DNA from: an uncultured Roseburia sp.
Lineage (GTDB): Bacteria > Bacillota > Clostridia > Lachnospirales > Lachnospiraceae
Direction of reading: 5' to 3'
Assembly: GCA_944380515.1 (NCBI GenBank)
Contig: CALWHT010000051.1
Coordinates: 17,806-81,805, forward strand
Length of the DNA stretch: 64,000 bases
The translations under genes and the position numbers were made by a program. Below, piece after piece: positions 1 through 64,000 of this stretch; within the stretch, counting starts at the first letter, position 1; the number at the start of each line of letters is the position of its first letter. The notes under the pieces are model-generated. The model was not told the DNA's origin and searched no databases. It was given only the letters and a program-made list of their open reading frames with translations.

Positions 1-3000
1 ACAATGAAAGCGGCGAATTGCAGTGGGATAAGACCAGCGCTGCGGGAATGTATGTGGGAGCGATAGAGGGAGGCACAGTTACTGTCAAAGGAAGCCAGAC
101 ACCCTATAAAATCAATGTGCAGAGAGCAGACGGTTACGGAGGCGCTAACGGGGGACTGCTTGGAATGGCTTTTGGCACCCGGATTTCCACCGAAGCGGCT
201 GCGCATACGCCGGTGATACTTCAGGGAGCGGGAGTTCAGGGAAGAATTGCCGGAGGCATCCTGGGCTATTATGGGCGCGACAGTGAGGATGCCGGATTGG
301 CATTAAATTATGTTACCCTTCAGACAGAGATTTCGGCGGCTGACAACGCTTATTTTGCCGGAGGTATTCTGGGACGGTATTACCGCAATATCGACGGAAG
401 TGCGGAGGAAAGTGCTTATGATGTGATAGGGCATATCAATATTGAAAAAGCGGTCAGGGCTTCTTACTTTGCAGGGGGCGTTGTAGGGTTTGCTCACGGT
501 TCAAATCTAAGGATTGCGGACGTGAAGATAACCGGTAATGTAACCAATGAATTTGCGGGAGGAAATTATGCTGACTGCCGCGGCGCAGGAGGCGTTATAG
601 GACTGCTCAGCGGCCGGTATGTGGAGATTAGGAATGCACAGATATCTGCCGGCTTTCATCAGAACACATATGCAACCGGCGGGGTTATAGGTGCGGTAGG
701 CAAAATTAAGAGCAGCTTTAATGAACAGAGAAAATCAATCGTTAAAATCGACGGGGCAAAAGTCACATCAAGCTTCGGATGTGAAAGCGCCACGACCGCA
801 AGATGCAGAGGCGGCTTGCTGGGCGTGGTTTATCCGGGAAGCATGGTTGCGCTGGATGGTACCATTGATGTGTCGGGGATGTCCCTCACGCAGACGCTTC
901 AGCGGTTTGGAAGAACCGGATATATTGCAGGGTTCCAGGAGGAGGCATTGATTTATCTGGAAGAAACCGCAGTATATGAAAGGCCCGCAAAGGCATGGAA
1001 GGATGATATCGGAAATTACGGAGGATTATATAAAAACGGCGCCTGGGGAGAAGACGGGAAAACGTTAATCTCTTACGAGAAGGGCGAGGTAACAGGAATA
1101 GTTGAGAAAGACGCAGAAGGGGCGAGGGTTATTGACAGTGAGGCGGATTTCATCCGTCTTGCCATTATGCTCAATACGGGAGGTAATTTTGCTTCCGGCT
1201 GCTTTGACGGGCTGGATAAGGGAACACTGTTAAAAACCGATTATCGTGTGACGAAGTCTCTGAATCTGGCTGACAGCGGTATTTACAGTCTGAACAGAAA
1301 TGACAGCAAGGGTTTGGACGAAGTATTTCAGGGCAGTTTTGAGGGCAGCGGAAGTGAAAACGTTACCATCACCTTGGATAATCTTGATACCAATCAGTGC
1401 AATCTCGCATTATTCCCAAGCGTGGGAGGGGATACGGATTCTGCCGTTACGCCGGTTATTTCCGGCTTTACCCTAAAGCGCAGCATCAAGGGAGCAGGGA
1501 GCTATGCCGCAGGAATCGCATGTCGGGTATTGGGAAATTTTACAGCAGAAGATTTGAATCTTCAGGTAAGTATTACCAGCTATTATAGCGGCTATCATTT
1601 GGATAACCAGCATTTTGATAATATAACGAATTACTATGGCGGTCTGGCAGCGAAAGTGGATTCTAAGGGCGCTACAGCCTTTACCGTAAAGGATGTGAAA
1701 ATCGGCGGAACACTTATAACGCAAAGAAATTCGGGGAATAGCTGGGCCAATACAGTTGCAGGCGGGCTGGCAGCCGTATATGTTCAGACCGGGGCTGCCC
1801 CCTCTGAGATTTGTGTAGAGAGCTTTACATTGACCGGGGATTTTCACCTTGAGTCCGCGGGAATTTACAGCAGTGGAATGATTACTCTGCTGAATGCCGA
1901 CAATGATACGAAAGATCGGACAGTACTTTCTATGAGAGATATTCGGATTGAAAACGGCGCTTCTATGACAGAACGGTATGCACATGCTTCGATTGCCGGC
2001 GGCGGCTGGCTTGGATGCCAGTGGAAGAATATTGCGCCTGATCAAAGTGCGCATTATTCGATTGACGGCATTACCATTGGCAGTGGGGGCAGTGCGGAAG
2101 AAGGGCCGCAATTGTCCGCAGCAACCTCTTTTGGTGGCCTCGCAGGGCTTATTACCGGACGCATCCAGCTCAAAAACATTCATATTCAGAATGGAGTTTT
2201 TAAAAATAATTATTCCGGAACGCAAAAGAGCGGGCTTTTATTCCGCACAGGCACAGATGCACTGATTGAAATTGATGGATATACCATTGATGGCCGTACA
2301 CTGGAGAATCCGGGAACGCCGAATAATACAGGAAATGTGCGGTTAGCTCACAATAATTCCCAGATACGGTTTGACGAGATTGTGGCATCCAATGTGCAGA
2401 CCGACGGAAACGGAACTCCTACTTATATGTCCGGCGGTATTGTGAATATTATTTCCAGTCAGTTTACATCCGAACATAAAACTTATGCCCCCCGTCTGCT
2501 GGCGAATACGTCCAATGGATATAATTCCGGCAGATATTATTACAATCTTTTCGGAGACAGCTTTGAAAAGGAATCCTCATTTTTGCAGGAAGAAGAAAAG
2601 CTTACAAAAGAGAATGCGGTGATTCGGAACGAAAGGCAGATGATGATTTGGCATCTGGCGCAGTACATGAATGACTCCATCAGGCATTATTTGAAAGAAT
2701 ATTATAAGGATGGAGAGATCAGTGACCGCAGCGTCAATACCGTCTTTTCGGGAAAAATCGACCTTTCATCGGTAAGCTATTATCCCACTCCTGTTACGGG
2801 AGGAAGCTATACCTTTATGGATGACGGAAGCCGCAAGGCGGAGGTCTGCTTTTATGGGCAGGAGATTACAACAGCCGTGGCAGCTTCTATGGGGCCACAG
2901 ACAACGGCCAGCCAGCATTATATGCTGCATTCCGGCCTGTTTTTCAGCCCGTCCGGCACGGTGACGGTACAGGGGGAAACAGGCGGTTTCCTGAACTTAA

Positions 3001-6000
3001 GCGGCAGTGTTTCCAATCTGGGAAGCCTCACAGGTGCATTATTTTCCGGCAGGCTTGCAGGAAATAAGAACATATACCGAATCTGTTTCAATGGAATCGT
3101 TGTAGCGGACTATCAGGGGGAGGAGACTGTCGGATTAATGCTCGGAGACGTTGATGACGGCTCCACGCTGGATCTGTCATGGATAGAGACATCGGGCTAT
3201 GATGCACTGGGGGATAAAAAGGCAGCTTCTGCGCTGATTGGCAAAGTGGGCTCGCCCACGGCAAGCGATATCAGCATTGAATTCAGAAATATAAAAATAG
3301 ACAGCAGAAAAGAGGGTATTTTTCAGTTTGCAAGTCTGATTGATGAAAACTATTATGTGGAGGATACGGATGAAAATGCTGCCGATGACAGCAGTATCCG
3401 CCGAATCCGCTATCTGTTTACGCAGGCGGCATTTGAGGGAAAGACGGGTACTCCTTATGCGCCTTTTGATGATGCCGATTCCAATTACGGCAATAACAGC
3501 TATGTAGAGTCCTATGTAACCATCGGTTCAGAGCTGGCAGAGGGAATTGAATTCTGGGAAAATGAGAACGGACCGGAAGAAAATACGGAGTATTCGCTGC
3601 CGTTTAACGATAACTTTACCTGGACGGGAGAGAATGTAAGCAATACATATCTGCCTTATGTACATACGCAAACGCACGCAGGAAGCAAAGAAATTGAAGT
3701 CAATCCCAAGAACAGCGCGATTACAGAAGGGTGCGGCACCTATGAGGATCCCTATATCATCGACAATGCAAAGCAGCTCCTGTCACTGGCACGCTATCTG
3801 CAAAATAAGAATGACTACAAATATCTGACAGGCTGGCAGATCAATGCTTATCAGGCGGGACGTGGTGAAGCCGGGGATGGAATCTGCAAGAAACAGCACA
3901 GGAACGATGATTTGAAAGTGTACCAGAGTGAGGGCTTCCCGACCCCGGAGGAGTTAAGCCAGGCGTACTATATGATTTCTGAGGACATTGACCTGTCTGC
4001 TATGAAAAATTCCACAGACAGGCAGATTGCGGAGGATTTTGTAGGACTCGGTACAAAAAAGCTTCCCTTTAGAGGGGTAATCATAGGAGAGATTACGGCA
4101 GATGGCGATAAGCCTGCAATCACACTGCCTCTTAGAAAGAAATGGACATCTTCTACCAGCAATGTGAATCACGGTCTGATTCAGTATGCCAAAGGGGCGG
4201 TAGTAAAGGATCTGACGGTGAAAGGAGCAACGGATTCAGGCGATGGTGCGGGGACGGGAGTGGCCAAGGTAAGGAACATGGCGGGCGGAGTGATTGCCTG
4301 CGTCCTTGGCGGAGACAATATTATAGACAATGTCGCCGTAGCGGATTTAAAGATTGCATTGGCCAGTACGGATGTTTCAGCCGGGGCCTATGTGGGCAAT
4401 GTCATGCAGGGAAACCTTATTTTAAGGAACATGAACGAGAACTGTGCCAAGACTTTCTCGGTGGGAACCTGGGATGGGGATCGCTTTACGGGATTAACGG
4501 AAACGACATATGAGAACTATCCTTATGTGTCCGGGCTGATTGGCAAGGTAGAGGATGGCTGTGTTATTTATGAGGATGCTTATGGCAGTGGAACAACCTA
4601 TGGCAGTGCAGTGCTTGCGCATGACAGTAAGAAAATAGACGGGATTTATGATAATCCGACGCTCCCGATCTGTAAGCATTATGATATTATTGTGGGCAGC
4701 CATCTGGGGCAGGAACATCGGATTCCGCTGGAAGGCAGCGCAGAGGATGGATTCCTTGCATCCCTGGAGGATGCGGCAGCCCTTCAGATTGTTTCTATGG
4801 CAACCAACTCGGACGCCTTTTCCATTCATTATGATGAGGGCGGATATAGTCAAAATGCTGCCTGCCGTAAGGCGGCATACAGTGAGGTGGGGAATGTTTC
4901 TGCTACCGGAGCGGGCAGTGATTTTCGGGCGGCAACAGAGCATGATGATGAAACCTACACCGAGCCCTACCTTTATAAATATTTTAATTTTGATGCGATA
5001 GGCGGAAGGGAAGTGACCCTGCAGGAAAGTCAGGAGAGCAGCGGAAGCTATATCAGCAGGCTGAACGCGGCAGCTACAGAGATTACAACCGTCATGAGCT
5101 ATCGGCTGAGTGCTGCGGCCCCGGATGCTGTTTACGATATGAGCGTATATGGCAGAGGCTTTCGCGGGTTAGGCGCTACCTACGGTATGCTGACAAATAC
5201 CGCTTACAAAGAGGTGACCGGAGATAAGCTAAACGGGGAGTTTTATTCGGATTTCAGAGCAAACTTTGACGGAAATGGGAAAACAGTCAAAATTGATATT
5301 GACAGGAGCTATGACAGCACAATCCATACGGCAGCGTTGTTCAATGACCTTTTGGACCGAACGGCCCAAGCCACTTATGAGATAAAAAACCTGACGGTAA
5401 CCGGCAAAGTTGCCAGCGCGGGAGAAGCTCCTGACGGAAATAGAGATTACCCGAACCGTACTGCGGCGCTGATTGGGTTAATGAGAAAACCCTGGAAGCT
5501 GAGTGGCATCACGGTAGAGGATATGACCATAAACGCGAAGGGGCATGCCGGAGGAATTGTGGCATGGATAGAACCGGAAAATGATACTACATTCAATTTC
5601 AGCAATTGTGAGATTAATCGTACTGAGATATCCTCTTATGGAGGAAGTGTGGGCGGTATAGTGGCTGTAATGACCCAGCACACAGATGTGAACACGAATT
5701 TCAGCCGTGTGAAGCTTACATTGGAAGGATGCCAGGTAAGCGGAGAGATAGATAAACTTGTCCAATTGGAGGTAAAGAACAGGACTGCGGAACAAACGGA
5801 TAGCAGCGGGACAAATTATCTGAATATCCAAAGAGCAGTAGGACGCAGCGGAGGATTGATTGGATATATCGGGCCCAGACATTCCAGTATCGGGACTGCC
5901 AAACCCGTCGTTTCTGTGGACATTCATTCTACAGAGGTTTCCTGTGCAGCTGTCATCGGAGCCTATGCAGCGGGCGGCCTGATAGGGGAGTATGACGGCT

Positions 6001-9000
6001 CGGATTCCGCATCAAATGCAGCAGAAGTAACGATTTCCGCCGCTGCGATACAGGATTGCAGCATTGAGGGGACGAGAGGCAATGTAGGTACTTCAGCCAA
6101 TTACGATAATTACGGTGTTGGAGGACTCATAGGGGAAATGCGCGGATATAAGCTTGCCGTTGGCGCGGCAGACACTGCAGTATCTGTTTCCAATACCCAT
6201 GTGGTTTCCTCTGCGGATTCCTTTAACAGCAGTGACGCGGCAGCGTTGAGAAACGGTATGTATGCCGGAGGCGTGATTGGATGTCTTAAGACAACGCAGG
6301 CAGAACTGACGGGGGTGTCTGTTGTCGGAATAGACGGCAATGATGGTTCGGCACCTGACTTCGGAGAGCAGACGTATCAGATTAAGTCCGGAAAAGCGGA
6401 TGTCGGAGGTGTGATTGGCAAGACGGTCGGAGCGGGTAAGCTGACGATGAAAGACATACAGGTATCGGGTATGCATATTACTGCGGGCGATTGGGACAAA
6501 GACAGCTCCGGAGAGAAAATTTTTGCGTCAGGCGGCAGAGCGGCGGGGCGTGTCGGGGGAATGATCGGAGCAAATCAGATGGAGCTGACGATTCAGGGTT
6601 TGGATGCTGGTACCGTTGCGGATGAGAAGGGCGCGGAAGTGGCGAACTGTATGATTACCGCATCCGGCAGTCATGTGGGCGGAATCATTGGCGCTTTGGA
6701 AAGCAGCGGTTCCCCCAATTACCTTCCGGATACAAGCCTCGAAAAAGTAGCCGTTTTTGACAGTATCATCGGCTATAACCATGAAGACTGGTTTAGCTGC
6801 ACCGATGTCGGAGCAGGCGGGATTTTTGGGGGAATCCCCAATGTGGCTGCCCACTTTAACAGTCATAGACTGGAAAATGTAAGCATTGAAGACTGTTGGA
6901 TTTATGGCGCCAATGTGGGAGGTGTGGCAGGGCAGAGCCAGAATTATGCAAAGCTGTCTTCCTGCACGACCGGATCTGAAACGGCTGCCGGTATTACAGT
7001 AGAGGGAAATGCAATGTATGGCTGTAATGCAGGCGGCGCAATAGGAAAGTGCAGCTCCACGGCAGTCAATTTTGTCGGAATGGAGATTAAAAATAACCGT
7101 CTGCAGGCATATGGGACACAGACTGCGGTTCCTTCGGCAGGAGGATTCTGCGGATATACCGACATTGGGACGAATCCTGATTACAGATTGGATTATATTT
7201 CAATAGAGGGAAATCATATTCTTGCAGCAAATACTGCGGCAGCGAAAAAAATCAACGCAGGAGGATTTTTCGGTTATTCTAATTGGAAGAATTGTTACAT
7301 CTACCGCACCGGCCTGAAGGATAATCGGATAGGCTATAGTGAGACCGACCATGGTGCAGAGTTGATGAATCCAAACGCTGATTCCGATTCGAAGACGGAG
7401 ATGAAGCTCCTTCAGATATTGTTTGGAAAAGATAATGGAGAAATAAGTGCAGGGAACAGAGAGGTATATTTACTTCAGGGCAAGGAAAACAGCCTGGGAA
7501 CGGTTGCTATGCCCGGTGCGGAGAATCTGCGGAGCGGTTCAATAGGAAAGTACGCAGCCAGAATCGGAAACCTGATTGGTACTTATGGAGGAAATGAACC
7601 CGTTTATTTCCTTGCACCCGGCATTTCCTATGATGACAGCATTGCCGTGCGCCCGGTTATTGATGTGGGAAGTAAAGAAGAAGTGCCAAAAGAAAACGCC
7701 GGTCTTTTGGATGCCCCCTATGAATATCGTAAGAATATTCATATTATTTATCATGAACCGGAAGCAGCAGCGGATGAAGATGCGAAGATATGGGGAGAGA
7801 CCAGCGTAGACGGTGACTTGGATAATTGGAAGTATCTGTTTGAAGGCATCAGCTATCAGGGGATTATTGAAAAATATCGGGCTGCAGAAGTTACGGATGA
7901 TATTTCCGGATATTTGGATGCTTATCGGCTTGATGTGATTGTGGATCAGGCGGCAGACTTAAATGTGGAGGAGGTGTATGAAAAGCTTTATCGGGGCAAG
8001 AATTCAGATGCAGATCCCGAGACACTGAAAAGTGTTCTGCAGCTTGGCACTACTGGGAAATATCTTCCGGTAATTGTCCTTGATACCCAGTACGGTACGG
8101 CAGACGAGCTGATGAAAGGGGTTCTGGCGGCACTGACCGGAGTGGGCGGAGTATACAACCATGAGAACGCGGCTTATACCTCTGCAATGGGAGGCATTAC
8201 AAATATCAGCACGAAAAAAATGGAGATTACGGATGATGGAAAAATCATTTTAAAATCAGGGGAACTGCCCGGCCTGAATGCAGTAAAAACAGGAACGAAG
8301 TGGACGCTGGAATACCGGGATTATGATAATGACGGTTTAAACGGAGAACCGCAGACCTTTACTCTTGTTACGGTTACCTATGAATGGAAGTATAAAAATG
8401 CTGCCGGAACGGAGGTAGTGAGAAAGGAAGAAATCCGGATTCCTGTCTATGTCATGGAGCGTCTGATGGTGGATACCCATGTAAAGATTATGGAAGGCTT
8501 TGTGTATAATGCAGACAAGATAAAGCAGGAGGGCCTGTGCTCTGATGTAGTGATAGCCAATGACAGCTCCTATACTCTGTATTCGGAATATATCTACGGA
8601 GACGCGCGTAAAAAATATTCCATCGGAATGGACAAAAGAGTGGGAATGACCTCCCCGGATGGCCAGACAAATACGGGGTTTGCGCCCGGAACCAAACTGA
8701 CGCTGATAGATGTCTGCGATGATAATAAGGTGTACTATTATACGGTCACGGAAGAAGATGGCGGAGAGACTATCCCGTTTACAAGGTTTACAACGGATGG
8801 GACAGCTTCCGGCACATATTATAAGAATAAGCCGATTGATCAGGATAACGGATTCGAGGTGTATGGTGAACAACAGGCTTTTGTAACAACGGATATGGAA
8901 CAGGTCGGTAACCAGAAGGAGATGCGGGAATTTGAGTATACGGATGTTGCAGTGGAACGTTTTCTGATTAATGTTGATATTTCGGCAGTAGAGGAGGGTA

Positions 9001-10412
9001 ACCGATTAAAGAAAACACTTGGAAAATTTGATATAAGTCCCAGGCTGACGGAGGATGTGACCAAGAAAACAACGCTTACAAATCATACAGATCTTCAGGC
9101 GACAATCCAGCCGGGCATGGAAATCAGGCTGGCGAATAAAGGACTGACCAATGAGGAAGAAAAGACCTGGATTGAAGGCAGTATCCAGGCAAGCGAGGAG
9201 GGCGTTGTGAATATCTGGGCAGCCATTGATATCAGTGCGGAGCAGGAATACTGGGTCGCTGTTTCACAGGCCAGAAATAATACCATAGACAGCGCAAACA
9301 ATCATAAGTATCTGGAATTGCAGCTTTATCTGACGCCTTCCGGAAGCGATCAGGAGCTTCAGCTTCCTGCCGGAACCAATGTTACCATTCAGGGAAAACG
9401 AACGAAGCCGGAGGGGATTATGGTAGATGGGATTGCGGATAAGATTGACACAACCAAATTGGATCCCATTTACAATACATCGAATGTTTATTTTTATAAA
9501 GACGGAAGAACGCAGGATGGAACGCTGGAATTTGCGCTGAACGATTTGCATAGAATCATTCAGCAGGAGGAAGCGCTGAATCATAAGACATCCGGTACAA
9601 TCAGGTGGGTGAATCAGATGACACTGGATTTTAGAAATGCGGATATGACGCCTTTTGACCTGGAAAAATATACGGTTCACTTAAGATTGCTTCGTGCAGA
9701 GGATAAGGATTATCCTGTAGGCGGAGAAGTGTTGGATACCTATGAGAAGGATTGCCCTGCAGCCAAAAAGTCAGATCTTGCCTGTGCGGTGGAAGCCAGG
9801 GATTTGATGATGCTTGGAATCAATACCTATCAGAACCAGACCACAATGCCTCATGAAATCGACTTTGATTTTAAGCTGGATTTTTCGGGTGTGATGACCG
9901 GCATTGAGGAAACGGACAAGGAGCTTGCCAATAAGCATTATACGGCAGTGTGCCGAATGAAGGAAAAGAAGCGAAAGGATGACGGAACGACGGAGTATGT
10001 TCCCTATGAAGGAGAACAGTTAGAACTGGAACTGACAGATGATGTGTCAGGAAAAACGCTTCAGACAGCAGTCTCAAATGATGCGAATTCATCCGGGGAG
10101 AAATTCTGGTACGTGGACCTTACATATGAGAAGGATGCATTTTGGCAGGAGATTAAAAATGGCACCAAATATCAGGTAATTGAGGAGGGACAGGAGAAGG
10201 AAGAACAAAGCGGGGGTCTGTTGCTTAGAACGATGAAGCTGAAGGTAAAGGACGCCTCCCGGATGGAGCTTTCCAATTATATGGTAGAGGCTGTCGTTTA
10301 TGTCAGCGATGAGGCGTTAACTCCTGAACAGATAAATCTCAACTCGAGTTCCGCCTTAAGAGATTTCTTCGTATTTACGGTGGCAAAATTAAAAACGGAT
10401 TTGGATTATTAA
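1..10412 (+). CDS. Giant GG-motif (GLUG-like) repeat surface protein, 5' end outside window
   Basis: The frame is open from base 3, so about 3469 residues are visible and the true N-terminus lies upstream. More than twenty short motifs of the form x-GG-[VIL]-[ILVAF]-G recur, first about every 35 residues (around 45, 79, 114, 150, 190) and again densely between about 1830 and 2420. Glycine-rich repeats of this kind resemble the GLUG motif of large secreted Gram-positive proteins and would suit a long beta-solenoid; that fold is inferred. A linker reading GTYEDPYIID near residue 1240 restarts a repeat block. From about residue 2500 the repeat stops and the chain looks like ordinary beta-rich domains. 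No LPXTG motif, hydrophobic anchor or choline-binding repeat is visible at the C-terminus, which simply ends in DLDY. Probably extracellular, perhaps an adhesin; function is not established. Confidence 0.8.
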   Translation, partial: NESGELQWDKTSAAGMYVGAIEGGTVTVKGSQTPYKINVQRADGYGGANGGLLGMAFGTRISTEAAAHTPVILQGAGVQGRIAGGILGYYGRDSEDAGLALNYVTLQTEISAADNAYFAGGILGRYYRNIDGSAEESAYDVIGHINIEKAVRASYFAGGVVGFAHGSNLRIADVKITGNVTNEFAGGNYADCRGAGGVIGLLSGRYVEIRNAQISAGFHQNTYATGGVIGAVGKIKSSFNEQRKSIVKIDGAKVTSSFGCESATTARCRGGLLGVVYPGSMVALDGTIDVSGMSLTQTLQRFGRTGYIAGFQEEALIYLEETAVYERPAKAWKDDIGNYGGLYKNGAWGEDGKTLISYEKGEVTGIVEKDAEGARVIDSEADFIRLAIMLNTGGNFASGCFDGLDKGTLLKTDYRVTKSLNLADSGIYSLNRNDSKGLDEVFQGSFEGSGSENVTITLDNLDTNQCNLALFPSVGGDTDSAVTPVISGFTLKRSIKGAGSYAAGIACRVLGNFTAEDLNLQVSITSYYSGYHLDNQHFDNITNYYGGLAAKVDSKGATAFTVKDVKIGGTLITQRNSGNSWANTVAGGLAAVYVQTGAAPSEICVESFTLTGDFHLESAGIYSSGMITLLNADNDTKDRTVLSMRDIRIENGASMTERYAHASIAGGGWLGCQWKNIAPDQSAHYSIDGITIGSGGSAEEGPQLSAATSFGGLAGLITGRIQLKNIHIQNGVFKNNYSGTQKSGLLFRTGTDALIEIDGYTIDGRTLENPGTPNNTGNVRLAHNNSQIRFDEIVASNVQTDGNGTPTYMSGGIVNIISSQFTSEHKTYAPRLLANTSNGYNSGRYYYNLFGDSFEKESSFLQEEEKLTKENAVIRNERQMMIWHLAQYMNDSIRHYLKEYYKDGEISDRSVNTVFSGKIDLSSVSYYPTPVTGGSYTFMDDGSRKAEVCFYGQEITTAVAASMGPQTTASQHYMLHSGLFFSPSGTVTVQGETGGFLNLSGSVSNLGSLTGALFSGRLAGNKNIYRICFNGIVVADYQGEETVGLMLGDVDDGSTLDLSWIETSGYDALGDKKAASALIGKVGSPTASDISIEFRNIKIDSRKEGIFQFASLIDENYYVEDTDENAADDSSIRRIRYLFTQAAFEGKTGTPYAPFDDADSNYGNNSYVESYVTIGSELAEGIEFWENENGPEENTEYSLPFNDNFTWTGENVSNTYLPYVHTQTHAGSKEIEVNPKNSAITEGCGTYEDPYIIDNAKQLLSLARYLQNKNDYKYLTGWQINAYQAGRGEAGDGICKKQHRNDDLKVYQSEGFPTPEELSQAYYMISEDIDLSAMKNSTDRQIAEDFVGLGTKKLPFRGVIIGEITADGDKPAITLPLRKKWTSSTSNVNHGLIQYAKGAVVKDLTVKGATDSGDGAGTGVAKVRNMAGGVIACVLGGDNIIDNVAVADLKIALASTDVSAGAYVGNVMQGNLILRNMNENCAKTFSVGTWDGDRFTGLTETTYENYPYVSGLIGKVEDGCVIYEDAYGSGTTYGSAVLAHDSKKIDGIYDNPTLPICKHYDIIVGSHLGQEHRIPLEGSAEDGFLASLEDAAALQIVSMATNSDAFSIHYDEGGYSQNAACRKAAYSEVGNVSATGAGSDFRAATEHDDETYTEPYLYKYFNFDAIGGREVTLQESQESSGSYISRLNAAATEITTVMSYRLSAAAPDAVYDMSVYGRGFRGLGATYGMLTNTAYKEVTGDKLNGEFYSDFRANFDGNGKTVKIDIDRSYDSTIHTAALFNDLLDRTAQATYEIKNLTVTGKVASAGEAPDGNRDYPNRTAALIGLMRKPWKLSGITVEDMTINAKGHAGGIVAWIEPENDTTFNFSNCEINRTEISSYGGSVGGIVAVMTQHTDVNTNFSRVKLTLEGCQVSGEIDKLVQLEVKNRTAEQTDSSGTNYLNIQRAVGRSGGLIGYIGPRHSSIGTAKPVVSVDIHSTEVSCAAVIGAYAAGGLIGEYDGSDSASNAAEVTISAAAIQDCSIEGTRGNVGTSANYDNYGVGGLIGEMRGYKLAVGAADTAVSVSNTHVVSSADSFNSSDAAALRNGMYAGGVIGCLKTTQAELTGVSVVGIDGNDGSAPDFGEQTYQIKSGKADVGGVIGKTVGAGKLTMKDIQVSGMHITAGDWDKDSSGEKIFASGGRAAGRVGGMIGANQMELTIQGLDAGTVADEKGAEVANCMITASGSHVGGIIGALESSGSPNYLPDTSLEKVAVFDSIIGYNHEDWFSCTDVGAGGIFGGIPNVAAHFNSHRLENVSIEDCWIYGANVGGVAGQSQNYAKLSSCTTGSETAAGITVEGNAMYGCNAGGAIGKCSSTAVNFVGMEIKNNRLQAYGTQTAVPSAGGFCGYTDIGTNPDYRLDYISIEGNHILAANTAAAKKINAGGFFGYSNWKNCYIYRTGLKDNRIGYSETDHGAELMNPNADSDSKTEMKLLQILFGKDNGEISAGNREVYLLQGKENSLGTVAMPGAENLRSGSIGKYAARIGNLIGTYGGNEPVYFLAPGISYDDSIAVRPVIDVGSKEEVPKENAGLLDAPYEYRKNIHIIYHEPEAAADEDAKIWGETSVDGDLDNWKYLFEGISYQGIIEKYRAAEVTDDISGYLDAYRLDVIVDQAADLNVEEVYEKLYRGKNSDADPETLKSVLQLGTTGKYLPVIVLDTQYGTADELMKGVLAALTGVGGVYNHENAAYTSAMGGITNISTKKMEITDDGKIILKSGELPGLNAVKTGTKWTLEYRDYDNDGLNGEPQTFTLVTVTYEWKYKNAAGTEVVRKEEIRIPVYVMERLMVDTHVKIMEGFVYNADKIKQEGLCSDVVIANDSSYTLYSEYIYGDARKKYSIGMDKRVGMTSPDGQTNTGFAPGTKLTLIDVCDDNKVYYYTVTEEDGGETIPFTRFTTDGTASGTYYKNKPIDQDNGFEVYGEQQAFVTTDMEQVGNQKEMREFEYTDVAVERFLINVDISAVEEGNRLKKTLGKFDISPRLTEDVTKKTTLTNHTDLQATIQPGMEIRLANKGLTNEEEKTWIEGSIQASEEGVVNIWAAIDISAEQEYWVAVSQARNNTIDSANNHKYLELQLYLTPSGSDQELQLPAGTNVTIQGKRTKPEGIMVDGIADKIDTTKLDPIYNTSNVYFYKDGRTQDGTLEFALNDLHRIIQQEEALNHKTSGTIRWVNQMTLDFRNADMTPFDLEKYTVHLRLLRAEDKDYPVGGEVLDTYEKDCPAAKKSDLACAVEARDLMMLGINTYQNQTTMPHEIDFDFKLDFSGVMTGIEETDKELANKHYTAVCRMKEKKRKDDGTTEYVPYEGEQLELELTDDVSGKTLQTAVSNDANSSGEKFWYVDLTYEKDAFWQEIKNGTKYQVIEEGQEKEEQSGGLLLRTMKLKVKDASRMELSNYMVEAVVYVSDEALTPEQINLNSSSALRDFFVFTVAKLKTDLDY

Positions 10413-10436
10413 AATTTCATCCGGTGGATAAAAAAT

Positions 10437-10475
10437 AAGCGATATCCGGTTTGGGCAGCGGATATCGCTTATTTT
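10437..10475. terminator. Intrinsic terminator between convergent genes
   Basis: A perfect 12-bp stem (10437-10448 with 10459-10470) with a 10-nt loop follows the giant gene by 24 nt. It has A-rich sequence on one side and ATTTTA on the other, so it could serve both this gene and the convergent EAL gene. Confidence 0.75.
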
Positions 10476-10512
10476 AGTGCGCCCGACGGCGGTTTTGGGA
10501 TTTTTTCGTTCT

Positions 10513-12057
10513 CTATCCCACTCTCTGCATCATCTGTGTCAGTATGTCCACATCTTTTTCAAAATCTTCAAAAGTAGGATAGTATTCTGACGGACGGTAT
10601 AAGGTGCGGAGCATGGATTTATTAAGCTGGTCAAATGCCCTTACCGTAAGCGGTTTGGCAAAAAAGTAGCCCTGTGCAATATCACAGCCGATATCCGTCA
10701 GGAAGTTTGCCTGATCCAGAGATTCAACGCCCTCTGTAATGACGGTAAGATTCAATTCCTTTGCCATAGCAATGAGGTACCGCAGGATGGTAAGGCCTTC
10801 ATCTGAATTACAGTTTTGGTTGAGGAAGCTGCGGTCGAGCTTAATGCGTTCAATGGGAAAATCCTTTAAAAGATTTAATGGAGAATGCACACTTCCGAAA
10901 TTATCGATACATAGCAGGAATCCATGTGCCTTTAACTGCCCAATGATTTCCGCCACTTCTCTGGAAGCATTTGCCACGCCGCGTTCCGGGAGTTCAAGGA
11001 TGATGAATTCCTTGGGAATGAGGTAGGCTTTCGTGAGCTGCTCCAGTTTATCGATGAAAGCAGGACTTTGCAGATGAATAGGTGAAATATTCATGGCAAT
11101 GGGAACCGGTGTCATCTTATTATCCATCCATCTTCGGATTAGCTTGCAGCATTCCTCCCACATATAATAATCAAGCTTTTGTATCAGGGAAGAACTTTCA
11201 AATAAGGGCAGGAAGGCATAAGGGGAAAGGATTCCCTTGCCCGGATAATCCCAGCGTACAAGCGCTTCCGCGGATACAATCTGATAGGAGTGCAAATCTA
11301 CCATGGGCTGCAGATATACAATGAATTTGTTTTGCTCCAGAGCTTCTTCCATTTCCTGGCTCATCTGGCGGTTTTTATTGTAGGTATCGTTGAGAGCCTC
11401 TGTAAAGTATGCATAATTTTGATGTTTAGGGTCTGTAATTGCCTTTTGTGCGAGCAGGGTACAGTTCATGATGTCCATAAGGCTGTCAGAGCTATTCTTC
11501 TGATTGACGGGATAGATACCAAAAGAGGCAGTCACCGCAAAGGTGGGGGAATAGTTTGCCAGTTTTTGGGTAATCTCGTCGATGCTTTTTAAGATAGCAT
11601 CTTCTGTTACATCACGGAAGAGAATACCAAATAAGTTGGAATTCACATGGGCATAGACAGCGTTGTTTGGAACGCTGAACCTTAAAATGTCGGCAGTATA
11701 AATCATGACTTTATCGCCCTCGGAGGGCCCGAATATCTGATTAATCTTTCCCATATTGGAGATGCTAAAGCCTACCATTACGAATTCAGAGAGAGGATAG
11801 CGGTGAAATAAAGCTGCACATCGGTCTATAAAGTAGTCGATGTTTCCGATTTTCGTAACTGTATGTGTAAAGGCGGTCTTATTCAGTTCCTCAACCGTTG
11901 TCTGGAGCTTCTGAATCTGTTCTTCATAGTCGGCTTCCATAGCGTCCATCTTGTCAGCCTTATATTGATAATAGTGATTTTTGATATGTACCTGATAAAG
12001 TAAAAAAACAATGACTCCGATTAATATGAAAACAGTAAGAACTAATACATAAAGCAT
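10513..12057 (-). CDS. Membrane-anchored degenerate GGDEF-EAL protein
   Basis: One N-terminal membrane helix (residues 1-22), a short coiled coil (about 35-60), a degenerate GGDEF domain (about 67-215) and an EAL domain (about 240-490) are visible in 514 residues. The GGDEF signature is replaced by NSNLF at 139-143, so no diguanylate cyclase activity is expected. The EAL domain keeps EAL at 264-266, N323, E355, K406, E442 and Q462. The usual DD metal pair reads D385-N386, and the following loop (GSVHSP) departs from the GTGYSS-type consensus. Phosphodiesterase activity is therefore doubtful, and the protein may act as a c-di-GMP receptor or scaffold. AGGAGG stands 8 nt upstream of the ATG. 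It is monocistronic and convergent with the giant protein gene. Confidence 0.88.
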   Translation of the reverse strand: MLYVLVLTVFILIGVIVFLLYQVHIKNHYYQYKADKMDAMEADYEEQIQKLQTTVEELNKTAFTHTVTKIGNIDYFIDRCAALFHRYPLSEFVMVGFSISNMGKINQIFGPSEGDKVMIYTADILRFSVPNNAVYAHVNSNLFGILFRDVTEDAILKSIDEITQKLANYSPTFAVTASFGIYPVNQKNSSDSLMDIMNCTLLAQKAITDPKHQNYAYFTEALNDTYNKNRQMSQEMEEALEQNKFIVYLQPMVDLHSYQIVSAEALVRWDYPGKGILSPYAFLPLFESSSLIQKLDYYMWEECCKLIRRWMDNKMTPVPIAMNISPIHLQSPAFIDKLEQLTKAYLIPKEFIILELPERGVANASREVAEIIGQLKAHGFLLCIDNFGSVHSPLNLLKDFPIERIKLDRSFLNQNCNSDEGLTILRYLIAMAKELNLTVITEGVESLDQANFLTDIGCDIAQGYFFAKPLTVRAFDQLNKSMLRTLYRPSEYYPTFEDFEKDVDILTQMMQRVG

Positions 12058-12160
12058 GGGTTCCTTCCTCCTTATGTTTGATAAAGCCTTTGACGGAATA
12101 TCAGTCGATAGTTATCAGGCATTAGAGTGAAAACAGGCTTAAGTGATAGAAAATTATGTA

Positions 12161-12180
12161 AACGCATCATGCAATGCGTT
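12161..12180 (-). terminator. Possible terminator of the 50-residue membrane protein gene
   Basis: A 7-bp stem (AACGCAT with ATGCGTT) and 6-nt loop lie 41 nt downstream of that gene on the minus strand, followed by a T-rich stretch. A second G/C stem (GGCGGC with GCCGCC, 12181-12214) sits between it and the gene. Confidence 0.35.
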
Positions 12181-12220
12181 GGCGGCTGCATCGGAACCTG
12201 TTCCATGCGCCGCCCTTGTC

Positions 12221-12373
12221 TTAGAAAATCATTTTTGATTTGTTTTTTAACAGCCGTGCTCCGTTGACAATCAGCAAAACCCCGGCGGTGATTCCGCCTG
12301 CAAGAACGCAGATTCCCAAAGCAAGAGTGGAAGCTCCGGTGGAGCCCATGGTTTTATAAATCTTTTCTTCCAT
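12221..12373 (-). CDS. 50-residue single-helix membrane protein
   Basis: The reading frame codes for 50 residues beginning MEEKIYKTMG, with one hydrophobic helix at about 15-42 (rich in A, G, L, I, V) and a basic C-terminal tail. GGAGG stands 10 nt upstream of the ATG, a strong ribosome binding site, which is the main reason to call it real. It lies alone between the EAL gene and the pectinesterase, both on the same strand. I do not recognise a family; it may be a small membrane regulator or accessory subunit. Confidence 0.65.
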   Translation of the reverse strand: MEEKIYKTMGSTGASTLALGICVLAGGITAGVLLIVNGARLLKNKSKMIF

Positions 12374-12453
12374 AATAAGAGACCTCCGTAATTGAAATTG
12401 GGCGGCGCACCGCCGATTTTATATCGTCTTATCTAATGTATATTATTCTATCA

Positions 12454-13485
12454 TTATTCCGATGAATATACAAACGAAGATACAAAATCTTTCCCAAGCA
12501 CCGCTTCCCGGGAAAAATGAGCCGCCTCGGCGATGTCAAGCGCACAGACGAAATCGGCGCGCCGCGGGAAAGGACGGCATCCCTCTGCGGTGCAGCAGTC
12601 ATGGGCTTCTGTCGGAAAGCTCCCGTATTCCGCAAAAAATACGGTTCCGTGTGCCTGCTTTTTATCCCAGTCGTGGAAGCCGGCAGGGTGGATGTGAGGG
12701 CCGAGTTCGCAGGAAATGAGGACTGTTTTTGCATAGTCTCTCCAGGGTCTTCCGAGGTAGACGCTGTCCGGGGGACAATCCCCGGAAATAAAATTGCAGT
12801 GAGAAAATACATAGCCGTATTCCTGCCCTTCGGGCGTAGATGCGGCTGTGACATAGCCCTGAATCGTGTCTTCTGCATCGCGGCGCAGCGATTCCAGTGT
12901 ACAGTCCTCAAAAAAGGCGGTTGCGCTGCCAAAGATAAAGTCGATGTCGCCGCAGATATAACAATTTTTATAGTACTGCCTGCCGTTGATGCGGGGAGCA
13001 TACTGTTTGGGGCCTGTAAATCCGCCCGGCTCGTATTCGGTGGGAGGCAGCGGTCCGGTAAAAAGCGTATCCTGATGTCCGAGCAGCCGGCAGGAGTCGA
13101 TGAAAATACGATCCCCCTCCGCGTACAGGGCGATTGCCTGACCGTGGGAAACGGAATCACCTGAGGCATTTTCGACGGTCAGATTCCGCAGAGTGACATC
13201 GTGTGCGTCAATAAACACGCTGTAGGAGCGGAAGGTTCCACGTTTACTGCCGTCCGGCATAAGCGCGCGGGCATAGTCGTCGTAGGTGATGACAGTATCC
13301 TTGCTGGATGAGCCGCATCCCCTCAGGGTGACAAAGGGTTTATCGATGGTCAGCTTTTCCCGGTAGATACCGGGCGCAATTTCAATAGTGACCGGGCGGT
13401 CATTTCCGTTCGGGATGGAGGCGAGCGCCTCTGCGATTGTGGAAAATCCGCCGGAATTTTTGGAAACGTGAAGTATCTGATTCAT
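12454..13485 (-). CDS. Pectinesterase (carbohydrate esterase family 8)
   Basis: Removes methyl esters from homogalacturonan, leaving pectate and methanol. The 343-residue protein has the family blocks in order: GQAIAL (Q116), GHQDTLF (Q138, catalytic D139), GDIDFIFG (catalytic D182) and YLGRPW (R246, W248). There is no signal peptide, so it is probably cytoplasmic and acts on imported pectic oligosaccharides. I chose the ATG at 13485 because AAAGGAG lies 9 nt upstream and the beta-helix begins at once; an in-frame start at 13542 would add 19 residues with no domain value. No pectate lyase or transporter gene is adjacent. Confidence 0.9.
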   Translation of the reverse strand: MNQILHVSKNSGGFSTIAEALASIPNGNDRPVTIEIAPGIYREKLTIDKPFVTLRGCGSSSKDTVITYDDYARALMPDGSKRGTFRSYSVFIDAHDVTLRNLTVENASGDSVSHGQAIALYAEGDRIFIDSCRLLGHQDTLFTGPLPPTEYEPGGFTGPKQYAPRINGRQYYKNCYICGDIDFIFGSATAFFEDCTLESLRRDAEDTIQGYVTAASTPEGQEYGYVFSHCNFISGDCPPDSVYLGRPWRDYAKTVLISCELGPHIHPAGFHDWDKKQAHGTVFFAEYGSFPTEAHDCCTAEGCRPFPRRADFVCALDIAEAAHFSREAVLGKDFVSSFVYSSE

Positions 13486-13572
13486 GAAAAACTCTCCTTT
13501 GCAATATACATTAGTCCTATCGCAAAATTTGAGGATTGTCAATATAATTCATGCCTGAGTTTCCGTAAATTT

Positions 13573-13737
13573 GTAACAGTTCAGCCCGCGCCATTCGCAA
13601 AGCCGAGCCAGAGGCGCTTTTCCGCTGCTGCGCAGCTATCTTTGCTCATTATCGGGCGCTCGGCTCATAAGCTGCACAACAGGCAACTTCATGCAAGCAT
13701 GATTTGCCTGTCATACAGCTTATGGCTGAACTGTTAC
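13573..13737. repeat. Structured intergenic repeat, copy 1 (165 bp)
   Basis: Bounded by a perfect 14-bp terminal inverted repeat (GTAACAGTTCAGCC at 13573-13586, complement at 13724-13737). Inside are a 9-bp stem (13666-13674 with 13716-13724) and a nested hairpin with TCATGC/GCATGA arms. An 8-bp direct repeat GTAAATTT flanks it (13565-13572 and 13738-13745) and could be a target-site duplication. A second copy lies at 18468-18591. This copy fills the space between the divergent pectinesterase and aldolase genes and has a 32-nt extra segment absent from copy 2. Confidence 0.8.
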
Positions 13738-13780
13738 GTAAATTTCATTTTCGATGTGGCAAAAGAACCGCAGTGTTTGG

Positions 13781-13809
13781 TTGAAATTATAGGTGTGGGT
13801 GTTTATAAT
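13781..13809 (+). promoter_or_regulatory. Sigma-A-type promoter of the aldolase-glgX operon
   Basis: TTGAAA (13781-13786), a 17-bp spacer and TATAAT (13804-13809). Transcription would start near 13816, about 30 nt before the chosen aldolase start codon. Confidence 0.7.
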
Positions 13810-13847
13810 AGAAGCAGATACGCATGATAATGAGAGAGAGGTTTTGT

Positions 13848-14552
13848 ATGGGCTTAAGCTTTATGGAACTGCGGGAACAGATTTGTGATGTGTGCCGCAG
13901 GATGTGGCAGCTCGGTTGGGTGGCGGCCAATGACGGGAATGTATCGGTGAAGCTTGCGGATGGTACTTTTCTGGCGACGCCCACCGGGCTTTCAAAGAGC
14001 ATGGTGACGCCGGAAAAAATCGTCAGAGTGGATGGCGAGGGAAATATTCTGGAGGCGGAGGACGGGTATCGGCCGTCTTCGGAGCTGAAAATGCATTTCG
14101 GGTGCTACAGACAGAGGGAGGATGTGGGGGCGGTGCTGCATGCACACCCGCCGGTAGCAACCGGCTTTGCCGTGGCAAATCGTCCGCTGGATGAATATTC
14201 TATGATAGAGACCGTTCTTTCTCTCGGCTCCGTGCCGGTCGCGCCGTATGCCACACCTTCGACCGAAGAGCTTGCGGAGGCGCTGGCGCCGTATCTGCCG
14301 GAGCATGATGCTGTACTTTTGAAAAACCATGGCGCGGTTACGGTGGGGAGCGATGTCTATACGGCATACTACCGCATGGAGACGCTGGAGCAGTTTGCAA
14401 AAATTACGCTCACCGCCCACTTGCTTGGAGGCGCGCAGGAGATGGAACGAAGCGATATTGACAGGCTCATTGATTTGCGGGAGCATTACTATCGAATGAG
14501 CGGAAGGCACCCGGGCTATAAGAAATACAGCCAGGGGGAGAAATCAGAGTGA
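13848..14552 (+). CDS. Class II aldolase (L-fuculose-phosphate aldolase type)
   Basis: Zinc-dependent cleavage of a sugar phosphate or epimerisation by the same chemistry; the exact substrate (fuculose-, rhamnulose- or ribulose-phosphate) cannot be told from sequence. In 234 residues the zinc ligands H98, H100 (HAHPP) and H161 (KNHG) and the catalytic E79 (SSELKMH) are all present. I start at the ATG at 13848, which has GAGAGG 6 nt upstream; the in-frame ATG at 13824 would lie almost on the predicted transcription start. The stop overlaps a possible GTG start of the next gene. No sugar kinase or isomerase gene is next to it, so the pathway is open. Confidence 0.88.
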   Translation: MGLSFMELREQICDVCRRMWQLGWVAANDGNVSVKLADGTFLATPTGLSKSMVTPEKIVRVDGEGNILEAEDGYRPSSELKMHFGCYRQREDVGAVLHAHPPVATGFAVANRPLDEYSMIETVLSLGSVPVAPYATPSTEELAEALAPYLPEHDAVLLKNHGAVTVGSDVYTAYYRMETLEQFAKITLTAHLLGGAQEMERSDIDRLIDLREHYYRMSGRHPGYKKYSQGEKSE

Positions 14553-14641
14553 AAAGGAAGTGGTTCGCTCGGCTGGTTTGTGTCTGCGCGGCAATCATAA
14601 ACCGGCGAAAGGTCAAAAGCTGCGCAGAAACGGGGGAAACG

Positions 14642-16753
14642 ATGAGCTTTAGAAGGCATAAACAGGAGCGGGGAGTCGGGCTTCAGCCGTTGGATGAGAT
14701 TTGCGGTTACAAGGTTCGACCGGGCTTTTACAACAGGGATGGAGCGACAGCCACCACGCGCGGCGTCAGCTTTACAATCCATTCCTTTGGCGCGACGGGC
14801 TGTTCGGTACTGCTGTTTCGCCCTCAGGAGTCTGAGCCGTTTGTCTCGCTGAAATATCCCGAGGCGTATCATATCGGAAATACCTATTCCATGTTTGTAT
14901 TTGGGCTTAAAATAGAAGAATTTGAGTACGCATTCGAGCTGGAGGGCCCTTATGACAAGGAAAAGGGACTTTTGTTCGATAAAAATAATATTTTATTAGA
15001 CCCTTATGCGCGGGCGGTAACGGGACAGCGCAACTGGGGAGAGCGCCCCGAAGGGGGGAAGCCCTTTGTCTATCACGCGCGGGTCGTGGAAAACAATTTT
15101 GACTGGGGAGACATCAGACAGCCGGAGCATCCGTCCGAGGATTTGATTATTTACGAGATGCATGTGAGGGGCTTTACCAAGGACGCCTCCTCTGGAGTGA
15201 CGGCGGGCGGTACCTACGAGGGACTGCGCCAGAAGATACCTTATCTGAAGGATCTTGGAATCAATGCGGTGGAGCTGATGCCTATCTTCGAGTTTGACGA
15301 GATGGAGGGAAACCGTATCGTAGACGGGCAGCAGCTCTATAATTACTGGGGATATAATACGGTATGCTTTTTTGCACCGAATACCAGTTATACATCCGCG
15401 GTTGAGCACAACCATGAGGGGGATGAGTTAAAGGAACTGATTTATGAGCTAAAGGAAAGCGGAATCGAGGTCATTCTTGACGTTGTATTTAATCATACGG
15501 CGGAGGGCAATGAAAACGGTCCGTGCTTTTCGTTTAAGGGAATCGACAATAATATTTACTACATTCTGACACCGGACGGTTATTATTATAATTTCAGCGG
15601 CTGCGGAAATGTCATGAACTGCAACCATCCCATGGTGCGCCGGTTTATCATAGACTGTCTGCGCTATTGGGTGACGGAGTACCGGGTAGACGGCTTCCGC
15701 TTTGACCTGGCATCCATTTTGACCAGGGATGAAAACGGTGTGCCGATGGCAGACCCGCCTCTGCTGCAGGCGATTGCCTACGATGCGATTTTGGGAAAGG
15801 TGAAGCTGATTGCGGAGGCCTGGGATGCGGGAGGCCTTTACCAGGTGGGAAGCTTTCCTTCCTGGAGCCGCTGGTCGGAATGGAACGGAAGATATCGGGA
15901 TGATATCCGACGCTTTTTAAAGGGAGACGAGGGAATGGCAGGAACTGCCATCACCAGGATTACGGGATCCAGGGACCTCTATGACCCTGCACAGCGGGGC
16001 ACCGCCGCTTCCGTAAATTTTATTACCTGCCACGACGGCTTTACGCTGTATGATTTGTATGCTTATAATGTCAAGCATAACGAAAAAAACGGCTGGAATA
16101 ATACAGACGGGGATAATAATGGAAATAGCTGGAATTGCGGTGTGGAAGGCGAGACGGATGACAAAGAGGTCGACGGGCTGCGCCGGCGTATGATAAAAAA
16201 CGCATTTGCGACGCTTATGTGCAGCAGGGGACCTGCCATGTTTTATGCGGGGGATGAGTTCTGCAACACCCAGTTCGGCAATAATAATGCCTATTGCCAG
16301 GATAATATCATTTCCTGGCTGGATTGGACGAGGCTGGAGAAGTACCGGGAAATCCATGATTTTTTCCGTTATATGATTGCCTTTCGCAAAAAATATGCGA
16401 TTTTGAGAAAAACCACGAAGAAAGCGGTCTGCGGTCTGCCGGAAATCAGTATTCACAACGGATTCCCCTGGAATGGAGGAACTGATAATTCCAGCCGACT
16501 GATAGGCATTATGTATGCGGGAAGGGATGAGGCGGACACGCGGGATGATGTTGTTTTTTACGCGATGAACGCTTACTGGGAGACGCTTGTCATGCAGCTC
16601 CCGGAGCTTCCGAACGGATTGCAGTGGAAGGTGCGCGTAAATACATCCGTGGAATACGAAGACGGAAAAGATATGGAATCATTTACGGAATTTTATTATA
16701 AAAAGACCGTTAAGATACCGCCGCGGACGGCGGTGATATTGACGGCGGAATAG
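14642..16753 (+). CDS. glgX: Glycogen debranching enzyme, GlgX/isoamylase type (GH13)
   Basis: Hydrolyses alpha-1,6 branches in glycogen or limit dextrins. An N-terminal CBM48-like beta domain (about residues 15-110) is followed by a GH13 barrel with DVVFNHT, GFRFD (nucleophile D355), IAEAWD (acid/base E392) and TCHDGF (D465). The long acidic N-rich stretch after the last motif is typical of GlgX and bacterial isoamylases. I start at the ATG at 14642 (GGGGG about 5 nt upstream, 703 residues); a GTG at 14549 overlapping the aldolase stop would add 31 residues that look like out-of-domain sequence. It shares a promoter with the aldolase; no glycogen synthesis genes are in the window. Confidence 0.9.
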   Translation: MSFRRHKQERGVGLQPLDEICGYKVRPGFYNRDGATATTRGVSFTIHSFGATGCSVLLFRPQESEPFVSLKYPEAYHIGNTYSMFVFGLKIEEFEYAFELEGPYDKEKGLLFDKNNILLDPYARAVTGQRNWGERPEGGKPFVYHARVVENNFDWGDIRQPEHPSEDLIIYEMHVRGFTKDASSGVTAGGTYEGLRQKIPYLKDLGINAVELMPIFEFDEMEGNRIVDGQQLYNYWGYNTVCFFAPNTSYTSAVEHNHEGDELKELIYELKESGIEVILDVVFNHTAEGNENGPCFSFKGIDNNIYYILTPDGYYYNFSGCGNVMNCNHPMVRRFIIDCLRYWVTEYRVDGFRFDLASILTRDENGVPMADPPLLQAIAYDAILGKVKLIAEAWDAGGLYQVGSFPSWSRWSEWNGRYRDDIRRFLKGDEGMAGTAITRITGSRDLYDPAQRGTAASVNFITCHDGFTLYDLYAYNVKHNEKNGWNNTDGDNNGNSWNCGVEGETDDKEVDGLRRRMIKNAFATLMCSRGPAMFYAGDEFCNTQFGNNNAYCQDNIISWLDWTRLEKYREIHDFFRYMIAFRKKYAILRKTTKKAVCGLPEISIHNGFPWNGGTDNSSRLIGIMYAGRDEADTRDDVVFYAMNAYWETLVMQLPELPNGLQWKVRVNTSVEYEDGKDMESFTEFYYKKTVKIPPRTAVILTAE

Positions 16754-16764
16754 GCGGCTGCTTT

Positions 16765-17496
16765 TTACAGAAAGCCGCCGTCCAGTACAATGACCTGACC
16801 GGTGAGGTAGTCGTTGCCCTCTGCAAGCTGCAATGCGAGCGCGGCGACCTCTTCGGGGGTTCCGAAGCGGCCGGCGGGAATCTCGTCCATCAGGGCAAGG
16901 CGTTCTTCCTCGGTAAAGCAGGCGTTCATCTGTGTGTCGATGACGCCGCAGGCAATGGCGTTTACCTGGATATTGCTCGGAGCAAGCTCCTTGGCAAGGG
17001 CCTTTGTGAACGAATTGACACCGCCCTTACATGCAGAGTAAGCAACCTCGCAGGAGGCGCCGGCTACGCCCCATACAGAGGATATATTGATGATTTTGCC
17101 GCTTTTTTGGTGAATCATGCGGGGAAGTGCCAGCTTGCAGGACAGGAAAACAGAGGTAAGGTTGACACCGACCATACGGTTCCAGTCCTCGAGGCTCATG
17201 TCGCTTAAAAGTCCGATGTGGGAAATACCGGCATTGTTGATGAGGACGTCTACACCCCCGAAACGGCTGTTTGCGGCTTCGAATAACGCTTCCATGTCCG
17301 AAGCGGAGGAGACGTCACCGACAAACGGAAGGACGTCGACGGGGCAGCTTTGTTCCAGTTCCATTTTGAGCGCGGTGAGCTCGTCGGCGGATTTTAAGCA
17401 GGTAATGATAAGATTGTAACCGGCCCTGGCAAAGGCGTGTGCAGCGGCGCGGCCGATGCCTCTGGAGGCTCCGGTGATAAGTACGGTTTTTTTCAT
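16765..17496 (-). CDS. Short-chain dehydrogenase, FabG/YmfI type
   Basis: NAD(P)-dependent reductase of 243 residues with the classical SDR layout: nucleotide motif TGASRGIG (8-15), NNAG (87-90), catalytic serine (about 140), Y153 and K157. The closing stretch ending VIVLDGGFL is typical of 3-oxoacyl-ACP reductases. It stands alone, without other fab genes, so the elongation factor P-modifying reductase YmfI, which is often encoded singly in Firmicutes, is a fair alternative. It is convergent with glgX, only 11 nt apart, and divergent from the VanW gene. Confidence 0.85.
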   Translation of the reverse strand: MKKTVLITGASRGIGRAAAHAFARAGYNLIITCLKSADELTALKMELEQSCPVDVLPFVGDVSSASDMEALFEAANSRFGGVDVLINNAGISHIGLLSDMSLEDWNRMVGVNLTSVFLSCKLALPRMIHQKSGKIINISSVWGVAGASCEVAYSACKGGVNSFTKALAKELAPSNIQVNAIACGVIDTQMNACFTEEERLALMDEIPAGRFGTPEEVAALALQLAEGNDYLTGQVIVLDGGFL

Positions 17497-17617
17497 AAAA
17501 GCTCCATTTCATTTTACGTAATACTTGTTTAGGGCATATTATAGCAGTTTTTCTCGTATACTGCCACAGTGATATGGTATAATGTAATTAGCACAGAATG
17601 ATTCGGGAGGGAAGCGT
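17497..17617. promoter_or_regulatory. Divergent promoter region of SDR and VanW genes
   Basis: TATAAT hexamers face both ways: 17578-17583 on the plus strand for the VanW gene and 17538-17543 (ATTATA as read) on the minus strand for the dehydrogenase. The -35 boxes are weak; GTGGCA on the minus strand is the better one. Confidence 0.4.
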
Positions 17618-18463
17618 ATGAGAAGGATAACAGGGAAAATAAAAATGTTTGCGGTGCTTGTGTGCATTTGTCTGGCGGCAGGAGGGACTGTGCCTGCTTT
17701 TGCGGCATCTGCCGGCGGTTATCGGGCGGTGTTTGATGCCGATTACTATTATCAGGCATATCCCGATTTGCAGGCGGCGTTTGGAAAGGACTCTGCGAAA
17801 CTGTACCGGCATTTTGTGACGTTTGGAATTAAGGAAGGGCGTTCCGGCTGCGCGGATTTTAATATTGACGTATACCGGGCGAATAATCCCGATTTGGTAA
17901 AAGCCTTCGGCGGGGATTTGGAAGCATATTGTAATCATTATGCGGTATACGGAAAAGCGGAGGGACGCATCGCCTCGGACGGGACGCAGCCGGCGGCGTC
18001 GTCAAAACAGGAAACCGCGGGCACTGTCGTCTCAAGCTATACGACCTATTATGAAACGGGCGTTCCGAGAGCGTTAAATATCCAGGTGGCGGTATCCCGG
18101 CTGAACGGAACGGTAGTGCAGCCCGGCACCGAATTTTCCTTCAGCGGTACCATTCTTCCGAGAACTACGGCCAACGGTTATGTACCGGGTCCCGCTTACT
18201 CAAACGGAGAAGTCATTCAAAGTGTCGGCGGCGGGATTTGTCAGGTGTCGTCCACACTCTACGCCGCTATGCTCACCGGTTCCGTTCCGGCGAGCGAGCG
18301 CCATGCACATTCCATGCCGGTACCGTACCTGCCCGAAGGAATGGATGCGACGATTTCCGGCAACTGGCTGGATTTGAAGTTTGTCAATCAGCAGGCGTAC
18401 CCCATACTCATTCAGGCGTCCGCGTCCGGCGGGGCCCTGACGGTTACCCTGCTGCGTCTGTGA
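17618..18463 (+). CDS. Secreted VanW-domain protein with two YxxxYPDL-type repeats
   Basis: A signal peptide (about residues 1-32, ending AFA) is followed by two similar segments of about 40 residues (roughly 39-80 and 84-122), each with an aromatic-rich helix, a PDL or NPDL turn, a G-K/G-D step and an ending like GxxEGR. The C-terminal half (about 140-281) is a VanW domain with ALNIQVAVSRLNG, a GTEFSF turn and GGGICQVSSTLY. The VanW domain occurs in Gram-positive envelope proteins and its biochemical role is unclear. GGGAGG lies 6 nt before the ATG. The stop codon is 4 nt from the second structured repeat. It is not next to vancomycin resistance genes, so no resistance role is implied. Confidence 0.85.
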   Translation: MRRITGKIKMFAVLVCICLAAGGTVPAFAASAGGYRAVFDADYYYQAYPDLQAAFGKDSAKLYRHFVTFGIKEGRSGCADFNIDVYRANNPDLVKAFGGDLEAYCNHYAVYGKAEGRIASDGTQPAASSKQETAGTVVSSYTTYYETGVPRALNIQVAVSRLNGTVVQPGTEFSFSGTILPRTTANGYVPGPAYSNGEVIQSVGGGICQVSSTLYAAMLTGSVPASERHAHSMPVPYLPEGMDATISGNWLDLKFVNQQAYPILIQASASGGALTVTLLRL

Positions 18464-18467
18464 AATT

Positions 18468-18591
18468 GCAACAGTTCAGCCCGCACCATTCGCAGCTGCC
18501 TTTGCTCATAATCGGGCGTCATGTCTCACATGCCGGTCAAATTCATGCAGGCATGATTTGCCAGTCATATGAGACATGGCTGAACTGTTAC
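18468..18591. repeat. Structured intergenic repeat, copy 2 (124 bp)
   Basis: Ends GCAACAGTTCAGCC (18468-18481) and GGCTGAACTGTTAC (18578-18591) match those of copy 1 with one mismatch. The internal block CTTTGCTCATAATCGGGCG and the hairpin with TCATGC/GCATGA are conserved. The 9-bp inner stem (18520-18528 with 18570-18578) has different bases from copy 1 but pairs perfectly. It sits between the VanW gene and the tRNA gene, in the same orientation as copy 1. Confidence 0.8.
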
Positions 18592-18686
18592 AAAAAAATT
18601 GTAAAAAAATGAAATTAGGGCTGGACAGAACCAGATATGTATGATATTATAATTGAGCGCGATTTAAGGTCGTGCTTTTCATAAGA

Positions 18687-18760
18687 CGGCGCGTGGCTCA
18701 GCTTGGTAGAGCGCTGCGTTCGGGACGCAGAGGTCGCAGGTTCAAATCCTGTCGCGCCGA
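18687..18760 (+). tRNA. tRNA-Pro (anticodon CGG)
   Basis: A full cloverleaf of 74 nt: acceptor CGGCGCG/CGCGCCG, D stem GCTC/GAGC, anticodon stem CTGCG/CGCAG with loop TTCGGGA, T stem GCAGG/CCTGT with loop TTCAAAT. The discriminator is A and CCA is not encoded. It reads the CCG proline codon. Confidence 0.95.
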
Positions 18761-18770
18761 CTATCCGCAG

Positions 18771-18813
18771 ATACCGGAACACTTGAGAAGTCAGTAGTTC
18801 CGGTATTTTTTTG
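18771..18813 (+). terminator. Terminator after tRNA-Pro
   Basis: A perfect 10-bp stem ATACCGGAAC/GTTCCGGTAT (18771-18780, 18797-18806) followed by seven T, 10 nt after the tRNA. Confidence 0.9.
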
Positions 18814-18858
18814 TTTTGAAACGACAGCGGGAATTTACCGCAAAACTGCCGAAACCGC

Positions 18859-18887
18859 TTGCCAAAGAGAGTGTGTGAGTGTATAAT
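18859..18887 (+). promoter_or_regulatory. Promoter of pyrF
   Basis: TTGCCA (18859-18864), a 17-bp spacer and TATAAT (18882-18887), 38 nt before the pyrF start codon. Confidence 0.7.
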
Positions 18888-18925
18888 TGCAATGATAATC
18901 TACTTGTTCGAAATGGAGGAAGCCA

Positions 18926-19624
18926 ATGGGAAGAGACGTTATCATTGCATGTGATTTCAACAGCAAAGAAGAAGTAATCGCATTTCTTGGGGAGTTTCAG
19001 GAGGAGAAACCGTTTGTAAAAATCGGAATGGAGCTTTTTTATGCGGAGGGACCGGAAATTGTCCGCACAATTAAGAAAATGGGCCATAAAATTTTCCTGG
19101 ATTTGAAATTGCACGACATACCAAATACCGTGAAAAAGGCCATGAGTGTGTTGTCCGGGCTGGATGTGGATATGTGCAACGTCCACGCGGCCGGAACAAA
19201 GGCAATGATGCAGGGTGCAGTCGAAGGGCTGACACGGGCAGACGGGACAAGACCGCTTTTGATTGCGGTGACGCAGCTTACCTCCACCAGTGAGGAAACC
19301 ATGCAGCAGGAGCTGTGGATTGACCGTCCAATCGACGAAACGGTGATGCATTACGCAAAAAATACGATGGAGGCCGGGCTTGACGGCGTGGTATGCTCTC
19401 CCCTTGAGGCCGGAAAGGTGCATGAGGTCTGTGGGGCCGGCTTTTTGACCGTAACCCCGGGTGTGCGTTTTGCCGACGGGGATGTCGGCGACCAGAAGCG
19501 CGTGACGACGCCGGCGCGGGCAAAGGAGCTTGGTTCGGACTATATTGTTGTGGGCAGGCCGATTACACAGGCGGAGGACCCGGTTGCAGCCTACAGAAGG
19601 TGTGTTGCCGAATTTGTAGGCTGA
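18926..19624 (+). CDS. pyrF: Orotidine 5'-phosphate decarboxylase
   Basis: Converts OMP to UMP, the last step of de novo pyrimidine synthesis. The 232-residue TIM barrel starts with IIACDFNS, carries the catalytic DxKxxD block at D59, K61, D64 (FLDLKLHD) and ends with the phosphate-binding segment [14 protein letters not shown] lies 7 nt upstream of the ATG. It has its own promoter and terminator, so it is a single-gene unit away from the other pyr genes. Confidence 0.97.
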
Positions 19625-19649
19625 GCGGAGTCTGGCTTCACACGGAGGA

Positions 19650-19679
19650 AAAGAGAAAGATAACATCTTTCTCTTTTTT
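19650..19679 (+). terminator. Terminator after pyrF
   Basis: Twelve-bp stem AAAGAGAAAGAT/ATCTTTCTCTTT with a 3-nt loop and a following T run. Confidence 0.85.
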
Positions 19680-19705
19680 CCTTACAGGGAAATTTGGAGG
19701 AAAAA

Positions 19706-20440
19706 ATGCGGGAAAAAGGAATCAGCGGCAGCACGTTAAAAATGATTGCCGTCGTTACAATGTTAATCGACCATACTGCGGCGGTGCTGCTGGCCCGGAT
19801 ATTGCTGGCCGACGGCACGGCGCTACACGAGGGTATGTTATTGGTATATAATATCATGCGGATGATTGGGCGGATCGCTTTTCCAATCTTTTGCTTCTTG
19901 CTGGTCGAGGGTTTTCTCCACACAAGGGCGCCGCGGAAATATGCGCTGCGTTTGGGGCTGTTTGCGCTGATTTCCGAGATACCGTTTGATTTGGCGTTTC
20001 ACGCGGAGCTGTTGGAGGGCAGTTACCAGAATGTATTTTTTACGCTTTGGATTGGGCTGCTCACCATGATGGGATTTGCGGCGATCGAGCGTCACGCGGA
20101 GTGGAAAATGGGATTGCGAACCGTATTGTATGCCGCGGCGGTTTGTGCCGGTATGGCTGCGGCGGAGCTGTTCGGGTGTGATTATGGCGCGCTGGGTGTG
20201 ATGTGCATACTGATACTCTACCTGTTTCGAAGAGACAGAAAGCAGCAGATACTGGCAGGCTGCCTCGCGTTTGTCTGGTGGGAATGGCCGGCGGTTTTCG
20301 CGTTTCTTCCCGTGTATTTCTATAACGGAAAACGAGGATGGAGGTTAAAGTATCTCTTTTATATATTTTATCCCGCGCATCTTCTGGTTTTGTATGGAAT
20401 TGCCTGTGCGATAGGATACGGGGCTGTCAGTGTGGTTTAG
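19706..20440 (+). CDS. TraX-family membrane protein
   Basis: A 244-residue polytopic protein with about seven or eight hydrophobic segments. The start (LKMIAVVTMLIDHTA) and the block GRIAFPIFCFLLVEGF are characteristic of the TraX family, named after the F-plasmid pilin acetylase. The role of chromosomal Firmicute members is unknown; membrane acyltransfer is possible. TTTGGAGG lies 5 nt before the ATG at 19706; an upstream TTG at 19694 falls inside that binding site and is rejected. It is followed 12 nt later by the AI-2E family gene, so the two are probably cotranscribed. Confidence 0.85.
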   Translation: MREKGISGSTLKMIAVVTMLIDHTAAVLLARILLADGTALHEGMLLVYNIMRMIGRIAFPIFCFLLVEGFLHTRAPRKYALRLGLFALISEIPFDLAFHAELLEGSYQNVFFTLWIGLLTMMGFAAIERHAEWKMGLRTVLYAAAVCAGMAAAELFGCDYGALGVMCILILYLFRRDRKQQILAGCLAFVWWEWPAVFAFLPVYFYNGKRGWRLKYLFYIFYPAHLLVLYGIACAIGYGAVSVV

Positions 20441-20452
20441 GAAAGGAGACTT

Positions 20453-21592
20453 ATGGAGATTTCAAAGCAGACCAAGAAAAACCTGATGGAGGTAATTGCG
20501 TTTGCAATTCTTTTGTACTGCGGGCTGGAGCACTTTGATGTGATCGTTTCGGCCGTACGCTTTGTGGTAGGAATCGTGACGCCGTTTATTGTGGGCGGGA
20601 TTATCGCGTTTATTTTTAATGTGCCGATGAAACGAATTGAGAAGCATTTATTCCGGAAAAACGAAAAGCTGGCAAAATTCCGAAGGCCGGCGGCTTATTT
20701 GCTGACGCTGCTGTGTGTTATCGGAGTCATTGTGCTGGCAATGTTTGTGGTGATTCCGGAGTTGGGAAGAACCATCAGCACTCTGATTGCTCAGATTCCC
20801 GTGGCGCTGGACGCCGTATCGAAATGGCTTTCCGGGCTGCCGGAGCAGTATCCGGTACTGGAGCCGGCCATGGAGGAAATCAATATTGACTGGTCTTCCG
20901 TGTCCTCCTCGATTGTATCGTTTTTACAGGGCATCCTGTCGGGCCTGCTCAGCTCCGGTGTCGGTTTGTTTTCCGGAATCGTGAGCGGGGTGGCGACCTT
21001 CGTGATAGCCTTTACGTTCTCCATTTATGTACTGTTTCAGAAAGAGCGTCTCGGAAGGCAGCTGCGTCAGGTGATGCGTGCATTGCTGCCGGAGAAGGTA
21101 ACCAAATGGATCCTTGAAGTTACAGCCCTCTCAAATCAGACGTTTTCCAGCTTTTTGTCGGGACAGTGTGTCGAGGCCATTATTTTGGGAACCTTATTTG
21201 TCATAGCAATGACGATTTTCCGGATGCCTTATGCGATGCTGACCGGAATTATCATTGCGATTACCGCGTTGATACCGATTTTCGGCGCGTTTATCGGCTG
21301 TGTGGTGGGAATGCTTCTGATTGTCATGGTCAATCCGATTCAGGCAATCTGGTTCCTGATTTTGTTTTTGGTGCTGCAGCAGCTGGAGGGAAATCTCATT
21401 TATCCGCATGTCGTAGGGAACTCTGTTGGCCTGCCTTCTATCTGGGTGCTGGTCGCAGTGACTGTCGGCGGAAATATGTTCGGGATTGCGGGCATTTTAT
21501 TGTTTATTCCGCTTTGTTCCGTAATTTATACCCTTTTCCGCAGATTTATCAGAAAAAGATTAAAAAGCAAAGGTGTCGATGCCAGGGTCTGA
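20453..21592 (+). CDS. AI-2E family transporter
   Basis: A 379-residue polytopic membrane protein with hydrophobic segments at about 15-35, 38-58, 80-100 and four or five in the C-terminal half. The segment with GxIxxIxALIPIFGAFIG and the ending with GGNMFGIAGILLFIPL are typical of the AI-2E/YdiK/YhhQ-type permease family. Members export autoinducer-2 or act in Na+/H+ exchange, and the substrate cannot be told here. AAAGGAG lies 5 nt upstream of the ATG. A strong terminator follows. Confidence 0.9.
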   Translation: MEISKQTKKNLMEVIAFAILLYCGLEHFDVIVSAVRFVVGIVTPFIVGGIIAFIFNVPMKRIEKHLFRKNEKLAKFRRPAAYLLTLLCVIGVIVLAMFVVIPELGRTISTLIAQIPVALDAVSKWLSGLPEQYPVLEPAMEEINIDWSSVSSSIVSFLQGILSGLLSSGVGLFSGIVSGVATFVIAFTFSIYVLFQKERLGRQLRQVMRALLPEKVTKWILEVTALSNQTFSSFLSGQCVEAIILGTLFVIAMTIFRMPYAMLTGIIIAITALIPIFGAFIGCVVGMLLIVMVNPIQAIWFLILFLVLQQLEGNLIYPHVVGNSVGLPSIWVLVAVTVGGNMFGIAGILLFIPLCSVIYTLFRRFIRKRLKSKGVDARV

Positions 21593-21617
21593 CATACGCA
21601 GAGGGGGTCAGAACAGG

Positions 21618-21664
21618 AAAAAGGACTTTAGAAAACAGGGAATGCCTTTCTAAAGTCCTTTTTG
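21618..21664 (+). terminator. Terminator after the AI-2E family gene
   Basis: A perfect 17-bp stem (21618-21634 with 21647-21663) that starts with five A and ends with five T, so it could work on both strands. Confidence 0.9.
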
Positions 21665-21956
21665 CGTGATAAAAATTGTGGTGTAAAGTGATAGCCTTTA
21701 TGTAAACCCGTCAGGCAAATGCCCTCCGGGAGAGTTTTTAGTCGGAACTGACAGAACCCCAACACCCCCGTCGAAACTCAACAGCTCCTTTTGGTAATTC
21801 TAATACTACGGGATAAATGTGACGGTTTCTTGACTGGAAAATGAAGAAAATCTTAAAAACATATAAGAAAATCATAAAGCCTGATGGTCCCGTTTGGGAA
21901 AATGCGTTATAATACGGAGAGTGCAGCAGAAAACGGACGATGCGAAAGAGGATACA
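21665..21956. other. Intergenic region before thiM
   Basis: No gene is convincing here. A segment at 21685-21710 (AAAGTGATAG, then TATGTAAAC) resembles one at 12141-12162. TATAAT at 21908-21913 is the probable -10 of the thi operon, with only a weak -35. I looked for a TPP riboswitch and do not see its conserved blocks. Confidence 0.4.
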
Positions 21957-22775
21957 ATGAGAGAATGTCTTGAAAATGTAAGGAAAAAACAGCCATTGAT
22001 TCACAGTATCACAAATTATGTGACAGCGAACGATGTCGCAAACGTGTTGCTGGCGTGCGGCGCAAGCCCCATTATGGCGGATGATGTGTGTGAGGCGGAG
22101 GAAATCACAGCCGGCTGTGCCGGACTCAATCTCAATCTCGGAACGCCGAATCCGCGGAAGGCGGAAGCAATGAAAAAAGCGGGGAAGCTGTCGAATCAAT
22201 TGGGGCATATCGTATTGCTTGACCCGGTGGGAGCCGGAGCGAGCAGCTTTCGGAAAGCTCTTTCGGCAGAGCTGCTAAAAGAAATCAAATTTGACGCTGT
22301 CCGCGGCAATATCTCCGAGATCAGGGCGCTGGCGCTCGGCAGCGGAGTCGAGAGAGGCGTAGATGCGGCTTCCGGTGAGCATATAACGGAGGAAAACCTG
22401 TCCCGGATGGTGGATTTTGTAAAGCAGTTTTCGAGGAAAACCGGGAGCGTGATTGCGGTCACCGGGGAAATTGATTTGGTGGCAGACGGGGATGTGTGCT
22501 ATGTGATAAGAAACGGGAGACCCGAAATGAGTCTGGTGACAGGTACGGGCTGTCAGCTTTCCGCTATTATGACGGCATTTCTGGCGGCGAATCCCGGGAG
22601 AAGGCTTTTGGCTGCTGCTGCGGCGGTCTGTATGTATGGGGTGGCCGGGGAAACGGCGTGGAGGAATCTGAAAAACGGCGAGGGAACTGCCGCATACCGC
22701 AGCCGTATCATTGATGCGGTTTCTTTTATGGACGGGAAAAGCCTGGAGGAAGGAGCACGCTATGAAATTCGATAA
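21957..22775 (+). CDS. thiM: Hydroxyethylthiazole kinase
   Basis: Phosphorylates the thiazole alcohol salvaged from thiamine breakdown, giving HET-P. The 272-residue protein has the N-terminal block HSITNYVTANDVAN, the MADD motif, LDPVGAGAS and the C-terminal GTGCQLSA anion-hole motif. I start at the ATG at 21957, where AAAGAGG lies 6 nt upstream; the frame is open 63 nt further back without domain content. First gene of a salvage operon in which each gene overlaps the next. Confidence 0.95.
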   Translation: MRECLENVRKKQPLIHSITNYVTANDVANVLLACGASPIMADDVCEAEEITAGCAGLNLNLGTPNPRKAEAMKKAGKLSNQLGHIVLLDPVGAGASSFRKALSAELLKEIKFDAVRGNISEIRALALGSGVERGVDAASGEHITEENLSRMVDFVKQFSRKTGSVIAVTGEIDLVADGDVCYVIRNGRPEMSLVTGTGCQLSAIMTAFLAANPGRRLLAAAAAVCMYGVAGETAWRNLKNGEGTAAYRSRIIDAVSFMDGKSLEEGARYEIR

Positions 22776-23418
22776 AAATAATTTACTGCTCTATGCAGTG
22801 ACGGACCGAAGCTGGCTTGCGGGGGAGGAATTGTCTGTTCCGGTGGAGCAGGCGCTTATGGGAGGCATTACCATGCTTCAATTCCGGGTGAAAAAGCTTA
22901 CCGGGGAGGCGCTGCTTCGAGAGGCGCGGGCGCTTCAGAAATTATGCAGGGCCTACGGTGTACCTTTTGTGATAAATGATAATGTGGAGCTTGCCGCGCG
23001 GCTCGATGCGGACGGTGTGCATGTGGGACAGCAGGATATGCCGGCGCGCCAGGCGCGCAGCATATTGGGCAGCGAAAAGATTATCGGTGTGTCCGCCCAC
23101 TCGGTGGAGGAGGCGCTGCGCGCGGAAGCGGACGGGGCCGATTATCTCGGCGCGGGCGCGGTTTTTGGAACCGGGACAAAGTCGGATGCAGGGACGCTTG
23201 ACCATGCGGTTTTAAGAGAAATCTGTTCCGCAGTCAAAATACCGGTCGTGGCAATCGGCGGTATCGGCTGCTCCAACATCGGGGAGCTTAAGGGTACCGG
23301 AATCAGCGGCGTGGCTGTTGTCAGCGCAATTTTTGGCGCCCGGGATATCAAAAGCAGCGTGGCGCGTCTGCGGGCGCTGGCGAAAGAGACGGCAGGGGGA
23401 ATGGAGGTTCAATCATAA
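22762..23418 (+). CDS. thiE: Thiamine phosphate synthase
   Basis: Joins HMP-PP and HET-P to thiamine monophosphate. In 218 residues the family blocks are YAVTDRSWL, the FRVK pyrophosphate site, VINDNVELA, GVHVGQQD and GADYLGAGAVFGTGTKSDA, with the closing GGIG. GGAGG stands upstream of the ATG at 22762, inside thiM; the genes overlap by 14 nt, so translation is probably coupled. The longer frame from 22711 lacks a binding site. Confidence 0.95.
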   Translation: MKFDKNNLLLYAVTDRSWLAGEELSVPVEQALMGGITMLQFRVKKLTGEALLREARALQKLCRAYGVPFVINDNVELAARLDADGVHVGQQDMPARQARSILGSEKIIGVSAHSVEEALRAEADGADYLGAGAVFGTGTKSDAGTLDHAVLREICSAVKIPVVAIGGIGCSNIGELKGTGISGVAVVSAIFGARDIKSSVARLRALAKETAGGMEVQS

Positions 23419-24863
23419 TGAAGGGCGCGATTTTTGATTTGGACGGGACACTGCTGGATTCCATGCCGGTCTGGGAATGTGTCGGGGAACGCTATCTCAT
23501 GCGGCGCGGAATTTGCGCCGACGAGGGGCTTTCGGAGGTATTGTTTTCCATGAGCATGCAGGAGGGAGCCGAATATTTAAAGAACTGTTACGCTCTGCCT
23601 GAACCGCCGGAGAAAATAGCGGAGGACATCAATCAAATGGTATTTGATGCCTACGAAACAGAGATTCCGGCAAAGGCAGGGGTAAAGGAGCTGCTGGAAA
23701 AATTTTCCCGCGAGGGAATCCGGATGGCGGTCGCGACCTCAACGGACCGTCCGATGGCGGAGGCCGCGTTGAGCCGCCTCGGACTGCTGGGGTATTTCGA
23801 GCGGATTTTTACCTGTACGGAGACGGGGAGCGGCAAAAGCAGCCCTGATATTTATTTTGCCGCTGCCAGATACCTGGGCACTGCGCCCGCGGATACCTGG
23901 GTGTTCGAGGATGCGCTCTATGCGATACGGTCTGCCAAAAAAGCGGGCTTTCCCACGGTCGGCATTTACGATGCGGCGAGCAGCAGGGAGCAGTCCCTGA
24001 TTCGGGAGACGGCAGACAGATATCTTTTGGACTGGTCCCTGGCGGAGGGAAAACAAAGACCTGCGGTTCTGACGATTGCGGGGAGTGATTCCAGCGGGGG
24101 AGCCGGAATCCAGGCGGATATTAAGACCATGATGGCAAACGGGGTCTATGCCATGAGCGCGATAACGGCATTGACGGCGCAGAATACGACGGGGGTGACG
24201 GCCGTCGCGGAGACGGCGCCGGAGCTTTTGCGGCTCCAGATAGACGCGGTATTCGGCGATATCCGGCCCGCGGCGGTGAAAATCGGCATGACGGTCTCCG
24301 CGGAGCAGATTCGTGTAATAGCGGAGCGGCTTTGCTATTATGGGGCAAAAAATGTCGTTGTGGACCCGGTCATGGCGGCGAGCAGCGGAAAGCAGCTGAT
24401 CCGGGAGGAGGCCCTGGCGGCGTGGAAAGGTGAGCTTTTTCCGGCGGCGTCACTGATTACGCCCAATATTCCGGAGGCCGGGATTCTCTGCGGTTTTCCG
24501 ATTGAGACACCGGGGGACATGGAGCGGGCAGCCGAAGCCCTGGGCCGCGCTTACGGCTGTGCCGTATTGATAAAGGGCGGACATCGGGAAACTGCGGCGG
24601 ATGATTTTTTGTGGGCTGACGGACAGACAACATGGTTCCGCGGGCAGCGGATTCATAATCCGAATTCCCACGGAACGGGCTGTACGCTGTCATCGGCGAT
24701 TGCCTCCAATCTGGCAAAAGGCTATGGGATGGAGGCTTCCGTCGCGCGTGCCAAGGCATATCTGTCGGCTGCCCTTTCTGCGATGTTAAATCTTGGAGCG
24801 GGCAGCGGACCGATGGACCATGGATTTTTCGGGGAATGGCAGGAGAAGCATTCTGCCTATTGA
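23418..24863 (+). CDS. thiD: HAD phosphatase fused to HMP-P kinase (ThiD)
   Basis: Two enzymes in one 481-residue chain. Residues 1 to about 210 are a HAD phosphatase: FDLDGTLLDS with the nucleophile D8, ATSTD, and a late FEDA motif. Residues about 213-481 are ThiD: LTIAGSDSSGGAGIQAD, then KIGM, DPVMAASSG, TPNIPEA and SHGTGCTLSSA. ThiD makes HMP-PP for ThiE. HAD proteins encoded beside thi genes have been described as thiamine monophosphate phosphatases, so this domain could release thiamine for a pyrophosphokinase; that role is inferred. The start codon overlaps the thiE stop (TAATG). The 3' end overlaps the convergent lysO gene by 7 nt. Confidence 0.93.
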   Translation: MKGAIFDLDGTLLDSMPVWECVGERYLMRRGICADEGLSEVLFSMSMQEGAEYLKNCYALPEPPEKIAEDINQMVFDAYETEIPAKAGVKELLEKFSREGIRMAVATSTDRPMAEAALSRLGLLGYFERIFTCTETGSGKSSPDIYFAAARYLGTAPADTWVFEDALYAIRSAKKAGFPTVGIYDAASSREQSLIRETADRYLLDWSLAEGKQRPAVLTIAGSDSSGGAGIQADIKTMMANGVYAMSAITALTAQNTTGVTAVAETAPELLRLQIDAVFGDIRPAAVKIGMTVSAEQIRVIAERLCYYGAKNVVVDPVMAASSGKQLIREEALAAWKGELFPAASLITPNIPEAGILCGFPIETPGDMERAAEALGRAYGCAVLIKGGHRETAADDFLWADGQTTWFRGQRIHNPNSHGTGCTLSSAIASNLAKGYGMEASVARAKAYLSAALSAMLNLGAGSGPMDHGFFGEWQEKHSAY

Positions 24864-25465
24864 AATAAGGGAAAATGGTAGCTGAGTGAGATGAGCACAG
24901 GGACGAACGCGGAGCAGATAATGCCGTTTAGAACGGAAAGCACGACCGTTTCTTCGTTGGTGTACTTCATGATAATCGGCAGTGTGGTGTCTTCGCTTGT
25001 CGCTCCCGCGGGTGCGATACAGGTATAATTATTGCATTTGACTGCGAGATACGGAATGATGAGAAAAGAAAAAATTTCTCTCATCAGGTTGCTTAAAAAA
25101 GCGACGCTTCCGGGCTCGGCGCCTGCCAGGTTTCCCACAGTCGCGCCTGTGAGGCTGTACCATCCCATTCCGCTTGTAATTGCCGTACTTAAATTAAGAG
25201 GATATCCGGTTATGATTCCGCACAGGATTCCGCTTGCGAAGGAAGCGGTGATAATGCCAAAGGGAATGATAAATATTTTGACATGATACTGACGGAGGCT
25301 ATTGAGGATTCCCTTATGCAGGCCGATGCTGATACCTACTGAAAACATTAAAATATACAGAATACCATCCGTATGGGAGGTAAAGAGTGATACCGCTGCA
25401 AGGTCAAGACCCGAGATGCCGTATAAAATTCCCAGCAGCAGGGCTATGATTGTTAAAATTACCAT
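24857..25465 (-). CDS. LysO-family lysine exporter, C-terminal part
   Basis: A 202-residue membrane protein with about five or six helices. The block SGMGWYSLTGATVGNLAGAEPG, with NLMRE further on, is the signature of LysO (DUF340; YbjE in E. coli). LysO exports lysine and thialysine. In E. coli it is one chain of about 300 residues; here the N-terminal helices are in the preceding 90-residue gene and this part begins at MVILTIIALL. An AGGAG lies 13 nt upstream of the ATG, further than usual, so translational coupling to the gene before is likely. Confidence 0.85.
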   Translation of the reverse strand: MVILTIIALLLGILYGISGLDLAAVSLFTSHTDGILYILMFSVGISIGLHKGILNSLRQYHVKIFIIPFGIITASFASGILCGIITGYPLNLSTAITSGMGWYSLTGATVGNLAGAEPGSVAFLSNLMREIFSFLIIPYLAVKCNNYTCIAPAGATSEDTTLPIIMKYTNEETVVLSVLNGIICSAFVPVLISLSYHFPLFQ

Positions 25466-25485
25466 TGTTTATGAAACGCTCCTTT

Positions 25486-25758
25486 TCAATTCTTTTTGTT
25501 TTGCAGAAAACGCTTTGTGAGAAAATATACAGCGAGAATCGAAAGGGCGGTCGGAATCAGGAAAAAAATAAAGCTGGTGATTCCGAGGGAAGCCAAATCT
25601 TCAAAAAAGCTGTCCCTTTGGCCGAGCATCACACCCATCGAAAAAATAAGCAGCAGTGTGCATGAAAGCTGCAGGTATTCATTTAACTTCTTTTTTTCTT
25701 TTGGGAAAATGCGGTTTCCGACAAGAATCCCCAGACACATAATGATTAAAATATCCAT
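25486..25758 (-). CDS. LysO-family protein, N-terminal part
   Basis: Ninety residues with three hydrophobic segments (about 2-17, 27-47, 56-77) and a short basic end. By position and character it corresponds to the first helices of LysO, encoded separately 20 nt upstream of the larger part. I start at the ATG at 25758 with GGAG 10 nt upstream; 64 more in-frame residues before it are not membrane-like and overlap the corA leader. It keeps its own stop codon and a normal end, which argues for a two-subunit exporter rather than a broken gene. Confidence 0.75.
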   Translation of the reverse strand: MDILIIMCLGILVGNRIFPKEKKKLNEYLQLSCTLLLIFSMGVMLGQRDSFFEDLASLGITSFIFFLIPTALSILAVYFLTKRFLQNKKN

Positions 25759-25948
25759 GAAATTCACGCTCCTCTTTTGATACCACATAAAAATAGCATA
25801 TGGCAGAAAAGATGTAAAGCTTGAATAGATTTCGTTTACAGCAATTTTACAAATTTTTCGTAGCGCTTGAAAATAAACTGTGCTATGATAAAAATGTTTA
25901 CGGTTTATCGGACGTTTGCAGATTTTTTGCGCGGAAGTGAGGATTGCC

Positions 25949-26890
25949 ATGATTAGGTATTTTAAAACGGATAATCAGCGGATTCATGAGGAAAACAAAG
26001 TAACGGACGGGGTGTGGGTACAAATGATACAGCCAACCCTGGAGGAATGTGAGAAAATCGCGGACCTTGTCAACGTGGATATAGAGGATTTGCAGGCAGC
26101 ACTCGATGAGGAGGAAAGCTCGCGTATTGAATTGCAGGACGGATATACACTGATTCTGGTCGATATTCCAACCACAGAGATACGCCATGAAAAGCAGACA
26201 TACACGACCATTCCGCTCGGAATTATTCTGTCTCAGGATGTGATTGTAACTGTGTGCACGGATGATACGCCGGTGCTTCAGAACTTTATCGATAACCGGG
26301 TCAGGGAATTCAGTACGAAAAAAAGGCTTCGGTTTGTTTATCAGATTTTGTACAATACCGCGTCGAATTATCAGATGAATCTTCGGGTTATTGACAAGAA
26401 GCGGACGGAGATAGAGGAACGGATTGGCAGGAACACGGAGGACGTGGATTTAATTGATTTACATGAGCTGGAATCAACGCTGGTATATTTTGCCACCTCT
26501 CTGCGCGCGAACGGCGTAGTGTTGGATCGCCTGACACGTTATAAACGGCTGGAGCAGTACCCCGAGGATAAGGAGCTGTTGGGCGACGTAATTGTCGAGA
26601 ACCGGCAGGCAATCGAGATGACCAGTATTTACCGGGATATTATCAACGGTACCAGAGAACTGATGTCCTCTGTGATTGACAACCGTCTGAACAACGCAAT
26701 GAAATATCTGACCTCCATCACGATTGTCATGGCAATTCCGACGGTGATTTCCGGTATCTATGGAATGAATGTGGATGAGAAATGGATGCCGTTTGCCGAT
26801 ACGCCGCATGGATTTTTGATTATCTGTGTGCTGACGCTGCTCATCTGCATCATTACGATGCTGTTCTTGCGGAAAAAGAGGATGTTATAG
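25949..26890 (+). CDS. corA: CorA-family magnesium/cobalt transporter
   Basis: A pentameric divalent cation channel. The 313-residue protein has a large cytoplasmic N-terminal domain, long helices and two C-terminal membrane helices, with the diagnostic YGMN at about 271-274 ending the first. AGTGAGG lies 6 nt before the ATG at 25949; 11 residues upstream in frame are not part of the family. It is divergent from lysO. The next operon begins 40 nt downstream without an obvious terminator. Confidence 0.92.
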   Translation: MIRYFKTDNQRIHEENKVTDGVWVQMIQPTLEECEKIADLVNVDIEDLQAALDEEESSRIELQDGYTLILVDIPTTEIRHEKQTYTTIPLGIILSQDVIVTVCTDDTPVLQNFIDNRVREFSTKKRLRFVYQILYNTASNYQMNLRVIDKKRTEIEERIGRNTEDVDLIDLHELESTLVYFATSLRANGVVLDRLTRYKRLEQYPEDKELLGDVIVENRQAIEMTSIYRDIINGTRELMSSVIDNRLNNAMKYLTSITIVMAIPTVISGIYGMNVDEKWMPFADTPHGFLIICVLTLLICIITMLFLRKKRML

Positions 26891-26930
26891 CAGGATTATT
26901 TCAGCCCTTCAGCGACAGGTGGGGGAGACA

Positions 26931-27692
26931 ATGGACTATTTTTTCAGTGAACTGAAACGGGGACTGTGCAGCAGACGGATGCTTTTTTCCATGGCGGTGT
27001 GTATCGTGTGCCTTATCATAGCGGGTAATGAGGACATTGCGTTTCCAACAGTGGATTTTCTGGATGTGATGATGAGTGCGCTTACGGACAGCACATATGC
27101 CCTGCTGGTGTTTCTGTTTCCGGTGCTTGTATGTATACCGTTTTCTCTGACCTGGCGTGAAGAGGTGGAAAGCGGCTATTATTATCTGGCGGTTGGAAAG
27201 CTGGGCGAGAAAAAATACAGGGTGGTAAAAGCAACAGTAAATGTAATCTGCGGTATTGTTTCTTTTTTACTTCCCTGTATTATTTATTATCTTGCCATAT
27301 TGGCAGTGAAAGGAACAGACCTTTCGGATTCTGTGAATCACGCTTATAATTTCTGGAAAGATCTCCGGGAAGCAAGACCGGTGCTTTATGGTTGGGTACT
27401 CGTATTAAATACCGGGGTCTGCGGTGCTGTATTTTCCTCACTGGGCCTTGGAATTTCAACATGGGTGCCCAACAAATACGTCGCCTGCCTGCTTCCGCTT
27501 TGTTTTTATATTTTTTCAGGGGCGGTACTGATTGATGTAAATCCGTACTGGAATGCTGTTACGCTGTATAGCCTCAACGAATATAATGCCACGGAGCCGT
27601 TTTACATTCTTATTTATGATGTGCTTTTGTTCACGGCAGGGCTTGTGTTGTTCGTAAGCGGTGACAGAAGATATCGGAGAGATGCAGGATGA
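26931..27692 (+). CDS. ABC exporter membrane subunit 1
   Basis: About 253 residues with six hydrophobic segments, a short cytoplasmic N-terminus (DYFFSELKRGLCSRRML) and a charged loop after helix two. This is the architecture of ABC-2 type permeases, though sequence signatures are weak. GGGGGAG lies upstream of the ATG at 26931. The stop overlaps the next start (ATGA), so it is the first gene of a translationally coupled set of four. The cargo is unknown. Confidence 0.65.
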   Translation: MDYFFSELKRGLCSRRMLFSMAVCIVCLIIAGNEDIAFPTVDFLDVMMSALTDSTYALLVFLFPVLVCIPFSLTWREEVESGYYYLAVGKLGEKKYRVVKATVNVICGIVSFLLPCIIYYLAILAVKGTDLSDSVNHAYNFWKDLREARPVLYGWVLVLNTGVCGAVFSSLGLGISTWVPNKYVACLLPLCFYIFSGAVLIDVNPYWNAVTLYSLNEYNATEPFYILIYDVLLFTAGLVLFVSGDRRYRRDAG

Positions 27693-28459
27693 AACAGAAT
27701 ATGGCTGTTTTACTGAAAACAAAAATAAATATTGCAATGGTGGCTGCAGTCATATTGGCAATACTGTGTTGGTCCTACAGTACGTTCAGGGGATATTGTC
27801 TGCTGTATGAACTGCATTTGGTGGAGCAGATGGATATCTGGAATTATCTTTTGTACAACTTAAACAGCGCCTATAATATTCTGTTTTTGTACGCATTCTG
27901 CATCATTTTGTTGTGCAGAAAATTCGGGATTTTTGCGGGGTATGATGTACTGCTTGCCGTAAATGGAGGCAGTATGGAGAAATATTGGCGGTCACTGCTC
28001 TTGACGGAATTGCTGTTTGCCGTGGGATTTGCAGCATTGGCGACAGCATTACACTTTTTGGCCGGCTGGGTGGGCGGCCTGACGCTTTCTGTACGTTATA
28101 CAGATGTTATAGATGTTGGCGGCATTTGGGCCTTTCGGCTGGTGTTCAGAAATCTGGTTTGTCTGATTTGCTATCTTTTTGCACTGCTGTTACTGCAAAA
28201 TGCTGTCTATCTGCTTGTGCGCCAGAGGGTACTTCGGATGCTGCTGGTTATTGCTATTCCAATCGGTGATATGGTGCTTTATAAATGTGCGCTTACCGGG
28301 GTGTTGCGTTATACGATGCTTGGAAATGTTAAAATTGAATTTTCAGGAACGTCCTATCCTGTATTTTATTGGATTCCCGTGGTGATTCTTTTGTGTATTC
28401 TTAACTTTGTGCTGGCGGAAAGGGTGGAACCTTATGGAGAGATACATAAAGTACCTTAG
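27689..28459 (+). CDS. ABC exporter membrane subunit 2
   Basis: A 256-residue protein with six predicted membrane helices (about 15-35, 58-78, 100-125, 150-175, 180-200, 227-245). I do not recognise a named family. It lies between two other membrane genes and ahead of the ATPase, overlapping both neighbours. This suggests an exporter with several unlike membrane chains, as in peptide or bacteriocin export systems of Firmicutes; that is an inference from layout. Confidence 0.6.
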   Translation: MKQNMAVLLKTKINIAMVAAVILAILCWSYSTFRGYCLLYELHLVEQMDIWNYLLYNLNSAYNILFLYAFCIILLCRKFGIFAGYDVLLAVNGGSMEKYWRSLLLTELLFAVGFAALATALHFLAGWVGGLTLSVRYTDVIDVGGIWAFRLVFRNLVCLICYLFALLLLQNAVYLLVRQRVLRMLLVIAIPIGDMVLYKCALTGVLRYTMLGNVKIEFSGTSYPVFYWIPVVILLCILNFVLAERVEPYGEIHKVP

Positions 28460-29135
28460 CCCGTTGGCTGCGCTTTTCGTTTTTTGGATTATAACCTTTC
28501 TGGCCGGTGCGCGGCTGTTTGGCTGTGGGTTTGGAACGCTGGAGGAATATCTGGAAAGGTACTGGGGAGGCTTTTCCTCGGTCAATGTGCGTTGTATTTA
28601 CTGGTTGCTGCTTCAACTGCCCGTGTATCTGTGGATCTATTTCAGGCAGATTGGGCGGATGAAGTGGATTTATCCGCAGGTACTTCTGAGGGGCGGAAAT
28701 TTTCGGCGGTATCACCGTTTGGAAATGTTAAAAAATGCAGGTCTTGTGCTGGGGTATTATTTTATGGGCGTGGGCGAGATGTATCTGCTTTCTGCTTTTT
28801 GCGGTGATACGGTGATTGGAGACATCAGCTTCGTGGTTCAAACACTGTTTCGACAGACTGTGGGCATGGGAAGCCTGCTGCTGTTTGCACTCATACTTCA
28901 CGAGGCGGCATTTCCGGCAGTTGAGAGTTTTGTGCTGGCGTTGCTTGTGCAGTGCGGTATGATACTTGGCGGCAAATCGGTTTTCACTCTGAATCAGATG
29001 GGGCGGGATGCCGGAGAGGCGCAGACAGCGTGTCTTATATTGGCTATGATATGTTTGGCGCTGCTTTGGGAGATTGAGAGAAGGCTGGTTTTTGTCTGGT
29101 TGGAAAAAGAGATGGGAGAATCGGGACATGGATGA
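28434..29135 (+). CDS. ABC exporter membrane subunit 3
   Basis: About 233 residues with about six hydrophobic segments, beginning MERYIKYLSP. GGGTGG lies 6 nt before the ATG at 28434, inside the preceding gene (26-nt overlap). A start at 28407 is possible but has no binding site. The arrangement repeats that of its neighbours: membrane protein, short overlap, then the ATPase. No known family signature is visible. Confidence 0.6.
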   Translation: MERYIKYLSPLAALFVFWIITFLAGARLFGCGFGTLEEYLERYWGGFSSVNVRCIYWLLLQLPVYLWIYFRQIGRMKWIYPQVLLRGGNFRRYHRLEMLKNAGLVLGYYFMGVGEMYLLSAFCGDTVIGDISFVVQTLFRQTVGMGSLLLFALILHEAAFPAVESFVLALLVQCGMILGGKSVFTLNQMGRDAGEAQTACLILAMICLALLWEIERRLVFVWLEKEMGESGHG

Positions 29136-29790
29136 GATCGTTCAGGTAAAAAATGTGACAAAACGGTTTGGGGAGGAGACGGTACTCTCGGACCTTTCCT
29201 TTTCGTTTGAATCGGGAAAAATATATGGACTTGTGGGCAAAAACGGCAGTGGAAAGAGTGTCCTGTGCAAGCTGATTGCAGGGGTGCTGCATCCGAACCA
29301 GGGGGAGATTATTGTAGAGGGGGTTTTGCTGGAAAAAGGTGTGTTTCCTCCGAGTATTGGTGTGATTTTAGATAACACCGGGTTTCTGCCCGGCTATTCT
29401 GGCTTTCAGAATTTAAAAATGCTTGCGTCTATCCGCCGCAGGGTGACAGACGAAGATATACGCGAGACACTTCGGCTGGTAGGCCTTGAAGCTTCCGGTC
29501 ACAAGCATTACGGAAAATATTCGGTGGGTATGAAACAGAAGCTTGCTATTGCGCAGGCTATTATGGAAAGACCGGAGCTTCTGTTGCTTGACGAGCCTTT
29601 CAATGGCTTGGACGCGGATTCTGTAAAAAATATGCGAAGTCTGTTCCGACGGCTGAACCGGGAACTGGGAACGACCATTATTTTTACATCGCATTATGCC
29701 GAGGATATGGAAGAAATCAGCGATTGCTGCTATGAGGTAAAGGACGGTAAGGTGACGGAAGTCTGCCGAAATGAACTGGGGACGGATTGA
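29128..29790 (+). CDS. ABC transporter ATP-binding subunit
   Basis: A 220-residue ATPase with Walker A GLVGKNGSGKS, the signature-like YSVGMKQK (the LSGGQ variant of the bacteriocin/antibiotic exporter group), Walker B LLLLDEP and a switch histidine in FTSHYAED. It would power the three upstream membrane proteins. The start at 29128 overlaps the previous gene by 8 nt; the 18 extra residues possible from 29074 lie before the ABC fold. The gene ends inside an inverted repeat shared with the convergent methyltransferase gene. Confidence 0.9.
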   Translation: MDEIVQVKNVTKRFGEETVLSDLSFSFESGKIYGLVGKNGSGKSVLCKLIAGVLHPNQGEIIVEGVLLEKGVFPPSIGVILDNTGFLPGYSGFQNLKMLASIRRRVTDEDIRETLRLVGLEASGHKHYGKYSVGMKQKLAIAQAIMERPELLLLDEPFNGLDADSVKNMRSLFRRLNRELGTTIIFTSHYAEDMEEISDCCYEVKDGKVTEVCRNELGTD

Positions 29791-29825
29791 GTGAGCGGCT
29801 TAGGCCGCCCCCTTAATCCGTCCCC
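29778..29825. terminator. Inverted repeat spanning both convergent gene ends
   Basis: An 11-bp perfect stem (GGGGACGGATT at 29778-29788 with AATCCGTCCCC at 29815-29825) encloses a second hairpin GCGGC/GCCGC. The arms include the last codons of the ATPase and of the methyltransferase, so both proteins end GTD. There is no T run, so termination is only probable. Confidence 0.55.
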
Positions 29826-30676
29826 TCAAACCTTCCGCTCGCCCCGCACGGCAGAACGAGCCCGGTTGCAGACACCGGAAGTCCGATTTCATCGGCGGTT
29901 ACGTTTCCGCGGTATTTTTTCAGCGCCGTGCCGAGCATGTAGTGAAGCACGGCCGGCTGCAGGCCCGTTGTGTAGGAATTGACAAGGAAAAACAGGGGCT
30001 TTTCTGACAGCAGCTTTGCGCACAACGTAATCAGGGGATAGATGGAATCTTCAATTTTCCAGATTTCCCCCTTCGGTCCTCTTCCGTAGGAGGGCGGGTC
30101 CATGATAACGGCATCGTAATGATTCCCGCGGCGGATTTCACGCTCCACAAACTTGACGCAGTCATCTACGATCCAACGGATGGGGGCGTCGGAAAGACCG
30201 GAGGAAGCCGCGTTCTCCTTTGCCCAGGTCACCATGCCCTTCGAGGCATCCACATGGGTGACGGAAGCTCCGGCAGCCGCTGCGGCAAGCGTGGCGCCGC
30301 CGGTATAGGCGAACAGATTCAACACCTTGATGGGCCGTCCGGCCTGTCTGATTTTTTCGGAAAACCAGTCCCAGTTGACCGCCTGTTCAGGGAAAAGCCC
30401 GGTATGCTTAAAGCTAAAGGGCTTCAGTTGAAAGGTCAGGGAGCGGTAACGGATGCTCCACTGCTCGGGCAAATCGAAAAATTCCCATTCGCCGCCGCCC
30501 TTTTTGCTCCGGTGGTAATGAGCGTTTCGTTTGCGCCAGCCGATTTCCGTTTTCGGTGTGTCCCAGATGACCTGGGGATCGGGGCGTACCAGAATATAGC
30601 TTCCCCAGCGCTCAAGCTTCTCTCCGGCGGAACAGTCTATTACCTCATAATCCTTCCAATGCTCTGCAATCCACAT
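29813..30676 (-). CDS. Class I SAM-dependent methyltransferase, RlmI-like
   Basis: A 287-residue protein with a Rossmann methyltransferase core: VLNLFAYTGGATLAAA (SAM loop), THVDASKGM, and MDPPSYGRGPKG, the DPPxxG motif of the RlmI/RlmK group of rRNA methyltransferases. The N-terminal 110 residues are a beta-rich part typical of that group but without a clear PUA domain. Probably modifies RNA; the target base is unknown. AAAGGA stands 12 nt before the ATG, which is somewhat far. Confidence 0.85.
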   Translation of the reverse strand: MWIAEHWKDYEVIDCSAGEKLERWGSYILVRPDPQVIWDTPKTEIGWRKRNAHYHRSKKGGGEWEFFDLPEQWSIRYRSLTFQLKPFSFKHTGLFPEQAVNWDWFSEKIRQAGRPIKVLNLFAYTGGATLAAAAAGASVTHVDASKGMVTWAKENAASSGLSDAPIRWIVDDCVKFVEREIRRGNHYDAVIMDPPSYGRGPKGEIWKIEDSIYPLITLCAKLLSEKPLFFLVNSYTTGLQPAVLHYMLGTALKKYRGNVTADEIGLPVSATGLVLPCGASGRFEGTD

Positions 30677-30784
30677 AGAAAATGACAGTCCTTTCTTCTG
30701 CCGCAGAACGCGGCAATCTATTACACAATATCAGATATTTTACCTTACATCCCCCTGGCGCGCAAGCAAAAATACTGTGCCTGA

Positions 30785-32224
30785 TTATTTTCGTTTCCAG
30801 GTGGAGGGCATGAAAATGATCAGCAGCGGAAAGAGCTCTAACCTTCCTGCAAGCATGTCAAATATCAGGACAAGCTTGGAAAAGGGTGAATAAATGGAAA
30901 AGTTAAGCGTCGGTCCCACTTTTGCGAGGCCGGGGCCAATGTTATTCAGCGCCGACAGCACACCGGTAAAATTTGTCGTAAAATCAAATTCGTCCACGCT
31001 TACAAGCAGCGTAGAAATAAGCAGAATCGCAAAATAGGTTACGAGGAACACGTTGGTCGAGCGCACGGTTTCATGTTCCACGACGCGTCCGTCCATGCGT
31101 ATTTTTCTGATTTCCCGCGGATGGATAATCAGGGAAAGCTCCTTGCGTATGGTTTTAAACAAAATTACAAGGCGGGACACCTTGATTCCTCCGCCGGTGC
31201 TTCCGGCACAGGCGCCGATAAACATCAGAATCACCAGGATGCATTTTGACATTTCGGGCCAAAGGTCAAAATCCGTGGTGGCATAGCCGGTGGTGGTAAT
31301 GATGGAACCCACCTGGAAAAAGGCGTGGCGCAGCGTTTCTTCCAGAGCCGGATACATATGTCTGGTGTTGACTGCAATAATCCCGGCGGAAGCGAGGATA
31401 ATGATAAAATACCAACGCACTTCTTCCAGGCGAAAAGCTTCTTTGATTTTTCCGCACACCAGATAGAAATAGGCAGTATAATTCACGCCGCTTAAAATCA
31501 TAAAAATCGTAACAATATTCTGCAAAGCGGGAGAATAGCTTCCCATACTGTCATTTTTAATGCCGAAACCGCCCGTGCCCACGGTACCGAAGGTTATGGT
31601 CAGCGAGTCGAAAAGCGGCATGCCGAAAATACAGAGCAAAAACACTTCGCAGATGGTGATCGCAATATAAATAGAGTACAGGATTTTTGCGGTATCCTTC
31701 ACGTGCGGTACCAGTTTGCTGACGGAGGGCCCCGGGCTTTCCGCTTTCATAAGATTCATGGTGGAGCCGCCCATCAGAGGGAGGATGGCCATGATAAACA
31801 CCAAAACGCCCATACCGCCAATCCAATGCGTAAAGCTGCGCCAGAAAAGGCTTGCGTGGGAGAGGGCCTCCACATCTGTCAAAATGCTTGCGCCGGTGGT
31901 GGTAAAACCGGAAACCGTCTCGAAAAGCGCATCCACGAAAAACGGGATGTCGCCCGTGAGTACAAAGGGAAGGGCGCCGAAAATACTCATCACGATCCAG
32001 CTTAAGGCTACGCTGACAAAGCCGTCCCTGGTATAAAGCGCAGATGATTTCGGCTTTTTCCAGGTGAGAATCTGGCCAATCAGCAGGCAGATTCCGGCCA
32101 TTACGAGATAGGGGTAAACCGTAGCTTCCCGGTATAAAATTCCCACCAGAGCGGGAAGCATCAGAAAAGCGCCCTCAAATTTTAAAACACAGCCTAAAAT
32201 ATAGAAGATAATCGGATAATTCAT
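30785..32224 (-). CDS. trkH: TrkH/KtrB-type potassium transporter subunit
   Basis: A 479-residue pore protein with four pseudo-repeated M1-P-M2 units. The filter segments are visible in order: SGFTTTGASI, GTVGTGGFG, TTTGYATTD and LNNIGPGLA, each with the conserved glycine. It imports K+ and is gated by the cytoplasmic RCK protein encoded just upstream, 6 nt away (trkA). The pair forms one operon transcribed leftward. Confidence 0.93.
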   Translation of the reverse strand: MNYPIIFYILGCVLKFEGAFLMLPALVGILYREATVYPYLVMAGICLLIGQILTWKKPKSSALYTRDGFVSVALSWIVMSIFGALPFVLTGDIPFFVDALFETVSGFTTTGASILTDVEALSHASLFWRSFTHWIGGMGVLVFIMAILPLMGGSTMNLMKAESPGPSVSKLVPHVKDTAKILYSIYIAITICEVFLLCIFGMPLFDSLTITFGTVGTGGFGIKNDSMGSYSPALQNIVTIFMILSGVNYTAYFYLVCGKIKEAFRLEEVRWYFIIILASAGIIAVNTRHMYPALEETLRHAFFQVGSIITTTGYATTDFDLWPEMSKCILVILMFIGACAGSTGGGIKVSRLVILFKTIRKELSLIIHPREIRKIRMDGRVVEHETVRSTNVFLVTYFAILLISTLLVSVDEFDFTTNFTGVLSALNNIGPGLAKVGPTLNFSIYSPFSKLVLIFDMLAGRLELFPLLIIFMPSTWKRK

Positions 32225-32230
32225 GGCACG

Positions 32231-33589
32231 CTAATCCTCCAGAATCTCTTTGATATCGGAAATACGGTAGCCTGAAAGCACGACAAGCACGGAGTCTCCG
32301 GCCATCATACTGTCCTGTCCGCTGGGGATAATCACCTTACCCTGACGGTAAATACAGCAAATCAGGGTGTTTTTGCGGAAATGAAGCTCCTGCAGCGGGA
32401 TTCCGGCAACGGAGGAATCCGCCTTGATAATAAATTCCAGGGCCTCCGCCCTGCCGTCCGCCAGCTTATAAAGCGTTTCCACGTTGCTGTTCTGCGAATA
32501 ATTCGTAGAACGGACATATTTTAATATGTAATCGGCCGTGATAATCCGAGGGTAAATAATACTGCCGAGATTTAACTGGTTAATGACAGAGTGAAAGCTG
32601 ATACGGTTAATCTTTGTCACGGTTTTTGCGTTCGATACATTATTGGCATACAGTGACAGCAGTATATTTTCCTCGTCCAAACCGGTCAGCGCCGCGAAGC
32701 CCCGTGCGTGCTCTAAGCCCTCCTGGGACAGGAGTGTCTGGTCCGTGGCGTCTCCGCAGATAATCGTTGCTTCCGGCAGCAGTTCGCTGAGCTGTTCACA
32801 GCGCGCGCGGTCAATCTCAATGATGGTGACGCGGATGCCGGACTGAATCAGGCTCTTGGCAAGATAATAGGAAACCTTGCCGCCTCCGGCGAGGATGGCA
32901 TCGCCGACCCGGTTTTTGACAATACCGATTTTGCGGAAAAATTCAAGGGCATTCCGTCGTTCCGATACGATGGCAGCAATATCATTTTCCTGAAATACAA
33001 AATCACCATTCGGAATAATCACATCTTCCCCGCGCATAACGGTACAGACCAGGACGTTCGTGCGCAGAGTCTGGTGGAGATTCGCGAGCTTTAAGTCAAT
33101 CAGCGGGGAGTTCTTGCCGACCTTAAAGTGCAGCAGCTCCACATGACCCTTGGCAAAGGTATCGACGCGGATTGCCGACGGAAACTGGAAAATGCGGGCA
33201 ATCTCGTTTGCCGCGGCAAGCTCCGGGTTAATAATCATTGCAAGGCCGAATTCCTTCTTTAAAAATTCAATTTCCTTATTATATATGGGATTGCGGACGC
33301 GGGCGATAGTCTGACAGTGTCCGGTTTTCCGCGCAATCACGCAGCACAGCAGATTTTTCTCGTCATCTCCCGTGACCGCAATTAAGAGATCTGCCGTTGT
33401 GATTCCGGCGTCAATCTGTGTCTGGTGGTTGATGCCGTTGCCGACAATTCCCATGGCGTCAAGATTGTCGGTGATGTCCGCTACCTTTTCAGGATTTTCA
33501 TCGATGACGACGATATTGTGGTTTTCATTGCTTAACTGTTCTACCAGTGTGTAGCCTACTTTGCCGCAGCCTACGATAATGATGTTCAT
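32231..33589 (-). CDS. trkA: TrkA potassium transport regulator
   Basis: A 452-residue peripheral protein with two RCK units, each a Rossmann NAD-binding domain and a C-domain: MNIIIVGCGKVG at 1-12 and DAILAGGGKVSYYLA near 225-240. It gates TrkH in response to nucleotides. I take the ATG at 33589 because the Rossmann strand begins there; AGGAG is 12 nt upstream. An in-frame frame to 33715 adds residues that are not part of the fold and cross a promoter-like palindrome. Confidence 0.92.
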   Translation of the reverse strand: MNIIIVGCGKVGYTLVEQLSNENHNIVVIDENPEKVADITDNLDAMGIVGNGINHQTQIDAGITTADLLIAVTGDDEKNLLCCVIARKTGHCQTIARVRNPIYNKEIEFLKKEFGLAMIINPELAAANEIARIFQFPSAIRVDTFAKGHVELLHFKVGKNSPLIDLKLANLHQTLRTNVLVCTVMRGEDVIIPNGDFVFQENDIAAIVSERRNALEFFRKIGIVKNRVGDAILAGGGKVSYYLAKSLIQSGIRVTIIEIDRARCEQLSELLPEATIICGDATDQTLLSQEGLEHARGFAALTGLDEENILLSLYANNVSNAKTVTKINRISFHSVINQLNLGSIIYPRIITADYILKYVRSTNYSQNSNVETLYKLADGRAEALEFIIKADSSVAGIPLQELHFRKNTLICCIYRQGKVIIPSGQDSMMAGDSVLVVLSGYRISDIKEILED

Positions 33590-33655
33590 TTTTGTAATAA
33601 ACTCCTTTTGCATATAAAAATACAGTCGTGCGCCGTGGCGACCGACGCCGTTCCG

Positions 33656-33684
33656 GGTATTATAATACCTGTCGGTATTATAAC
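33656..33684. promoter_or_regulatory. Palindrome plus half copy upstream of trkA
   Basis: A perfect 14-bp palindrome GGTATTATAATACC (33656-33669) is followed 18 bp on by GGTATTATAAC (33674-33684). Each contains TATAAT on the minus strand, 85 nt or less before the trkA start. It looks like an operator overlapping the -10 of the trkAH promoter; no regulator is known. Confidence 0.5.
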
Positions 33685-33818
33685 ATATACAATAAAAATG
33701 TGTTATGAAATACATCCGGAAATATGGGCAAACGAGGGGGCAGGATAAAAGCTTAACGCTTTATAAGCAGAGGAGGCGGATGGTGAAGGCAGGGCTGTGT
33801 ATTTAACGTTCGGAGTCA

Positions 33819-33847
33819 TTGACAAAGCCGAAAGATAAAACTAATAT
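33819..33847 (+). promoter_or_regulatory. Promoter of the 93-residue membrane protein gene
   Basis: TTGACA (33819-33824), a 17-bp spacer and TAATAT (33842-33847), 24 nt before the start codon. Confidence 0.55.
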
Positions 33848-33871
33848 TATAGGAAAGAAAAGAGGGATTTT

Positions 33872-34153
33872 ATGAAAAAAGAGGGAAAATGGATTAATTT
33901 CCTTGTATTTGTTCCGTTTTTATTTGTAAATCTGCTGTTCCTGACCTTAAACATAAATTTTAACGTAAACCCGGAGAAAACGGAAATACTGGAAAGCGTA
34001 AAGTATGCAAGATGGGAGATTTTGCTCGGCTTTTTCGCATATTATGCGGTTCTCGCATTTGCGGTGCTGCTGCCGGGAAAGAAAAAGGTGCATCTGGCCT
34101 GCACGGCGGCGATTCTGCTTGCGGGTGTGATTTCCTTTCTTGTCACCGGATAA
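33872..34153 (+). CDS. Small three-helix membrane protein of unknown function
   Basis: Ninety-three residues with three hydrophobic segments (about 9-27, 50-66, 73-92) and basic ends to the first and second. AGAGGG lies 6 nt upstream of the ATG and a good promoter precedes it. It is monocistronic at the left border of the accessory island. I do not recognise a family. Confidence 0.65.
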   Translation: MKKEGKWINFLVFVPFLFVNLLFLTLNINFNVNPEKTEILESVKYARWEILLGFFAYYAVLAFAVLLPGKKKVHLACTAAILLAGVISFLVTG

Positions 34154-34271
34154 ATCATTTTGGCGCAGGCTGCCTGAAAGGGCAGAACGCGAGATGATTC
34201 TGTCCTTTCGTAGATAGTATTGGTTTTGGACACTGCCCAGAAGGGCATCATCTTTAGTGTGATGGTGAATG

Positions 34272-34451
34272 TCAAGCATTGGAATTTAGGGTGCCGTTAT
34301 AAGGTGATGTAGTAATTGTAAATTCGGAAAAATCTTTTAGAGTAATGAGAAAGAAATTTTCCTGATCATGAGCATTGATGTCAAGAATAGGAAGTTTATC
34401 CGTTTCGTTCAGTATATCAAACAGGTAATCTTTAAATTCGTCGTGTGTCAT
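34272..34451 (-). CDS. 59-residue acidic protein of unknown function
   Basis: Starts MTHDEFKDYLFDILNE and runs 59 residues, acidic in its first half. GGGGAGG stands 8 nt before the ATG, a very strong ribosome binding site. It is the last of three minus-strand genes (34.27-35.50 kb), 83 nt after the 66-residue gene. No family is recognised. Confidence 0.6.
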   Translation of the reverse strand: MTHDEFKDYLFDILNETDKLPILDINAHDQENFFLITLKDFSEFTITTSPYNGTLNSNA

Positions 34452-34534
34452 ATTACAATCCTCCCCATTAATATTATATTATGTAAGAACTGACATAATG
34501 GGGGCAGAAAAAACGCTGCCCCCTGAATGTGTTC

Positions 34535-34735
34535 TTAGTAAAGATCAGTGGAATCCCAGTACTTATCATTACTGTCGTCGTCATCCGCAAAGGGACTGGG
34601 ATCGCCGTATGTTTCCGCGCACCGCATATCATTATAGTCGTCCAGGGAAATATGAGCCTCTTCATCAGGACGGTTTTTCCACTCGTCATAAAATTCGTAC
34701 TCATCTCTTAAATATTCTTCGTTCTTATAGCACAT
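34535..34735 (-). CDS. 66-residue strongly acidic protein of unknown function
   Basis: Sixty-six residues with many D, E and Y and a run of four D near the end (FADDDD). It has no hydrophobic segment. AGGAGG stands 8 nt upstream of the ATG. A competing frame at 34474-34704 on the same strand lacks a binding site and has odd composition. The acidity recalls small DNA-mimic or inhibitor proteins, but nothing more supports that. Confidence 0.6.
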   Translation of the reverse strand: MCYKNEEYLRDEYEFYDEWKNRPDEEAHISLDDYNDMRCAETYGDPSPFADDDDSNDKYWDSTDLY

Positions 34736-34764
34736 TACTAATACCTCCTAGATTAAATGGTTAG

Positions 34765-34801
34765 CATGGTAATATTCCTTATTAAGAAGGAATTTACCAT
34801 G
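34765..34801. other. Hairpin upstream of the 66-residue gene
   Basis: CATGGTAATATTCCTT (34765-34780) pairs with AAGGAATTTACCATG (34787-34801) leaving one bulged base and a 6-nt loop. No T run follows, so an operator or RNA processing site is as likely as a terminator. Confidence 0.5.
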
Positions 34802-34868
34802 TCTGAAAAAACGATAACCAGTTCAGCATTCTCCTTGACAAAAATGGTAAAGCAGACCTAATATGAAC

Positions 34869-35495
34869 TTAGGACTGGCTGATTCCGGTATTGGGAGCTG
34901 TTTCCTCTGCCTTCAGGATGTCATCGCGTATTTGTCTTAACTTCTGCAAAGAGAATTGGAGTGTGTACATATTGTTAGGGGACGTCTGCGTATTCATTTC
35001 AAACAATCGCAAATACACCTCGATAGAAGCAAGACTTGGGCGGCAATTGCGCCTGAGAATGGTCTCATATAGCTCCACTGGATTTTGGGAAAACCAGACT
35101 TTCTGGATTCCCGCGGCCCCTATTTTTTCTGGAAATTCAGTTTTCTCCGGATCCTTATTAAAGAGAGGTACGACGGTGTACAGACGGTCGAGCAGATCGT
35201 AATATAAAGGCATTGTGGTCATTGCGACCTGAGCGTACCGGCTTGACACGATGATGACGTCGTAAGAGGTATCGAGCACCGGATCAACAGTGATAACCGG
35301 GGAAAATAGGCTTACTTCCTCAAATTCGCCTAGAGAAAATGAGTGCTGATGAATAGAAAGGGGCATATTCTGTGGGATGATGACACGTGGCGCTGCCTTC
35401 GAATCACGGAGATAGTACTGCTCCTTCCGGTTTGAGGTGAGGTCTTTCTGTTCGTAGAGCTCGATAGGGTGAGCCGTGCAATTGAGATATTTCAT
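34869..35495 (-). CDS. 208-residue protein of unknown function (NCTxHP N-terminus)
   Basis: The chain begins MKYLNCTAHPIELY and has a central strand-like block DVIIVSSRYAQ. Short proteins with an N-terminal (N)LTPHxI motif and a later VSxLVAQ motif occur in many bacteria and phages without a known role. This could be an extended relative, from my reading of the two motifs only. The C-terminal third (about 130-200) is predicted helical. AAAGGAGG lies 6 nt before the ATG. It is the first gene of a leftward cluster with the 66- and 59-residue genes and divergent from the 743-residue gene. Confidence 0.65.
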   Translation of the reverse strand: MKYLNCTAHPIELYEQKDLTSNRKEQYYLRDSKAAPRVIIPQNMPLSIHQHSFSLGEFEEVSLFSPVITVDPVLDTSYDVIIVSSRYAQVAMTTMPLYYDLLDRLYTVVPLFNKDPEKTEFPEKIGAAGIQKVWFSQNPVELYETILRRNCRPSLASIEVYLRLFEMNTQTSPNNMYTLQFSLQKLRQIRDDILKAEETAPNTGISQS

Positions 35496-35518
35496 AAAAA
35501 TCCTCCTTTTTTTATTTA

Positions 35519-35668
35519 TAATCTCTCGGAATCTCCAGTCCTTAATTTATAAGGCTTCCTTCAATGTTCATCACCAATTGTACTGGATACAATCACTCAG
35601 GATTCCGAGAGATTATTATTTGCATTATACTTCTGTGCGTCTATTTGCATTATACTCATGTGTGTCTA
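35519..35668. repeat. Inverted repeat and tandem repeat in a divergent promoter region
   Basis: A perfect 15-bp inverted repeat (TAATCTCTCGGAATC at 35519-35533, complement at 35601-35615) frames 67 bp. TCCAGT (35534-35539) and ACTGGA (35582-35587) add a partial inner stem. Directly after it lie two tandem 25-bp units (35619-35643 and 35644-35668) that share TTTGCATTATACT and GTCTA and differ at three positions. These may be operators for the two divergent transcripts or a remnant of a small mobile element. Confidence 0.6.
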
Positions 35669-35705
35669 AGATTAAAAGGGTGAACTTCGAGGGTGACAAG
35701 AGTTA

Positions 35706-35784
35706 GATTAAAGTGGAGTGTGAAAAAACTAATTGATTACGATAAGTTAGGGAAAGGAGTTGGATTAAAGTGGAGTGTGAAAAA
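35706..35784 (+). repeat. 22-bp direct repeat covering the start of the 743-residue gene
   Basis: The 22 bp starting GATTAAAGTGGAGTG occur at 35706-35727 and 35763-35784. The second copy contains the GTG start and first codons of the gene; the first would code for a 7-residue peptide (MECEKTN) and a stop. Confidence 0.7.
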
Positions 35785-38001
35785 CAGAAAGAAAATAATA
35801 TATGGTGGAATGTTAATGAAAAACCTGCATTAAGTGAGAGGAGAAGGTTGCTCTATATTTTTCAAAGGAAAGTTTTAGGTATGAAGAGGACTGCTAGCCG
35901 GGATTTGGAGGAGTTTGGAGATTATCGAGTGGATCAAAGGATTTTCCGGGAAGCTTATAAATATACGAAAAGGGTGTTTACTACTAAAGTAATCCGATGC
36001 CTGCTTCTGGCATGCCTGCCTCCTGATAGTGGTACGAGTGTAAGTGATCAGGATGTATCTGATAGCGATGCAAGTGTAGGTGATAAGAAAGTGTTAGAGA
36101 AGGTATTAAAAAAGATTGATAAAATGCGTGAATTGCTGGAAGAACTGAAATTTAGTAGCATACTTACTTCTGAACCGGATGACAAGGTCTTATTGCGATG
36201 TAATGAAGACAAAGCTCAATGTTTTAACGAAATGGGTTGTCGCAAGAAGTGCCGCCAGAAGCCGAAAACATGTGAAAAATGTCCTGCGTTATGGCTGTAT
36301 AAGAATTTAGATAATATAGACAAGCATTATGTATGTAATGCTGAGGATTATATTGAGCTTTCAGGTTTAACAGAATATGTGAATAATGTTGAAAATACTG
36401 ATTTCCTACCTGCAATTTACGGAAGCCTTTTAATCCAACTTACCAAGGAAGAGAAGCAGCTGGTGGATGAAGTTTATGATAAGATTGGCGAATTTAATAA
36501 GGAAGATGGGGAGAAAATAGATTCTGATAGGATGATAGAGATAATAAACGAGTGCGAACGCGTTCTTGAAATAAGACATAAAGCGCCAGATGAGAGATTG
36601 GCATATATTAAATGGTATTGGGCACATTTGAGAACCTGGATTAAGATAGAGAGCAGACAGTGGAGTGGTGAGTTAAATAACTATTGGACTATTGAGTCAG
36701 AAAAAGCTTGTTTTAAGCAACTTGAGGAAGCATCAGACATTATTCAGGGTTTAGTTTTGAATGATGAGAAGGAAGTAGATAAAAAAGAATTATTTGCAAA
36801 TGTCGAGACAGAAAGAGTTGTTTCGTTCCTGACACTTTGTCTTAATTTCAATGTGCTTGAGTATGTTAAGTTCTTTGAAGGAAGCGAAAAAAAGTGGGGG
36901 GAAATAGATGAGTATATTTGGCACAGAAGTGAAATGCTTGATGATGAAAAAAAACTGCCATTGTATATAGCTTTGTGGAATTTACGGAGAGCAAAAAGAG
37001 ATAAAGAGAAAACCGCTGAAATGGAAAAAAAATTAGAACCACTGAAAATGATTATAGAGTTAAGGGATAAATTAAAAACCATCGAAGAGTTAAGGGGGGA
37101 ATTGGAAAACATAAAATTATTGATGAAAAAACCGGAAACCGTGGAAGAACGAAGAAATAAACTGAAAACCATATTAGATGGAGATAAAATAAAATCTCTA
37201 TTAGATGAAGATGAAAAAGAATTGGAAACCATCGTAGAGTTAAGGGGTAAATTAAAAACCATCGTAGGGTTAAGGGATGAATTGGAAACCATGGAAAAAC
37301 AAAGAAATAAACCGAAAATCTTGGAAAAACAAAGAGATAAACTGGAAACCATATTAGATGGTGATAAAATAAAGTCTCTATTAGCAGATGGTGATAAAAT
37401 AAAGCCTCTATTAGATGAAAAAGAAATAGGAGCATTAAAGGAAGAACTGAAAAACCAAGGAATCGAATGCAAGAAAATCGAATCTATAATAAAACGATTA
37501 AGGAAAGCGCTGGAAAACGGGGAAACAGAAGCTATGAATGCTGCGGAAGACAAAATAAAAGAAATAGGGGAAGAAATGAAAAACAAGCAAGAATCACTAA
37601 AGGAAAAACTGAAGACTAAACTGGGGACTAAGAAAAAAGATGCGTGGTTTGCTTTGTTGGAGCTGGAGTACGATATAACATGTTTAAAAAGGGGCGAGAA
37701 AGATTTTTGGACAGTAAAAAATTGGTTTCTGGGATGGAAAGACTGCGATGCTATAAAAAAATATACATGCAATTTAGAGATCTTTAAAGAGATTCTGGGA
37801 AGGGCCAGTGATGTTATTGAGAGGGAAAAGCATGTCGTGAAAGACGTGGGCGTAAGTGATAGAAAGGAGATTGTTATAAAAAGTTTGGAAGAATGGGGTC
37901 TTCCGGAGAAGGGACATCCAAATGCATTTAAAAGGGTAGTAGGCGATTTTTACTGTATGAAGAAACCGGTACAAATGTTTGGATTTGATAAAAGTTTATG
38001 A
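35770..38001 (+). CDS. 743-residue cysteine-cluster and coiled-coil protein, unassigned
   Basis: I do not recognise this protein. Visible parts: a basic N-terminal region (1-80), a short S/D-rich linker (88-106), a cysteine cluster at C144, C151, C157, C161, C168, C171 and C189 that could bind zinc, a helical region with many W (about 215-400), a long charged coiled coil with internal repeats (about 415-620) and a helical C-terminal end. No membrane helix or signal peptide is seen. The codons are visibly A-rich compared with neighbours, which suggests transfer. The start is GTG at 35770 with GGAAAGGAG 10 nt upstream. It faces away from the 208-residue gene and ends 26 nt before the promoter of the S10 operon, so it has no visible terminator of its own. 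Confidence 0.75.
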   Translation: MECEKQKENNIWWNVNEKPALSERRRLLYIFQRKVLGMKRTASRDLEEFGDYRVDQRIFREAYKYTKRVFTTKVIRCLLLACLPPDSGTSVSDQDVSDSDASVGDKKVLEKVLKKIDKMRELLEELKFSSILTSEPDDKVLLRCNEDKAQCFNEMGCRKKCRQKPKTCEKCPALWLYKNLDNIDKHYVCNAEDYIELSGLTEYVNNVENTDFLPAIYGSLLIQLTKEEKQLVDEVYDKIGEFNKEDGEKIDSDRMIEIINECERVLEIRHKAPDERLAYIKWYWAHLRTWIKIESRQWSGELNNYWTIESEKACFKQLEEASDIIQGLVLNDEKEVDKKELFANVETERVVSFLTLCLNFNVLEYVKFFEGSEKKWGEIDEYIWHRSEMLDDEKKLPLYIALWNLRRAKRDKEKTAEMEKKLEPLKMIIELRDKLKTIEELRGELENIKLLMKKPETVEERRNKLKTILDGDKIKSLLDEDEKELETIVELRGKLKTIVGLRDELETMEKQRNKPKILEKQRDKLETILDGDKIKSLLADGDKIKPLLDEKEIGALKEELKNQGIECKKIESIIKRLRKALENGETEAMNAAEDKIKEIGEEMKNKQESLKEKLKTKLGTKKKDAWFALLELEYDITCLKRGEKDFWTVKNWFLGWKDCDAIKKYTCNLEIFKEILGRASDVIEREKHVVKDVGVSDRKEIVIKSLEEWGLPEKGHPNAFKRVVGDFYCMKKPVQMFGFDKSL

Positions 38002-38027
38002 AAGTTATTTTGTGCTGAAAAAAACAC

Positions 38028-38056
38028 TTGCATTTTTAAAAACTATCGTGTATACT
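38028..38056 (+). promoter_or_regulatory. Promoter of the S10 ribosomal operon
   Basis: TTGCAT (38028-38033), a 17-bp spacer and TATACT (38051-38056). Transcription would begin near 38063, giving a leader of about 305 nt. Confidence 0.8.
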
Positions 38057-38062
38057 AAGCAA

Positions 38063-38367
38063 TGCTGTGACATTGATAGCGTAGAAGCGTGAGGTTGCTG
38101 CCCGTGTGGCAGGTTTTCCGTGGAGCGAATGTCAAGTTAGGAAACTGGCGACAAGTCACTGTATACGAGTAACATCTACAGAGTAGAAACAACGTGCGGG
38201 CAGCCCTGTGCTGTCAGAGAAAGCCGGATAGTCCTGCCGGGGGCGGGAAAGGCAGCTTTCACTTCGCAGAACAGTTGCGATACGCACGGGAATGTGTGCA
38301 GTCACCGCTTGTCGTACAAAAGCGATTATATCGCTTGTAAAAGTGCGAAAAGGAGGCGACTTTTTTT
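38063..38367 (+). ncRNA. Structured 5' leader of the S10 operon
   Basis: About 305 nt with no credible ORF. GCTGCCCG (38097-38104) pairs with CGGGCAGC (38197-38204), closing a domain of about 100 nt, and a small AAGCGAT/ATCGCTT hairpin stands just before the rpsJ binding site. Leaders of S10 operons are often targets of autogenous control by L4 in proteobacteria; whether this one is controlled similarly is inference. Confidence 0.5.
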
Positions 38368-38685
38368 ATGGCAAGTCAAGTAATGAGAATCACATTGAAA
38401 GCGTATGACCACGAACTGGTTGATTCTTCAGCCAGAAAAATCATCGAGACGGTGAAGAAAAACGGAGCGCAGGTGAGCGGACCGGTACCCCTTCCGACCA
38501 AGAGGGAAGTGATTACCATCTTAAGGGCTACTCACAAATACAAAGACTCCCGCGAGCAGTTCGAGCAGAGAACGCACAAGAGACTCATTGACATTGTGAC
38601 ACCGACCCAGAAAACGGTGGATGCATTATCCCGTTTGGAGATGCCGGCTGGTGTTTACATTGACATCAAAATGAAAAACAAATAA
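38368..38685 (+). CDS. rpsJ: 30S ribosomal protein S10
   Basis: The 105-residue protein matches S10 throughout: start [14 protein letters not shown], the loop GPVPLPTK and the closing block [10 protein letters not shown]10 lies in the 30S head and is the NusE partner of NusB in antitermination. AGGAGG precedes the ATG, with a T run between. First gene of the superoperon; rplC follows after 110 nt. Confidence 0.98.
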
Positions 38686-38795
38686 GTGAATATCCTGAAG
38701 GGTTTTTTATAGAAAACTTTCTAGGATGAACGGTTCCGCTGCCCCGCAGAGACGGGTATGAAGCGTTCCGCTGTAGAGAAAACAGGAGGTAAAAA

Positions 38796-39479
38796 ATGAA
38801 GAAAGCGATTTTAGCAACAAAAGTCGGAATGACTCAAATCTTCAACGCAGACGGCGTATTGGTGCCGGTTACTGTATTGGAGGCTGGTCCGTGCTCCGTT
38901 ACACAGATTAAGACGGTAGAGAACGACGGTTACAGCGCAGTACAGGTTGCATATGCTGACAAGAAAGAAAGAGTTGTGAGCAAGGATGCAAACGGCAAAA
39001 AAGAAATCAGAAACAGACATGGCGTAAACAAGGCTCAGATGGGACACTTTGCAAAAGCAGGTGTATCCGGAAAGAGATATGTCAGAGAGTTCAAATTTGA
39101 AAATGCTGACGAATACAAGCTTGGGGATGTCATCAAGGCTGACATCTTTGCAGAGGGCGACAAGATTGACGCGACTGCAATTTCCAAGGGAAAAGGTTTC
39201 CAGGGCGCTGTTAAGAGACTGGGACAGCACAGAGGTCCTATGGCTCACGGTTCCAAATTCCATCGTCATCAGGGTTCCAACGGTGCATGTTCTTCACCGA
39301 GCCGCGTATTCAAGGGTAAGGGAATGCCTGGTCACATGGGAAGCGTAAAGGTTACAACCCAGAATCTTGAGGTTGTAAGAGTTGACGCGGAGAACAACCT
39401 GCTCTTAGTGAAAGGCGCTGTGCCGGGAGCTAAGAAGTGTCTGGTAACGATTAAAGAAACCGTAAAAGCAGGGAAATAA
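38796..39479 (+). CDS. rplC: 50S ribosomal protein L3
   Basis: 227 residues, start [16 protein letters not shown]. The central extension with [26 protein letters not shown], longer than quoted here in continuity, reaches the peptidyl transferase centre. AGGAGG is 6 nt upstream. L3 is one of the first proteins to bind 23S rRNA during assembly. Confidence 0.98.
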
Positions 39480-39509
39480 GCGCTAGAATAGGAAAGGAGG
39501 AACGAAATA

Positions 39510-40130
39510 ATGGCTAACGTAGCTGTTTATAATATGGAAGGCAAAGAAGTAGGAAGCCTGGAGTTAAACGATGCTGTTTTCGGAGTAGAAGTAAACGAGC
39601 ATTTAGTACACATGGCAGTGCTTCAGCAGCTTGCAAACAACCGTCAGGGAACACAGAAAGCTAAGACGCGTTCTGAGGTTCGCGGCGGCGGCAGAAAACC
39701 GTGGAGACAGAAGGAAACCGGACATGCAAGACAGGGTTCGACGAGAGCTCCGCAGTGGACGCATGGCGGCGTGGTATTTGCTCCGGTACCGAGAGATTAC
39801 TCTTTCAAACTCAACAAGAAGGAGAAGAGAGCGGCTCTTAAGTCTGCGCTCACTTCCAGAGTCAACGAGAGCAAATTCATCGTTTTGGATGAGCTGAAGC
39901 TGGATGAAATCAAGACAAAGAAATTCGTTCAGGTGCTGAACAACTTAAACGTAGAGAAGGCGCTGGTTGTATTAAACGACATGGATACGAACGTGATCAA
40001 ATCCGCAGGCAACCTGCCGACGGTTAAGACGGCACAGACCAACGAGATCAACGTATTTGACGTATTGAAATATGAGACAGTAGTCGTAACCAAAGACGCT
40101 GTGAAGACCATCGAGGAGGTGTATGCATAA
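39510..40130 (+). CDS. rplD: 50S ribosomal protein L4
   Basis: 206 residues; the arginine-rich exit-tunnel loop ([20 protein letters not shown], residues about 51-70) and the globular domain are clear. In E. coli L4 also represses its own operon through the S10 leader. AAAGGAGG stands before the ATG. Its stop overlaps the next start (TAATG). Confidence 0.98.
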
Positions 40131-40429
40131 TGGCAAACGTACAGTATTATGATGTAATCCTCAAACCGGTAGTAACCGAGAAATCCATGGCAGCGATGGC
40201 GGAGAAGAAATATACATTTCTTGTTCATCCGGAAGCAAACAAGACCATGATTAAAGAAGCGGTAGAAAAAATGTTCGAGGGAACAAAGGTTGCAAGCGTC
40301 AACACCATGAACATGGACGGAAAGAAGAAAAGACGCGGTATGGTAGTCGGAAAGACTGCGAAGACCAAAAAGGCAATCGTACAGCTCACCGCTGACAGCA
40401 AGGACATTGAGATCTTTGCCGGACTGTAA
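40130..40429 (+). CDS. rplW: 50S ribosomal protein L23
   Basis: 99 residues. The start block with [10 protein letters not shown] is typical, followed by the KKRRG loop. L23 borders the tunnel exit and docks trigger factor and SRP. Coupled to rplD by a 1-nt overlap. Confidence 0.97.
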
Positions 40430-40494
40430 ATCGAAAAGCAGTTCTGAAATATGCACAGTAAAGTGCGATAATAAACACCGAAAGGAGAACTACA

Positions 40495-41340
40495 ATGGGA
40501 ATTAAGACATATAACCCATATACACCTTCCAGAAGAAATATGACTGGTTCTGATTTCTCCGAAATCACAAAGACGACGCCGGAGAAGTCACTGGTTACTT
40601 CTTTAAAGAAGAACGCAGGCCGTAACAATCAGGGTAAAATTACCGTAAGACATCACGGCGGCGGAAACAGAAGAAAATACAGACTGGTTGATTTTAAGAG
40701 AAATAAAAAAGACGGAATCCCGGCAAAGGTAATCGGGATTGAGTACGATCCGAACAGAACGGCAAACATCGCATTAATCTGCTATGCAGACGGCGAGAAG
40801 TCCTACATCCTTGCTCCGCAGGGCTTAACGGACGGAATGACCGTTATGAGCGGCGCAGAGGCAGAGGTACGTGTAGGAAACTGCCTGCCGTTAGAGAATG
40901 TTCCGGTTGGTACCCAGGTACACAACATTGAACTGTATCCGGGCAAGGGCGGACAGCTTGTTCGCTCCGCAGGTATGAGCGCACAGCTTATGGCAAAAGA
41001 AGGCAAATACGCAACCCTGCGTCTTCCTTCCGGAGAAATGCGTATGGTTCCGTTAAAATGCCGCGCAACCATCGGTGTGATCGGCAATGCGGACCACAAC
41101 CTTGTAAACATCGGTAAAGCAGGACGTAAGCGTCATATGGGTATCCGCCCGACAGTACGCGGTTCTGTTATGAACCCGAATGACCATCCGCACGGCGGTG
41201 GTGAGGGACGTGCGCCGATCGGACGTCCGGGTCCGTGCACACCTTGGGGCAAGCCTGCGCTTGGTCTTAAGACAAGAAAGAAGAATAAGGCTTCCAATAA
41301 GCTTATCGTAAGAAGAAGGGACGGCAGGGCGTTGAAATAA
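40495..41340 (+). CDS. rplB: 50S ribosomal protein L2
   Basis: 281 residues of usual length. The C-terminal block [17 protein letters not shown] contains the histidine close to the peptidyl transferase centre. AAAGGAG is 9 nt upstream of the ATG. Followed by an unusual 130-nt gap with a strong hairpin and a possible second promoter. Confidence 0.98.
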
Positions 41341-41346
41341 ATTTCA

Positions 41347-41401
41347 ACGCCCGGAAGAAGCAAAAATGATACTTGCTTCTTCCGGGCGTCTCTGTTATAA
41401 T
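41347..41401 (+). promoter_or_regulatory. 17-bp hairpin and possible internal promoter between rplB and rpsS
   Basis: A perfect 17-bp stem (41347-41363 with 41373-41389) has a 9-nt loop. No T run follows. Its 3' arm begins with TTGCTT (41373-41378), 17 bp before TATAAT (41396-41401), so the same bases could be the -35 of an internal promoter for rpsS and the genes after it. Confidence 0.55.
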
Positions 41402-41470
41402 AAACAAGATGTTCGGAGTCCGAGGAAACACACGGCAGTGTGTAAGGACTGACAAAATAGGAGGTAAATT

Positions 41471-41752
41471 ATGGCTCGTTCATTAAAAAAAGGACCATTT
41501 GCGGATGCAAGCCTGCTGAAAAAGGTAGACGCTTTGAATGCATCCGGCGAGAAATCTGTTATTAAGACATGGTCACGTCGTTCTACAATCTTCCCGCAGT
41601 TCGTTGGTCATACCATCGCTGTCCATGACGGAAGAAAGCATGTACCGGTGTATGTAACAGAGGATATGGTTGGACATAAACTTGGTGAGTTCGTTGCTAC
41701 AAGAACTTACAGAGGACATGGAAAAGACGAAAAGAAATCAGGCGTTAGATAA
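41471..41752 (+). CDS. rpsS: 30S ribosomal protein S19
   Basis: 93 residues. [12 protein letters not shown] and the later [20 protein letters not shown] are diagnostic. S19 sits in the 30S head with S13. GGAGG is 6 nt upstream. Confidence 0.98.
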
Positions 41753-41779
41753 GACATTTTTTGAAAGGAGGTTTCATCC

Positions 41780-42166
41780 ATGGCTAAGGGACATAGAAGT
41801 CAGATTAAGAGAGAGAGAAATGAAGTAAAAGATACCAGACCTTCCGCTAAGTTATCTTACGCAAGAGTGTCTGTTCAGAAAGCTTGCTTCGTATTGGACG
41901 CAATCCGCGGAAAGGATGTTCAGACGGCACTCGCCATCGTGACCTACAATCCGAGATACGCTTCAAGCTTGGTAAAGAAATTGCTGGAGTCGGCGATTGC
42001 AAACGCTGAGAACAACAACGGAATGAAAGCTGAGAACCTTTACGTTGCAGAGTGCTATGCAAATAAGGGACCGACAATGAAGAGAATCAGACCGAGGGCA
42101 CAGGGCAGGGCTTACAGGATCGAGAAGAGAATGAGCCACATTACAATCGTGCTGGATGAAAAATAA
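41780..42166 (+). CDS. rplV: 50S ribosomal protein L22
   Basis: 128 residues with the C-terminal hairpin loop (RPRAQGRAYRI) that lines the exit tunnel and contributes to macrolide response. AAAGGAGG precedes the ATG. It has a slightly longer N-terminus than the E. coli protein. Confidence 0.98.
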   Translation: MAKGHRSQIKRERNEVKDTRPSAKLSYARVSVQKACFVLDAIRGKDVQTALAIVTYNPRYASSLVKKLLESAIANAENNNGMKAENLYVAECYANKGPTMKRIRPRAQGRAYRIEKRMSHITIVLDEK

Positions 42167-42171
42167 AACCT

Positions 42172-42229
42172 CCCGCAGTCAGGCGGCGGGCAGGCGTTCC
42201 GCGAAAAAAGCTGCTGCGGGACGTTTTTT
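42172..42229 (+). terminator. Terminator-like hairpin between rplV and rpsC
   Basis: CCCGCAG (42172-42178) pairs with CTGCGGG (42214-42220), followed by ACG and six T. The loop is long (35 nt) so termination may be partial, as in an attenuator inside the operon. Confidence 0.45.
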
Positions 42230-42244
42230 GAGAAAGGAGTAAAT

Positions 42245-42901
42245 ATGGGACAGAAAGTTAATCCACATGGCTTAAGAGTCGGCGTTATCAAAGACTGGGA
42301 CTCGAAATGGTATGCGGAAGCAGATTTTGCAGATTTCCTGGTAGAAGACTACAACATCAGAACCTATCTGAAAAAGAAATTATATGCAGCAGGTGTTTCC
42401 AAGATTGAAATCGAGAGAGCATCTGACCGCGTAAAGGTTATCATCTACACGGCAAAGCCGGGCGTGGTAATCGGAAAGGGCGGAGCCGAGATTGAGAAAA
42501 TCAAAGGCCAGGTTCAGAAGTTTACAGATAAAAAATTAATCGTTGATATCAAAGAGGTAAAGAGACCGGATCGTGATGCTCAGCTTGTGGCAGAGAACAT
42601 TGCCCTTCAGCTTGAGAACCGTGTTTCTTTCCGTAGAGCAATGAAGTCCTGCATGGGAAGAACCATGAAGGCAGGCGCAAAGGGAATTAAGACTTCCTGC
42701 TCCGGACGTCTTGGCGGAGCTGATATGGCGCGTACGGAGTTCTATTCCGAGGGAACGATTCCGCTTCAGACTTTAAGAGCAGACATCGATTATGGATTCG
42801 CTGAAGCAGATACCACTTACGGCAAGGTTGGCGTAAAGGTTTGGATTTATAAGGGCGAGGTACTTCCTGCAAAAGCGAATAAGGAAGGGGGAGTTCAGTA
42901 A
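42245..42901 (+). CDS. rpsC: 30S ribosomal protein S3
   Basis: 218 residues. [13 protein letters not shown] at the start and the KH motif [14 protein letters not shown] near residues 75-88 are clear. S3 forms part of the mRNA entry site. The stop overlaps the rplP start by one base. Confidence 0.98.
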
Positions 42902-43338
42902 TGTTAATGCCAAAGAGAGTAAAACATCGTAAACAGTTCCGCGGTTCCATGAGCGGAAAGGCAACCAGAGGCAACACGATTACTTACGGTGAGTACGGTA
43001 TTGTTGCTTTGGAGCCATGCTGGATTAAAGCAAACCAGATTGAGGCAGCCCGTATTGCGATGACGAGATATATCAAGCGTGGCGGTAAGGTTTGGATTAA
43101 GATTTTCCCGGAGAAGCCGGTAACACAGAAGCCGATGGGCGTTCGTATGGGAAAAGGAAAGGGTGCCCTGGAGTACTGGGTAGCCGTTGTGAAACCAGGT
43201 CGTGTATTATTTGAAATCTCCGGTGTTCCGGAAGACGTTGCGAGAGAAGCGCTGCGTCTTGCTACACACAAATTACCTTGCAAATGTAAAGTAGTTTCAC
43301 GTGCAGATTTAGAAGGCGGTGTATCAGATGAAAACTAA
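42901..43338 (+). CDS. rplP: 50S ribosomal protein L16
   Basis: 145 residues beginning [11 protein letters not shown], with the loop [12 protein letters not shown] near the A site. The ATG at 42901 shares a base with the rpsC stop and matches the family N-terminus; a second ATG two codons later is less likely. Confidence 0.97.
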
Positions 43339-43537
43339 GAAATATTTAGAAGAATTAAAGGGCCAGTCTGTTGCAGACTTAAACGCACAGTTAGTAGAAG
43401 CTAAAAAAGAACTTTTCAATTTGAGATTCCAGAACGCAACCAATCAGTTAGACAACACAAGCAGAATCAAGGAAGTCAGAAAGAATATCGCAAGAATTCA
43501 GACTATCATCACTGAGAAGGCTAAGGCTGCGCAGTAG
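43328..43537 (+). CDS. rpmC: 50S ribosomal protein L29
   Basis: 69 residues, two long helices, with the family block [11 protein letters not shown] use the ATG at 43328 (AAGGCGG upstream, overlap of 11 nt with rplP); a GTG three codons earlier would add VYQ only. Confidence 0.95.
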
Positions 43538-43563
43538 GATTCCAGAAAGGAGAATAATCGGTC

Positions 43564-43821
43564 GTGGAAGAAAGAAATCTTAGAAAAACACGTGTTGGTA
43601 TTGTTGTGAGCGACAAGATGGATAAGACAATCACTGTTGCGATCCAGGATAACGTAAGACATCCGCTTTACAGCAAAATCGTTAAAAAAACATATAAATT
43701 AAAGGCTCATGACGAGAATAACGAGTGCAAAATCGGTGACAAGGTAAGAGTCATGGAGACAAGGCCATTGTCGAAGGATAAGAGATGGAGACTTGTAGAA
43801 ATCATGGAGAGAGCAAAATAA
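43564..43821 (+). CDS. rpsQ: 30S ribosomal protein S17
   Basis: 85 residues of OB fold: [12 protein letters not shown] and the block [18 protein letters not shown] start; AAAGGAG lies 11 nt upstream. Confidence 0.97.
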
Positions 43822-43839
43822 TTAAAGGAGGCTACAAGC

Positions 43840-44208
43840 ATGGTACAACAGGAAAGTAGACTGAAAGTGGCCGATAACACAGGAGCAAGGGAACTGCTTG
43901 TGATTCGTGTTATGGGTGGCTCTACTAGAAGATATGCGAATATTGGTGATGTGATTGTTGCTACGGTTAAAGAGGCAACACCAGGCGGTGTTGTTAAAAA
44001 AGGCGATGTCGTAAAAGCTGTCGTTGTCCGTTCTGTAAAAGGTGCGCGTCGGAAAGACGGTTCTTATATCAAATTTGATGAGAATGCGGCGGTTATCATT
44101 AAAGATGACAAGACCCCGAGAGGAACACGTATTTTTGGACCAGTAGCAAGAGAGCTTCGTGAGAAACAGTTCATGAAAATTGTTTCCTTAGCTCCAGAAG
44201 TATTGTAG
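43840..44208 (+). CDS. rplN: 50S ribosomal protein L14
   Basis: 122 residues. The block [15 protein letters not shown], then [10 protein letters not shown], fixes the identity. L14 contacts the 30S subunit at bridge B8. AAAGGAGG precedes the ATG; 12 nt to rplX. Confidence 0.98.
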
Positions 44209-44220
44209 GAGGACCAGGAT

Positions 44221-44532
44221 ATGGCAACCATGAAAATTAAAAAAGGCGATATGGTCAAGGTTATCGCTGGTAAGGATAAAGATAAAGAGGGCAAGGTTAT
44301 TGCCGTAAACAAGAAGAAGAACACGGTTCTGGTTGAGGGTATCAACATGGTGACAAAGCATGCGAAACCGAGCATGCGTAATCAGCAGGGCGGTATCATC
44401 CACCAGGAGGCACCGGTTGACCTTTCTAATGTAATGTACCTTCACAAAGGCACTCCGACCCGCGTAGGCTTTAAGATGGACGGGGACAAGAAGGTACGTT
44501 TCGCAAAGAAAACCGGCGAAGTGATTGACTAA
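44221..44532 (+). CDS. rplX: 50S ribosomal protein L24
   Basis: 103 residues with an N-terminal KOW motif ([19 protein letters not shown], residues 7-25). L24 starts 50S assembly. AGGAGG overlaps the end of rplN. Confidence 0.97.
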
Positions 44533-44553
44533 TAAGGAGAGGAGGCAAAACAG

Positions 44554-45093
44554 TTGAGCAGACTTAGAGAGAAGTACCAGAGCGAGATCGTAGACGCTAT
44601 GGTCAAAAAATTTGGATATAAAAACATCATGGAAGTACCGAAGCTCGATAAAATCGTGGTAAACATGGGCGTCGGCGAAGCCAAAGAAAATGCGAAAGTA
44701 TTGGAAGCTGCCATCAAGGACATGGAGACGATTACCGGCCAGAAGGCAGTTGCGACCAAGGCAAAGAACGCGATTGCAAACTTCAAAATCAGGGAAGGTA
44801 TGGCAATCGGCTGTAAGACAACGCTGCGCGGCGAGAAAATGTATGAGTTCATGGATCGTTTGATTAACCTTGCATTACCTCGTGTGCGTGACTTCAGAGG
44901 CGTAAACCCGAACGCATTTGACGGACGCGGAAACTATGCGCTTGGCATTAAAGAGCAGTTAATCTTCCCGGAAATCGAATACGATAAGGTTGACAAGGTG
45001 CGTGGTATGGACATTATCTTTGTTACAACCGCAAAGACCGACGAAGAAGCTCGTGAATTATTGACACTGTTCAATATGCCGTTCGCCAAATAA
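44554..45093 (+). CDS. rplE: 50S ribosomal protein L5
   Basis: 179 residues. [18 protein letters not shown] and the ending with [10 protein letters not shown]-like sequence are typical. It binds 5S rRNA. TTG start, supported by GAGGAGG 8 nt upstream. Confidence 0.97.
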
Positions 45094-45109
45094 GTAGGAG
45101 GGAATTTTA

Positions 45110-45295
45110 ATGGCTAAAACATCTATGAAAGTAAAACAGCAGCGCAAACAGAAATTCTCTACCAGAGAATATACCCGCTGCAAGATTTGTGGACGTCCAC
45201 ATTCTGTTTTAAGAAAATACGGAATCTGCAGAGTATGTTTCCGTGAATTAGCATACAAAGGCCAGATACCAGGCGTTAAGAAAGCAAGCTGGTAA
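45110..45295 (+). CDS. rpsN: 30S ribosomal protein S14, zinc type
   Basis: 61 residues with a full zinc ribbon, C24, C27, C40 and C43 (CKICGRP and CRVC). This is the short C+ form (also called rpsZ), usual in Firmicutes. TAGGAGG lies before the ATG. No zinc-free paralogue is in the window. Confidence 0.97.
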
Positions 45296-45346
45296 TCAGA
45301 CTGCTGCGCCCGGCGCAGTAATATAATAAAGGAGGAAATATACATC

Positions 45347-45748
45347 ATGACTACAAGTGATCCAATCGCAGATATGCTTACAAGAATCCGCAATGCAAAC
45401 ACTGCTAAACATGATACCGTTGACGTTCCGGCATCCAAAATGAAAATTGCAATCGCAGATATTCTTGTTGACGAGGGATATATCGCAAAATATGATATCG
45501 TGGAAGACGGCAGCTTTAAGACCATCCGCATCACCTTAAAATACGGCGCGGACAAAAATGAGAAAATCATTACGGGTCTTAAGAGAATTTCCAAACCGGG
45601 ACTTCGTGTTTATGCCGGCAAGGATGAGCTTCCGAGAGTTCTTGGCGGCTTGGGAATCGCAATTCTTTCCACGAATCAGGGAATCATTACCGATAAAGAG
45701 GCGAGAAAGCTTCAGGTTGGTGGAGAAGTATTAGCATTTGTATGGTAA
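45347..45748 (+). CDS. rpsH: 30S ribosomal protein S8
   Basis: 133 residues, start [18 protein letters not shown] and end GEVLAFVW. In E. coli S8 represses the spc operon by binding near rplE. AAAGGAGG is 8 nt upstream. Confidence 0.98.
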
Positions 45749-45777
45749 ATTTTGATTTCCATTGGAAAATTAAAATT

Positions 45778-45842
45778 GGAAGAACGTTCCGTTCTTCCGC
45801 TGTACTGGTTATTTAAATGGTAACTACGGCGAAAGCCGCAAT
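45778..45842 (+). other. Two hairpins between rpsH and rplF
   Basis: GGAAGAACG/CGTTCTTCC (45778-45786, 45790-45798) with a 3-nt loop, then a small CGGC/GCCG stem capped by GAAA. No T run. The 122-nt gap is long for this operon and may be an RNA processing or control site. Confidence 0.45.
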
Positions 45843-45870
45843 TATTTAGCATAAATTAGGAGGTACGGGC

Positions 45871-46410
45871 ATGTCACGTATAGGAAGAATGCCAATCGCA
45901 GTTCCGGCTGGTGTGACAGTGGAAATTGCAGAAAATAATCATGTGACTGTAAAAGGTCCTAAGGGAACTCTGGAAAGAACCCTTCCGTCCGAGATGGACA
46001 TTAAATTAGAGGGCAGTGAAGTCATCGTTACAAGACCGAATGATTTGAAAAAAATGAAATCCTTACACGGATTGACAAGAACGCTGATCAACAACATGGT
46101 TGTCGGCGTAACGGAAGGATACACGAAAGAGCTTGAGGTAAACGGTGTTGGTTACAGAGCTTCCAAATCCGGTAAAGTGCTCACACTGAACCTGGGATAT
46201 TCCCATCCGGTTGAGATGACGGATCCGGAGGGACTGGAATCCAAAGTTGATGGAAACAAAATCATTGTATCTGGTATCGATAAAGAAAAAGTCGGACAAT
46301 ACGCAGCGGAAATCAGAGATAAGAGAAGACCTGAGCCTTATAAAGGAAAGGGTATCAAATATGCTGATGAAGTGATTAGACGTAAAGTTGGTAAGACTGG
46401 TAAGAAATAA
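45871..46410 (+). CDS. rplF: 50S ribosomal protein L6
   Basis: 179 residues with the two repeated L6 domains and the C-terminal signature [11 protein letters not shown]. Near the sarcin-ricin loop. AGGAGG is 8 nt before the ATG. Confidence 0.98.
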
Positions 46411-46428
46411 TTAAAGGAGTGACGAAAA

Positions 46429-46797
46429 ATGGTTAGTAAGAAATCAAGAACAGCAGTTCGCGAAAACAAACATAGAAGAATGCGTCATCATCTTGCAGGT
46501 ACTGCGGTGAGACCACGTCTGGCTGTTTTCAGAAGTAATAATCATATGTACGCTCAGATTATTGACGATACAGTTGGAAATACGCTTGTTTCTGCTTCCA
46601 CTCTTGAAAAAGATGTAAAAGCAGAATTGGAAAAGACCAATAACGTCGAAGCGGCAGCAAAGCTTGGTACCGTTATTGCAAAAAGGGCTTTAGACAAGGG
46701 TATTTCAACGGTTGTCTTTGACAGAGGCGGCTTTATATATGCAGGTAAGGTAAAGGCATTAGCCGAAGCAGCAAGAGAAGCTGGTTTAGACTTTTAA
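46429..46797 (+). CDS. rplR: 50S ribosomal protein L18
   Basis: 122 residues. [20 protein letters not shown] and the ending [20 protein letters not shown] are diagnostic; it binds 5S rRNA. AAAGGAG precedes the ATG. Confidence 0.98.
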
Positions 46798-46815
46798 TAG
46801 GAGGAAACGCAAAAC

Positions 46816-47325
46816 ATGAAACGTGAAATCATTGATGCTGGTCAATTGGAATTAAGCGAAAAAGTAGTATCAATTAAGCGTGTAACAAAGGTTGTTAAAG
46901 GTGGACGTAACTTCCGTTTTACAGCTTTAGTTGTTGTCGGCGACGGCAATGGCCATGTTGGCGCTGGTCTGGGAAAAGCGGCAGAAATCCCGGAGGCAAT
47001 CCGTAAAGGAAAAGAGGACGCTATGAAGAAGCTCATCACGGTAAAACTGGATGAGGTGGGCAGTGTTACACATGACGTTATGGGAAAGCACACGGGCGCA
47101 TCCGTATTGCTTAAGAAATCCCCGGAAGGTACCGGTATCATCGCCGGAGGTCCTGCACGTAATGTGTGCGAGCTTGCGGGAATCAGAAATATCCGTACAA
47201 AATCTTTAGGCTCCAACAATAAGCAGAATGTTGTCCTTGCGACAATCAACGCTTTGGGTCAGTTAAAGTCTCCGGAAGAGGTAGCGAAGCTTCGCGGCAA
47301 ATCCGTGGAAGAAATCGTAGGTTAA
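46816..47325 (+). CDS. rpsE: 30S ribosomal protein S5
   Basis: 169 residues. The double-stranded RNA-binding block with [18 protein letters not shown] and the [15 protein letters not shown] segment are clear. Together with S4 it shapes decoding accuracy. AGGAGG is upstream; 13 nt to rpmD. Confidence 0.98.
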
Positions 47326-47338
47326 GGAGGAATTTAAG

Positions 47339-47524
47339 ATGGCAGAGAAGAAGCTTAAAGTAACACTCATAAAATCCACAATCGGTGCTGTTCCGAAGAA
47401 TAAAAAGACCATCGAAGCACTCGGGCTGAATAAGCTGTATAAAACAGTTGAGCTGCCGGACAACGCGGCAACGGCAGGTGCGCTTCGTAAGGTTGCACCA
47501 TATGTGAAAGTAGAAGAAATCTAA
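47339..47524 (+). CDS. rpmD: 50S ribosomal protein L30
   Basis: 61 residues. LKVTLIKSTIGAVPKNKKTIEALGL is the family core (written here in part: VTLIKSTIG, KTIEALGL). AAGGAGG lies 8 nt before the ATG. Confidence 0.96.
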   Translation: MAEKKLKVTLIKSTIGAVPKNKKTIEALGLNKLYKTVELPDNAATAGALRKVAPYVKVEEI

Positions 47525-47548
47525 GAATAAGATAAGGAGGTGTCAGAA

Positions 47549-47989
47549 ATGGACTTATCCAATTTACATGCAGCAGCAGGTTCTGCACACAGCGATAACT
47601 TCAGGAGAGGGCGCGGACACGGTTCAGGAAACGGAAAGACTGCCGGTAAGGGTCACAAGGGACAGAAGGCTCGCTCCGGAGCACCGAGACCGGGCTTTGA
47701 AGGTGGTCAGATGCCATTATACAGAAGATTGCCGAAGAGAGGTTTCAAATGCAGAAACTCCAAGACCATCATCGGAATCAACCTTTCCGCACTGGAGGCT
47801 TTCGAGAACGATGCAGTAGTTTCGGTTGATACGTTAATCGAGGCTGGTATCGTGAAGAATCCGCGGGATGGCGTTAAGATTCTTGGAAATGGCGAACTTA
47901 CTAAGAAGCTCACAGTTCAGGCTAATGCATTCAGCGCAAGCGCAAAGGAAAAAATTGAGGCTCTTGGTGGAAAAGCAGAGGTGATCTAA
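47549..47989 (+). CDS. rplO: 50S ribosomal protein L15
   Basis: 146 residues with the glycine-rich N-terminal extension ([19 protein letters not shown]) and the block [23 protein letters not shown] stands 9 nt before the ATG at 47549; a GTG three codons earlier overlaps that site. The stop overlaps the secY start. Confidence 0.97.
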
Positions 47990-49305
47990 TGCTGGAAACA
48001 CTCCGTAATGCATTCAAAATTAAAGATATTCGAAACAGAATTATTTTTACTTTTTTGATGTTGATTGTCATCAGAATCGGGAGCCAGCTTCCGATTCCTG
48101 GCGTGGACAATGAATTATTTGCAAGTTGGTTTGCGAGTCAGACCGCTGATGGAATGGGCTTTTTTGATGCGATTACAGGTGGCTCATTTAATAATATGGC
48201 GATTTTTGCGCTGAATATTACACCTTATATCACATCTTCCATCATCATGCAGCTTCTTACAATCGCAATTCCGAAATTGGAAGAAATGCAGCGCGACGGA
48301 GAAGAAGGGCGAAAAAAAATAGCGGAGATTACCAGATATCTTACAGTAGCACTTGCTCTTGTGGAGGCGATTGCCATGGCAATCAGCTTCCGGAGAGGTG
48401 ACATGCTGCAGGATGACAGTATTCTTACGCTGATTATGGTTATTTTCACATTAACGGCAGGCTCTGCGGTTCTGATGTGGATTGGTGAACGTATTACGGA
48501 AAAAGGTGTCGGAAATGGTATTTCCATCGTACTTACCATTAACATCATTTCCCGTGTGCCGAGTGACATCGGTACATTATATGAGCAGTTCATCTCCGGT
48601 AAAACCGTACCGAAGGGAATCCTTGCGGCAGTCATTATCCTTGCAATCATCGTTGCAATGGTAGTATTTGTAGTATTTTTGCAGGGCGGTCAGAGGAAAA
48701 TCCCGGTTCAGTATTCCAAGAAGATTCAGGGAAGAAAACAGGTTGGCGGACAGTCGACGCATATTCCGCTGAAGGTGAATACGGGCGGCGTAATTCCGGT
48801 TATCTTTGCACAGTCTCTGCTGCAGACTCCGGTGATTATTGCCGGTCTGCTCGGTAAGGGAAACGGAACGGGAATCGGAAGCAAGATTTTAAGGGGAATG
48901 TCGCAATCAAACTGGTGCAACCCGAACGAACCGATTTATTCGATCGGCCTGGTTGTATATATTGTTTTGATCATCGCCTTTGCTTACTTCTATACTTCCA
49001 TTACGTTCAATCCGTTGGAGATTGCCAATAATATGAAGAAGGCCGGCGGGTTTATTCCCGGAATCAGACCGGGCAAGCCGACCAGTGATTATCTCAACAA
49101 AATTTTAAATTATATTGTCTTTATAGGCGCGGTTGGACTTGCATTTATCGCATTTGTTCCGATTTTCTTTAACGGCTTATTCGGTGCGGACGTATCCTTC
49201 GGCGGTACTTCCATCATCATTATCGTAGGTGTCGTTATCGAAACCTTAAAACAGATTGAATCGCAGATGCGGGTTCGTTACTATAAAGGATTTTTAAATG
49301 AATGA
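47989..49305 (+). CDS. secY: Preprotein translocase subunit SecY
   Basis: 438 residues with ten membrane helices. Clear marks are IRIGSQLPIPGVD, the block GGSFNNMAIFALNITPYI (plug region), GERITEKGVGNGIS and the cytoplasmic PGIRPGKPT loop. It forms the Sec channel with SecE and SecG, which are not in the window. It starts on the rplO stop (TAATG), so the two are coupled. Confidence 0.98.
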   Translation: MLETLRNAFKIKDIRNRIIFTFLMLIVIRIGSQLPIPGVDNELFASWFASQTADGMGFFDAITGGSFNNMAIFALNITPYITSSIIMQLLTIAIPKLEEMQRDGEEGRKKIAEITRYLTVALALVEAIAMAISFRRGDMLQDDSILTLIMVIFTLTAGSAVLMWIGERITEKGVGNGISIVLTINIISRVPSDIGTLYEQFISGKTVPKGILAAVIILAIIVAMVVFVVFLQGGQRKIPVQYSKKIQGRKQVGGQSTHIPLKVNTGGVIPVIFAQSLLQTPVIIAGLLGKGNGTGIGSKILRGMSQSNWCNPNEPIYSIGLVVYIVLIIAFAYFYTSITFNPLEIANNMKKAGGFIPGIRPGKPTSDYLNKILNYIVFIGAVGLAFIAFVPIFFNGLFGADVSFGGTSIIIIVGVVIETLKQIESQMRVRYYKGFLNE

Positions 49306-49336
49306 TTCGGCAGCGACGCGCCGGGTTGATAAGGGC

Positions 49337-49364
49337 AACGCTGGGCTTTCATAAGTTCAGCGTT
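49337..49364 (+). other. Hairpin between secY and adk
   Basis: AACGCTG (49337-49343) pairs with CAGCGTT (49358-49364); the loop is 14 nt and the following bases are ACTTTCC, so it is a weak terminator at best. Confidence 0.35.
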
Positions 49365-49414
49365 ACTTTCCTATTTACGAAGGTGAAACAATCACAGAAA
49401 GGGAAGGTATTTTT

Positions 49415-50059
49415 ATGAAAATTATCATGTTAGGAGCTCCGGGAGCAGGAAAAGGAACACAGGCAAAGCAGATTGCGGATAAATACGGTATTCCGCATAT
49501 TTCTACGGGAGATATTTTCCGTGCCAACATCAAAAACGGAACTGAGCTGGGAAAAGCGGCAAAACAGTATATGGATCAGGGGTTGCTGGTTCCGGATGAA
49601 CTCACCTGCGATTTGGTAATGGACAGAATACAGCAGGATGACTGCGCAAACGGATTTGTTCTGGACGGATTCCCAAGAACCATTCCCCAGGCAGAAGCGC
49701 TTGACGCGGCCCTTGATAAAATAAACCAGAAAATGGATTTTGCTGTCGATGTCGATGTTCCGGATGAGAATATCGTAGAGCGTATGAGCGGAAGACGCGC
49801 ATGCTTAAACTGCGGCGCTACATACCACATCGTTTCCATTCCCACCAAGGTAGAGGGAATCTGTGACCGCTGCGGGGAACCCGTGGTATTAAGAGATGAT
49901 GATAAGCCTGAAACGGTTCAGAAACGTCTTGCCGTTTATCACGAGCAGACCCAGCCGTTGATTGATTACTATAAAAATAAGAATATTTTAAAATCCGTAG
50001 ACGGCACCCAGCCGATGGAAAAAGTATTCGCCGACATAGTATCCATTTTAGGAGAATAG
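49415..50059 (+). CDS. adk: Adenylate kinase
   Basis: Balances AMP, ADP and ATP. 214 residues with the P-loop GAPGAGKGT (7-15), FVLDGFPRT and a LID domain that carries a zinc site of four cysteines (C130, C133, C150, C153), as in Gram-positive forms. The downstream gap to map is filled with hairpins. Confidence 0.98.
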
Positions 50060-50199
50060 CGTGAAAAATAAGCTTGATAGCTTATTTTTCACGCGGCTAT
50101 TTGTGCCGGAGCGCCACAAATAAGCCTTGATGGCAGACGCAAATTTGAGATTTGCGATTTTCTGAAAGAAAATCTGCCCGATTGCGTAAGACGCTCCGG
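50059..50199 (+). other. Hairpin array between adk and map
   Basis: Four hairpins in 140 nt: a perfect 16-bp stem with a 4-nt loop (50059-50094) that begins at the last base of the adk stop; an 11-bp stem with one bulge (50095-50126); a 7-bp stem (50138-50156); and an 8-bp stem with a GAA loop (50156-50174). The loop of the second (CCGGAGCG, 50106-50113) is complementary to CGCTCCGG (50192-50199), which ends 3 nt before the map ribosome binding site, giving a possible pseudoknot. Confidence 0.65.
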
Positions 50200-50212
50200 A
50201 ATGGAGAATAGT

Positions 50213-51022
50213 ATGCCTGTAACAATAAAATCTCCCCGGGAAATCGAGCTCATGAGGCAGGCGGGAAAAATTCTCGCCAAGGTCCATGAGGCACTGGGAA
50301 AGGAATTAAAACCCGGAATGTCAACGCTTGACATTGACAGGCTCGGGGAGGATATGATTCGGAGTTTTGGATGCGAACCATCCTTTAAAAATTATCAGGG
50401 CTATCCGGCGTCGATTTGTGTTTCCGTCAACGAGGAAGTTGTTCACGGGATTCCGTCAAAGGACCGGATCCTGGCGGAGGGCGACATTGTCAGCCTGGAC
50501 GCCGGGGTCATCTATCGGGGTTATCATTCCGACGCGGCCAGGACGCACGGAATCGGAGAGATTTCCGACGAGGCGCGGCTCTTGATTGAGCGCACGAGAC
50601 AAAGCTTCTTTGTCGGAATGCAGTATGCGGCCGCGGGTCATCATCTCCATGAAATATCAAAAGCGATCGGCGATTATGCCGAAAGCTTCGGGTATGGAGT
50701 TGTCCGTGATTTATGCGGGCATGGAATCGGCTCCCATTTACATGAGGAGCCGGAAATACCAAATTTCCGACAGTTCCGCAGGGGTATCAAACTCAGGCCG
50801 GGAATGACGCTGGCGGTGGAGCCGATGATTAACCTCGGAGCTGCGGATGTGGTATGGATGGATGACGACTGGACGGTTGTCACCGAGGATATGTCCCTTT
50901 CAGCCCATTATGAAAATACGATCCTGATTACCGAGGGCGGGCCGGAAATCCTGACGCTGACGGATGCGGAAATTGCGGAGGGAATCTGGCAGAAACAGGG
51001 CAGTGAGGAAAGGAAACATTAA
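50213..51022 (+). CDS. map: Type I methionine aminopeptidase
   Basis: Removes the initiator methionine. 269 residues with the metal ligands in order: SLDAG and HSDAAR (two Asp), CGHGIG (His), AVEPM and AHYENT (two Glu). GGAG lies 6 nt before the ATG at 50213. The start region may be folded by the upstream RNA. The next gene begins after 1 nt. Confidence 0.97.
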   Translation: MPVTIKSPREIELMRQAGKILAKVHEALGKELKPGMSTLDIDRLGEDMIRSFGCEPSFKNYQGYPASICVSVNEEVVHGIPSKDRILAEGDIVSLDAGVIYRGYHSDAARTHGIGEISDEARLLIERTRQSFFVGMQYAAAGHHLHEISKAIGDYAESFGYGVVRDLCGHGIGSHLHEEPEIPNFRQFRRGIKLRPGMTLAVEPMINLGAADVVWMDDDWTVVTEDMSLSAHYENTILITEGGPEILTLTDAEIAEGIWQKQGSEERKH

Positions 51023-51023
51023 A

Positions 51024-51287
51024 ATGGAATTTGCAAAATCCATGTCGGGACATGATAAGAATCAGATTTACCTGATAAAAGAAAAGGATGAAAAATATGT
51101 ATATCTGGTAAACGGTACGACAAAGCCGCTTGCGGCGCCTAAGAAAAAAAGCGTAAAGCACATTCAGGTGATTAAAAAGCTTCCGATAGAGATAACGGAG
51201 ATTTTGTCGGAGGGAATTACCGATATTACAGTAAAAAGAGCAGTCAAACAATATTGCCGTCTTATCAGATGCGCAGAGGAATCATAA
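51024..51287 (+). CDS. KOW-domain RNA-binding protein
   Basis: An 87-residue basic protein with a KOW-like start (SGHDKNQIYLIKEKDEKYVYL, given here as two parts: SGHDKNQIYL, KDEKYVYLVNG) and a helical basic end. Small KOW proteins between map and infA are common in Firmicutes and are related to the L14e/L6e type; the function is unknown. GGAAAGGA lies upstream of the ATG at 51024, which nearly touches the map stop. Confidence 0.8.
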   Translation: MEFAKSMSGHDKNQIYLIKEKDEKYVYLVNGTTKPLAAPKKKSVKHIQVIKKLPIEITEILSEGITDITVKRAVKQYCRLIRCAEES

Positions 51288-51305
51288 AAACAGGAGGATT
51301 TTAAA

Positions 51306-51524
51306 ATGTCAAAAGCAGATGTCATTGAAGTGGAAGGAACCGTTGTGGAAAAGCTCCCGAATGCTTTCTTTAAGGTAGAGCTGGAGAACGGGCATCAGAT
51401 TTTAGCAACCATCAGCGGAAAGCTTCGCATGAACTTCATCCGTATTTTGCCGGGAGATCGGGTGACAATCGAAATGTCGCCGTATGATTTGACCAAGGGC
51501 AGAATCATCTGGAGAGATAAATAA
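51306..51524 (+). CDS. infA: Translation initiation factor IF-1
   Basis: 72 residues forming one S1/OB domain. [17 protein letters not shown] and the closing [10 protein letters not shown] are family blocks. It blocks the A site during initiation. AGGAGG is upstream; a promoter for rpmJ follows. Confidence 0.98.
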
Positions 51525-51529
51525 AAGTA

Positions 51530-51559
51530 TTGACTTCTAAACAGTGTTTGTGGTATACT
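51530..51559 (+). promoter_or_regulatory. Internal promoter before rpmJ
   Basis: TTGACT (51530-51535), an 18-bp spacer and TATACT (51554-51559). It would allow rpmJ and the alpha operon (rpsM to rplQ) to be transcribed separately. A GTGCGT/ACGCAC hairpin lies in its leader. Confidence 0.65.
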
Positions 51560-51641
51560 GCTAAACGGACACTTTTGGATAGTGCCTTTTTGTGCGTTTT
51601 TACGCACCAAAAGAGCGTTCGATAAGAAAGGAGGATTCGCT

Positions 51642-51755
51642 GTGAAGGTAAGATCATCCGTGAAACCTATTTGCGAAAAATGCAAGGTTATTAAGAGAAA
51701 AGGAAGCATCCGAATTATCTGTGAGAATCCAAAGCACAAACAGAGACAGGGATAA
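51642..51755 (+). CDS. rpmJ: 50S ribosomal protein L36
   Basis: 37 residues ([20 protein letters not shown] at the start) with the zinc ligands C11, C14, C27 and H32. GTG start with AAAGGAGG 8 nt upstream. Too short for most length cutoffs but plainly L36. Confidence 0.97.
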
Positions 51756-52105
51756 TACATTCTTGTCTCATTTGTGTGCTGGGGGGATAGGCTCCCATTC
51801 ATTATGTGCGGCTGCAGTGGAACGCCTGGACGGGTTGTTCACACTGTTATCATAAGAAACAGCAGGGATAGCTGCTTTTTGCTGTCTGCATACCGAGGAC
51901 ATCAAAAGGACTCATCCAAATAGGAAGGAAAACGGGAAAGGCACACATTTCAGGCCGGGGACGACGGAGCTGTCTTTTTCTTTTCCGGAAATAAAGTCAT
52001 GAGGTCAAGTGGCTTGCAAAGTACGATGGTTTCATACCATCAGGAAGCAGAATAACAGGTGCAGAAAGCATTGCACCGAAGGAATTAATGGAGGTTAAAA
52101 AGCAC
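51756..52105 (+). other. Long leader between rpmJ and rpsM
   Basis: 350 nt without a credible gene. Hairpins are visible at 52025-52041 (GATGGT/ACCATC) and 52058-52077 (GGTGCA/TGCACC), just before the rpsM start. Alpha-operon leaders are controlled by S4 in several bacteria, so an RNA control element is possible but not shown. Confidence 0.45.
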
Positions 52106-52474
52106 ATGGCTCGTATTGCAGGTGTAGATTTACCAAGAGAAAAACGTGTAGAAATCGGCTTAACTTATATCTACGGAATCGGCAGAACAAGTTCAAACCG
52201 TATCCTTGCAGAGGCGAATGTCAATCCTGATACACGTGTCAGAGACTTGACGGACGACGAAGTAAAGAGAATCAGTGCGGTAATTGACGAGACTCAGATG
52301 GTAGAGGGTGATTTAAGAAGAGAGATCGCTTTCAATATCAAGAGACTTCAGGAAATTGGCTGCTATCGCGGAATCCGCCACAGAAAAGGCCTTCCGGTTC
52401 GCGGACAGAAGACAAAGACAAACGCAAGAACACGTAAGGGTCCGAAGCGTACCGTAGCAAACAAGAAGAAATAA
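52106..52474 (+). CDS. rpsM: 30S ribosomal protein S13
   Basis: 122 residues. [20 protein letters not shown] and the C-terminal [16 protein letters not shown] are typical. GGAGG is 11 nt before the ATG at 52106; six more residues from 52088 would overlap the binding site. Contacts L5 and L31 across the subunit bridge. Confidence 0.97.
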
Positions 52475-52522
52475 GTTCATCGCAAATCATATATTTTTTA
52501 GAGAAAGTAGGTTAGTTTAGAT

Positions 52523-52915
52523 ATGGCTAAGGTTACAAAAAAAGTGACAAAAAAGCGCGTAAAGAAAAACGTTGAACGCGGACAGGCACATATTCAGTCA
52601 TCCTTTAACAATACAATCGTAACGATTACGGACGCTGAAGGAAACGCTTTATCATGGGCAAGTGCCGGTGGTCTTGGATTCAGAGGTTCAAAGAAATCTA
52701 CTCCGTATGCTGCGCAGATGGCGGCAGAAACAGCTACAAAAGCGGCTTTGGTACACGGCTTAAAGACTGTTGACGTTATGGTAAAAGGACCGGGCTCAGG
52801 AAGAGAGGCAGCAATTCGTGCACTTTCTGCCTGCGGTCTTGAGGTGACGAGCATCAAGGATGTAACTCCGGTACCTCACAATGGATGTCGTCCGCCAAAA
52901 CGCAGAAGAGTTTAA
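52523..52915 (+). CDS. rpsK: 30S ribosomal protein S11
   Basis: 130 residues. [20 protein letters not shown] and the end [13 protein letters not shown] are diagnostic. Its binding site (AGTAGG) is weaker than that of its neighbours. Confidence 0.98.
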
Positions 52916-52934
52916 TTAGGAGGGAGAGACGAAA

Positions 52935-53528
52935 ATGGCAGTAAATAAAGTTCCTGTTCTGAAAAGATGTAGATCACTTGGTTTAGAGCCGAGTTATTTA
53001 GGATATGATAAGAAATCCAACAGAGAGTTAAAAAGAGCAAACAAGAAGATGTCTGAGTATGCGCTCCAGTTACGGGAGAAGCAGAAGGCAAAATTCATCT
53101 ACGGCGTTCTGGAGAAACCGTTCCACAACTATTATGTGAAGGCCGACAGAATGAAGGGTATGACCGGTACGAACTTAATGACGATGCTGGAGTCCAGACT
53201 GGATAACGTTGTATTCCGTATGGGCTTCGCAAGAACCAGAAGGGAAGCACGACAGATTGTTGACCACAAATTTGTTCTGGTAAACGGCAAACAGGTGAAT
53301 ATTCCTTCTTATCTTGTAAAAGCCGGTGACGTAATCGAAATCAAAGAGAAGAACAAGGGTCTTCAGAGAATGAAAGATATCCTTGAGACAACCGGAGGAA
53401 GACTGGTTCCGGACTGGTTGGACGTGGACACGGAGAAATTGCAGGGAACTGTAAAAGAATTACCTTCCAGGGAGCAGATTGACGTACCTGTTGACGAGAT
53501 GCTCATCGTCGAGTTGTATTCTAAGTAA
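52935..53528 (+). CDS. rpsD: 30S ribosomal protein S4
   Basis: 197 residues, with the S4 RNA-binding domain in the middle (ESRLDNVVFRMGFA to about residue 150). It has no zinc-binding cysteines at the N-terminus, only one C. A candidate autoregulator of the alpha operon. Confidence 0.97.
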   Translation: MAVNKVPVLKRCRSLGLEPSYLGYDKKSNRELKRANKKMSEYALQLREKQKAKFIYGVLEKPFHNYYVKADRMKGMTGTNLMTMLESRLDNVVFRMGFARTRREARQIVDHKFVLVNGKQVNIPSYLVKAGDVIEIKEKNKGLQRMKDILETTGGRLVPDWLDVDTEKLQGTVKELPSREQIDVPVDEMLIVELYSK

Positions 53529-53564
53529 GTTTAAGCAAATTACCCGAGAAGGAGGGACTTTGTA

Positions 53565-54524
53565 GTGTTCGATTTTCAAAAACCAAAAATTGAAATCGCA
53601 GAAATTTCAGAAGACAAGAAGTACGGAAAGTTTGTTGTAGAACCATTGGAAAGAGGCTACGGCACAACGCTTGGTAATTCTTTGAGAAGAATCATGCTTT
53701 CTTCATTGCCGGGGGCTGCTGTCAGCCAGGTTAAGATAGACGGTGTTTTACATGAATTCAGTTCCATTCCGGGTGTCAAGGAAGATGTGACTGAGATTAT
53801 TATGAATATCAAAAATCTTGCCATCAGAAATAACAGCTCTACAAATGAACCTAAAGTTGCTTACATTGAATTCGAAGGTGAAGGGGTAGTCACTGCAGCA
53901 GATATCCAGGTTGATTCTGATATTCAGATTTTAAACCCGGATTTGGTAATTGCAAACTTAAACGGCGGCGCAGACTGCAAATTGTATATGGAGCTTACCA
54001 TTACAAAGGGCAGAGGCTATGTCAGCGCAGAGAAAAATAAGACGGAGGATGTGCCGATTGGGGTAATCGCGATCGACTCTATCTATACGCCGGTGGAGAG
54101 AGTGAATCTTTCCGTTGAGAATACCCGTGTGGGTCAGGTTACCGATTATGATAAGCTCACACTGGATGTGTATACAAATGGAACCTTAGAGCCGGATGAG
54201 GCAGTCAGCCTGGCGGCAAAGGTTTTGAGCGAGCATTTGAGCCTGTTTATCGATTTGTCGGAGGCTGCACAGCAGGCTGACGTCATGATTGAGAAAGAGG
54301 ACAATGCAAAAGAGAAGGTTCTTGAGATGAATATCGATGAACTGGAGTTGTCCGTGCGTTCCTACAATTGCTTAAAGAGAGCCGGAATCAATACGGTTGA
54401 GGAGCTGACCAACAGAACGCCGGAGGATATGATGAAGGTTCGTAACCTTGGACGTAAGTCGTTGGAAGAGGTTCTTGCAAAATTAAAAGAACTCGGACTT
54501 CAGTTAAACCAGGGTGAAGAATAA
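53565..54524 (+). CDS. rpoA: RNA polymerase alpha subunit
   Basis: 319 residues. The N-terminal assembly domain has [20 protein letters not shown] and the C-terminal domain has [15 protein letters not shown] and [11 protein letters not shown], which bind UP elements and activators. GTG start with AAGGAGG 9 nt upstream. Confidence 0.98.
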
Positions 54525-54856
54525 AGCAAGGCGTAAGCCGGGTGCGGCTTATGAAACTGCGGATGTTTCATAAGTTTCTGATTTATATATGCAGGCAGAA
54601 ACAGTAAGCCCATATGGCATGGAGTATGTCTGGTGTGCGGGGTGTATGCATCGGCTGTTTCGTATGCCCGGTGGGGAAATGCACCGGAGACAGCGGAGGA
54701 GCAGGGCAGACGAGATTCCGGCACACGTATCATGAGTGGCACTTGGAATATGCGCGGTGACGGTATCACGGCGGTATTCCGAAACAAGCATATAACATTG
54801 GGTCAGTAAGGCCAAAGAGCGTGACCGGATGTTCCACAAAATGGAGGATTTAAAAA
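54525..54856 (+). other. 332-nt spacer between rpoA and rplQ
   Basis: No gene seen. Two overlapping hairpins exclude each other: TAAGCCG/CGGCTTA (54534-54551) and CTTATGAAAC/GTTTCATAAG (54548-54574), sharing CTTA. This is the layout of an attenuator-like switch, but no T run follows either. Confidence 0.45.
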
Positions 54857-55393
54857 ATGGCAAAGTATCGTAAATTAAGCAGAACCTCTAGCCAGAGAAA
54901 AGCATTATTAAGAGGTCAGGTAACGGCATTACTTTATAATGGAAGAATCGTTACGACAGAGGCAAAGGCAAAGGAAGTCCGCAAGATTGCGGAGGGCCTG
55001 ATCGCCAAGGCGGTAAAAGAGAAGGATAACTTCGAGGAAGTAACGGTAAAGGCGAAGGTTCCGCGCAAAGATAAGGACGGAAAGAGAGTAAAGGAAGTGG
55101 TAGACGGTAAGAAAGTAACCGTTTATGACGAGGTGGAGAAGACCATTAAGAAGGATTTACCGTCCCGTCTGCATGCCCGCAGAGAGATGTTGAAGGTGCT
55201 CTATCCGGTGAAGGAAGTACCGACAGAGGCTGCCGGCAGAAAGAGAAATACCAAGGAAGTAGACCTTGTTGCAAAGTTATTCGATGAAATCGCTCCGAAG
55301 TATGTTGACCGCAACGGCGGTTACACCAGAATCGTAAAAATCGGTCAGCGTAAGGGTGACGGTGCATTAGAGGTACTGCTTGAGCTGGTATAA
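54857..55393 (+). CDS. rplQ: 50S ribosomal protein L17, extended form
   Basis: 178 residues, whereas typical bacterial L17 is about 120 to 130. The N-terminus ([20 protein letters not shown]) and the end with [15 protein letters not shown] are standard. The extra length is an internal charged insertion (about residues 62-125) rich in K, E and V. Extended L17 proteins are known in some Clostridia. GGAGG is upstream. Last gene of the superoperon. Confidence 0.95.
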
Positions 55394-55423
55394 GCATTAT
55401 CCAAAATATAAGAGCGTGAAAAG

Positions 55424-55452
55424 GGCAGTCGCAGCAGCGGCTGTCTTTTTTT
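55424..55452 (+). terminator. Terminator of the ribosomal superoperon
   Basis: A 9-bp stem with two G-T pairs (GGCAGTCGC with GCGGCTGTC), a 4-nt loop and seven T, 30 nt after rplQ. Confidence 0.85.
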
Positions 55453-55460
55453 GACGAAAA

Positions 55461-55491
55461 AAGGAGCATGACGCGTCTAGTCATGCTCCTT
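55461..55491 (-). terminator. Terminator of the kinase operon, overlapping its last codons
   Basis: AAGGAGCATGAC pairs with GTCATGCTCCTT (12 bp, 7-nt loop), with a run of T on the minus strand after it. The kinase stop codon lies in the loop, so the stem contains the final codons. Confidence 0.8.
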
Positions 55492-56895
55492 TGCTAAGGG
55501 CAGGGTAAAGATAAATTCGGTGCCGACGCCCTCCGTGCTGATGCAGTTGATATTTTCGCCATGCGCCTGGATGATTTCCTTTACAATTGAAAGACCGAGG
55601 CCTGTTCCCTTTTTGTCTTTGCCGCGGGATAAATCCGTTTTATAAAAACGCTCCCAGATTTTTTTGATGCTGTCCTTTGGAATGCCGATGCCGGTATCCT
55701 TGACAGAAACGAATACCTTCTCGTTTTTTTCGGTAGTCTCTATCGTAATTATTGAATTTGCGTGGCTGAATTTGATGGCATTGTCAATCAGGTTGTAGAG
55801 TACCTGCTGAATTTTGCTCATGTCGGCGGAAACGTAGAGGTTTTCACCGCTCAAAATCAAATCAAACATGATATGCTTTTCCGTGCAGCTTCCCTCAAAG
55901 GTCAGCGCGGTTGTCTTGATGGTGGCGTTGATGTCGAAGTCGGTGATATCGAGCATAATGCCGTGGGAGCCGAATTTATTGAGCTCGAGCAGACTTTTCG
56001 TCAGCTTATTCAAACGCTCCGTCTCAAACAAAATAATGTTGAGGTATTTCTCCTGCAGCTCGGGCGGAATGGTTCCATCGAGCATAGCTTCCACGTACCC
56101 CTTGATGGAGGTGAGGGGAGAGCGGAAATCGTGCGATACATTGGAAACAAATTTGCGCTGATCCTCCTCGAGCGTGTTAAGCTCATTGGCCATGTAGTTT
56201 AAGGAAGCTGCAAGATAGCCGATTTCATCATTGGAGTGAACGTCTATTTTTGCGTTAAAATTTCCTGAGGCGTATTCGTTGGCACCCTTGGCGATTTTCC
56301 TGATCGGGATATATACCACGTAGGTAAACAGCGCCAGAACCACAAAGGCAGCCACAAACAGCAGGGCAAGCGTCTGATAGGACAGCGTGATGAGGTTGTT
56401 GGCAAAGCTCACGATATTGCTGGTGGGCTTATGTATGATGACATAGCCCCGAACCTTATAATTTACGGTAATGGGCGAAAAGACGCTGAGCATATCCGAC
56501 TGAAAATAATCGTAAAAGGTGCCCACCTGATAATATCTGTTCCCAAAATCAGTAACATCGAAGTCAGCAATCTTCTCCGTGGTTTTCGAAGAATTTGACG
56601 AAGAAGTGTTTAATAAAATCGTCCCCTGCGTATCGACAATCCATATGGTGCCGGAAAGGTAAGAACTCAGCGTGGAAAGCTGCAGGCGCAGTTCTTCCAG
56701 TGTGGTGGAGCGGTTAAAATAATTTTCCGCATAATTGGAAGAAATCAGCGCGGACTCCCGGTAAAGATTTGCGGCGTCTCTCCGTTCCAGATAATCAAAG
56801 GTAATATGATACGTAAAGGTTGCTATTATGAGAAAGCCGATGAGCCCGTAAATGAGGTAGCCGCCAAGCAGCTTGGGGTAAAGTGTATGTTTCAT
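55477..56895 (-). CDS. Sensor histidine kinase, PhoR/WalK-like
   Basis: A 472-residue membrane sensor. TM1 at about 11-30, an extracellular domain at 31-165, TM2 at about 168-195, HAMP at 195-245, HisKA with H255 (VSHDFRSPL), and an ATPase domain with N, G1 (DTGIGIP) and G2 (GTGLGL) boxes. The signal is unknown. It overlaps the regulator gene by 4 nt (ATGA), so expression is coupled. Confidence 0.93.
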   Translation of the reverse strand: MKHTLYPKLLGGYLIYGLIGFLIIATFTYHITFDYLERRDAANLYRESALISSNYAENYFNRSTTLEELRLQLSTLSSYLSGTIWIVDTQGTILLNTSSSNSSKTTEKIADFDVTDFGNRYYQVGTFYDYFQSDMLSVFSPITVNYKVRGYVIIHKPTSNIVSFANNLITLSYQTLALLFVAAFVVLALFTYVVYIPIRKIAKGANEYASGNFNAKIDVHSNDEIGYLAASLNYMANELNTLEEDQRKFVSNVSHDFRSPLTSIKGYVEAMLDGTIPPELQEKYLNIILFETERLNKLTKSLLELNKFGSHGIMLDITDFDINATIKTTALTFEGSCTEKHIMFDLILSGENLYVSADMSKIQQVLYNLIDNAIKFSHANSIITIETTEKNEKVFVSVKDTGIGIPKDSIKKIWERFYKTDLSRGKDKKGTGLGLSIVKEIIQAHGENINCISTEGVGTEFIFTLPLAKEHD

Positions 56896-57596
56896 AGATT
56901 TTTGACCTCAAATTTATAGCCAATGCCCCACACCGTAGAGAGGCTCCAGTTTGCGTGGTCTTTGATTTTTTCACGTAGCCGTTTTACATGCACATCCACG
57001 GTACGCGTGTCTCCGATGTATTCATAGCCCCAGATGTGGTCTAAGAGCTGTTCTCTGGTAAATACCTGATTCGGGGAGGAAGCAAGAAAATATAAAAGCT
57101 CCAGCTCCTTGGGCGGCATGTCAATGGGGCTTCCTTTATATATGACGGAGTAGTTCGAGAGATTTACGACCAAATCCGGGTATTTTACGCATTTCAGCTC
57201 CGGGGACGGCTCCTCAGCCTTCACGGGCTGATAGCGTCTTAAAACGGCTTTTACGCGCGCGACCAGCTCTTTGGAATCAAAGGGCTTCATAATGTAATCG
57301 TCCGCGCCCAGCTCCAGGCCCAGTACCTTATCAAAAATTTCGCCTTTTGCGGAGAGCATGATAATCGGAACATTTGCCTTGGCCCGCACCTCCCGGCAGA
57401 CCTGGTAGCCGTCGATGCCGGGGAGCATTAAATCAAGCAGGATCAGATTGGGGTTGTACTGCTCAAATGCCTTGAGCGCTTCCTCCCCGTCGTTTACAAT
57501 CTTGGTATCGAAGCATTCTTTTGTAAGATAGAGAGAAATCAATTCCGCAATGTTGTTGTCATCATCGACAATCAGTATTTTCTGTTTTGCTGCCAT
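56892..57596 (-). CDS. OmpR/PhoB-family response regulator
   Basis: A 234-residue DNA-binding regulator. Receiver domain 1-125 with acidic pair DDD at 11-13, phospho-acceptor D55 (LILLDLMLPG) and K in the MKPFDSKEL block, then a winged-helix domain ending with DTRTVDVHVKRLREKI. Together with the kinase just downstream it forms a two-component system; the targets are unknown. GGAGG lies 9 nt before the ATG. It is 14 nt after mutS2 on the same strand. Confidence 0.94.
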   Translation of the reverse strand: MAAKQKILIVDDDNNIAELISLYLTKECFDTKIVNDGEEALKAFEQYNPNLILLDLMLPGIDGYQVCREVRAKANVPIIMLSAKGEIFDKVLGLELGADDYIMKPFDSKELVARVKAVLRRYQPVKAEEPSPELKCVKYPDLVVNLSNYSVIYKGSPIDMPPKELELLYFLASSPNQVFTREQLLDHIWGYEYIGDTRTVDVHVKRLREKIKDHANWSLSTVWGIGYKFEVKNL

Positions 57597-57610
57597 GTTT
57601 CGTGACCTCC

Positions 57611-60010
57611 TTATTCTTTAAATTCTGCAATCGTAACGCCTGCGTCACCCTCTCCGAATTCCCCGAGATGGAAGGATTTGATATATTTGAGACGTTTCAG
57701 GTGCGCATGCACGGCGTTTCTCAAAGCACCGGTTCCCTTTCCGTGAACAATCCGCACAGAGGGGATGTGGGCGAGATAGGCATCGTCCAGATATTTATCC
57801 AAAAGGGGAATCGCCTCGTCCGTGGTTTTTCCAATCAGATTGATTTCCGTGGAAACCGAAGCGGATTTGCTCATTTTAATTTTGCCGGCGCCGCTTCCCG
57901 AAAATTTTTTCCCGGAGGGCGAAGTGTCTTCCTCCAGCAGAATCAGGTCGTTGACATTGACCAGGGAACGCAGGATGCCCATCTGCACATACAGATCACC
58001 CTTGGCGTTGGGAAGCGTATGCACGGTTCCCTTGAGGTTCATGCTGATGACCTTTACGGAATCGCCGATGCGCAGATTTTTCGGGGCCTTGTGGTTTTGC
58101 GCCGTCTTTTTTTTCTGCTCCGAGATGTTCTTTCTGGCATTATCCATTTTGCCCCTGAGCTTTGCGCGCTCTTTTTCCATTTCGCTTATGGGAGCGTGTG
58201 CCGTACCGTATTTGTTGAAATTGCGGATTGTCTCGTCCGCTATGTCTTTTGCTTCTTTGATGATATTGTAGGCCTGTTCGTTTGCCTCGCGCAGAATTTT
58301 TTCGCGGCTTGCCTCCAGACGCTCCTGTTTTTGCTCAAGCTGCTCTTTGAGTCTGCGTGTTTCCTCCTTGTACCGGTTAATCTCCTGCTCCTCCCGCTCA
58401 ATGGTGATGCGGCTTTTTTCCAAATCGGCAAGCAGATCCTCGAAGTTTTCTTCGTTTTCGTTGATGCGGCTTTTCGCGTCCTCAATCACATCATCGCCAA
58501 GGCCGAGCCTTCCCGCAATGGCAAAGGCGTTGCTTTTTCCGGGAATGCCGATGAAAAGGCGGTAGGTTGGGCTTAAGGTCTCCACATTAAATTCGCAGCT
58601 TGCATTTTCCACGCCCGGTGCGGAGAGTGCGAAAACCTTTAATTCGCTGTAATGTGTGGTTGCCATGATCCTTGCCCCGCAGCTTTTTAATTTTGACAGG
58701 ATGGAGATTGCCAGCGCGGCGCCCTCCGTGGGGTCGGTTCCGGCGCACAGTTCGTCAAACAGTACGAGTGAGTTTTCGTTTACCTCTTTTAATATCCGCA
58801 CGATATTTGTCATGTGGGAGGAAAAGGTACTTAAGGACTGTTCAATGCTCTGCTCGTCTCCGATGTCTGCAAAAACCTCGTCAAAAATGGAAAGCTCCGA
58901 CCGCTCCGAGGCAGGAATGTGCAGTCCCGCCTGCCCCATCAGGGTAAGAAGACCAACCGTTTTTAAGGAGACGGTTTTTCCGCCGGTGTTCGGGCCGGTA
59001 ACGATCAGGAGCGTAAAATCGTCTCCGAGCCGGATGTCGATCGGCACGACTTTTTTTGCGTCCAGCAGCGGGTGGCGTCCTTTTTTGATATGGATGCGCC
59101 CTTCTCTGTTGAAGGATGGCGCGACGCCGTTGTAGCTTTTGGCGAGGGAAGCCTTTGCAAAAATAAAGTCGAGATCCGTTAATATGCGGTAGTCCGTCTC
59201 CAGTTCCATGGCGGAGCCGGCCGCAAGGTTGCTTAAGTTTGCCAGGATCACTTCAATTTCTTCCTGTTCCCGAAGCAGAAGCTCTTTGTATTCGTTGTTG
59301 AGGTTGACGACCGCCATCGGTTCGATAAAAAGCGTAGAGCCGCTGGAGGACTGGTCGTGAACCATGCCGGGAACCTGGGATTTGGCCTCCGCGCGGACCG
59401 GCAGGCAGTACCGTCCGTCCCGCATGGTGATGACGGTATCCTGCAAATAGCTGCGCGTGGTCGTATTATTTATCATGGCATTCATCTGTGCCCGGATTTT
59501 GTCGTTCATGCCGCGCATGGCTTTTCGGATCGAGCGCAGGCTGCTGCTGGCATCGTCCGCAATCTCATCCTCGGAGAGCACGCAGCGGCGGATTTCCGTG
59601 CATAATGGCGTCAGCGGCCAAAGCTGCTCAAACAGTCCGGTCAGGGAGTCTTCGGTATCGGTTTCCTTATCGGTATCCTCCGTTACCGAGCGGGAATATG
59701 ATTTTGCGCGCTTTGCTGCCTCTAAGAGGGAGCAAATACGCAGCAGCTCAACAGCGCTTAAGGAAGCTCCGATTTCCAGGCGCTTGAGGGAGTCTGTGAT
59801 GTTGCTGACACCGGAGAAGGAGAGGTTCCCGTTTTTTAAAATACGGTTTAAGGCATCCTTCGTCTGTTCCTGCAAATGAGCAATCTCGTCGGGATCCGTA
59901 ATCGGAAGCAGGCAGCGGCAGCGTTTTTTTGCCTCGTCGCTGGAAGCATAGTCTGTGAGCCGGTCAATGATTTTGTTATATTCTAATGTTTTTAACACTT
60001 TTTCATTCAT
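57611..60010 (-). CDS. mutS2: Endonuclease MutS2
   Basis: A 799-residue MutS-family ATPase with a C-terminal Smr domain. Walker A TGPNTGGKT at about 338-346, Walker B LVLFDELCAGTDP, a coiled coil after it (about 510-620), and Smr with HGKGTGALR. MutS2 limits recombination and, in Bacillus, acts in ribosome rescue. The Smr motif usually written LDLRG reads INLIG here. I use the ATG at 60010; an upstream TTG would add three residues. It heads a leftward operon with the two-component genes. Confidence 0.95.
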   Translation of the reverse strand: MNEKVLKTLEYNKIIDRLTDYASSDEAKKRCRCLLPITDPDEIAHLQEQTKDALNRILKNGNLSFSGVSNITDSLKRLEIGASLSAVELLRICSLLEAAKRAKSYSRSVTEDTDKETDTEDSLTGLFEQLWPLTPLCTEIRRCVLSEDEIADDASSSLRSIRKAMRGMNDKIRAQMNAMINNTTTRSYLQDTVITMRDGRYCLPVRAEAKSQVPGMVHDQSSSGSTLFIEPMAVVNLNNEYKELLLREQEEIEVILANLSNLAAGSAMELETDYRILTDLDFIFAKASLAKSYNGVAPSFNREGRIHIKKGRHPLLDAKKVVPIDIRLGDDFTLLIVTGPNTGGKTVSLKTVGLLTLMGQAGLHIPASERSELSIFDEVFADIGDEQSIEQSLSTFSSHMTNIVRILKEVNENSLVLFDELCAGTDPTEGAALAISILSKLKSCGARIMATTHYSELKVFALSAPGVENASCEFNVETLSPTYRLFIGIPGKSNAFAIAGRLGLGDDVIEDAKSRINENEENFEDLLADLEKSRITIEREEQEINRYKEETRRLKEQLEQKQERLEASREKILREANEQAYNIIKEAKDIADETIRNFNKYGTAHAPISEMEKERAKLRGKMDNARKNISEQKKKTAQNHKAPKNLRIGDSVKVISMNLKGTVHTLPNAKGDLYVQMGILRSLVNVNDLILLEEDTSPSGKKFSGSGAGKIKMSKSASVSTEINLIGKTTDEAIPLLDKYLDDAYLAHIPSVRIVHGKGTGALRNAVHAHLKRLKYIKSFHLGEFGEGDAGVTIAEFKE

Positions 60011-60135
60011 AGATTGCAATCCTCATCTGATTAAACTGTATACCGCGTAAGACACAGGAATTTGTGCGATATATTCCATGCTCCATTATAGCCCATAAAA
60101 CGGGGGTTGGAAAGCGTGAAATGCAAAAAATAGTA

Positions 60136-60164
60136 TTGCAAGCATAGGTAAATCACTCTATAAT
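60136..60164 (+). promoter_or_regulatory. Promoter of the HtrA-like gene
   Basis: TTGCAA (60136-60141), a 17-bp spacer and TATAAT (60159-60164), 54 nt before the start codon. Confidence 0.7.
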
Positions 60165-60217
60165 AAATAGCGGTACGGTTTTCATTTGTTTTTTCGCGCG
60201 TGCGCATGGAGGTAATC

Positions 60218-61531
60218 ATGCAGGATAAGGAGAAGGGGAGCTTTTCTTTTATTAATGAAAAAATAAAAGCAAAGCCGCTGAATAAGAAACGTTTGGTAAT
60301 CCGAACCGTGTTCGTTGTGGCAATGGCAGTTATTTTCGGTCTGGTTTCTGCGCTTGTTTTTACATATTTTCAGCCGAAGTTTGAAAATATGCTGTATCCC
60401 GAGGAGAAACCGATGGTTACGATTCCGAAGGACGATACGGAGGCGACCGAGGAGCCTGTATCGGAAAGCAGTGAGACGGAGGAAACAGAGCAGAAGGATA
60501 CACAGGTTGAGAGCGGGAACGCCGGAACGGAGACGCAGGGAACAGAAAAGTCCGAATTGGAAATTGCGGATTTTCAGAAGCTTCAGAATAAGCTCTATGC
60601 AGTCGGCCGGGAGGCTAATAAGTCGATCGTGACGGTGACAGGGGTAAAAAGTGATACCGACTGGTTTAACAATCCTTATGAAAGCAGGGGACAGTCGTCC
60701 GGCATTATCGTGGCGGAGAACGGCAGGGAGCTGCTGATCTTAACCGAGCGAAAGGCGATTACGGATGTACAGGAGATTTATGTGACGTTTGTCGACGATA
60801 CTACGGTGGAAGCGACAATGAAAAAATATGACGGAAATACAGGCATCGCGATTTTAAGCGTTCCACTGACGGGGATTGAAGAAAGTACAAGGTCTGCAAT
60901 TTCGACCGCGGTGCTCGGAAATTCTCTGACGATGGCGCAGGGGACGATCGTGATTGCGGTCGGAAGCCCGCTCGGAACAAATTATTCGGTGCTTGCGGGA
61001 AATATTACTTCAACAAATAACAGTATTTCCACGCTTGACAGTAATTACACGGTGTTTACAACCAATATTGTGGGGAGCAGCTCCGGAAGCGGTGCGCTGA
61101 TTAATGTAGACGGAGAAGTGGTTGGCCTTGTCATGCAGGATTACAGCAACGCCGAGGACGAAAATACGCTGACGGCCATCTCTATTTCGGAACTGAAAAC
61201 GATTATTGAAATGCTTTCCAACGGGGCGGATATTCCGTATATCGGTCTTGAACTTTCCACGGTGACCAGTGAAATCGAACGGGAGTATGAGATTCCGAAG
61301 GGAGCCTATATCAAAGAGGTCCGCATGGATTCCCCGGCAATGGCGGCGGGGTTGCAGAGCGGAGATGTCATCACGGAGATGGGCGGAGACACGATTTATA
61401 CGGTGGACGGCTACGAGAACAAGCTTTTGTCGCTTGTGCCGGGCGAAACGGTCGAGGTTGTGATTCAGCGCCAGGGAACGGAGGGGTATACCGAGATTAC
61501 CTGCACGGTTGAAGTGAGCGTGCTGCAATAA
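60218..61531 (+). CDS. HtrA-like membrane protein lacking the catalytic triad
   Basis: 437 residues: a cytoplasmic N-terminus, one membrane helix (about 28-50), an acidic S/T/E-rich linker (about 65-115), a trypsin-like domain (about 120-330) and a C-terminal PDZ domain (about 335-437, with GAYIKEV and GLQSGDVITEM). Aligned with HtrA, the His motif TNNHV reads TERKA, the Asp motif TDLAVL reads TGIAIL and the Ser motif GNSGGPL reads SSGSGAL, so all three triad positions are changed. It is probably not a protease but may bind peptides or anchor partners. GGAGG is 5 nt upstream of the ATG at 60218. Confidence 0.88.
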   Translation: MQDKEKGSFSFINEKIKAKPLNKKRLVIRTVFVVAMAVIFGLVSALVFTYFQPKFENMLYPEEKPMVTIPKDDTEATEEPVSESSETEETEQKDTQVESGNAGTETQGTEKSELEIADFQKLQNKLYAVGREANKSIVTVTGVKSDTDWFNNPYESRGQSSGIIVAENGRELLILTERKAITDVQEIYVTFVDDTTVEATMKKYDGNTGIAILSVPLTGIEESTRSAISTAVLGNSLTMAQGTIVIAVGSPLGTNYSVLAGNITSTNNSISTLDSNYTVFTTNIVGSSSGSGALINVDGEVVGLVMQDYSNAEDENTLTAISISELKTIIEMLSNGADIPYIGLELSTVTSEIEREYEIPKGAYIKEVRMDSPAMAAGLQSGDVITEMGGDTIYTVDGYENKLLSLVPGETVEVVIQRQGTEGYTEITCTVEVSVLQ

Positions 61532-61563
61532 ATTTGTCCCAAGGGACTGGAAATGAGGAAGAC

Positions 61564-62511
61564 ATGAAATATATTGAGAGCTTAAGAGAAGGCGAGAGAA
61601 TCAATGAGATTTATCTCTGCAAGGTGAAGCAGTCAGCGCTGACGAAGGCGGGAAAGCCATATGATTCGCTGACGCTGCAGGACAAGACCGGCACGCTGGA
61701 CGCAAAAATCTGGGAGCCGGGTTCCGGCGGAATTGATGATTTTGATTCTCTGGACTATATTGCGGTTATGGGAGACATCACGAGCTTTCAGGGAAATTTG
61801 CAATTGAATGTGAAGCGTGTCCGCAAGGCGGAAGAGGGCGAGTATGACCCGAAGGATTATCTCCCGGTGAGCGAGAAGGATATTGAGCAGATGTATGCGG
61901 AGCTTACGGGGCTCATTGCTTCTGTCGGGGAGCCGCATTTGAGAAAGCTGCTGGAGAGCTTTTTTGTGGAGGATGCCGATTTTGCGGCGCGGTTTAAGTT
62001 TCATTCCGCGGCGAAAACCGTCCATCACGGCTTTGTCGGGGGGCTTTTGGAGCACACGTTAAGCGTGGCGAAGCATTGTGCGTACCTGGCGTCCTTTTAT
62101 CCGATATTGAACCGGGATCTGCTGGTGAGCGCAGGGATTTTTCACGATATCGGGAAGCTGAAGGAGCTGTCAACATTTCCGGCGAATGATTACACGGATG
62201 AGGGACAGCTTTTGGGGCATATTATTATCGGAACAGAGATGGTCAGCGAGCGAATCCGCACGATTCCGGGTTTCCCGGCAGGGCTTGCGAATGAATTAAA
62301 GCATTGTATTCTGGCGCACCACGGAGAGCTGGAATACGGTTCGCCGAAAAAACCGGCGCTGGCGGAGGCGCTTGCCTTGAGCTTTGCCGATAATATGGAC
62401 GCGAAGCTTGAGACGGTTCGGGAGATTTTTGCGAATGTGCCGGAGAATAACCAGGAGTGGCAGGGATATAACCGCCTGCTGGAGAGCAATATCCGGCGTT
62501 CGGGAAAATAA
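61564..62511 (+). CDS. yhaM: 3'-5' exoribonuclease YhaM type (OB fold plus HD domain)
   Basis: 315 residues. An N-terminal OB fold (about 10-95, with LTLQDKTGTLDAKIW) is followed by an HD hydrolase domain with H in EHT, the GIFHDIGK motif and a later AHHGE, giving the metal ligands. YhaM trims RNA and some DNA 3' ends. GAGG precedes the ATG at 61564; ten residues upstream in frame are not in the family. Confidence 0.92.
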   Translation: MKYIESLREGERINEIYLCKVKQSALTKAGKPYDSLTLQDKTGTLDAKIWEPGSGGIDDFDSLDYIAVMGDITSFQGNLQLNVKRVRKAEEGEYDPKDYLPVSEKDIEQMYAELTGLIASVGEPHLRKLLESFFVEDADFAARFKFHSAAKTVHHGFVGGLLEHTLSVAKHCAYLASFYPILNRDLLVSAGIFHDIGKLKELSTFPANDYTDEGQLLGHIIIGTEMVSERIRTIPGFPAGLANELKHCILAHHGELEYGSPKKPALAEALALSFADNMDAKLETVREIFANVPENNQEWQGYNRLLESNIRRSGK

Positions 62512-62525
62512 AGCATGAGGGCATT

Positions 62526-64000
62526 ATGCAGAAAAATGAAATTATTTCACTGAAGATTGAAGATCTGGGCGTGGACGGAGAGGGAATCGGCCGGTATGAG
62601 GGCATGACTTTTTTTGTAAAGGACGCGCTCATCGGCGACGAAATCCGTGCGCGTATCACGAAGCTGAAGAAGAATTACGGCTACGCGCGGGTGGAGGAAA
62701 TCATAAGTCCGTCGAGATTCCGTGTAGAGCCCCGGTGCGAGCTGCACAGGCGCTGCGGCGGCTGCCAGATTCAGGCGCTTGCCTATGAGCAGCAGCTTGT
62801 GTTTAAGCAGAATAAGGTGCGGGACAGTCTTATCCGAATCGGCGGCTTTGCGCCTGAGCTTGTCGATGGCGTCATGGAGCCGATTGTGGGGATGGAGGAA
62901 CCGTTCCGCTACCGCAATAAGGCGCAGTTTCCCATCGGACGCGGCAAGGACGGGAATCCGGTCGCGGGATTTTACGCGGCGCGAACCCACACCATTATCC
63001 CTGTTACGGACTGTAAGCTTGGAGTCCGGGAAAATGAGAGAATTTTGGCAGAGGTTTTGGCTTATATAAAGGAATGTCACACAGCTCCTTACGACGAGAA
63101 TACGGGTAAGGGGCTTTTTCGTCATGTCCTGATACGATACGGCTTTACGACGAAGGAGCTGATGGTCTGCCTGGTGATTAACGGCACGAAGCTGCCCGCG
63201 CAGGAACGGCTGATTGAGCGGCTTATAAAAATTCCGGGAATGACGAGCATTTCCGTAAACCACAATACGAAGAAAACGAACGTCATTCTCGGGGAGACGA
63301 CGGAGTGTATCTGGGGGAAACCGTATATTACGGATTATATTCATCTGCGCAATACCGAAGATTTTTCCTGCGAGGGTACGGCAGTCGCCTATCATATTTC
63401 GCCCCAGTCGTTTTACCAGGTGAATCCGGTACAGACGGAGAAGCTCTACAGCCTTGCCCTTGCGTACGCCGCACTTACGGGAAAGGAAACGGTCTGGGAC
63501 CTTTATTGCGGAATCGGCACAATCTCCCTGTTTCTGGCGCAGAAGGCGGGGAAGGTTTACGGGGTTGAGGTTGTGCCCCAGGCAATCCGGGATGCCAGAG
63601 AGAATGCCGCGCTCAATCAAATAACAAATGCAGAGTTTTTTGTGGGCAAAGCGGAGGAAGTCCTCCCGGAGTTTTATGAGCGGGGCGGCAGCGGCGACGG
63701 AGAGGATATGCTGCATCCCGACGTTATCGTGGTGGACCCGCCGCGCAAGGGCTGCGACGAGAAGTGCCTTACAACGATGCTTCGCATGCAGCCGGGGCGG
63801 ATTGTTTATGTGAGCTGTGACCCGGCGACGATGGCGCGGGATGTAAAGAGGCTCTGCGAAGGCGGATATGCGTTAAGAAAGGTGCGGGCGGTGGACCAGT
63901 TCGGGAATACGGGGCATGTGGAGACGGCAGTACTTTTATCCCGCAAATCCCCGGACAGTGTTATTAATGTAAAGGTAGAATTTGGAGAAGGCGATGATAA
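62526..64000 (+). CDS. rlmD: 23S rRNA (uracil-5-)-methyltransferase RlmD, 3' end cut by window
   Basis: 491 residues are visible and the frame is open at the end. An N-terminal TRAM domain (about 5-62) is followed by an iron-sulphur cluster site (C76, C82, C85 in CELHRRCGGC, with one more C expected later), a SAM-binding core WDLYCGIGTISLFLA, VVDPPRKGC and the catalytic cysteine in VSCDPATMARD. It methylates uridine in 23S rRNA. After the normal domain end (near HVETAVLLSR) the frame goes on, so an extension of the chain begins at the window edge. The ATG at 62526 is 14 nt after yhaM. Confidence 0.93.
   Translation, partial: MQKNEIISLKIEDLGVDGEGIGRYEGMTFFVKDALIGDEIRARITKLKKNYGYARVEEIISPSRFRVEPRCELHRRCGGCQIQALAYEQQLVFKQNKVRDSLIRIGGFAPELVDGVMEPIVGMEEPFRYRNKAQFPIGRGKDGNPVAGFYAARTHTIIPVTDCKLGVRENERILAEVLAYIKECHTAPYDENTGKGLFRHVLIRYGFTTKELMVCLVINGTKLPAQERLIERLIKIPGMTSISVNHNTKKTNVILGETTECIWGKPYITDYIHLRNTEDFSCEGTAVAYHISPQSFYQVNPVQTEKLYSLALAYAALTGKETVWDLYCGIGTISLFLAQKAGKVYGVEVVPQAIRDARENAALNQITNAEFFVGKAEEVLPEFYERGGSGDGEDMLHPDVIVVDPPRKGCDEKCLTTMLRMQPGRIVYVSCDPATMARDVKRLCEGGYALRKVRAVDQFGNTGHVETAVLLSRKSPDSVINVKVEFGEGDD

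Follow-up and report, generated by a model that had tools for sequence, protein, structure and literature searches.

A folded mini-transposon with IS66-type ends in gut Lachnospiraceae and its distant kinship with Clostridiales-1 RNA

The two related repeats in the window, the 64,000-nucleotide stretch of DNA analysed here, are copies of a small non-autonomous transposon (MITE) of gut Lachnospiraceae and their kin, and the mobility of this element is well supported. The preliminary description of the repeats knew of no named family with such features. Both parts can now be placed: the ends are those of the IS66 family (single-ORF, ISBst12-like), and the core is a distant relative, homologous over the whole model but below its cut-off, of the Clostridiales-1 RNA (Rfam RF01699), a known family of unexplained function (Weinberg et al. 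2010, PMC2864571). The explanation considered probable here is that of a MITE moved in trans by an IS66 transposase, with a core of RF01699 lineage whose fold is kept for the element's own spread. An unexplained Rfam sRNA family would thus gain a likely identity as a folded core carried by mini-transposons. Furthermore, it becomes a testable general question why a protein-less DNA mini-transposon keeps its fold through so many letter changes, and work on it can start from a partner transposase, the strand, a set of invariant letters and numerous natural variants of the stems.

The two copies in the window

Both copies lie where they had been reported (Table 1), and the 8-bp direct repeat noted beside copy 1 is present on both of its flanks. 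The 14-bp ends had been called imperfect, which applies to copy 2 (one mismatch), those of copy 1 being perfectly complementary. No target duplication was seen in the flanks of copy 2. An empty site for copy 1 was sought in the sibling genome G006, where contig C108 stops short of it, and none was found. The copy 2 insertion is also present at the orthologous site of G006, one case of a position common to related genomes.

Table 1. Features of the two element copies in the window
Feature	Position	Strand	Remark
Copy 1 (A), full-length 165-bp element	13573..13737	fold on (-)	cmsearch 169 bits on minus vs 33 on plus; copy 1 is in the model, a match by construction
Left 8-bp target-site duplication of copy 1, GTAAATTT	13565..13572		perfect
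Right 8-bp target-site duplication of copy 1, GTAAATTT	13738..13745		perfect
Copy 1 terminal inverted repeat GTAACAGTTCAGCC, IS66-type end	13573..13586	(+)	100% complementary to 13724-13737
Copy 1 terminal inverted repeat, opposite end GGCTGAACTGTTAC	13724..13737	(-)	
Copy 1 inner variable stem, arm CATAAGCTG (plus-strand letters)	13666..13674	(-)	
Copy 1 inner variable stem, arm CAGCTTATG (plus-strand letters)	13716..13724	(-)	
Copy 1 conserved core	13588..13659	(-)	alignment of 40 copies and consensus fold
Copy 2 (I), older element with internal deletions	18468..18591	(-)	92 bits
Copy 2 inner variable stem, arm CATGTCTCA (plus-strand letters)	18520..18528	(-)	
Copy 2 inner variable stem, arm TGAGACATG (plus-strand letters)	18570..18578	(-)	

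The folded part between the ends, read on the minus strand, comprises a long hairpin capped by a G(CUUG)C loop and, after it, a branched core whose internal loop is AUGA/GAAU. The core of copy 1 is made up of the helix GCGCC/GGCGC, the internal loop (minus strand ATGA/GAAT), the helix GCAAAG/CTTTGC and two small hairpins. Pairs 1-3 of the inner stem (CAT/ATG) are the same in both copies, whereas pairs 4-9 differ on both sides and are Watson-Crick in each copy, so that the six compensated pairs claimed earlier are borne out. Pairing extends to about pair 16, partly through G-U, with two unpaired positions in this extension in copy 2. The covariance model proposed as a check was built from 39 other copies and copy 1 itself; copy 2, left out of it, is nevertheless found at E 6.4e-17, so the resemblance of the two copies is not due to chance. 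At curated Rfam thresholds, the known RNAs found across the window were a tRNA and the S10 leader only.

Occurrence and mobility

The repeat had been described as having two copies, an undercount, since the genome holds 10 related places at E < 1e-9, the window copies included. One further, very diverged copy (C3:5026-5198) has the same ends and an inner stem of its own. Mobility is well supported by the target duplications: a perfect 8-bp duplication flanks 62 of 150 distinct end-to-end copies, compared to 0.39 expected, and none of the 150 has a perfect duplication of 9 or 10 bp. The small mobile element and the recurrence of its 8-bp flanking repeats, both proposed from copy 1, are therefore confirmed on a much larger set. 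The exact element end is present in 18 of 60 same-genus genomes, and 83 of 150 genomes searched in the bacterial family have a match. A relaxed pattern scan of contigs yielded at least 120 stretches, with mostly Lachnospiraceae names among the 80 matches listed by name; the first, stricter pattern gave none, nor did viral contigs scanned with one pattern.

The partner transposase

Pairing of ends in a relative's genome (G034, locus L085) revealed a 1829-bp insertion sequence (IS) in which a 485-aa IS66 transposase, encoded by a single ORF, lies between element-type ends. In two further genomes, G427 and G362, three partial relatives of this transposase (identities of 70, 69 and 88%) have the exact 14-bp end adjoining the 3' end of the gene. 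Pieces of close transposases are likewise found in the neighbourhood of element ends, either exact or with a single mismatch, in G034 (87%), G026 (77%) and G004 (56%). Furthermore, a 5.87-kb segment reaching from this IS through to an element copy carries ATTTGCAT at both flanks, as if an IS end and an element end had been used together. These matches suggest that an IS66-family single-ORF (ISBst12-like) transposase moves the window-type copies in trans. A search of the window's own genome for an IS66 transposase found none, so its copies cannot move now unless one enters. Less closely related IS66 transposases in the genus (26-35% identity) have in their vicinity, at best, an end with three mismatches. 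A Pfam IS66 search of nine genomes gave matches in two of them, at three loci, which were rejected as partners since no exact or near (at most two mismatches) element end lies within their 1.5-kb flanks.

The likeness to the ISBst12 group was assessed on ends, duplication and ORF layout. ISDge4 of this group, as described in PMC12898284, has the end GTAACTGCTCAGCA compared to GTAACAGTTCAGCC in the window elements, an 8-bp duplication as in the latter, and a single transposase ORF (449 aa, versus 485 aa in the partner IS). Unlike ISs of the ISBst12 group, the elements in the window are without a protein-coding gene and have a folded core.

Conservation of the fold

The stems diverge in letters between subfamilies with their pairing kept. 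Among 32 representatives, the inner stem was assessed in the 21 that are in register, the 11 with a shifted register being set apart. In these 21 stems 253 of 273 cells pair; when arms were exchanged between copies 1000 times, the number averaged 156 and never exceeded 185. The compensatory change first seen between two copies thus extends far past them. The inner stem had also been regarded as a possible variable tag; it is better seen as a stem free to drift while paired, the part of that idea that stands being a sequence common to the copies of one subfamily.

The fold as a whole was counted on 40 diverse copies. For 34 of the 40 alignment rows, the 14-bp end and ATGCTTGCAT were part of the search pattern, so that end and loop are invariant in this alignment by construction. 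Both helices concerned, the end helix and the loop-proximal one, owe part of their constancy to the way in which copies were collected and were accordingly left out, together with two loop-adjacent pairs that had not been fixed, leaving 29 pairs. In this set 95.8% of cells pair, compared to 80.6% in shuffled alignments (none of 500 as high) and 28-45% when slid, and 21 of the 29 pairs show two-sided change. The preliminary description had held two prospective findings against its own reading, unpaired inner stems in further copies and a match to a known IS end; further copies do pair, and the ends do match a known IS family, IS66.

The strand on which the fold acts was approached through the balance of G-U and A-C cells. 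Over 44 pairs in the 40 copies, G-U outnumbers A-C by 41 to 17 (p 0.002, with cells that are not mutually independent). The excess is 27 to 14 (p 0.06) in the stricter 29-pair set, from which 15 pairs are removed, and 16 to 8 (p 0.15) in the core helices only; by distinct pair types the counts are 9 versus 5 and 8 versus 7. The 21 in-register inner stems give 18 to 6 and the 11 shifted-register stems 12 to 14, and with out-of-register stems still mixed in, the 32 representatives give 40 to 41. Earlier counts of 15:3 (own genome), 6:15 (G026), 10:7 (other IS66-type genomes) and 29:3 (RF01699 loci) were set aside because their hairpins had been chosen by folding energy, which favours G-U, and included related copies. 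In single-stranded DNA, G-T is better tolerated than A-C, so that the G-U excess does not separate RNA from DNA hairpins. Since the one-strand excess is modest, action of the fold as RNA is a hypothesis here.

Kinship with Clostridiales-1 RNA

The kinship with RF01699 is visible only in a permissive scan, since curated thresholds returned nothing of this family in the window. The permissive scan gave a match at E 1.4e-5 over the whole model (1-166) on the same strand. Against a cut-off of 48 bits, copy 1 (L001:1503-1661, minus) scores 35.5, the own-genome copies that match 26.4-37.3 and the best locus, L095, 38.5. Among nine loci scanned at E up to 0.5, four had no match (L004, L007, L009, which is copy 2, and L090), and none of the IS66-type loci reached the curated cut-off in sets of 17 and 20. 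In the reverse direction, with E up to 1 allowed, a model built without RF01699 loci recovered 19 of 30 such loci, coinciding with them in position and strand; six of these are below E 0.01 (best 1.5e-4), and 11 loci were missed. The two families share a long hairpin with a UGCUUGCA tip, CGCC, an AUGA-GC..GC-GAAU internal loop, strand and part order, all of which points to a common origin of the core.

The vehicles differ: in those Clostridiales-1 copies that could be delimited, the ends are GATACCAGGGTCAAAAG... and the duplications mostly 7 bp long, as against IS66-type ends and duplications of 8 bp in the window elements. Of the 30 RF01699 loci, four of them close to contig ends, 14 have GAT....GGGTCAAAAG 5' and seven a looser version of it. 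Several of the nine loci with neither are off by one or two letters, and L164, L167 and L172 are quite unlike it. Because the delimited RF01699 copies sit in a mini-transposon with other ends and mostly 7-bp duplications, one folded core rides in at least two vehicles. A transposase for the GAT....GGGTCAAAAG ends was sought in G163 (six places) and in G099 (among 100 listed of 155 places) with no partner found; in G099, the one pair of ends spaced about 1.5 kb was rejected as an IS of this second vehicle, since its flanks do not match and its ends carry element-like sequence. No link between Clostridiales-1 and transposons was noted in the papers listed on Clostridiales-1 and on mini-transposons, the supplements of Weinberg et al. 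aside.

Why the fold is kept

In the explanation favoured here, an IS66-family single-ORF (ISBst12-like) transposase would recognise the 14-bp end and make the 8-bp target duplication. The stems of the RF01699-lineage core between the ends would drift in letters and stay paired, with the fold kept by those source lineages that spread and individual inserted copies decaying freely, a view favoured by the lack of G-U preference in a recent subfamily (see below). The folded molecule, most likely RNA from source copies, would aid the spread or tolerance of the element rather than the neighbouring host gene, and selection of the fold via the element's own spread is likely. A somewhat unlikely alternative accepts the same mobile element and regards the paired changes as mutational, hairpin arms templating each other in replication (quasi-palindrome correction). 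Long hairpins indeed adjoin the ends, and 85-bp near-palindromic forms of the element exist. In addition, one recent subfamily of 36 copies has no G-U preference in its two length classes (A-C changes 18 and 10, G-U 16 and 7), and its 146-bp class changes more at paired than at unpaired sites (0.022 versus 0.005 per site; 0.017 versus 0.021 in the 164-bp class). However, copying between arms ought to affect both strands alike, and a comparison between lineages shows more G-U than A-C, if less so in the stricter set. It also fits poorly with the short core hairpins of 4-5 bp (helices 6 and 7), in which every pair has changed on both sides, and with the internal-loop letters ATGA and GAA, invariant in all 40 copies though no part of the criteria by which these were found.

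A decidedly unlikely reading is that the fold works as single-stranded DNA, in hairpins of one strand during replication or transposition that are used by the transposase or host factors. The inner stem directly adjoins the end, the partner IS has a left end able to fold back on itself (GTAACAGTTCAGCC CTCC GGCTGAACTG), and a one-strand preference would be expected if one strand is used. A core common to elements with different ends and mostly 7-bp duplications does not, however, look tuned to one transposase, and core-less copies of 31-32 bp and 85 bp also have perfect duplications, which deletion after insertion would explain as well. Most improbable is a regulatory RNA or terminator used by the host and domesticated at many sites. 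Such a role would suit the type sRNA gene given to RF01699 in Rfam and the location of the copies, which generally lie between genes (of 124 copies with an assigned strand, 2 overlap an ORF) and are non-randomly oriented: of 91 copies with both neighbours called, 42 are antisense to both and 20 co-directional with both (p 0.007), with 23 in divergent-gene and 6 in convergent-gene intervals. It is countered by the fresh target duplications of many copies, the decay of the recent subfamily without G-U preference and the presence of the exact end in 18 of the 60 same-genus genomes. On a further, unlikely reading, the Clostridiales-1 core could be a selfish RNA module that promotes its own spread as an RNA cofactor and has been carried by at least two unrelated vehicles, in which, for example, the tetraloop hairpin and the AUGA/GAAU core would recruit a host or transposase protein and the main-stem sequence would be free.

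Comparison with other bacterial MITEs

RUP, Correia/NEMIS and ERIC are described in PMC2229807 as elements of about 100-200 bp with terminal inverted repeats, target duplications and transcripts of predicted stable fold, and RUP was assigned to an IS through its ends. The window elements share their size, inverted repeats, target duplications and predicted folding and, like RUP, have ends that match an IS. Unlike these elements as described there, they show extensive compensatory change between subfamilies, and their core is found with two types of ends.

Copies of a mini-transposon

The two window repeats (copies 1 and 2 in the table) are well supported as copies of an IS66-type mini-transposon with 14-bp ends and a folded core. 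The preliminary description of two structured copies with compensatory change at 6 bp of the inner stem is confirmed: pairs 1–3 are alike, and pairs 4–9 are Watson–Crick in each copy with both letters differing at 6/6 pairs. On the minus strand this stem is ~16 pairs long, G-U pairs included, with two pairs broken in copy 2. The 8-bp direct repeat described around copy 1 is present on both sides, and the imperfection ascribed to the 14-bp ends applies to copy 2 only. Both copies of the supposed two-copy repeat stand, but not their number, as the same Roseburia genome contains 10 places with E < 1e-9 in a DNA search, copies 1 and 2 among them, and a further copy on contig C3 that shares the ends but differs in its body and has a long inner stem of its own. 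Several of these copies are cut or carry internal deletions.

Features of the window
Feature	Position	Strand	Remarks
Copy 1	13573-13737	minus (fold)	14-bp inverted ends perfect; GTAAATTT on either flank
Copy 2	18468-18591	minus (fold)	ends with 1 mismatch; flanking duplication absent
3464-aa ORF	18-10412		at left window edge; 1647-aa stretch searched against Pfam, no match at E up to 0.001
S10-Clostridia ribosomal protein leader RNA	38074-38154		95 bits

The genes on either side of copy 1 are those of a pectinesterase and a class II aldolase. Copy 2 has a VanW-like gene on one side and, on the other, a tRNA with OMP decarboxylase after it. The sibling genome G006 has copy 2 at the same place, so this insertion is older than the split of the two genomes.

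The exact 14-bp end is present in 18/60 genomes of the genus (reversed control 0/60), and the 267 exact ends in the 2.4-Mb draft genome G026 mark a very large and probably recent burst of the element. Pairing inverted ends 28–300 bp apart across all loci collected yielded 150 distinct copies. Identical 8-bp flanks are found in 62 of these, versus 0.39 expected with right flanks shuffled; duplications of 9 or 10 bp were not found among them. An earlier copy set, with ends up to 620 bp apart, gave 24/56 versus 0.44 expected. The flanking repeats recur, and the suggestion of a small mobile element is borne out by these target duplications. Perfectly duplicated target sites are 77% A+T. Elements are 31–198 bp long, with 103/150 measuring 146 or 163–165 bp.

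Some loci depart from this form. A 583-bp element (L086:718-1300; G058:C73) shares these ends, is flanked by a perfect 8-bp duplication and by eye appears as one very long imperfect palindrome. Another locus (L087; G029:C15:6714-6934) is a small tandem array of partial copies, its element ends repeated head to tail every ~103 bp. At the ends of two contigs of the Roseburia genome (L016 and L019; C17 and C54, first 145 bases), CTTAACTAACTGACATTG is common to both beside element fragments; joined, these sequences look like another IS inserted in a short element with a 10-bp duplication.

A probable IS66 partner

In genome G034, element ends at locus L085, one of them carrying a single mismatch, enclose a 485-aa ORF with a match to Pfam DDE_Tnp_IS66 (E 5.4e-19). 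The preliminary description knew of no named family with such features; the ends belong to a known one, the IS66 family. A search of 397 family genomes with an E threshold of 1e-60 found close relatives of the transposase in two of them: G427 has two pieces (70 and 69%) and G362 has one (88%). The exact 14-bp end lies directly past the gene's 3' end in 3/3 pieces. Near more distant IS66 transposases of the genus, ends were no better than 3 mismatches, and a search of the Roseburia genome itself found no IS66 transposase.

IS66-type ends, 8-bp duplications and single-ORF members have been published: ISDge4 has the TIR GTAACTGCTCAGCA, an 8-bp direct repeat and a 449-aa transposase (PMC12898284). 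Both ISDge4 and the L085 IS have a single-ORF transposase, of 449 versus 485 aa. Two IS66 elements of Paracoccus have likewise been described with 8-bp repeats.

The L085 IS is without a duplication of its own. The segment bounded by the left end of this IS and the right end of an element copy (5872 bp; L085:1082-6953; G034:C173) has ATTTGCAT on both flanks. It encodes an Rrf2 regulator, an acyl-CoA dehydrogenase/ETF/rubredoxin fusion and a flavodiiron-like protein, and is possibly a compound transposon with oxygen-response genes.

Conservation of the fold

The RNAalifold consensus of 40 diverse copies (39 representatives and copy 1) has 44 pairs, 24 with two-sided compensatory change, and 96.6% of cells are paired versus 86.1% shuffled. 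Because 34/40 copies came from a scan whose criteria were the end and the letters ATGCTTGCAT, the count was repeated with the end helix and the loop-proximal helix left out. This left 29 pairs, 21 with two-sided change, with 95.8% of cells paired versus 80.6% shuffled and covariation of 0.429 versus 0.152; 0/500 shuffles were as high as observed, and sliding one side by 1–3 columns lowers pairing to 28–45%. In the inner stem, 253/273 cells pair across 21 in-register representatives, whereas 1000 trials with exchanged arms average 156 and never exceed 185, and two stems may be separated by as many as 11 compensated pairs. Pairing of the inner stem, proposed to be selected or to form a tag, therefore extends beyond the two window copies.

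In the internal loop, the letters ATGA and GAA are invariant in 40/40 copies; neither was a criterion of the search. In RNA, G(CUUG)C forms a stable tetraloop, and tandem G-A pairs can form in the ATGA/GAAU internal loop.

The covariance model that the preliminary description had proposed was built from this alignment and scores copy 1 at 169 bits on the minus strand versus 33 on the plus strand. G-U exceeds A-C by 41:17 over the 44 pairs (p 0.002; end helix 5:3, inner hairpin 20:6, core 16:8) and by 27:14 over the stricter 29 (p 0.06), counts taken over non-independent cells and on a structure picked by a program favouring G-U. Contrary counts came from 11 shifted-register stems (12:14) and from the inner stems before register correction (40:41). 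No G-U preference was found in 36 copies of the G026 subfamily, where changes to G-U and to A-C number 16 and 18 in the 146-bp class (24 copies), and 7 and 10 in the 164-bp class (12 copies). An excess across diverse copies that is absent from this subfamily is read as selection on spreading lineages with free decay after insertion. The folded core is likely maintained through selection on the element's own spread, and may well act as RNA.

Relation to Clostridiales-1 RNA

At a permissive threshold, a copy from the Roseburia genome gave a full-model match to Rfam RF01699 (Clostridiales-1; 37.3 bits, E 1.4e-5), and the diverged C3 copy scanned alongside gave none. In a further scan 5/9 loci matched at 26–38.5 bits, and L004, L007, L009 (copy 2) and L090 did not; none of the element loci scanned reached the 48-bit cut-off, so that RF01699 membership of the core is sub-threshold. 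Conversely, our model, built without any RF01699 locus, recovered 19 of the 30 RF01699 loci with place and strand in agreement (threshold E 1, with 6 at E < 0.01 and 1.5e-4 the best; one match partial), missed 11/30 and gave 3 extra rows elsewhere within these loci. Homology of the core with the Clostridiales-1 lineage is well supported.

Weinberg et al. give Clostridiales-1 a 'y' in the RNA column and an 'n' in each of the two that follow, and place it in Clostridiales and human gut; passages of their text on this RNA name no transposon (PMC2864571). RF01699 matches occur in 83/150 family genomes, 63 of them above cut-off, and in 0/14 control genomes. The two 'n' columns are presumably regulation and switch.

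RF01699 copies begin with GATACCAGGGTCAAAAG and end in CTTTTGACCCC.ACATC. Among 16 complete core-bearing copies paired by such ends, 10 have a perfect 7-bp duplication (0.74 expected) and 2 a perfect 8-bp one (0.13 expected). At least two kinds of ends thus enclose the core. A transposase sought via the RF01699-type ends was not found. The 5' end is exact in 14 of the 30 RF01699 loci, loose in 7 and absent in 9. Outer stems unlike either kind of end are seen in L164, L167 and L172, possible further vehicles or immobile copies.

Genomic placement

Only 2/124 strand-assigned copies overlap an ORF. Among the 91 copies with genes called within 800 bp on both sides (another 31 were dropped, and ORFs were called by length only), 42 have the core antisense to both neighbours versus 20 with it co-directional (p 0.007), and 23 copies are flanked by divergent and 6 by convergent genes.
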